A stretch of 20,677 bases of DNA from a virus: positions 1-20,677 of the IMG/VR virus record IMGVR_UViG_3300032331_003279, one strand, 5' to 3'. This document shows, piece by piece, positions 1 to 20,677 of the stretch (position 1 is the first letter of the stretch; each line of letters begins with the position of its first letter). The notes beneath the pieces are model-generated. The model was not told where the DNA came from, did not search any database, and saw only the letters and a list, made by a program, of their open reading frames with translations. The translations under genes and the position numbers were made by a program.

Positions 1-54
1 ATGCCAACTGGCGAAAGCCTTCTAACATTCAACATGGAGGAATTAAACTCATGA
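1..54 (+). CDS. C-terminal end of an upstream gene (partial)
   Basis: Frame 1 is open from the window edge to a TGA at 52-54 and gives 17 residues. The ATG at base 1 is probably internal to a longer gene that starts outside the window. The stop overlaps the ATG at 51 as ATGA, the same junction used many times in this window, which supports this being a real gene end. Frame 3 is also open from the edge, so the next gene could instead extend upstream. No function can be assigned from 17 residues. Confidence 0.4.
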   Translation: MPTGESLLTFNMEELNS

Positions 55-200
55 TCAACACCGAATGGCGCCAACTTATCGAGGATATTGATGAGTTGGA
101 CAAACAACTTATCAACACAACTAACACATTGGAGTATGAATCTTTGCTATTACAAATTGAACATTTAGAGACTAAATTGCAGCAGGTAACTGTTGTTTAA
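51..200 (+). CDS. Small coiled-coil-like protein, 49 aa, unknown
   Basis: ATG at 51 to TAA at 198-200 encodes 49 residues. The product is mostly charged and leucine-rich, with heptad-like spacing (EDIDELDKQL, then a segment around residues 27-45), so a short helical coiled coil is plausible. A GGAGGA stretch at 36-41 may serve as a ribosome site, although its spacing of about 9-10 bases is long. The start overlaps the previous stop as ATGA. The frame is open upstream to the window edge, so a longer N-terminus cannot be excluded. I do not recognise a family. Confidence 0.6.
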   Translation: MINTEWRQLIEDIDELDKQLINTTNTLEYESLLLQIEHLETKLQQVTVV

Positions 201-215
201 CTCCGCTTCGCGGGG
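201..215 (+). other. GC-rich hairpin after a stop codon
   Basis: CTCCGC (201-206) can pair with GCGGGG (210-215) around a TTC loop, with one G-T pair. It starts immediately after the stop codon at 198-200. No T-run follows, so it is not a classic terminator. It may protect the 3' end of an mRNA or be a processing site. Confidence 0.4.
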
Positions 216-255
216 CCAAATTACACATTACTCTAGCACTCACTCACTAACACAA
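216..255 (+). repeat. Leader repeat, copy 1 (40 bp)
   Basis: This 40-base block recurs at 543-582 with three differences. Each copy ends shortly before the ATG of a small acidic gene (270 and 588). It is rich in A and C, especially the part reading CACTCACTAACACAA, and holds no Shine-Dalgarno-like sequence. It is probably a duplicated 5' untranslated region, with or without promoter elements. I could not find a convincing -35/-10 pair inside it. Confidence 0.65.
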
Positions 256-269
256 ACACTCTAACTCAA

Positions 270-485
270 ATGACTATGAAATTTCAAATCACCGGAATTG
301 AATTTGACTTGAATGATGATTATGATTGTGGTGAGGATATTGATACCGAAATTCTACAAGATCAACTTCAAAGAGGATATATCGGACAAGTTTGGACTGT
401 AGATGAAGAGGATGAACTTGTAGATCTAATTAGTGATAAATCTGGTTGGTGTGTTAATTCCATTCAATACGAACAAATCAAATGA
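270..485 (+). CDS. Small acidic protein, 71 aa, unknown
   Basis: The 71-residue product is strongly acidic (DLNDDYDCGEDIDTE near the N-terminus and DEEDELVD in the middle) and has two cysteines. It lies behind leader repeat copy 1. ATG at 270 and ATG at 276 are both possible starts, and neither has a purine-rich ribosome site. Small acidic proteins are common among early phage genes that bind host enzymes or mimic DNA, but nothing here identifies a target. No family is recognised. Confidence 0.7.
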   Translation: MTMKFQITGIEFDLNDDYDCGEDIDTEILQDQLQRGYIGQVWTVDEEDELVDLISDKSGWCVNSIQYEQIK

Positions 486-492
486 TTAAAAA

Positions 493-518
493 ACATTAAT
501 AAATGTATTAATTAATGT
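493..518 (+). other. AT-rich inverted repeat
   Basis: ACATTAAT (493-500) is complementary to ATTAATGT (511-518), giving an 8-bp stem in the short gap after the gene ending at 485. It could be a weak hairpin in RNA or a protein-binding palindrome in DNA. No T-run follows. Confidence 0.35.
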
Positions 519-542
519 ATAAGTGTTGATGAGATAGTTTTG

Positions 543-582
543 CCAAATCACACACTACTTTAGCACTCACTCACTAACACAA
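543..582 (+). repeat. Leader repeat, copy 2 (40 bp)
   Basis: Second copy of the block at 216-255, with 37 of 40 bases identical. It ends six bases before the ATG at 588. The A/C-rich right half CACTCACTAACACAA is fully conserved, while the three changes (C/T transitions) fall in the left half. The conservation is consistent with a shared translation leader. Confidence 0.65.
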
Positions 583-587
583 TCGCC

Positions 588-812
588 ATGTTCTTTGAGA
601 TTATTTCCATTGCGTTCGACGCTTCAGATGAAGATCGAACAGCACAACAAGCACACAACTTAGAGATGGAACTGAATAACGAGTTTAGGGGATTGCTAAT
701 AGAAGCTAACAACTCAGATGAAGTACCTGAGCTAGTTGAAACACTAGCTAGGGTTCCCCTTGCTGACATTATGGTTAAGCCTGTGCATCCTTTCCTCAAA
801 CTCAACCACTAA
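588..812 (+). CDS. Small acidic protein, 74 aa, unknown
   Basis: The 74-residue product has a hydrophobic N-terminus (MFFEIISIAF) and then a charged helical part. It sits directly behind the second leader repeat, so it is probably expressed like the gene at 270, but the two proteins are not obviously similar in sequence. The next gene starts two bases after its TAA, so the two are likely co-translated. An opposite-strand open frame over the same bases looks like a shadow. No family is recognised. Confidence 0.65.
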   Translation: MFFEIISIAFDASDEDRTAQQAHNLEMELNNEFRGLLIEANNSDEVPELVETLARVPLADIMVKPVHPFLKLNH

Positions 813-814
813 TC

Positions 815-1063
815 ATGGCACAAACACTGCAACAACTCAAAGACTCAGTTGATCTTCTTATCGCAGAACAGGGACACAATGCGCCATGTTCTGCACTTAT
901 TTTCACTAGAGACGATGTATACGAAATAGATGAGAATGGAGATTTTCTTTATCTTGAGGAATCAATCACCAACAAAGTGTTAGAGTATCTAAACGATACT
1001 GAAGTTGTACTGCAACAAGCATTTGATTGTATTTCTAGTTACATTGAAGATCTTAAAGTATAA
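815..1063 (+). CDS. Small acidic protein, 82 aa, unknown
   Basis: Starts with MAQTLQQLKDSVDLLIAEQG, which looks like an amphipathic helix, followed by a probable beta segment (CSALIFTRDDVYEIDENGDF). The acidic C-terminus contains two cysteines in 82 residues. It follows the gene at 588 with a two-base gap. It is probably the last gene of this small cluster, because an A/C-rich spacer of 38 bases separates it from the next gene. Function unknown. Confidence 0.65.
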   Translation: MAQTLQQLKDSVDLLIAEQGHNAPCSALIFTRDDVYEIDENGDFLYLEESITNKVLEYLNDTEVVLQQAFDCISSYIEDLKV

Positions 1064-1101
1064 AGATCATTAACTACAACACACCAACATCACACAACAT
1101 C

Positions 1102-1866
1102 ATGACTTCCAATCTGCTATCTATTGGAGTTGGCAATGCCAAACTCAGTAAGTCCACGCTGACACTTTCCTTACCAGCGGGTAGGACTTGCCCAGGTGCT
1201 AAAGACTGTAAAGCTTGGGTTAATCCATTTGGCAAGATTCAAGACGGCGAACACACTATATTTAGATGTTTTGCCGCATCAAATGAAGCGTCCTACCCCA
1301 ACGCACATAAGTCTAGGGCGCACAATTTACACACAATAACAGACGCATTACACTCTGGTACTGAAGATAGTGCATGCGATTTACTAAAGGCAAGCATTGA
1401 CAATAAGTTAACTAAGTCAATCGATAAGTTTAGAATCCACCCTAGCGGTGACTTCTTCAGCGCCGCATATTTACAGATGTGGCTTAACGTAATCGAGCAA
1501 TATCCAACTATAAAGTTTTACGCTTACACAAAGTCGTTACAGCTGTTTGTCTTTAACAACAGCCTGATACAGTTGCCTGATAACTTCTTTGTAACAGCTT
1601 CGCACGGTGGCTGGGATGAACATCTTGAAAGTCTATTCCCACGGGTGGCTTATGTTGTAAACACTGAAGATGAAGCTGCGGAACGTAACTTAGAGGTTGA
1701 TCATGACGACAGCCACTGCTTTGGTTCAAAGTCATTCGCTCTCCTAGTACATGGAATACAGCCAGCTAATAGTATTGCCGGGGCCGCTATTAGAGCACGT
1801 CGCAAAGCTGGCAAACATGCTGGCTACTCTTACAAGACTAAGCAACCATCACTTGCAGTAATTTAA
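1102..1866 (+). CDS. GP88-like phage protein, 254 aa
   Basis: The N-terminus reads SIGVGNAKLSKSTLTLSLPAG followed by TCPGAKDCKAW. This arrangement is characteristic of the phage gene-product-88 family, found in many actinobacterial and cyanobacterial phages and of unknown biochemical activity. Visible candidate metal or cluster ligands are C30, C36 and C56 (FRCFAASNE), with a conserved-looking RIHPSGDFFSAAY around residues 130-142. It is preceded by an A/C-rich leader without a Shine-Dalgarno sequence. The next gene, also Cys-rich, begins at the base after its stop. The family call comes from recognised sequence pattern only, and the role is unknown. Confidence 0.65.
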   Translation: MTSNLLSIGVGNAKLSKSTLTLSLPAGRTCPGAKDCKAWVNPFGKIQDGEHTIFRCFAASNEASYPNAHKSRAHNLHTITDALHSGTEDSACDLLKASIDNKLTKSIDKFRIHPSGDFFSAAYLQMWLNVIEQYPTIKFYAYTKSLQLFVFNNSLIQLPDNFFVTASHGGWDEHLESLFPRVAYVVNTEDEAAERNLEVDHDDSHCFGSKSFALLVHGIQPANSIAGAAIRARRKAGKHAGYSYKTKQPSLAVI

Positions 1867-2229
1867 ATGTCTACAAATCAAGACTCAAGTATTAAGTTTC
1901 CGTGTACATCGTGCGGCCTATGTTGCACTATGGTCGGAGACATACTAGACAACAAGGACAAAGTAGAAGACCCCTTAACTAAACAACTGATCGATGAGTT
2001 TCCATATGTAACCCACGCGGGTGTGTGTGAGAAACTTGTAGATAATAAGTGTTCAGTTTATGAAGATCGCCCGACTTTATGTGACATAACCAAAGTCGCA
2101 ACTTTAAGAGGGTTTGACTTGCCAACTTACTACAGACTTAACGCCACTTTATGTAACAGTTGGATCCAACTCAACAAGCTAGACAAATCCTTCCTAATCA
2201 ACATGGAGCAATTCGATGACCTTAACTAA
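1867..2229 (+). CDS. YkgJ-type CxxCxxCC metal-binding protein, 120 aa
   Basis: The motif CTSCGLCC at residues 13-20 (C13, C16, C19, C20), a further pair C54 and C62, and Y65-x-x-R68-P69-x-x-C72 match the YkgJ / zinc-or-iron-chelating (CxxCxxCC) family. Family members bind Zn or Fe-S, and several are linked to modification or metal handling, but the substrate here is unknown. The ATG abuts the stop of the GP88-like gene, so the two Cys-rich products are probably made together. Its 3' end overlaps the next gene by 14 bases. Confidence 0.75.
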   Translation: MSTNQDSSIKFPCTSCGLCCTMVGDILDNKDKVEDPLTKQLIDEFPYVTHAGVCEKLVDNKCSVYEDRPTLCDITKVATLRGFDLPTYYRLNATLCNSWIQLNKLDKSFLINMEQFDDLN

Positions 2230-2404
2230 GTACAAAGTGACCGTTGACTTTGAATCAAACGACGGCGAACAATTTAATAAGACAATCATTAGACATTTTC
2301 CTACATCTAAAGATGTACAAAGATATGCCGCTGGGTTTGCAGATGGATTAGCTGTAGGCTGCGATGGTGTAGTGCTAAGTTGTGTAACTATACCAGTTAA
2401 TTAA
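2216..2404 (+). CDS. Small protein, 62 aa, unknown
   Basis: ATG at 2216 lies inside the end of the YkgJ-like gene, in a different frame. The product begins with a probable beta strand (KYKVTVDFE) and contains a helix-like segment (DVQRYAAGFADGLAVG). The composition and the dense overlap suggest a real phage gene. Function unknown. Confidence 0.6.
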   Translation: MTLTKYKVTVDFESNDGEQFNKTIIRHFPTSKDVQRYAAGFADGLAVGCDGVVLSCVTIPVN

Positions 2405-2423
2405 CACACACATTTAACTAAAC

Positions 2424-2762
2424 ATGAAACTCACAGTCAACATCTATGCAGATCCCAGCCACAGCTGGGCCGCAATCAAACGGGATACAGCTGTAGCGAT
2501 CATGGAAGATCACTTCGCAGACATAAGCGAATACAGTTACCAGCGAGGTAAAACTATTTACCTAGAGGAAGATGATGACTTCCCGTTGTTTGTATCGTGC
2601 GCCAAGGCTAAAGAAGTTGAGTTAGATATCTGCTACCATCACACAGATCGGATCAGTCAGATACGTAACTACGCTTCATTCGACCCAGATTGTAACGATA
2701 CTTATAGTGTTTTGCGCTTTATAAATGATGATAGGGCTCTGCAAAGTGAGCGGGTTCGATGA
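2424..2762 (+). CDS. Unknown protein, 112 aa
   Basis: The leader TTTAACTAAACATG is close to the one before the gene at 4183 (TTTAACTAATCATG), suggesting a shared leader class. The 112-residue product is acidic in its first half and carries two or three Trp/Tyr-rich patches. The stop overlaps the start of a 36-residue ORF as ATGA at 2759-2762. No family recognised. Confidence 0.65.
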   Translation: MKLTVNIYADPSHSWAAIKRDTAVAIMEDHFADISEYSYQRGKTIYLEEDDDFPLFVSCAKAKEVELDICYHHTDRISQIRNYASFDPDCNDTYSVLRFINDDRALQSERVR

Positions 2763-2869
2763 CCGTGGACCCACGCAACAACGCGTTAGTTTCTAAAAAG
2801 TATTGCGAGCGCCAAATTGAGTCGCAAATTGCGTACAGATTGGGTTATTTAACTTATACAAAAAATTAA
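2759..2869 (+). CDS. Very small basic protein, 36 aa
   Basis: ATG at 2759 overlaps the previous stop as ATGA and reads to TAA at 2867-2869. The 36-residue product starts MTVDPRNNALVSKKYCERQI and is basic and Tyr-rich. The ATGA coupling used by many genes here is the main reason to accept such a short ORF. It precedes a 185-base noncoding stretch. Function unknown. Confidence 0.45.
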   Translation: MTVDPRNNALVSKKYCERQIESQIAYRLGYLTYTKN

Positions 2870-3054
2870 ATTAGTATTACTATTAACACAGTAATAAGGT
2901 GTGCCACGCGGCGACTTTAAATGCAATTAAATACACCTTAGGGTCTAAAACATGTATAGTTTTCTAAAGGTTCGCAAATCGGACTAGGATTTATTAGTAG
3001 AAAAAGAGGTTTAAAACTATAGTACGACCAAGAAACCCTCTCCTTCTGTGCGTT
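2870..3054 (+). other. Structure-rich noncoding stretch, including a three-way junction
   Basis: No convincing ORF is seen here. At 2895-2940, TAAGGTGT pairs with ACACCTTA (8 bp) and encloses two small stems: GCC/GGC at 2903-2912 and TTTAA/TTAAA at 2916-2931. Together these form a compact three-way junction. Upstream, TATTAC...GTAATA is another short inverted repeat. Downstream, TATAGTTTT (about 2954) can pair with AAAACTATA (about 3013), and GAGGTTT near 3006 can pair with AAACC-CTC near 3035. The region could be a 3' end plus leader RNA or a small noncoding RNA; which is not resolvable by eye. Confidence 0.4.
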
Positions 3055-3282
3055 GTGTGCCTTTCTCCTTTGCGCTATGATTATCCAGTGATCCCTCGGA
3101 TTTCCGTGCCTCAAGAACAACAAACCCGGACTACGACTCAGTTTGATGTATTTGCCAAAGATAAAGGTTCTTGGCGCTTTAAGTGTCGGGTACCTGCTAC
3201 AACGGCTGAACAAGCCAAACACAAAGCGTTAATGGATTTCAACCTGCTTCCCGAAGCTGTGACTGTTTACCCTTCTCGCTGA
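3055..3282 (+). CDS. Small protein, 75 aa, unknown (GTG start)
   Basis: The only long start in frame is GTG at 3055; later GTG codons are possible. The C-terminal 45 residues (FDVFAKDKGSWRFKCRV, then a helix TAEQAKHKALMDF) look like a small alpha-beta domain. The first 25 residues look less structured, so the true start may be internal. It is followed six bases later by a small membrane-protein ORF. No family recognised. Confidence 0.5.
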   Translation: MCLSPLRYDYPVIPRISVPQEQQTRTTTQFDVFAKDKGSWRFKCRVPATTAEQAKHKALMDFNLLPEAVTVYPSR

Positions 3283-3288
3283 GGCCTT

Positions 3289-3423
3289 ATGTATATTTCT
3301 GTAAAGATAACTAGGGCTCTTGGTTTAACGTACTATATTCTCGGTTGGTACGCTCTGTTCACCTCTAGTCTTGTGCTCAGTCTGTTTCTGCTGTTTTGCG
3401 GTCTAACTCTGCTGCACCTCTAG
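3289..3423 (+). CDS. Very small membrane protein, 44 aa
   Basis: ATG at 3289 to TAG at 3421-3423. After a short basic N-terminus (MYISVKITRALG) nearly the whole product is hydrophobic (TYYILGWYALF, then SLVLSLFLLFCGLTLLHL), consistent with one long or two short membrane segments. It starts six bases after the previous stop. The stop lies two bases before the tRNA-like fold. Phages encode many such peptides (holin-like, host-membrane modulators), but nothing assigns a specific role. Confidence 0.5.
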   Translation: MYISVKITRALGLTYYILGWYALFTSSLVLSLFLLFCGLTLLHL

Positions 3424-3424
3424 C

Positions 3425-3488
3425 GGCAATGCTTGGGGCTCCTAAGCCATTGGCTTTAGGAGTAGGGGTTCGATTCCCCTCATTGTCT
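3425..3488 (+). ncRNA. tRNA-like fold lacking a D-arm
   Basis: GGCAATG (3425-3431) pairs with CATTGTC (3481-3487) as a 7-bp acceptor-like stem with one G-U pair. It encloses a textbook T-arm, AGGGG-TTCGATT-CCCCT at 3464-3480. Between them is a long hairpin, CTCCTAAGCC (3439-3448) with GGCTTTAGGAG (3452-3462), with one bulged base and a 3-base loop, rather than separate D and anticodon arms. No CCA is encoded. A standard 70-90-base tRNA cannot be folded here, so this is either a degenerate tRNA, a tRNA mimic, or a remnant of a tRNA-associated recombination site. Confidence 0.4.
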
Positions 3489-3489
3489 T

Positions 3490-3505
3490 TGCCTCCTGTG
3501 GAGGC
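3490..3505 (+). other. Short hairpin upstream of the gene at 3532
   Basis: GCCTCC and GGAGGC flank a TGT loop in the leader between the tRNA-like fold and the ATG at 3532. The GGAGG inside the right arm resembles a Shine-Dalgarno sequence but lies about 28 bases from the ATG, too far to act directly. Confidence 0.35.
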
Positions 3506-3531
3506 ATCTATTCCCTTCAACATCAAATCAC

Positions 3532-3957
3532 ATGGCAACAATCAACTTTCAGCGTCTAGTTCAGGAAGGTCGGGCAGCAGCTACGGCTTGGAATGAGTGC
3601 GACAATGCTCTGACAGCCTGTAACGAAGCTTTTGGTGCTCCGTTTGAGATCACTAAGGACAAGCTACAGACTGACATTACCGTGGCTGGCGCACACAACT
3701 TTGATTTGTCTGTGTTCAGCGGCAAGGATTCTGCCTTTAAGTTTCCTGAAGTTGAAACGAACATTATTGTTCGGATTACTCGCATACCCACGGCGCACAA
3801 CAAGATCGATAAGATTGACGAAAAGATCTTTAAGCTTGAGCAGCAACTTAAAGTTGCCAAGATTGAACGCAAGAAGCTTGTCGAACAACTAGCAATAACC
3901 GGTGACGTAGATATGGTTACCGATAAAATCTCCCTTGCTTTCACCCGTTTAAAATGA
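3532..3957 (+). CDS. Coiled-coil protein, 141 aa, unknown
   Basis: The 141-residue product has a mixed N-terminal region and a clear C-terminal coiled coil around residues 88-122 (KIDKIDEKIFKLEQQLKVAK and the following Lys/Glu-rich stretch). The start follows the tRNA-like fold and a small hairpin. The stop overlaps the next ATG as ATGA at 3954-3957. A long opposite-strand open frame over this region is a shadow. Function unknown. Confidence 0.75.
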   Translation: MATINFQRLVQEGRAAATAWNECDNALTACNEAFGAPFEITKDKLQTDITVAGAHNFDLSVFSGKDSAFKFPEVETNIIVRITRIPTAHNKIDKIDEKIFKLEQQLKVAKIERKKLVEQLAITGDVDMVTDKISLAFTRLK

Positions 3958-4094
3958 CAAGCCCGTATCCTTTTTTCTTGATCCTGACTGGACTTCTCCT
4001 TATAGCAACATCTGCGGGTTTCAAACCCAAGCCCCAGATGCATCAAGAAGCCCAAATCTGTAGAAACCCTGTGATGTATGGTCCAGGGTGCTGA
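3954..4094 (+). CDS. Small exported or membrane-anchored peptide, 46 aa
   Basis: ATG at 3954 overlaps the stop of the previous gene (ATGA) and reads to TGA at 4092-4094. The product has a hydrophobic stretch YPFFLILTGLLLIATSAG (about residues 5-22) followed by a short polar tail that ends in Cys. This looks like a signal peptide or a single membrane anchor. There is no charged N-terminal region and no clear lipobox. ATGA coupling supports expression. Possible roles include envelope or lysis functions, but this is inference. Confidence 0.5.
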   Translation: MTSPYPFFLILTGLLLIATSAGFKPKPQMHQEAQICRNPVMYGPGC

Positions 4095-4120
4095 CTGTGA
4101 TACACTTCCGTGGGATCCAG

Positions 4121-4157
4121 TGGTCGTCTTACGCGGGGCGACCATTTCTCTTTGTTT
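4121..4157 (+). terminator. Rho-independent terminator
   Basis: TGGTCGTC (4121-4128) pairs with GGCGACCA (4137-4144) through 8 pairs, one of them G-T, around an 8-base loop. TTTCTCTTTGTTT follows. It separates the 3532-4094 gene pair from the DUF3150-like gene. Confidence 0.6.
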
Positions 4158-4182
4158 ACTAGTTCAATTCATTTAACTAATC

Positions 4183-5373
4183 ATGAATTCTTATTTGCTT
4201 TCTTGTTCTATCTCTGCCAACGTTAGGCAATCAATCCAAGTCAAGTTCAACGATCTTAAATTGCCTGCCTCAGTTGTAGACACTTTGGAGAAGAACAACA
4301 CTGTTTCTTTGCGTCCAAACCTGTCTAATGCTCTTAAGGCTGAACTTGATGCGTTGCGTGTCATGCAACGGGAACTATATGACAGCTACTGTTTGCACTT
4401 TGGCGACAATCATTTTGTAACTTCAAATTACTTTGAGGAAGCCAACAACCTTATTAAATTTATTCGTGCTCAGGCTACAGTTTCTAACGCAAAACTATTT
4501 GAACTTTGGGAAGCAGAGCACAGCAAATGGTGTGAAACAGTCGAAGGTTTCTTGCACCCGTTGTTCTCTGATGAAACAGAATATGCTTTGGCCCGCGAAG
4601 CTTATTTAAAGGTGTTTCCCACGCGGCAAGAATATCGGAACCCCATTAGGGTTCACGTTGTTGGTCCCTTGCCTGTTTCACTTGAAACTGTTACAGAACC
4701 GGTTGAAGGTGACATTGAATCTTTAATTGCTCACGAAAATCTTATTAACACCAAGGAAGTTATTGAGGCAGCACACGCTAACGCAGCAGACAAAGCACTG
4801 CTCATGAGTGCTGAACTGCTAGATGATTTGGATGTGCGGACTGCTACAAAGATTGGTCGTCAACAAACTGGAGGAGATAAGAAGCGTGGCTCTTGGCAGA
4901 TTACTGCTCAAAAACTTAAGCTAATTAGCGACTCCGTACCAGGCTTTGATAACTTGGCAGCACTGGCTGAAAAATTACTTAAGGCTGGTGAGTCTATTCA
5001 GGCAATAAACAGAACAGTGCGCGAAGAGGGTTGTCAGATGTTCCAACAAGTACAGAGCGACATTCGCACAGAGCTTGAGTCGATTGTATCCACGCGGGAT
5101 TCTTCTAAGGGACTTGAAACTTTGCAAAAGTCTTTGGCATTGTCTAACAATTACAAGACTTTGTGCGAACAGTTAAAGACTGCGGAGACAGTCAGTGTGT
5201 TGGATAAATTAGTATCCGATGCCAACATAGAACTTGACATTTATGCTCAACGTTCCAAGCACATCAATAAGATCATTGCTCAGCGACGTGAGTTGTTTGA
5301 TGCTCTCAATGGTACTACTACCACTAAACCTGTTGAAGAAGAACAAGAACAACTAGATGAGGCTGATTTCTAA
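4183..5373 (+). CDS. DUF3150-like protein, 396 aa
   Basis: A largely helical 396-residue protein with an N-terminal part that reads like DUF3150 proteins. These are found in phages, plasmids and bacterial genomes next to MoxR AAA+ and VWA genes. Visible features are a charged helical segment at about 95-150, a Lys/Arg patch near 225-240 (KIGRQQTGGDKKRGSWQIT), coiled-coil-like helices over 245-370, and an acidic tail (EEEQEQLDEADF). Gene order, with MoxR and VWA proteins 1 and 2.3 kb downstream, supports the family call. DUF3150 has no known biochemical activity; by context it may be an adaptor or substrate of the AAA+ machine. The stop overlaps the next start by one base (TAATG). Confidence 0.6.
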   Translation: MNSYLLSCSISANVRQSIQVKFNDLKLPASVVDTLEKNNTVSLRPNLSNALKAELDALRVMQRELYDSYCLHFGDNHFVTSNYFEEANNLIKFIRAQATVSNAKLFELWEAEHSKWCETVEGFLHPLFSDETEYALAREAYLKVFPTRQEYRNPIRVHVVGPLPVSLETVTEPVEGDIESLIAHENLINTKEVIEAAHANAADKALLMSAELLDDLDVRTATKIGRQQTGGDKKRGSWQITAQKLKLISDSVPGFDNLAALAEKLLKAGESIQAINRTVREEGCQMFQQVQSDIRTELESIVSTRDSSKGLETLQKSLALSNNYKTLCEQLKTAETVSVLDKLVSDANIELDIYAQRSKHINKIIAQRRELFDALNGTTTTKPVEEEQEQLDEADF

Positions 5374-5594
5374 TGACCAGAACTTTATATGCGATACAAT
5401 CTGATGTGGGCTACCTCAAAGACATTGAGGAATACACAACCGATGTCGAACAAGCAGTAACTTTTGTTTGTTTCGACATTGCGGCACAAAGATTATCTTT
5501 GTGTTTAAATAAATTAACACATGAATGTAAAGTGGTTCCTATTAAAACTTTATTCCCACGTAAAACCGCAAAACAATTTGATGGCTCGCACTAA
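5373..5594 (+). CDS. Small protein, 73 aa, unknown
   Basis: Starts at the last base of the DUF3150-like stop codon (TAATG), so translation is likely coupled. The product starts MTRTLYAIQSDVGYLKDIEE and has three cysteines in its second half. Its end overlaps the ATG at 5581 by 14 bases. No family recognised. Confidence 0.6.
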   Translation: MTRTLYAIQSDVGYLKDIEEYTTDVEQAVTFVCFDIAAQRLSLCLNKLTHECKVVPIKTLFPRKTAKQFDGSH

Positions 5595-6237
5595 AATCAA
5601 TCGGCTTTTTCAAACAATTCCGGTTAACATACCAAATCTAACAACACCCAAAACAATAGAAGTACGTTACATGTGTGTTGCTGGAGCTGACGTTGGAATA
5701 TTTCGTGTGGAGAGATTTGAAGCTCAGTTTGAGAATAACAGAATTTGTTCAATACCTAGATCAGAGAGTTCAGATTTAGCTTTTGTAGTTAGTAAAGTAG
5801 TTAGGGAGTTGCAAGAATTAGCAAAGGAAGAAACAATAGCATGGACTACATATTATAAAAAATTTCCTATGGAGTTTGACAGAACAGCAACTTACCGAGA
5901 AAATTGGCTACCGAACATCGATTGGTTGTGTTTAGAAATAGGACAAAACGAGGAAGGTATTCAGTATTCAAAATCAATGAACGGACCTGAAAATGTTAAA
6001 GTCAAGTGCGAAGTTTCACTAGACAATCTCAGAAAATTCGATGAAGATCTTCATAATAAATTTGTGCTTGCTGTTGAAAGAATGAAAGACAATTATCGTC
6101 AAGAGGTTATACAACTAACAAACAAGTACGAACAGGTATGGACAGAAACACATAATAAAGTGTTTGACGATCACGACAATAGTGATCAAACTAACTTAAG
6201 CCCTTTGGATAAAATCTTAAAGACTTACATTTTGTAA
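5581..6237 (+). CDS. Unknown protein, 218 aa
   Basis: An in-frame ATG at 5521 would overlap the previous gene by 74 bases. I prefer the ATG at 5581, where the product begins MARTKINRLFQTIPVNIP, which leaves only a 14-base overlap. The middle holds beta-like segments, and the C-terminal third (residues 140-205) is a charged helix. It lies between the DUF3150-like and MoxR genes, so it may be part of that module. The codon usage is AT-rich. The stop codon lies inside a hairpin. Function unknown. Confidence 0.65.
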   Translation: MARTKINRLFQTIPVNIPNLTTPKTIEVRYMCVAGADVGIFRVERFEAQFENNRICSIPRSESSDLAFVVSKVVRELQELAKEETIAWTTYYKKFPMEFDRTATYRENWLPNIDWLCLEIGQNEEGIQYSKSMNGPENVKVKCEVSLDNLRKFDEDLHNKFVLAVERMKDNYRQEVIQLTNKYEQVWTETHNKVFDDHDNSDQTNLSPLDKILKTYIL

Positions 6238-6243
6238 GTCTTC
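6220..6243 (+). terminator. Hairpin over the stop codon, possible terminator
   Basis: AAGACTTACA (6220-6229) pairs perfectly with TGTAAGTCTT (6233-6242) around a TTT loop. The TAA stop of the preceding gene lies in the right arm. The following bases are only partly pyrimidine-rich (CTCCC), so termination may be weak or partial. A G/C-rich block follows at 6245-6260. Confidence 0.45.
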
Positions 6244-6273
6244 TCCCTACGGGCTGCGGGCCTCTGCACCATC

Positions 6274-6282
6274 TGCTACAAT
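6274..6282 (+). promoter_or_regulatory. Possible extended -10 promoter element before the MoxR gene
   Basis: TGCTACAAT matches an extended -10 (TGnTAnnnT) and is followed by a short A/C-rich leader to the ATG at 6306. No clear -35 is seen. It lies directly downstream of the hairpin at 6220-6242, consistent with independent transcription of the ATPase operon. Confidence 0.35.
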
Positions 6283-6305
6283 ACTCACACAATTACATCA
6301 ACATC

Positions 6306-7493
6306 ATGGACAACAAACTTTTTACTGCACTCCAATCTTTCAGAACCTCTCTTAATGAGGCCACGCTGGAAAGAACATCTATCATCGATGGGCTGCTAGC
6401 TACGCTGATCAGCAAACAGAATGCTTTTCTCCTCGGAGAACCAGGCACAGGTAAATCCGACCTGGTGCGCAACATATGCAGTGGTATCTCCGACGCTAAC
6501 TACTTTGGTTACCTTTTAACTCCTACGACTGATCCTTCCGAGATCTTCGGTCCGGTTGCTGTATCCAAGCTGCTTAACGACGAGTACACACGGGATGTTG
6601 TAGGGTATCTCCCTAACGCACACGTTGCATTTACAGACGAGTTGTTCCGTGGATCTTCTGCAATCCTCAACTCGCTTCTTACTCTGTTAAACGAACGCAC
6701 ATTTAACAATGGCAAAGAGGTCATCAACACCCCGATTCAATCCATTGTCGCTGCTACAAACTCCTGGCCTGACGAAGAATCCTTACAAGCATTCGCTGAT
6801 CGATTTCTGTTCAGACCCACGGTGGAGTTTCTTAAAAAACCAGTATCGAAACGGATCCTTGATTCGTGGGCTCTTGGGATTACACAGCGACCAACAGTAG
6901 GTAAGCACATAACCCTTAAACAGTTAGAACAGCTACAACGGGAAGCAGCCACACTGCCTGTGTCTGAGGAGTTCTTAAATAAATATGGTGAGCTGTGGGA
7001 GCTGTTGGCTGCCCGAGGGATCACAATTAGTGATCGTCGTCGGGTTCAGATACTTAAGTTCCTTCGTGCTTGGGCTTTAGTTCAAGGAAGCGAAGAGCTG
7101 TACCCTGAACACATGCACGACTCTTTAATTCATATTGTGTACAGAACACAAGAGGATCAAGATGTGATTAAAGAGGTTTTAGAACAAGCTGTGCCCACGG
7201 CGGAAAAGAAGTTTAGTGATATAAAACGAGCTGCGTCAGGTGTTATGACTCAGTATCAAGCGTACGCACATAAAGCTCAGTCACGTGCCCTTTCCGAACT
7301 GAATGAACTAGTCGTTCAATATCGTGCATTCCACAGAGATATTCAAGTGTTGCGAGACAAAACTAGGGAAATGCTAGATAGTGGTAATTACCGTATGACA
7401 TTACCCGTCCGCCAAATTGGCATGAAGCTGCACCAACAGCTACAGAGTTACACGGACACACTTGCAGTCGCCATAAGCGACTTCTCCAAGTAA
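6306..7493 (+). CDS. MoxR/RavA-type AAA+ ATPase, 395 aa
   Basis: Walker A is GEPGTGKS at residues 44-51. Walker B is VAFTDE around 107-112, followed by LFRGSSAILNSLLTLLNERTF, which is typical of MoxR ATPases. Sensor 1 is in VAATN (about 148-152), and ADRFLFR (164-170) contains the likely arginine finger. The C-terminal 130 residues are helical and charged, perhaps a partner-binding region. MoxR proteins form hexamers and work with VWA proteins to remodel or activate protein complexes; the VWA partner lies 180 bases downstream. The catalytic residues all appear present, so it is probably active. The substrate is unknown. Confidence 0.9.
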   Translation: MDNKLFTALQSFRTSLNEATLERTSIIDGLLATLISKQNAFLLGEPGTGKSDLVRNICSGISDANYFGYLLTPTTDPSEIFGPVAVSKLLNDEYTRDVVGYLPNAHVAFTDELFRGSSAILNSLLTLLNERTFNNGKEVINTPIQSIVAATNSWPDEESLQAFADRFLFRPTVEFLKKPVSKRILDSWALGITQRPTVGKHITLKQLEQLQREAATLPVSEEFLNKYGELWELLAARGITISDRRRVQILKFLRAWALVQGSEELYPEHMHDSLIHIVYRTQEDQDVIKEVLEQAVPTAEKKFSDIKRAASGVMTQYQAYAHKAQSRALSELNELVVQYRAFHRDIQVLRDKTREMLDSGNYRMTLPVRQIGMKLHQQLQSYTDTLAVAISDFSK

Positions 7494-7499
7494 GCTGGG

Positions 7500-7676
7500 A
7501 TGTCTCTTCAAGATCACATGTCAGTCAAACCCGAAGACCTCGCTTTAATCCGAAAGCGACTCTCAGACTTTATAGATGCTGCGGAAGAAATCCAACCGCC
7601 AAGTGCTTATGATCAGCTGGTCAATCTGTTAATTGACTTAGATAAAGTAATCACTCGCTCTAAAAAACAAACATGA
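7500..7676 (+). CDS. Small helical protein between MoxR and VWA genes, 58 aa
   Basis: ATG at 7500 reads to TGA at 7674-7676, which overlaps the VWA start as ATGA. The 58-residue product begins MSLQDHMSVKPEDLALIRKR and is predicted by eye to be two amphipathic helices with a basic C-terminus. It exactly fills the gap between two genes that act together in related systems. It may be a small adaptor or a translation-coupling ORF. No family recognised. Confidence 0.65.
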   Translation: MSLQDHMSVKPEDLALIRKRLSDFIDAAEEIQPPSAYDQLVNLLIDLDKVITRSKKQT

Positions 7677-9223
7677 ACTTAAACAAACACACAGAATTTA
7701 TTCGGTTATCCAAAAACGAACCACTAACTCTTGCTTGTTCTGCTCTAACAGATTTCTTGTGGGAAGATTTCATCGGAGACGCAAGACCTAGCGTTACGTA
7801 TTTGATGGATCATTACAACGTGGTTCAGCTCAGTCGCTTTGGCAAGGAAGTTTTTGAGCGTCTTTACCAAGGCGACATGGTGACATGGTTGATATCTCCA
7901 GATGATTACGAAGATTACTTTCGGGCAAAACAGAACGGAGAACAAGTTAGTTTCCCACGCGGATATAAACCAGAACATGCGTTGTGGTGGGCCATAATGA
8001 ATGATCTCAGTGCGGCAGCAGCGTGGCCCCAGCTCCTGGGAAGGAGTGTAGGTAATCAATTTAACGCAGGTAACAATGCTGTAAATATTCTCAATCAACT
8101 GTCTGAAGTTATAGAGAAGCTTATCGAACAACAACAGTTTGATGTAGAACTGCTTATACAAGCAGGAGAGCAACTAGAAGAGTTTCGTAAACAGTATCAA
8201 GAAGCTACCGCTAAAGGTGACAAAGCTGCGGCAGAGGAAGCTCGTACAAAAGGAAAGCAACTAGGCCAAGCGATAGAAGATGCTGTGGCTGAGGTTAAGG
8301 ATAAGATTGGAGCACAAGCCAGCAATATCGTAGACAAAACAAATAAAGATTCTAACAGCAACGAAACTGCTCTGTCAGACATGTGGGGCACATCTGCAGG
8401 CGAAGGATCCCATGGTGTTGATTTGCAGGAGAAAAAAGATTTAGCCAAGAAGCTTGCAACTAACACTAAGTTAAAAGCTATAGCTAAACAACTAGGAGCA
8501 CTTAGGAGAGTATGGCGTGAACGCAGGCGAGCAAAGAAAGTAAAAGCAAGCTACGAATCTATTAACGGTGCAGTATTTTCTGATGATATAACCCGTGCTT
8601 ATCCTGTCGAGTTGGCACTAGCTAGTTCACCTAACGGACGTGCATTATTTGCACTTAAGTACTCCCAAAAGACTCTTTTGACTAAAGATTACACAGCACA
8701 TCAAAAGAACCTAGGCAAAGGTCCCATTGTTATGTACGTTGATGTATCCGGTTCAATGAGCGGAGCGTACGAAATCTGGAGCAAAGCAATCAGCTTTGTT
8801 ATTGCAGAGGATGCTCTGAAAGAGAATAGAGAAGTTCAGATACATTTATTCGACACCAGAGTTTCGGATTCCGTGACATTATCTTCTGGCAGAAAGAACA
8901 ACAAGGAGTTGCTTGATTTTGTAGGAACTTGGCATCTTGGCGGAGGTACCAGCTTCAACTCAGTTATACAGCATGCTGTATCCACAGCAAATGTTGGTGA
9001 TCGTGCTGACATCCTGATGATCACCGATGGGCATTCCTCTGTCTGTGATTCATTCATCCGTACCTTGAACAAGTTTAAAACACAAACAGGAACTCAATGG
9101 AATACTATTTGTTTGGGGATTGATGTACCCGACATTGTGCATTCATTCTCAGATGATGCCTACTCTGTTAACTTATATGACGAGGAAGGCACTACAGACA
9201 TTATTCAAAAATGCATTAGGTGA
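7673..9223 (+). CDS. VWA-domain protein, MoxR partner, 516 aa
   Basis: The C-terminal VWA domain (about 350-516) holds an intact metal-ion-dependent adhesion site: DVSGSMSG (D357, S359, S361), T426 in GGGTSF and D452 in MITDGHS. The N-terminal 140 residues form a mixed domain. Residues 140-215 are a long Glu/Lys/Gln-rich coiled coil, followed by a basic helix (residues 277-291, RRVWRERRRAKKVKA). This layout resembles ViaA/CoxE-type partners of MoxR ATPases. The start overlaps the 58-aa gene as ATGA. It probably binds a target and passes it to the ATPase. Confidence 0.85.
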   Translation: MNLNKHTEFIRLSKNEPLTLACSALTDFLWEDFIGDARPSVTYLMDHYNVVQLSRFGKEVFERLYQGDMVTWLISPDDYEDYFRAKQNGEQVSFPRGYKPEHALWWAIMNDLSAAAAWPQLLGRSVGNQFNAGNNAVNILNQLSEVIEKLIEQQQFDVELLIQAGEQLEEFRKQYQEATAKGDKAAAEEARTKGKQLGQAIEDAVAEVKDKIGAQASNIVDKTNKDSNSNETALSDMWGTSAGEGSHGVDLQEKKDLAKKLATNTKLKAIAKQLGALRRVWRERRRAKKVKASYESINGAVFSDDITRAYPVELALASSPNGRALFALKYSQKTLLTKDYTAHQKNLGKGPIVMYVDVSGSMSGAYEIWSKAISFVIAEDALKENREVQIHLFDTRVSDSVTLSSGRKNNKELLDFVGTWHLGGGTSFNSVIQHAVSTANVGDRADILMITDGHSSVCDSFIRTLNKFKTQTGTQWNTICLGIDVPDIVHSFSDDAYSVNLYDEEGTTDIIQKCIR

Positions 9224-9228
9224 CTACC

Positions 9229-9486
9229 ATGCCGCGCCCCTCGATGGAACAAGTACTGGAACTGTGGCACTCGCTACAAGACCCCTCGTGCCCTAAGCAC
9301 GTTGATCCCCTCATGGACGAAATGATAGGGCAGTTTGCTGATGCCCTACTGGACAAGTGGCAGTACGCAGACGATGGATGCGAAGAAGAGTGGGATAGTG
9401 AAGAGTTTGACTGGAAAGCTTGGGAGGATGCCACTCGTGGTAGGCTAGGCATGCCGCCAGACAACGGCGAGCTTCCTTACACCTAA
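9229..9486 (+). CDS. Small acidic Trp-rich protein, 85 aa
   Basis: ATG at 9229 is preferred; an in-frame GTG at 9220 would overlap the VWA stop as GTGA and add three residues. The product is rich in Trp, Asp and Glu, especially around residues 45-65 (DDGCEEEWDSEEFDWKAWED). It is probably the last gene of the AAA+/VWA operon. An AT-rich gap of 78 bases follows. No family recognised. Confidence 0.6.
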   Translation: MPRPSMEQVLELWHSLQDPSCPKHVDPLMDEMIGQFADALLDKWQYADDGCEEEWDSEEFDWKAWEDATRGRLGMPPDNGELPYT

Positions 9487-9564
9487 AGTTAAGTTTAGTT
9501 AAAAATAAACATACACATTAATTCATCCTTTACTAATTTAAAAAGTCACAACTAGGACAAGTAA

Positions 9565-10062
9565 ATGATTCTTTCTGATCAAAACATACGCGAACTGTGT
9601 TTACAAGGTTTAGTCGATCCTTTTGACGAAGAACTAATAAACCCAGCCAGTTTAGACGTGAGGTTGGGTACAAGATTGCTTATCGAAGCTGCACAGTCAC
9701 CCGAACTTGTGCCTTACACGATGGAAGAACCTTACTTACTTGTTCCAGGTCAATTTGTTTTAGCTGAAACATTAGAGATCTTTAACTTGCCTGATTCAAT
9801 CTGTGCAAATTTTGCACTCAAATCAAGTCGAGCTAGAGAGGGTTTAAGCCACGCTCTGGCCGGATTTGCGGACCCAGGCTGGCACGGGAGCAGGCTTACA
9901 CTGGAGCTACATAACATACGACAGTTACACCCAGTAGCTATTTGGCCTGGAATGAAGATTGGTCAAGCAATATTCCATAAATTAACTCAACCGCCTTTAA
10001 GAAGTTACGCTGTTACAGGTAGATACAATAACGACTTAAAAGTAATGGGAAGTAAAGGATGA
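9565..10062 (+). CDS. dcd: dCTP deaminase / dUTPase-like protein, 165 aa
   Basis: The sequence contains INPASLDVRLG (26-35), LKSSRAREGL (85-94), ADPGWHG (102-108), LTLELHN (111-117, with the expected catalytic-type Glu at 114) and WPGMKIGQAIFHKL (127-140). These are the ordered motifs of the dCTP deaminase branch of the dUTPase fold. The enzyme would make dUTP (or dUMP if bifunctional) from dCTP, feeding thymidylate synthesis or keeping uracil out of phage DNA. The length is somewhat shorter than the E. coli enzyme. AGGA lies upstream of the ATG. Deaminase and dUTPase activity cannot be separated by eye. Confidence 0.8.
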   Translation: MILSDQNIRELCLQGLVDPFDEELINPASLDVRLGTRLLIEAAQSPELVPYTMEEPYLLVPGQFVLAETLEIFNLPDSICANFALKSSRAREGLSHALAGFADPGWHGSRLTLELHNIRQLHPVAIWPGMKIGQAIFHKLTQPPLRSYAVTGRYNNDLKVMGSKG

Positions 10063-10247
10063 CTAAAATGACACCAAAATTTCAGCCAATTTTTGATGAC
10101 TGTTTAGATAGAGGTATTCGTCGTGGATACGCTCGTGCCCACAAACATGTAGAAAATCCTGGGGAAGAAATCATCTTTGACAACATTCAAGAATGCATAA
10201 TGTCAGAACTGTACGAGTACTTTAACTTTAAGGAGTCAAATGACTAA
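10059..10247 (+). CDS. Small protein, 62 aa, unknown
   Basis: ATG overlaps the dCTP-deaminase-like stop as ATGA. A second in-frame ATG three codons later (MTPKFQ) is possible. The product reads as short helices with an HKHVENPGEE middle part and an acidic C-terminus. It contains a strong AAGGAG ribosome site for the next gene within its own 3' end. Function unknown. Confidence 0.6.
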   Translation: MTKMTPKFQPIFDDCLDRGIRRGYARAHKHVENPGEEIIFDNIQECIMSELYEYFNFKESND

Positions 10248-10386
10248 CCAACACTTAATCATCCCGCCACCTGAAATGGTAGAAAAGTGGGTCCGTATGC
10301 TTGAGGCGCGAAGTTTGGCGGGCGCGCAGGCGGTGCTGGCTGCCGCAGTATCAACCCATTCCCGACGAACAAGGCTGAGTCGTTAA
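10240..10386 (+). CDS. Very small protein, 48 aa, with strong ribosome site
   Basis: AAGGAG at 10230-10235 sits at ideal spacing before the ATG at 10240, one of the clearest Shine-Dalgarno sites in the window. The ORF overlaps the previous gene by 8 bases and ends with TAA at 10384-10386. The 48-residue product begins MTNQHLIIPPPEMVEKWVRM and ends with a basic tail (SRRTRLSR). Its second half is GC-rich. Function unknown. Confidence 0.6.
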   Translation: MTNQHLIIPPPEMVEKWVRMLEARSLAGAQAVLAAAVSTHSRRTRLSR

Positions 10387-10415
10387 CCCTGCCTGTTATT
10401 TTTTCTTCTTAAACC

Positions 10416-10733
10416 ATGGAAATCGCTGCCTCTCAAATTCAAATCAATGGCGTTGAGTATGTTCGCGCTGATCATGTTCCTGCACCTGCCCCAAGTGGTA
10501 ACCGCGCTCTTGTGGTTGTTGATCGTGGTTGGATTTTTGCTGGAGATGTAACCAGAAAAGACGGTCGCATTCGATTGAGCCGTGCATTGCATGTGTTCAA
10601 GTGGGAATCTATCGGCTTTGCTAAGATGGTCGAAACTGCAAAAGCAGATCTGCGACCTATCGCAGACGTGGATATACCTGAAGGTGCCGAGATCTTTTGC
10701 GTACCAGTGTCCAAAGACTGGGGGCTGAAGTGA
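10416..10733 (+). CDS. Phage protein with VEYVRAD / GNRALVVVDRGWIFAGD region, 105 aa
   Basis: The N-terminal half (INGVEYVRAD, then SGNRALVVVDRGWIFAGDVT) resembles a domain common in phage proteins that I associate with DUF6948, though I cannot confirm the number. A truncated relative is encoded at 11081-11215. The C-terminal half (KDGRIRLSRALHVFKWESIG) continues the same fold. The stop and the next start overlap as TGATG. The T-rich leader resembles the leader before 11081. Molecular role unknown. Confidence 0.7.
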   Translation: MEIAASQIQINGVEYVRADHVPAPAPSGNRALVVVDRGWIFAGDVTRKDGRIRLSRALHVFKWESIGFAKMVETAKADLRPIADVDIPEGAEIFCVPVSKDWGLK

Positions 10734-11002
10734 TGGACGGGTTAATGCGCCCTATTGGCTATGGCTCTGGCTCTGGCTATGGCTATGGCTATGGCTCTGG
10801 CTATGGCTCTGGCTATGGCTATGGCGATGGCGATGGCTATGGCGATGGCGATGGCTATGGCTATGGCAATGGCTCTGGCTATGGCAATGGCTCTGGCTAT
10901 GGCGATGGCGATGGCTATGGCGATGGCTATGGCTATGGCAATGGCTCTGGCAATGGCTCTGGCTATGGCACCTGTTCACCACATAGGAACAGGCGCCCTT
11001 AA
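10733..11002 (+). CDS. Gly-X dipeptide repeat protein, 89 aa
   Basis: ATG at 10733 overlaps the previous stop as TGATG. After MDGLMRPI the product is 35 consecutive Gly-X pairs, X being Tyr (16), Ser (8), Asp (7) or Asn (4), then GT and a short basic tail with one Cys. The DNA is a hexanucleotide array. The chosen frame is supported by the start-stop overlap and by the polar X residues, but the other two plus-strand frames are also open through the array. Gly/Tyr-rich chains are typically disordered and can be adhesive or phase-separating; that is inference. Confidence 0.6.
   Translation: MDGLMRPIGYGSGSGYGYGYGSGYGSGYGYGDGDGYGDGDGYGYGNGSGYGNGSGYGDGDGYGDGYGYGNGSGNGSGYGTCSPHRNRRP
10757..10969 (+). 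repeat. Degenerate hexanucleotide tandem repeat (GGC NNT)n
   Basis: About 35.5 units of GGCTAT, GGCTCT, GGCGAT or GGCAAT. Variation is confined to bases 4 and 5 of each unit; GGC and the final T never change. The most common unit is GGCTAT. GNGS pairs (GGCAATGGCTCT) recur four times, and GDGD three times, suggesting expansion of 12-base and larger blocks by slippage or unequal crossover. Confidence 0.9.
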
Positions 11003-11049
11003 ATTAATAAACTCTGGGCAACCACGTATCAATGTGGTGTAAGTCCCAG
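10971..11049 (+). other. Paired hairpins with possible pseudoknot
   Basis: Immediately after the hexamer array, CCTGTTC pairs with GAACAGG around a loop containing ACCACAT. Downstream, CTGGG pairs with CCCAG, enclosing ACCAC/GTGGT around GTATCAAT. The loop of the first hairpin can pair with ATGTGGT of the second, so a pseudoknot or switch is possible. It lies between the repeat gene and the gene at 11081. Confidence 0.4.
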
Positions 11050-11080
11050 GATCAACCCTTAATCTTTTTCAAACTATCAA

Positions 11081-11215
11081 ATGTCTAACATTGTTACACT
11101 CAACAACGTTGAATACATCCGCGCCGATTCCATTTCCCAAGCTAAACCTAATGGTAATCGTGCCGTTGTAGTTACTGAACTTTTTGCCTTTACTGACGAA
11201 CTGGAGGCACAATGA
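11081..11215 (+). CDS. Truncated paralogue of the gene at 10416, 44 aa
   Basis: The first 31 residues (VEYIRADSIS, then NGNRAVVVTE) match the N-terminus of the 105-aa protein at 10416 (VEYVRADHVP, SGNRALVVVD). The similarity stops abruptly and is replaced by FTDELEAQ. This tail and its DNA (GACGAACTGGAGG) match the junction before the gene at 11559. It looks like a recombination product that fused the 5' half of one gene to a portable stop/start junction. GGAGG in the tail is the ribosome site for the next gene, whose ATG overlaps the stop as ATGA. Protein function is doubtful. Confidence 0.55.
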   Translation: MSNIVTLNNVEYIRADSISQAKPNGNRAVVVTELFAFTDELEAQ

Positions 11216-11439
11216 CTGAACTTTCCCCCGCCGCTCAGGCGGTGTGTAAAGCGTATTACAGCACCAACGATGATCTAGCTGGTCCAGCTCTTGCCGCCGC
11301 CCTGCGGGCTGTTGCGGATCAGGTGGTACCGGAGGAGCCCCTGTATGGGGGCGATCAACGATGGGAATGGGAGCGTGATGCTCGCCAAGCGTCCCGCAAA
11401 AAGATCCTCGCCATCGCCGACGAACTAAAGGCAGTATGA
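11212..11439 (+). CDS. LSPAAQ-family small protein, copy 1, 75 aa
   Basis: Begins MTELSPAAQAV and ends ILAIADELKAV. The protein at 11559 begins MTKLSPAAQSV and ends SIANELKAL plus three residues, so they are paralogues sharing both ends and a variable middle. I associate this pattern with small proteins in picocyanobacterial phages, without proof. GGAGG lies just upstream and the ATG overlaps the previous stop. Its C-terminal coding sequence is the first copy of the 41-bp tandem repeat. Function unknown. Confidence 0.7.
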   Translation: MTELSPAAQAVCKAYYSTNDDLAGPALAAALRAVADQVVPEEPLYGGDQRWEWERDARQASRKKILAIADELKAV

Positions 11440-11480
11440 AGGAACAACTCGCCATCGCCGACGAACTAAAGGCAGTATGA
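11436..11480 (+). CDS. ATGA-linked mini-ORF 1, 14 aa
   Basis: ATG at 11436 overlaps the stop of the 75-aa gene. It encodes MKEQLAIADELKAV and stops at 11478-11480, overlapping the next ATG. The last nine residues copy the C-terminus of the preceding 75-aa protein. AAAGG lies at ribosome-site spacing upstream. It may be translated by termination-reinitiation; the peptide itself may have no function. Confidence 0.4.
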   Translation: MKEQLAIADELKAV

Positions 11481-11521
11481 AGGAACAACTCGCCATCGAC
11501 GACGAACTAAAGGCAGTATGA
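11477..11521 (+). CDS. ATGA-linked mini-ORF 2, 14 aa
   Basis: Encodes MKEQLAIDDELKAV, differing from mini-ORF 1 by one residue (A to D). Start and stop both overlap their neighbours by four bases, and AAAGG precedes the start. It is the middle link of the three-ORF chain. Confidence 0.4.
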   Translation: MKEQLAIDDELKAV

Positions 11522-11562
11522 AGGAACAACTCGCCATCGCCGACGAACTGGAGGGACAATGA
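11518..11562 (+). CDS. ATGA-linked mini-ORF 3, 14 aa
   Basis: Encodes MKEQLAIADELEGQ. Its 3' end switches from the tandem-repeat sequence to the CTGGAGGGACAATGA junction that also occurs, with one base changed, before 11212. The GGAGG and the overlapping ATG at 11559 hand translation to the next full-length gene. Confidence 0.4.
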   Translation: MKEQLAIADELEGQ

Positions 11563-11783
11563 CTAAACTTTCCCCCGCCGCTCAATCAGTACTAGATGCT
11601 GCTATGCAACATTCAGGTCCAGCGTTTGAACCAGTGGCTTGCAAAATGGTTGCCTCCGCCATCCACGCTATTGCTAGTGAGAATTGTTACGAAGCCTACG
11701 GTGATGGATGGTTTGAGTTAGTTGTAGATGTTGCAGATCTTTATTCCATCGCCAACGAACTGAAGGCATTGTCCAATGACTGA
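11559..11783 (+). CDS. LSPAAQ-family small protein, copy 2, 74 aa
   Basis: Begins MTKLSPAAQSV and ends SIANELKALSND; paralogue of the 75-aa protein at 11212 with a divergent middle (Trp/Tyr/Asp-rich, residues 45-62). GGAGGGACA lies just before the ATG, and the start overlaps mini-ORF 3. The stop overlaps the zinc-ribbon gene as ATGA, again in an AATGACTGAACTT context like the start at 11212. Function unknown. Confidence 0.7.
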   Translation: MTKLSPAAQSVLDAAMQHSGPAFEPVACKMVASAIHAIASENCYEAYGDGWFELVVDVADLYSIANELKALSND

Positions 11784-12219
11784 ACTTAAAATTGACGAAG
11801 ATTTACGCCCTTTAAGACATAAAATACGTTTTCAAGCAGGTTATAAATCTCCGTTAAAAACGTGTAGCGAATGTGGCTGCAATACGTTAAGAGTCTTAGA
11901 GTCACTGCCTTACGCCACTTTTATTAAGAGACGTAAGCAGTGCGTATCGTGCGGACATCGCATCTCCACGCATGAAATACTTGTTAGTGAAGGTGGCGAA
12001 GCTTTGAACTATGCTCCTAAACATTTTAAAAATAGAGAAAAACCTGTTACTGCACCAAAAGAACCCAAAAAACCAGTAAAATCCAGAGTACCTTTATGTG
12101 TCAGAGATGGTTGTGTCCACTGGGATGGTTCATGCACAATGGGGTTCAGTGCAGACGAGCTAGACGGTAAGAACTGTGCTTGCTTTGTTGCCGAAAATGC
12201 TCCTGACTTTATTCTGTAA
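11776..12219 (+). CDS. NrdR-like zinc-ribbon protein, 147 aa
   Basis: Residues 30-67 (C30-x2-C33, then RVLESLPYATFIKRRKQ, C56-x2-C59, HRISTHE) closely resemble the zinc ribbon of NrdR, the repressor of ribonucleotide reductase genes. The NrdR ATP-cone is absent. A Lys/Pro-rich linker (about 86-106) leads to a second Cys cluster (C108, C113, C120, C134, C136) that may bind another metal. By analogy it may bind DNA or RNA; the dCTP-deaminase-like gene nearby is suggestive of nucleotide-related control but not proof. The start overlaps the preceding stop as ATGA. Confidence 0.65.
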   Translation: MTELKIDEDLRPLRHKIRFQAGYKSPLKTCSECGCNTLRVLESLPYATFIKRRKQCVSCGHRISTHEILVSEGGEALNYAPKHFKNREKPVTAPKEPKKPVKSRVPLCVRDGCVHWDGSCTMGFSADELDGKNCACFVAENAPDFIL

Positions 12220-12241
12220 AACTTTTATTCGGAGACTTTAA

Positions 12242-12442
12242 ATGACTGAGACTAACTGCTCAAACAACTGCATCAAGACCCAGCTAAAGCAAATGCGTCT
12301 TCTCATTCAAGAAGAGATCGAGTATGCTTTTGCAGAGCGCGAAGGGAGACCGTTCGCATTTGAGACCAGGGAAGCAAACGATAAGCTTTGGGAGTTGTTT
12401 GCAGAATCTTGGATAGCCAAGAAAGAACATAAACATATATAA
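12242..12442 (+). CDS. Small protein, 66 aa, unknown
   Basis: CGGAGA lies about nine bases before the ATG. The product has two N-terminal cysteines (NCSNNCIK), a helical core (LKQMRLLIQEEIEYAFAERE) and a basic tail (KKEHKHI). The stop is directly followed by a hairpin terminator, so this is probably the end of the cassette operon. No family recognised. Confidence 0.65.
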   Translation: MTETNCSNNCIKTQLKQMRLLIQEEIEYAFAEREGRPFAFETREANDKLWELFAESWIAKKEHKHI

Positions 12443-12443
12443 A

Positions 12444-12475
12444 GATCGGAAAAAATCCGATCATGTATTTTAAAC
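12444..12475 (+). terminator. Hairpin terminator
   Basis: GATCGGA (12444-12450) pairs with TCCGATC (12456-12462) around AAAAA. ATGTATTTT follows, a weak T-rich tail. It starts two bases after the stop at 12442. Confidence 0.5.
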
Positions 12476-12507
12476 TAAACCCTAGTAAAGCACCTCACTA
12501 ATCAGCC

Positions 12508-12741
12508 ATGAACTTTTCAAAAGAGCCACCAATTTGGTTACAGTTACATAGTGATTGGTTTCCTCCCACGGGGATCGTTATAGATTGGAATAAAGCTTGC
12601 GCCGTTTTATTAGCTAGGGTGGCCGACAAAATTGAGGTTAGGGGCGCACAAGGGCTAGACTTAGACCCAGGCGAAACTGCAGACTGGCTACGGGAAGAAG
12701 CGACGTTAGCTCAAAATAATATTGGATGGCCACATGAGTAA
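12508..12741 (+). CDS. Small Trp-rich protein, 77 aa, unknown
   Basis: Preceded by a leader CTCACTAATCAGCCATG that resembles the other A/C-rich leaders in the window. The product has five Trp residues and a helical middle (KACAVLLARVADKIE), then GLDLDPGETADWLREEA. Its end overlaps the next ORF by 8 bases. No family recognised. Confidence 0.65.
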   Translation: MNFSKEPPIWLQLHSDWFPPTGIVIDWNKACAVLLARVADKIEVRGAQGLDLDPGETADWLREEATLAQNNIGWPHE

Positions 12742-12898
12742 GGTAACATTTTCATTACCGTGGGCATTTAGATGCTGGAAACGTTATATTACGGCACCTT
12801 ATATTTTAGGAAAGCATACTCTACGTTCTGAATTTTGGTTTTCTATTAACTACGGTTATTACGAAATTAAATGTTACGCCATTAAATCGCGGGTGTAA
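12734..12898 (+). CDS. Small basic aromatic protein, 54 aa
   Basis: ATG at 12734 reads to TAA at 12896-12898. The product begins MSKVTFSLPWAFRCWKRYIT and is basic and rich in Trp, Tyr and Phe. It overlaps the end of the preceding gene by 8 bases and the end of a minus-strand gene by 25 bases, tail to tail. Function unknown. Confidence 0.5.
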   Translation: MSKVTFSLPWAFRCWKRYITAPYILGKHTLRSEFWFSINYGYYEIKCYAIKSRV

Positions 12899-13092
12899 CC
12901 AGGAAGTTGAGGGGTAGTACGCTCTTGCATGCGAGGAATCAAACGTTGTTCACCAGGCATAACTGGTTCTTTAAATCCACTTTTACCTCCCTTTATAGAA
13001 GTATCTTTAAACATATCGCTACCTAAACCGGCAAGTAACTCAGGGTTTTCCAACAAATATGCAGTTAAAAAGTCGGAACCGGCGTCGTACAT
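12874..13092 (-). CDS. Small minus-strand protein, 72 aa, unknown
   Basis: Translated product starts MYDAGSDFLTAYLLENPELL and continues with a Gly/Lys-rich, Pro-rich C-terminus (FKEPVMPGEQRLIPRM). The composition looks natural rather than like a shadow, and no plus-strand gene covers most of it. It is one of only two minus-strand genes, convergent with the 54-aa gene. The C-terminus resembles short structured phage peptides but no family is recognised. No clear ribosome site lies upstream. Confidence 0.5.
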   Translation of the reverse strand: MYDAGSDFLTAYLLENPELLAGLGSDMFKDTSIKGGKSGFKEPVMPGEQRLIPRMQERTTPQLPGYTRDLMA

Positions 13093-13268
13093 TTAACTAA
13101 AACATCTTCAATAAGTTTAGCGCTTGTACGGTAATTTGCCTCCAAGTAAATTATTTAAAATATACTTTGCCTCATTAGTTACACGGTTTACTCATGCGAA
13201 CGGCGGTTGGAAATATTAAGATTCTCTAAAACCACTTCTCGGGTTATCTTGCCTTCTATACACTGCTC
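13093..13268. other. Gene-poor stretch with possible decayed minus-strand coding
   Basis: No intact plus-strand ORF is seen. On the minus strand, short coherent-looking peptides occur in different frames: a VVLENLNISNRRSHE stretch, then EAKYILNNLLGGKLPYKR ending at TAA 13117-13119, neither with a proper start codon. They could be remnants of one frameshifted gene. The right part is the leader of the gene at 13269 and may hold its promoter, which I could not pin down. Confidence 0.3.
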
Positions 13269-14090
13269 ATGTCAATGGACCTTTCAATGGACTTCAACTT
13301 CAACTACGGGGGAATGACCCTCGACAAACCCGAAGCGGCAGCATTGCTTCAAGCTTCTTCACCCAAGGGCACCAAGCCTTTTGAAATCGACCTGAGCAAG
13401 CTTATTGATGTCCGAGTAGTAGACAGCAACAAGCTGTTCAAACTCAGCGTTGATCAGCAGAACCCTGCCCTGGCATCGCTGGCGTTCAAGCTGGCTACAG
13501 CAAACGTCCCCACGACGGCTAAGGCTGCCCACACGGTGGTTATTACAGACAAGGAACCAGTACCAAGCTCCACCGGGCTAATGCTTGGTATGGAGCCCCT
13601 TGAGATCATTGCAGACTTAAACAAGTCCGCGTGTTACCGCAGTGTGGGCACAGCCTTGCTGTTGCATTATGCACACACCTCTGATCCCCGAGCAATGCGG
13701 GACATTGCCAGCGAGTTTGTCAACGATTGTCTGACAACTCACAAGATGAAGAAGACCTCGATCGCCTTCCGTGGCTTTACTCAAGGATCCGGCGGAAAGC
13801 TGGAGCCCGTCGATAACGCACCCAAGATCCCACGCCGGGACACATACCCTGTCAGCCCGATTTATATCTCCCTCCGCGAGGGTTTGATCTACTGCGAGCG
13901 TCACGGGCTGTTGTCCATCCGCCAAAACTATTCGGTCGGATCCCTTCGCTCCGATGCTTCACCAGTAGCTGAAAAGCTAAAACGGATGTACTACACATTC
14001 AAGTTAACCGACAAGGGCAACGAAGTTAAAGAGTACTGGGGTGATATGGAATCCTTTATTGTTAAGTTCTTTAAATCCCGTCACGTTTGA
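13269..14090 (+). CDS. Unknown protein, 273 aa, GC-rich gene at the head of the replication block
   Basis: The coding sequence is visibly richer in G and C than its neighbours and uses many C-ending codons, as does the gene at 19484. This suggests high expression or a different origin. The N-terminus repeats Met/Asp (MSMDLSMDFNFNYGG). The middle has LGMEPLEIIADLNKSACYRS and the C-terminus a basic segment (EKLKRMYYTFKLTDKG). It may belong to DNA replication or recombination by position only. No family recognised. Confidence 0.75.
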   Translation: MSMDLSMDFNFNYGGMTLDKPEAAALLQASSPKGTKPFEIDLSKLIDVRVVDSNKLFKLSVDQQNPALASLAFKLATANVPTTAKAAHTVVITDKEPVPSSTGLMLGMEPLEIIADLNKSACYRSVGTALLLHYAHTSDPRAMRDIASEFVNDCLTTHKMKKTSIAFRGFTQGSGGKLEPVDNAPKIPRRDTYPVSPIYISLREGLIYCERHGLLSIRQNYSVGSLRSDASPVAEKLKRMYYTFKLTDKGNEVKEYWGDMESFIVKFFKSRHV

Positions 14091-14092
14091 TC

Positions 14093-14389
14093 ATGACTTC
14101 AATCTTTGAACAAAGCAAGCTGACACCGGCTGCTGAAGACTGCGTTTCAGGCATAACTGAAATTCTGCAAGATGGGTTTGAAGAAGGTCTGACAGCACAC
14201 GAATTGCACTCGTGCATACGGTTAGCTGTATTAAGGGAAGTAAACAAACATATAGATGCGGCAACTAATTACAGTATGTTGCTACGGAAAATAGACGAGC
14301 CGAGTTTGAACCGCCTTGTGGAGGAAGAAGACGAAGAGCAAGAAGAGGCGGAGGAAGAGGAAGAACGCGACCCGAACGACGTATATTGA
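14093..14389 (+). CDS. Acidic-tailed protein, 98 aa
   Basis: ATG at 14093 is preferred over an in-frame TTG at 14087 that overlaps the previous stop. The first 75 residues are helical (LTPAAEDCVSGITEILQDGF). Residues from about 74 to 90 are almost purely Glu/Asp, encoded by a purine tract. Acidic tails often bind basic partners or DNA-binding proteins. The next gene is the polymerase, so a replication-accessory role is possible but unproven. Confidence 0.65.
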   Translation: MTSIFEQSKLTPAAEDCVSGITEILQDGFEEGLTAHELHSCIRLAVLREVNKHIDAATNYSMLLRKIDEPSLNRLVEEEDEEQEEAEEEEERDPNDVY

Positions 14390-14403
14390 CCTTATAGTAA
14401 ATG

Positions 14404-14437
14404 GCGTCCTCGCCCTTCGGGCTGCGGGGGCGCTTTC
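14404..14437 (+). terminator. GC-rich hairpin, possible terminator
   Basis: GCGTCC (14404-14409) pairs with GGGCGC (14428-14433) with one G-T pair, enclosing CGCCCTTCGGGCTGCGG, which can form its own inner stem. TTTC follows. The inner 16 bases recur with one mismatch at 6245-6260. Only about 22 bases separate it from the polymerase ATG, so it may regulate rather than stop transcription. Confidence 0.45.
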
Positions 14438-14459
14438 ACTATGTGTAACCAAACTTCTA

Positions 14460-16355
14460 ATGAACATCAAGTACATAACGACACCATCTGATTACACCGA
14501 TTCCATTAAACTTCTAACCGGATACACGAAGCTCTGTCTTGACTTTGAGACCACGGGGCTCCAGGCCAGCATTGCCAAACCCCGACTACTCCAACTGTGC
14601 GACTCAGATCCTGCTGTCGAGGATCGCACCGTTTACGTGTTTGACTTATTTAAAGTACCCGCTGACTCATCCCTAAAGGACTTGATCGAGTCACGGGAAA
14701 TGATAATCGGACAAAATCTAAACTTTGATTTACAGTTCTTACTTTCTTTAGGCATTGACTTTAAGGGTAAGATCTTCGACACATATGTAGCCGAGCGGAT
14801 ACTACGTGCTGGTTTTAAAGAGAAACGCATAAGCCCTGTGGCACAGAAGCCTTACTTTGCTGATGTATCTTGCAGCTTGAAATCGATAGCTTTGCGTCGT
14901 CTTGAAATAGAGTTAGATAAAGAGCAGCGTCGAACAGATTGGTCACAACCAGATTTGACGTTGGAGCAAATCGAATACGCTGCTACGGACGTTGACGTTC
15001 TCCCACGGATTGCAGCAGATCAACTGGAGGAACTCCGCGAAGAAGCTCTAACTCCTATATACAGTATTGAATCTAGGTGTATTCGTCCGGTTGCTTTGAT
15101 GTGCTACACCGGATTTGGTGTTGATGTTACAAAACTAAAAGGCTTGCGGGTAACCCTAGAGGAAGACCTCCGTCTAAAAACGGAACAGTTTATTTCAGAG
15201 TTGGATTCAAGGTTGCCTGACGAAAATAAACTTCCCAGGAACGCTGAAGGTCTTATTGCGATCGGAAAGAAACCAAAGAAAGAGTTTAACCCAGGAAGTC
15301 CAGTTCAAGTAATTGCAGCTTTTACAGCTTGCGGAATTTCACTGCCTGAGGATTCGACTTCAGGTAAGCCCACGCTCAATCAAATCGCTTTATCCGAGTT
15401 TGACAGCGATGATCCGACGATGGCGTTGTATAGAGAACGGGCCAAAATAGAAACAAGACTAGAGCACATAAGTAAGCTTATTAATAACATTAATCCTGTA
15501 ACGCACAGGATTCATTCTGGTTATAATCAAGTAGGCGCCAACTCTGGACGCTTTACTAGCAGCGGTGCTCCTAAGACAAAGGTAAAAGAGGTAAAGTCAG
15601 TATTCTCCGTAAACATTCAACAGGTTCCTCGATCAAAAAACTTCAGAGAATGTTTTGTTGCAGCTCCGGGTTTCAAGCTTGTTATTTGTGACTGGGCTCA
15701 AATTGAATTGAGACTTGGGGCAGAGTTAATTAATATCCCGCAGATGAGACAGGCATTTATAGACGACATAGATTTACACACATTGACAGCTAGTTTAATA
15801 TATAAGATAGCGATTACAGAAGTTACTAAAGAGCAGCGACAGGAAGGAAAGACTCTTAACTTCGCCTTATTGTATGGAATGGGTTATCGCAAATACAAGA
15901 CATATGCCGCACAGAGTGGTAAGATGTTAAGCTTATCCGAAGCCAAAGTAGCTCACGCAGCATTCCATTTGGCGTACCCACGGTTGAGAGCTTGGCATCA
16001 TGAACGAGCAGCTTTAGTGCAAGATGGATGGGCTTATGTCCGGACGGCTTGCGGAAGGCGCCGTCTGCTGAGTTATGACGACGCGACAATGATGTGTGCT
16101 GCAAACACGTTAGTTCAGGGAAGCGGAGCTGACATACTTAAGATTGCAGTAGCAGAGCTAGGTACTCATTTAAACGACAACGTTAAACTAGTGGCTTGTG
16201 TTCATGATGAATTAGTACTGGAAGTAAGAGAAGATTTAGCGGAAGATTATAAAGATATTTTAGAGAGAACTATGGTTGAAGCAGCGGAAAAAGTACTATC
16301 ATCAGTACCAGCATCCGCAGACGCATCAACCGGAGATTCATGGGCAGCCAAATAG
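14460..16355 (+). CDS. polA: Family A DNA polymerase with 3'-5' exonuclease, 631 aa
   Basis: ATG at 14460 is chosen over an earlier in-frame opening at 14316, which lies inside another gene and a hairpin. The exonuclease domain has LDFET (D28, E30), NLNFD (88-90) and YAATD (Y173, D177). The polymerase has SGRFTSS (362-368), motif A DWAQIELR (411-418), motif B R460-x3-K464-x3-F468-x3-Y472-G, and motif C HDE (582-584). All catalytic residues are present. The position equivalent to E. coli F762 is Phe. No 5'-nuclease domain is present, as in phage enzymes of this type. It should replicate the phage genome. Confidence 0.95.
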   Translation: MNIKYITTPSDYTDSIKLLTGYTKLCLDFETTGLQASIAKPRLLQLCDSDPAVEDRTVYVFDLFKVPADSSLKDLIESREMIIGQNLNFDLQFLLSLGIDFKGKIFDTYVAERILRAGFKEKRISPVAQKPYFADVSCSLKSIALRRLEIELDKEQRRTDWSQPDLTLEQIEYAATDVDVLPRIAADQLEELREEALTPIYSIESRCIRPVALMCYTGFGVDVTKLKGLRVTLEEDLRLKTEQFISELDSRLPDENKLPRNAEGLIAIGKKPKKEFNPGSPVQVIAAFTACGISLPEDSTSGKPTLNQIALSEFDSDDPTMALYRERAKIETRLEHISKLINNINPVTHRIHSGYNQVGANSGRFTSSGAPKTKVKEVKSVFSVNIQQVPRSKNFRECFVAAPGFKLVICDWAQIELRLGAELINIPQMRQAFIDDIDLHTLTASLIYKIAITEVTKEQRQEGKTLNFALLYGMGYRKYKTYAAQSGKMLSLSEAKVAHAAFHLAYPRLRAWHHERAALVQDGWAYVRTACGRRRLLSYDDATMMCAANTLVQGSGADILKIAVAELGTHLNDNVKLVACVHDELVLEVREDLAEDYKDILERTMVEAAEKVLSSVPASADASTGDSWAAK

Positions 16356-16858
16356 CCGAACTTACTAAAATCCCTGACAAAACTAAAAAAGATGTATTTG
16401 CTATCCGAACACAACTGGGTTACCACGGTGGATTTCGTATCGATGCGGAGGTGTACTTAACCGAAGAAATGTTTGACTCCGCCTTACGCGCAGCAAACAA
16501 AGCTAGATCTTTAAAAAAAACATTTATTAAGTCTGTAAACATTAAGAAACATGAAACCCCCAAAAAAATGACTAAACTTGCTACGACCCCTCGTTTATAC
16601 ACAGAGGCCGAGATGGCTTCCCACTCCAAATTGAAGTTCAAGGAGACGTGGGCCATCATGTCCAAGGATGGACTGTACGTCCACAGCTACTTAAAAAATA
16701 ATAAAGTGGCCGAGTACTCCTCCAACAGAGCCAAGGCAGAAATATTTAAAACATACGAGGAAGCTCTGTTCAGGTTAAGGACACTGGACATGATCAGCCC
16801 TAAACGCCATGTGTTAAAACGGTTTATGGTCGAAAATATTGATCCATTTAGTTGCTAA
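16340..16858 (+). CDS. Unknown protein, 172 aa
   Basis: ATG at 16340 overlaps the polymerase end by 16 bases. The N-terminal third is alpha-beta (FAIRTQLGYHGGFRIDAEVY). A Lys-rich linker follows (IKKHETPKKMTKLATT), then a C-terminal alpha-beta domain (WAIMSKDGLYVHSYLKNNKV, AEIFKTYEEALFRLRTL) that resembles small nucleic-acid-binding folds but is not identifiable by eye. Co-translation with PolA suggests a replication accessory. Confidence 0.65.
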   Translation: MGSQIAELTKIPDKTKKDVFAIRTQLGYHGGFRIDAEVYLTEEMFDSALRAANKARSLKKTFIKSVNIKKHETPKKMTKLATTPRLYTEAEMASHSKLKFKETWAIMSKDGLYVHSYLKNNKVAEYSSNRAKAEIFKTYEEALFRLRTLDMISPKRHVLKRFMVENIDPFSC

Positions 16859-16883
16859 GATAGAGCAGATCTTACGTGAAGTT

Positions 16884-17060
16884 ATGCGGTTTGCCGGAGA
16901 CACTTTTAGCCGTGCGGAGTCTGCCGATGACGGCGAAGAAGATTCTTTATTAACTTCATATTTTCCAGGTTTACGTAACGTATACAAACCTAAATTTAAG
17001 ATAAAAGCTAAGACCCCTACTACCACGGGGGGAAATTCTGCTCCGCCCACTGCTAGTTAA
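16884..17060 (+). CDS. Small protein, 58 aa, start uncertain
   Basis: ATG at 16884 is preferred. An in-frame TTG at 16839 would overlap the previous gene and give 73 residues beginning MIHLVAKIEQ. The product has an acidic centre (ESADDGEEDSLLTSY), a basic segment (YKPKFKIKAKTP) and a Thr/Gly/Pro tail. The gene is weakly supported except by its position in the plus-strand array. Function unknown. Confidence 0.45.
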   Translation: MRFAGDTFSRAESADDGEEDSLLTSYFPGLRNVYKPKFKIKAKTPTTTGGNSAPPTAS

Positions 17061-17084
17061 AATCTTCAATCCGAGCATAAGTTA

Positions 17085-18281
17085 ATGGCTTTTCAGTTAG
17101 CTGGACAAACATTAAAAAAAGGTTCTTCCTTTAGTGCTGGGGACACACTGTTCCCTTCTAACTGGCTTGAACTGTCAACTCCAGAAGAACGAAAAAACAT
17201 AGGCATAACCGAAACCGCCGATACTCCTGCTGCCGAAGATACACAGGAACCTATTCGACTAGCGGGTGGCGGAGAGCCGACATCAAGCGCAGATAACACA
17301 GACACCTTATCGGAACCTAACAAACCAGAATCTGGTCCAGGCAGCGATGCAGAGTGGAATACTTTTTTGGAAGCTTTAGGAGCAGGTTTTGACGGCAGTG
17401 AACCTAAAGAAATCGCTGGCAATCGCTTTACTGTTTCTGAAACAGGATTAACTTATAACAAACCATCACGTGGCTCAGCCTTAAGTTACGGATTGAACCG
17501 AGTAGAAAAACCAGTCGAAGCGCCTATTAAAACTGATCTACTTCCGACTGCTCCAAGTAAACCTGCTGCTGCCGCGCCGCCGCCCGGTGGGGGATCTAGT
17601 GTTACATATACTCCACCCGCAGCTTACGAAGCACCTAAAGATAACATTGACTGGGGTTCTCCGGAACCCGAAGAGACCCCGCCTCCTAAACCTCCAGAAC
17701 CTAAAGCTCCAGAACCTAAAGCTCCAGAGGAGCCTCAGGCGCCCGCACCTACTCCACCTGCTCCTACTCCACCTGCACCTGCCAGTGCTCCGCAAACGTT
17801 AGCGATGACTAGGTTCTATGATCCAACAATCGGAGGGCATGTATACACAAGTAATCCGTCCGTAGAAAATTTAGGAGGACTATCTAGCGAAGGTCAAGCT
17901 TTTAATTTATTTAAAGACTCAGCTCAGGCTCAAGGAGCTACGGATGTTTACCGTTTATTTAACCCAAGTTCAGGTGATCATTTCTTTACTACTGATATAA
18001 ATGAAAAAAATGTTGCAGCAGGGGGAGGGTATCGTGTCGAAGGAGTAATGGGTGCTGCATCAACAAGCGCATCAGAAAACACAGAAGCCGTTTTAAGATA
18101 TTTTAATCCTCAGTCTGGACAACATTTTTTTACTAGCAATCAAAATGAAGCTAACACTTTAGCAAATCAAGGATACGTTAGCGAGGGCGTAGGCTTCTAC
18201 GCACCCAAATCCTCTTCAGCGACACAGAGTCCTGCCCAGCAATACTGGGAAGCCGCTAACAGTTCTCGTGGTTACGATTAA
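17085..18281 (+). CDS. Tail-like N-terminus plus three DUF5648-type repeats, 398 aa
   Basis: The first 43 residues (FSAGDTLFPSNWLELSTPEE, RKNIGIT) resemble the N-terminal module of many cyanophage tail-associated proteins. A Pro/Ala/Glu-rich linker spans about 155-238. Three repeats follow at about 240-275, 288-325 and 336-374, each with RFYDP/RLFNP/RYFNP, GDHFFTT-like strands and a closing EG. They match the DUF5648 repeat, often found in surface and glycan-binding proteins. This suggests a virion or host-surface protein, unexpected among replication genes. The last repeat and linker may be variable. Confidence 0.65.
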   Translation: MAFQLAGQTLKKGSSFSAGDTLFPSNWLELSTPEERKNIGITETADTPAAEDTQEPIRLAGGGEPTSSADNTDTLSEPNKPESGPGSDAEWNTFLEALGAGFDGSEPKEIAGNRFTVSETGLTYNKPSRGSALSYGLNRVEKPVEAPIKTDLLPTAPSKPAAAAPPPGGGSSVTYTPPAAYEAPKDNIDWGSPEPEETPPPKPPEPKAPEPKAPEEPQAPAPTPPAPTPPAPASAPQTLAMTRFYDPTIGGHVYTSNPSVENLGGLSSEGQAFNLFKDSAQAQGATDVYRLFNPSSGDHFFTTDINEKNVAAGGGYRVEGVMGAASTSASENTEAVLRYFNPQSGQHFFTSNQNEANTLANQGYVSEGVGFYAPKSSSATQSPAQQYWEAANSSRGYD

Positions 18282-18291
18282 ATAACACTTT

Positions 18292-18876
18292 ATGAATATT
18301 GATAAAGATTATCAACTTGAAATAATAAAGAACAACAAGTTTGTAAAGTTAGCTTTAGAAGCCAGTAATAGTAACCACGCTGTGGCTCAAGCTGAAGATA
18401 TTTGTCGTGCTTTAGATGCAACTTCATTTAACTTACGATACACAAAATACAGAGAAACTCCTTTGGCTACTTTGTTTAAAAAACTAGCTACAAATATGTA
18501 TGATTACCGAACATGCGAACCTTGGACAGAGACTTTCAGCAATAACGTCCCTTGCATCTATGTGTTTAAACAAAGGTACTACATCCGAAATTTAATCCTC
18601 AAATACTTAGATATACCCAGAGAAGGTGTTGTGGCTCGACCGAGCTGCAATTGTAAATCCTGCATAAACCCATACCACTTCTCCTACAAATCAGGAAAAA
18701 ACTCAAAATTAACTGGCGCGGACACCAATATGCTCCTAGCATTTCTAGGCCAGGGCTCTGGGGTAACCCAGGCTGCCAAGGCTCTAAAAGTCCACCGTTC
18801 AACTATTTACCGGAAACTAAATCGTGAATGTCTTTCTACTCGGTCTGACGATCACAGAACCAGCCCAAGAAAATGA
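18292..18876 (+). CDS. Cys-cluster (HNH-like) protein with C-terminal HTH, 194 aa
   Basis: The segment VVARPSCNCKSCINPYHF (residues 113-130; C119, C121, C124, N126, H129) matches the second half of HNH-type domains (C..CxNPxHL), but the usual first His is Arg or Pro here, so nuclease activity is doubtful. The C-terminus (145-178; LLAFLGQGSGVTQAAKALKV, HRSTIYRKL) is a Fis/resolvase-like helix-turn-helix. It may be a degenerate homing-endonuclease-like or DNA-binding protein. Its last 53 bases overlap the SSB-like gene in another frame. Confidence 0.6.
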   Translation: MNIDKDYQLEIIKNNKFVKLALEASNSNHAVAQAEDICRALDATSFNLRYTKYRETPLATLFKKLATNMYDYRTCEPWTETFSNNVPCIYVFKQRYYIRNLILKYLDIPREGVVARPSCNCKSCINPYHFSYKSGKNSKLTGADTNMLLAFLGQGSGVTQAAKALKVHRSTIYRKLNRECLSTRSDDHRTSPRK

Positions 18877-19468
18877 AGGCGTAATCAACGTCTTAGCTGA
18901 TTCTCTACCCTCCAACGAAAAACGTGTACACACAAAAGTTCAACTCCTTCAAGACAAAAACCACTACGTAGGAAAACTACTACAGGATCTTAAAAAATCA
19001 GATACTGTACTAGCCATTGGACCCACGCGGCCAACACTGGATGGTGTTCTCCAGATGCAACCTATGTTGGTTGTAACAAGAGATAACTTCGACGATCTGC
19101 TGGCAATCAACCTCTTCATTGCAACAGGCGGTCTCGGACCCAAATCCGATGAGGTCGAGCTTTCAGACACAACGGTTACCAACCGGTCACTAGCTTGGCA
19201 GTCTGAAAACTCAGAGACTAACTGGATAAAACTGACAGCCTGGGCCGAGCTTTCTAAGCAACTCTCAGAGCTAGCTCCCGGAACTCCCACGATTGCCGTG
19301 GGTAAGGTATCCACGAGTGAAAAGGATGACAAAAACTACCTTAACTACACTCTGGACAAAATCCTTTACCTCCCCAAATCTACGAAGTCCGCACCCAAGA
19401 AAGCTGCTGATCCTGAAAAAGGTAAGGTAGCTGCTGCGGCTATTGGTTCTATTGATTTCTCCCTTTGA
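18824..19468 (+). CDS. ssb: SSB-like protein, 214 aa (GTG start)
   Basis: GTG at 18824 gives MNVFLLGLTI; the nearby ATG at 18828 is in another frame and stops at once. Residues about 95-184 (NLFIATGGLG, RSLAWQSENSETNWIKLTAW, AELSKQLSELAPGTPTIAVG, LNYTLDKILYLPK) follow the order of a bacterial SSB OB-fold. The N-terminal 90 residues may be a second OB-like domain. The C-terminus ends IGSIDFSL, a loose analogue of the SSB acidic tip. It should coat single-stranded DNA during replication. The 53-base overlap with the preceding gene is unusual. Confidence 0.65.
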   Translation: MNVFLLGLTITEPAQENEGVINVLADSLPSNEKRVHTKVQLLQDKNHYVGKLLQDLKKSDTVLAIGPTRPTLDGVLQMQPMLVVTRDNFDDLLAINLFIATGGLGPKSDEVELSDTTVTNRSLAWQSENSETNWIKLTAWAELSKQLSELAPGTPTIAVGKVSTSEKDDKNYLNYTLDKILYLPKSTKSAPKKAADPEKGKVAAAAIGSIDFSL

Positions 19469-19483
19469 TCTAGGTATCTAACT

Positions 19484-20296
19484 ATGGTATTCATCGCTGG
19501 CAACTTTTCCGAAGACGAGATTCTCGCTAACGTTCCTCCCCATACACTACGTATTGATCTCCAAGCTCGTCGCTGGAAATCAGACGTGGACTCCGATTCC
19601 GCGATTGTGGATGCGAACGACAACGGGATTCCGATCGAGTTCATCCTTATAGGTTTTACGCCTTACTTCGGCAACCTAGGGATGCGGAACCAAGAGGAGT
19701 TTCTACGCATCGCTTTCATTGGTGTGTCCCCGAACCACCGGCTGCTCCCGCCACGCTGTGTAACCACGGCGATGATTTCTGGTAAATCCAGCCAGAAAAA
19801 CTTTATCTCTTACTTCCAAACCCTGTATAACAACAGGATTAACTGTGCCTCCGTGGTAACGAGCAGCAAGTTTGTAACGAAATCTTTCAACGAAAGGGAT
19901 CCCGTTACAGGTGCTGACGGAGCCAAGATCAACTACAACGCTTTGGACTTTAAGGATCGTCCTGCAGAAAGCGCCGAAGAAAAGAAACTCGTCGAGGATA
20001 TCAACGAGTGGCTTGCAGTCGAAGGTGCTTCATCCGCAGCACATTGCCTTAAATCGCACATTCCCGGCGCCAACTTGGTGGAACTGCCCTTGGGTTCAGA
20101 CCACGCGGCGATCAAGGCTCAGTTTGCAGCCGAGAACCCCTCGCAGATTGGAGGGTCCTCAGGGTTCCAACCTTCGCTGCCTTCCGCTAACGCAAAGGAT
20201 ACAGAGGAAGCTCCTGCCGCCCCTCCGCAGCCCAAGCGCAAGAAAGCGATGGAGCTTACGGAAGAGCAGGCCAAAGCCCTGGGGATTGACTTCTAG
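19484..20296 (+). CDS. Unknown protein, 270 aa, probable replication or recombination partner
   Basis: A 270-residue protein with an N-terminal alpha-beta domain (IPIEFILIGFTPYFGNLGMR, LRIAFIGVSPNHRLLPPRCV, MISGKSSQKNFISYFQTLYN), a helical middle, and a Pro/Ala/Lys-rich tail (APPQPKRKK) ending ALGIDF. The terminal IDF echoes the SSB-like protein ending IDFSL, so both may present a short tip to a shared partner. The gene is GC-richer than most. It follows the SSB-like gene with a 15-base gap and precedes a strong terminator. No family identified with confidence. Confidence 0.75.
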   Translation: MVFIAGNFSEDEILANVPPHTLRIDLQARRWKSDVDSDSAIVDANDNGIPIEFILIGFTPYFGNLGMRNQEEFLRIAFIGVSPNHRLLPPRCVTTAMISGKSSQKNFISYFQTLYNNRINCASVVTSSKFVTKSFNERDPVTGADGAKINYNALDFKDRPAESAEEKKLVEDINEWLAVEGASSAAHCLKSHIPGANLVELPLGSDHAAIKAQFAAENPSQIGGSSGFQPSLPSANAKDTEEAPAAPPQPKRKKAMELTEEQAKALGIDF

Positions 20297-20323
20297 GCTA
20301 CAATTCCCTGTTGAAGCCCTCCG

Positions 20324-20349
20324 AGCACCGTACCCACGGTGCTTTTTTT
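20324..20349 (+). terminator. Strong Rho-independent terminator
   Basis: AGCACCGT (20324-20331) pairs perfectly with ACGGTGCT (20336-20343) around ACCC, followed by seven T (20343-20349). It ends the plus-strand replication block and lies just before the 3' end of the converging nblA gene. There is no T-run on the minus strand. Confidence 0.95.
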
Positions 20350-20356
20350 ATGGCAA

Positions 20357-20602
20357 TCAGGTAGACACAGGATTACGTTTGATTTCCTGAGGTGCAAGCA
20401 ACGTATCAAACGAAGGCAAAGTTACACCCGTCCGTACACAGTGTTTAACTAAGCCACTAAAAAGCCTATTCCGTATAAGTGACTGCTTGTGTACCATATC
20501 AAATAATTTAAGTAAATCTTCTTTCTCTAGTTTTTTAGCGTCCATAAGGACTTGTTGATGTATAAAGTTTTGTTCAGTATCAAGCCATTCAAAACTTAAC
20601 AT
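20357..20602 (-). CDS. nblA: NblA-like phycobilisome degradation protein, 81 aa
   Basis: Residues 7-56 align without gaps to cyanobacterial NblA: LDTEQNF matches the LSxEQQF start, the region ending EKEDLLKLF matches SREDLEDLF at identical spacing, and HKQSLIRNRLFSGLVKH matches RQKMAHENIFKGMIRQ. NblA is an alpha-helical dimer that links phycobilisomes to the ClpC protease. Phage copies are known in freshwater cyanophages and can dismantle the host antenna. This protein has an extra C-terminal tail of about 25 residues (TGVTLPSFDTLL and onward) absent from short NblA. It is encoded on the minus strand, convergent with the replication block. Comparison is from memory. Confidence 0.8.
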   Translation of the reverse strand: MLSFEWLDTEQNFIHQQVLMDAKKLEKEDLLKLFDMVHKQSLIRNRLFSGLVKHCVRTGVTLPSFDTLLAPQEIKRNPVST

Positions 20603-20677
20603 GTTTTTAATGTGATCCGCCTAAATCTAGCAGACACACTGTGGACAGACAAGGTGATTTGCATTACAGTTCGGATC
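20603..20677 (-). promoter_or_regulatory. Upstream region of nblA
   Basis: The 75 bases to the window edge should hold the nblA leader and at least part of its promoter. Read on the minus strand, the last bases before the ATG are AT-rich (ATTAAAAAC) without a Shine-Dalgarno sequence. I see no certain -35/-10 pair. Confidence 0.3.

Follow-up and report, generated by a model that had tools for sequence, protein, structure and literature searches.

Adjacent genes can be tied together in translation by termination and reinitiation, and phage genomes can be assembled as mosaics through boundary sequences; both phenomena are already known. In the first, ATGA overlaps couple the translation of neighboring genes, and Cyanobacteria make use of a Shine-Dalgarno (SD) sequence for reinitiation (Huber et al., PMC6728339). 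In E. coli the final 15 nt of an upstream gene are enough for coupling, and gaps of about 20 nt nearly abolish it (PMC10666635). In the second, boundary sequences have been proposed as the builders of phage mosaics, although they are seldom visible (PMC3029335). Here we describe a phage locus with features of both.

Like the coupled overlapping gene pairs (Huber et al., PMC6728339; PMC10666635), the locus combines 4-nt ATGA overlaps with an SD sequence in the 3' end of the upstream gene, a short 3' stretch sufficing. Unlike the pairs of Huber et al., the predicted coupling signal is here a shared, exchangeable gene end within an array of paralogues that includes tandem 14-codon genes. As in boundary-sequence mosaicism (PMC3029335), conserved DNA is found at the module borders, and modules are common to otherwise unrelated phages. 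In contrast to that system, borders are also intragenic, at a central anchor, and the border at the gene end also supplies the next gene with its ribosome site and stop-start overlap. Also close is the small-gene region of Synechococcus phage S-SRM01 (MW015081, 57.8-60.2 kb), where members of the same family belong to series of short genes overlapping by 4 and 8 nt; unlike in our locus, no mini-ORF repeat was seen in that region and its genes are annotated only as hypothetical.

The window, by which we mean the whole stretch of DNA analyzed, is a linear IMG/VR record of 20,677 nt, and the genes, repeat, anchor and ribosome sites given here for 11081-12219 lie on its + strand. TRF delimits a 41-bp tandem repeat at 11407-11549 (period 41, 3.5 copies, 98% matches), which includes the tail of an upstream 75-aa gene. 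Between 11436 and 11562, three 41-nt units form ATGA-chained ORFs of 14 codons: mini-ORF 1 (11436-11480, MKEQLAIADELKAV), mini-ORF 2 (11477-11521, MKEQLAIDDELKAV) and mini-ORF 3 (11518-11562, MKEQLAIADELEGQ), each closed by a stop codon. An initial annotation of this DNA had explained the period as 45 minus 4, each ORF overlapping its neighbors by 4 nt, and had placed the array between genes of 75 aa and 74 aa; we confirm both ORFs, at 11212-11439 and 11559-11783. In each mini-ORF an ATG with three further codons is joined directly to the family tail; these ORFs are the smallest members of a family of small phage genes. The mini-ORF peptide is, as had been noticed, a copy of the C-terminus of the upstream protein (AIADELKAV matches). 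The proposed ATGA chain holds as well, but not its extent of five ORFs and four junctions. A 44-aa ORF (11081-11215) contributes a fifth ATGA junction, with the 75-aa gene, and the 74-aa gene is joined through an 8-nt overlap, ATGACTGA, to a 147-aa gene encoding an NrdR-like zinc ribbon (11776-12219). In all, seven ORFs between 11081 and 12219 are linked via five 4-nt ATGA junctions and one 8-nt junction. The N-terminus of the 44-aa ORF resembles the 105-aa gene at 10416 (VEYxRAD) and is fused to a family tail (TDELEAQ).

A ribosome site had been assigned to every junction. AAAGG or GGAGG is indeed present, but the mini-ORF sites are much weaker than those of full genes. The GGAGG of the 75-aa gene (11203-11207, in the tail of the 44-aa ORF) and that of the 74-aa gene (11550-11554, in the tail of mini-ORF 3) yield duplexes of -9.3 and -9.8 kcal/mol, respectively, versus about -2.6 kcal/mol for the SD-like AAAGG 5' of the mini-ORFs (11427-11431, repeated at +41 and +82). 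The chain displays two features of genes coupled by termination-reinitiation, a stop-start overlap and an SD within the upstream 3' end, the latter weaker at the mini-ORFs, and coupling of this type is likely at these ATGA and SD junctions. RNA folding of the repeat array revealed no obvious switch. Further upstream, positions 10756-10969 hold an array of about 36 hexamers (TGGCTA type), one frame of which reads as a Gly-Tyr/Ser/Asp-rich protein; ATGA-joined GYG proteins resembling this product are encoded at 2813-3156 of contig L085.

The 75-aa and 74-aa proteins are paralogues that share the pattern MTxLSPAAQAV ... AAALRAAADQV ... LLAIAxELE. One scan confirmed 108 relatives and another returned 251 in viral contigs; many uncultivated phages carry members, as do two cultured Synechococcus phages, S-SRM01 and S-CBWM1. 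Neither PHROGs nor Pfam contains a match to the family, and a fold search against PDB gave nothing below E 0.001. A predicted model of a family protein shows three helices (pLDDT 84), for which the only good fold matches were an uncultured phage protein and one from S-SRM01, with a weaker match in S-CBWM1. By profile search, S-SRM01 has four members and S-CBWM1 one; three of the S-SRM01 members map to 57.8-60.2 kb, surrounded by short genes that for the most part overlap. Against cultured phages, neither blastn with the region nor tblastn with the 75-aa protein produced a match, and the family consensus gave spurious matches only. In GTDB genomes, matches were confined to two contigs of a single Microbacteriaceae MAG (L206, L207), where the family genes may sit in binned phage contigs. 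Since the cultured phages matched by fold and profile both infect Synechococcus, we infer that the host of the window is likely cyanobacterial. Between the window's polymerase and that of the nearest cultured phages, which infect Pseudanabaena, identity is only 28%. psbA/psbD (PF00124) is missing from all 31 family contigs examined and is therefore uninformative on the host. The same arrays contain further unnamed families (PPPELVQQW...RKALE; ERALAGDATAAKQFLYEAGF...) with a similar style of overlap, several of them with CTGGAGG-like ends, at L085 3153-4352, L086 1-2300, L167 1300-1570 and L168 200-410.

Family genes carry three conserved DNA anchors, at the start, the center and the tail, that bracket two variable modules, VR1 and VR2. 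In the 75-aa gene the order is start anchor, VR1, central anchor (11290-11334), VR2 and tail, and it is at the central anchor that the partner phages of its sequence matches switch: one set of phages matches the 5' half, up to 11321-11334, and another set the 3' half, from about 11290 to the tail at about 11426-11436. The 74-aa gene has its 5' part in common with L083, L167 and L168, and its 3' part with L165 and L169. When 163 non-redundant genes were compared, 174 pairs had stretches of 60 nt or more in common at an identity of 85% or higher. The central anchor, which accounts for 20% of gene length, contained 151 of the 169 internal match edges; this edge count alone overstates the precision, because alignments naturally extend through a conserved anchor. 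As sequence evidence for mosaicism, the combinatorial sharing of modules is stronger than the BLAST edges: among 30 shared VR1 modules, 25 are combined with at least two different VR2 modules, and among 23 shared VR2 modules, 20 are combined with at least two different VR1 modules. The anchors hold position-specific codons (for example, alanines spelled GCC GCC GCC and then GCT GCT GCG), a pattern that points to descent at the DNA level.

Entire cassettes differ between close relatives, too. L085, with a polymerase 97% identical to that of the window, has a 147-aa gene where the window has its small-gene island, and the island is located further on. In L084, with a polymerase 99% identical, another paralogue replaces the 74-aa gene, and no array is present within the portion of the region that the contig covers. 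Phages this similar in polymerase differ in their cassettes and in the place of the island, so cassettes turn over faster than the phage backbone. As to the coordinates of the displaced island, window 10066-11795 compares with L085 1750-1777 and 2445 onward; the 147-aa gene of L085 comes immediately after the segment matching window 10066, whose end is only a short way beyond the dCTP deaminase gene.

How does a shared gene end serve so many different neighbors? In most family genes the tail (E-L-E) doubles as the ribosome site for the next gene. Tails overlap the downstream start in 132 of 191 non-redundant cases, mostly by 4 or 8 nt, through ATGA or a ATGACTGA-like sequence. Coupled genes spell the tail with CTG (83/111) and GAG (91/111), whereas uncoupled genes do so in only 11/49 cases for either codon and mostly use CTT and GAA instead, often with TAGTC next, which leaves the peptide identical and removes the Shine-Dalgarno sequence. 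The difference between the two states is pronounced (Fisher 8e-10 for CTG and 8e-13 for GAG; 1.3e-6 with one vote per VR2 module), these p-values being indicative because the sequences are related. Ten VR2 modules are found in both states, and most of them switch their tail along with the state. Genes at array ends (L003-L008, L012, L245, L275 and others) often have GAGCTTGAAGCCCAGTAGTC in common across unrelated modules, as if the terminal tail were itself an exchangeable module.

The mini-ORF is not confined to the window: besides the three copies there, one is present in L083 and other forms occur at three further sites; the three-copy tandem expansion is seen in the window only. In L083, a 78-kb phage contig, a single unit follows a different family gene and precedes a gene of the window's 74-aa type, in a shared block with 98.4% identity over 185 nt. 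Copy number, which the initial annotation had singled out for comparison across phages, therefore does differ (three versus one), the downstream gene in this block being 98% identical. The window's polymerase is missing from the L083 and L167 contigs, which may be incomplete. L167 has one 14-codon unit preceding an unrelated gene, and L085 one 17-codon unit with an 8-nt overlap, likewise before an unrelated gene. Single units at other sites retain both overlaps; a length other than 41 nt does exist, a 46-nt form, but it keeps an 8-nt overlap rather than breaking the chain. At an array end on the same contig as L085, locus L182 has two units 41 nt apart, the first with a nonsense codon (AAG AAA TAA) and the second terminating in TAG with no coupled gene after it. 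Leader peptides keep a constant place before one regulated gene and an intact, conserved reading frame; the units instead precede varied genes or close an array, and the frame is broken in the first L182 unit. Apparent mini-ORFs in L178, L179, L180 and L183 belong to longer family genes, where they are internal Met codons or enclosed frames, and are not junction units; L184 was an unrelated match. In L083, the last gene of the array has an inverted repeat, CCTCTTCT...AGAAGAGG, after it (3688-3735).

Differences in the copy number of short repeats between relatives are characteristic of tandem-repeat contingency loci, the basis of phase variation. The three copies in the window versus one in L083 are reminiscent of such loci, in which a change of one unit switches a reading frame or promoter spacing. 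Here, by contrast, one unit more or less adds or removes a whole mini-cistron, and no frame is altered: 41 nt, as 45 minus 4, preserves all junctions and ORFs.

What, then, is the repeat? We consider it probable that a near-empty gene cassette has been multiplied in tandem here, among small phage genes that recombine and form an array with coupled translation. Modules and whole cassettes would be swapped by homologous recombination at the anchors, driven by the phage or the host. The mini-ORF would have been created once, by a rare deletion, and then spread, and slippage or unequal crossing-over between identical tails would alter its copy number in 41-bp steps. With a whole cassette (3n-4) as the unit, each copy retains the start-stop overlap, and ribosomes should be able to reach the 74-aa gene at any number. 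A repeat length of this kind had been called unusual, yet it requires no special selection, since duplication of any whole ATGA-linked cassette always yields 3n-4. In light of the literature on ATGA/SD coupling, ribosomes probably travel through the units to the 74-aa gene, a fraction being lost at each step; the 14-aa peptides themselves are likely by-products. That the three copies are nearly identical could be due to drift in the recent past or, as an extreme case, to weak positive selection for the spacer.

The initial annotation had proposed that the array might adjust downstream expression through reinitiation, its copy number setting the level. On this model the repeat would be a dedicated tuning device, a selected regulatory spacer in which the mini-ORFs act as weak-site termination-reinitiation steps and copy number sets the share of ribosomes that reaches the 74-aa gene. 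ATGA and SD at every step, the same type of downstream gene preceded by three copies or by one, and the weak AAAGG of the mini-ORFs next to the GGAGG of full genes would all suit such a function. We nonetheless regard it as unlikely: the 74-aa gene owns a strong GGAGG, the unit is also found before unrelated genes (L167, L085) and at an array end without a coupled gene (L182), one L182 unit bears a nonsense codon, and the closest relative, L084, has a different paralogue at this place and lacks the array in the part that it covers. Tuning of the downstream gene by copy number is possible but unsupported. Equally doubtful is a broader proposal, that these are promoter-free phage cassettes whose tail is both recombination border and coupler, so that any cassette that lands is automatically translated, with near-empty ones as spacers whose number grades expression.

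Could the 14-aa peptide itself be functional, its tandem copies increasing the dose? The frame is open in every unit except one, and the sequence is similar in four contigs, but the peptide is no more than the C-terminus of the last predicted helix, and changes of A to D and E to K as well as a nonsense mutation are tolerated; this we hold to be very unlikely. Marginally less credible still is a non-coding repeat that slips neutrally, its ATGA chain a coincidence. A length of 3n-4 fits one in three repeat lengths, and dinucleotide shuffling of the window gave ATGA chains of at least three short ORFs in 5 of 200 cases, so that chain length alone is modest evidence. However, each unit is an identifiable gene start joined to the family tail, and single units elsewhere retain both overlaps, including in the 46-nt form with its 8-nt overlap; the repeat, its homology with the family tail and the return of the unit in other phages are not products of chance. 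Least credible of all is an assembly artefact in a contig that probably derives from a short-read metagenome (IMG/VR record), as point changes distinguish the three units and a single unit was assembled independently in L083.

In a limited literature search we found no description of a system in which a single exchangeable gene end unites translational coupling with a mosaic border, borders also lie inside genes and nearly empty cassettes stand in tandem, and no precedent for tandem repeats with ATGA reinitiation. In this family of phage genes the boundaries are plain; they occur inside genes as well as between them, and they fall together with the ribosome site and the stop-start overlap. The coincidence of border and ribosome site suggests that an exchanged gene could be expressed at once, without a promoter of its own. 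The synonymous switch between coupled and array-end tails amounts to an experiment set up by nature on whether coupled translation is selected for, and that coupling could be measured with the ready-made copy-number series that the 41-bp units provide.
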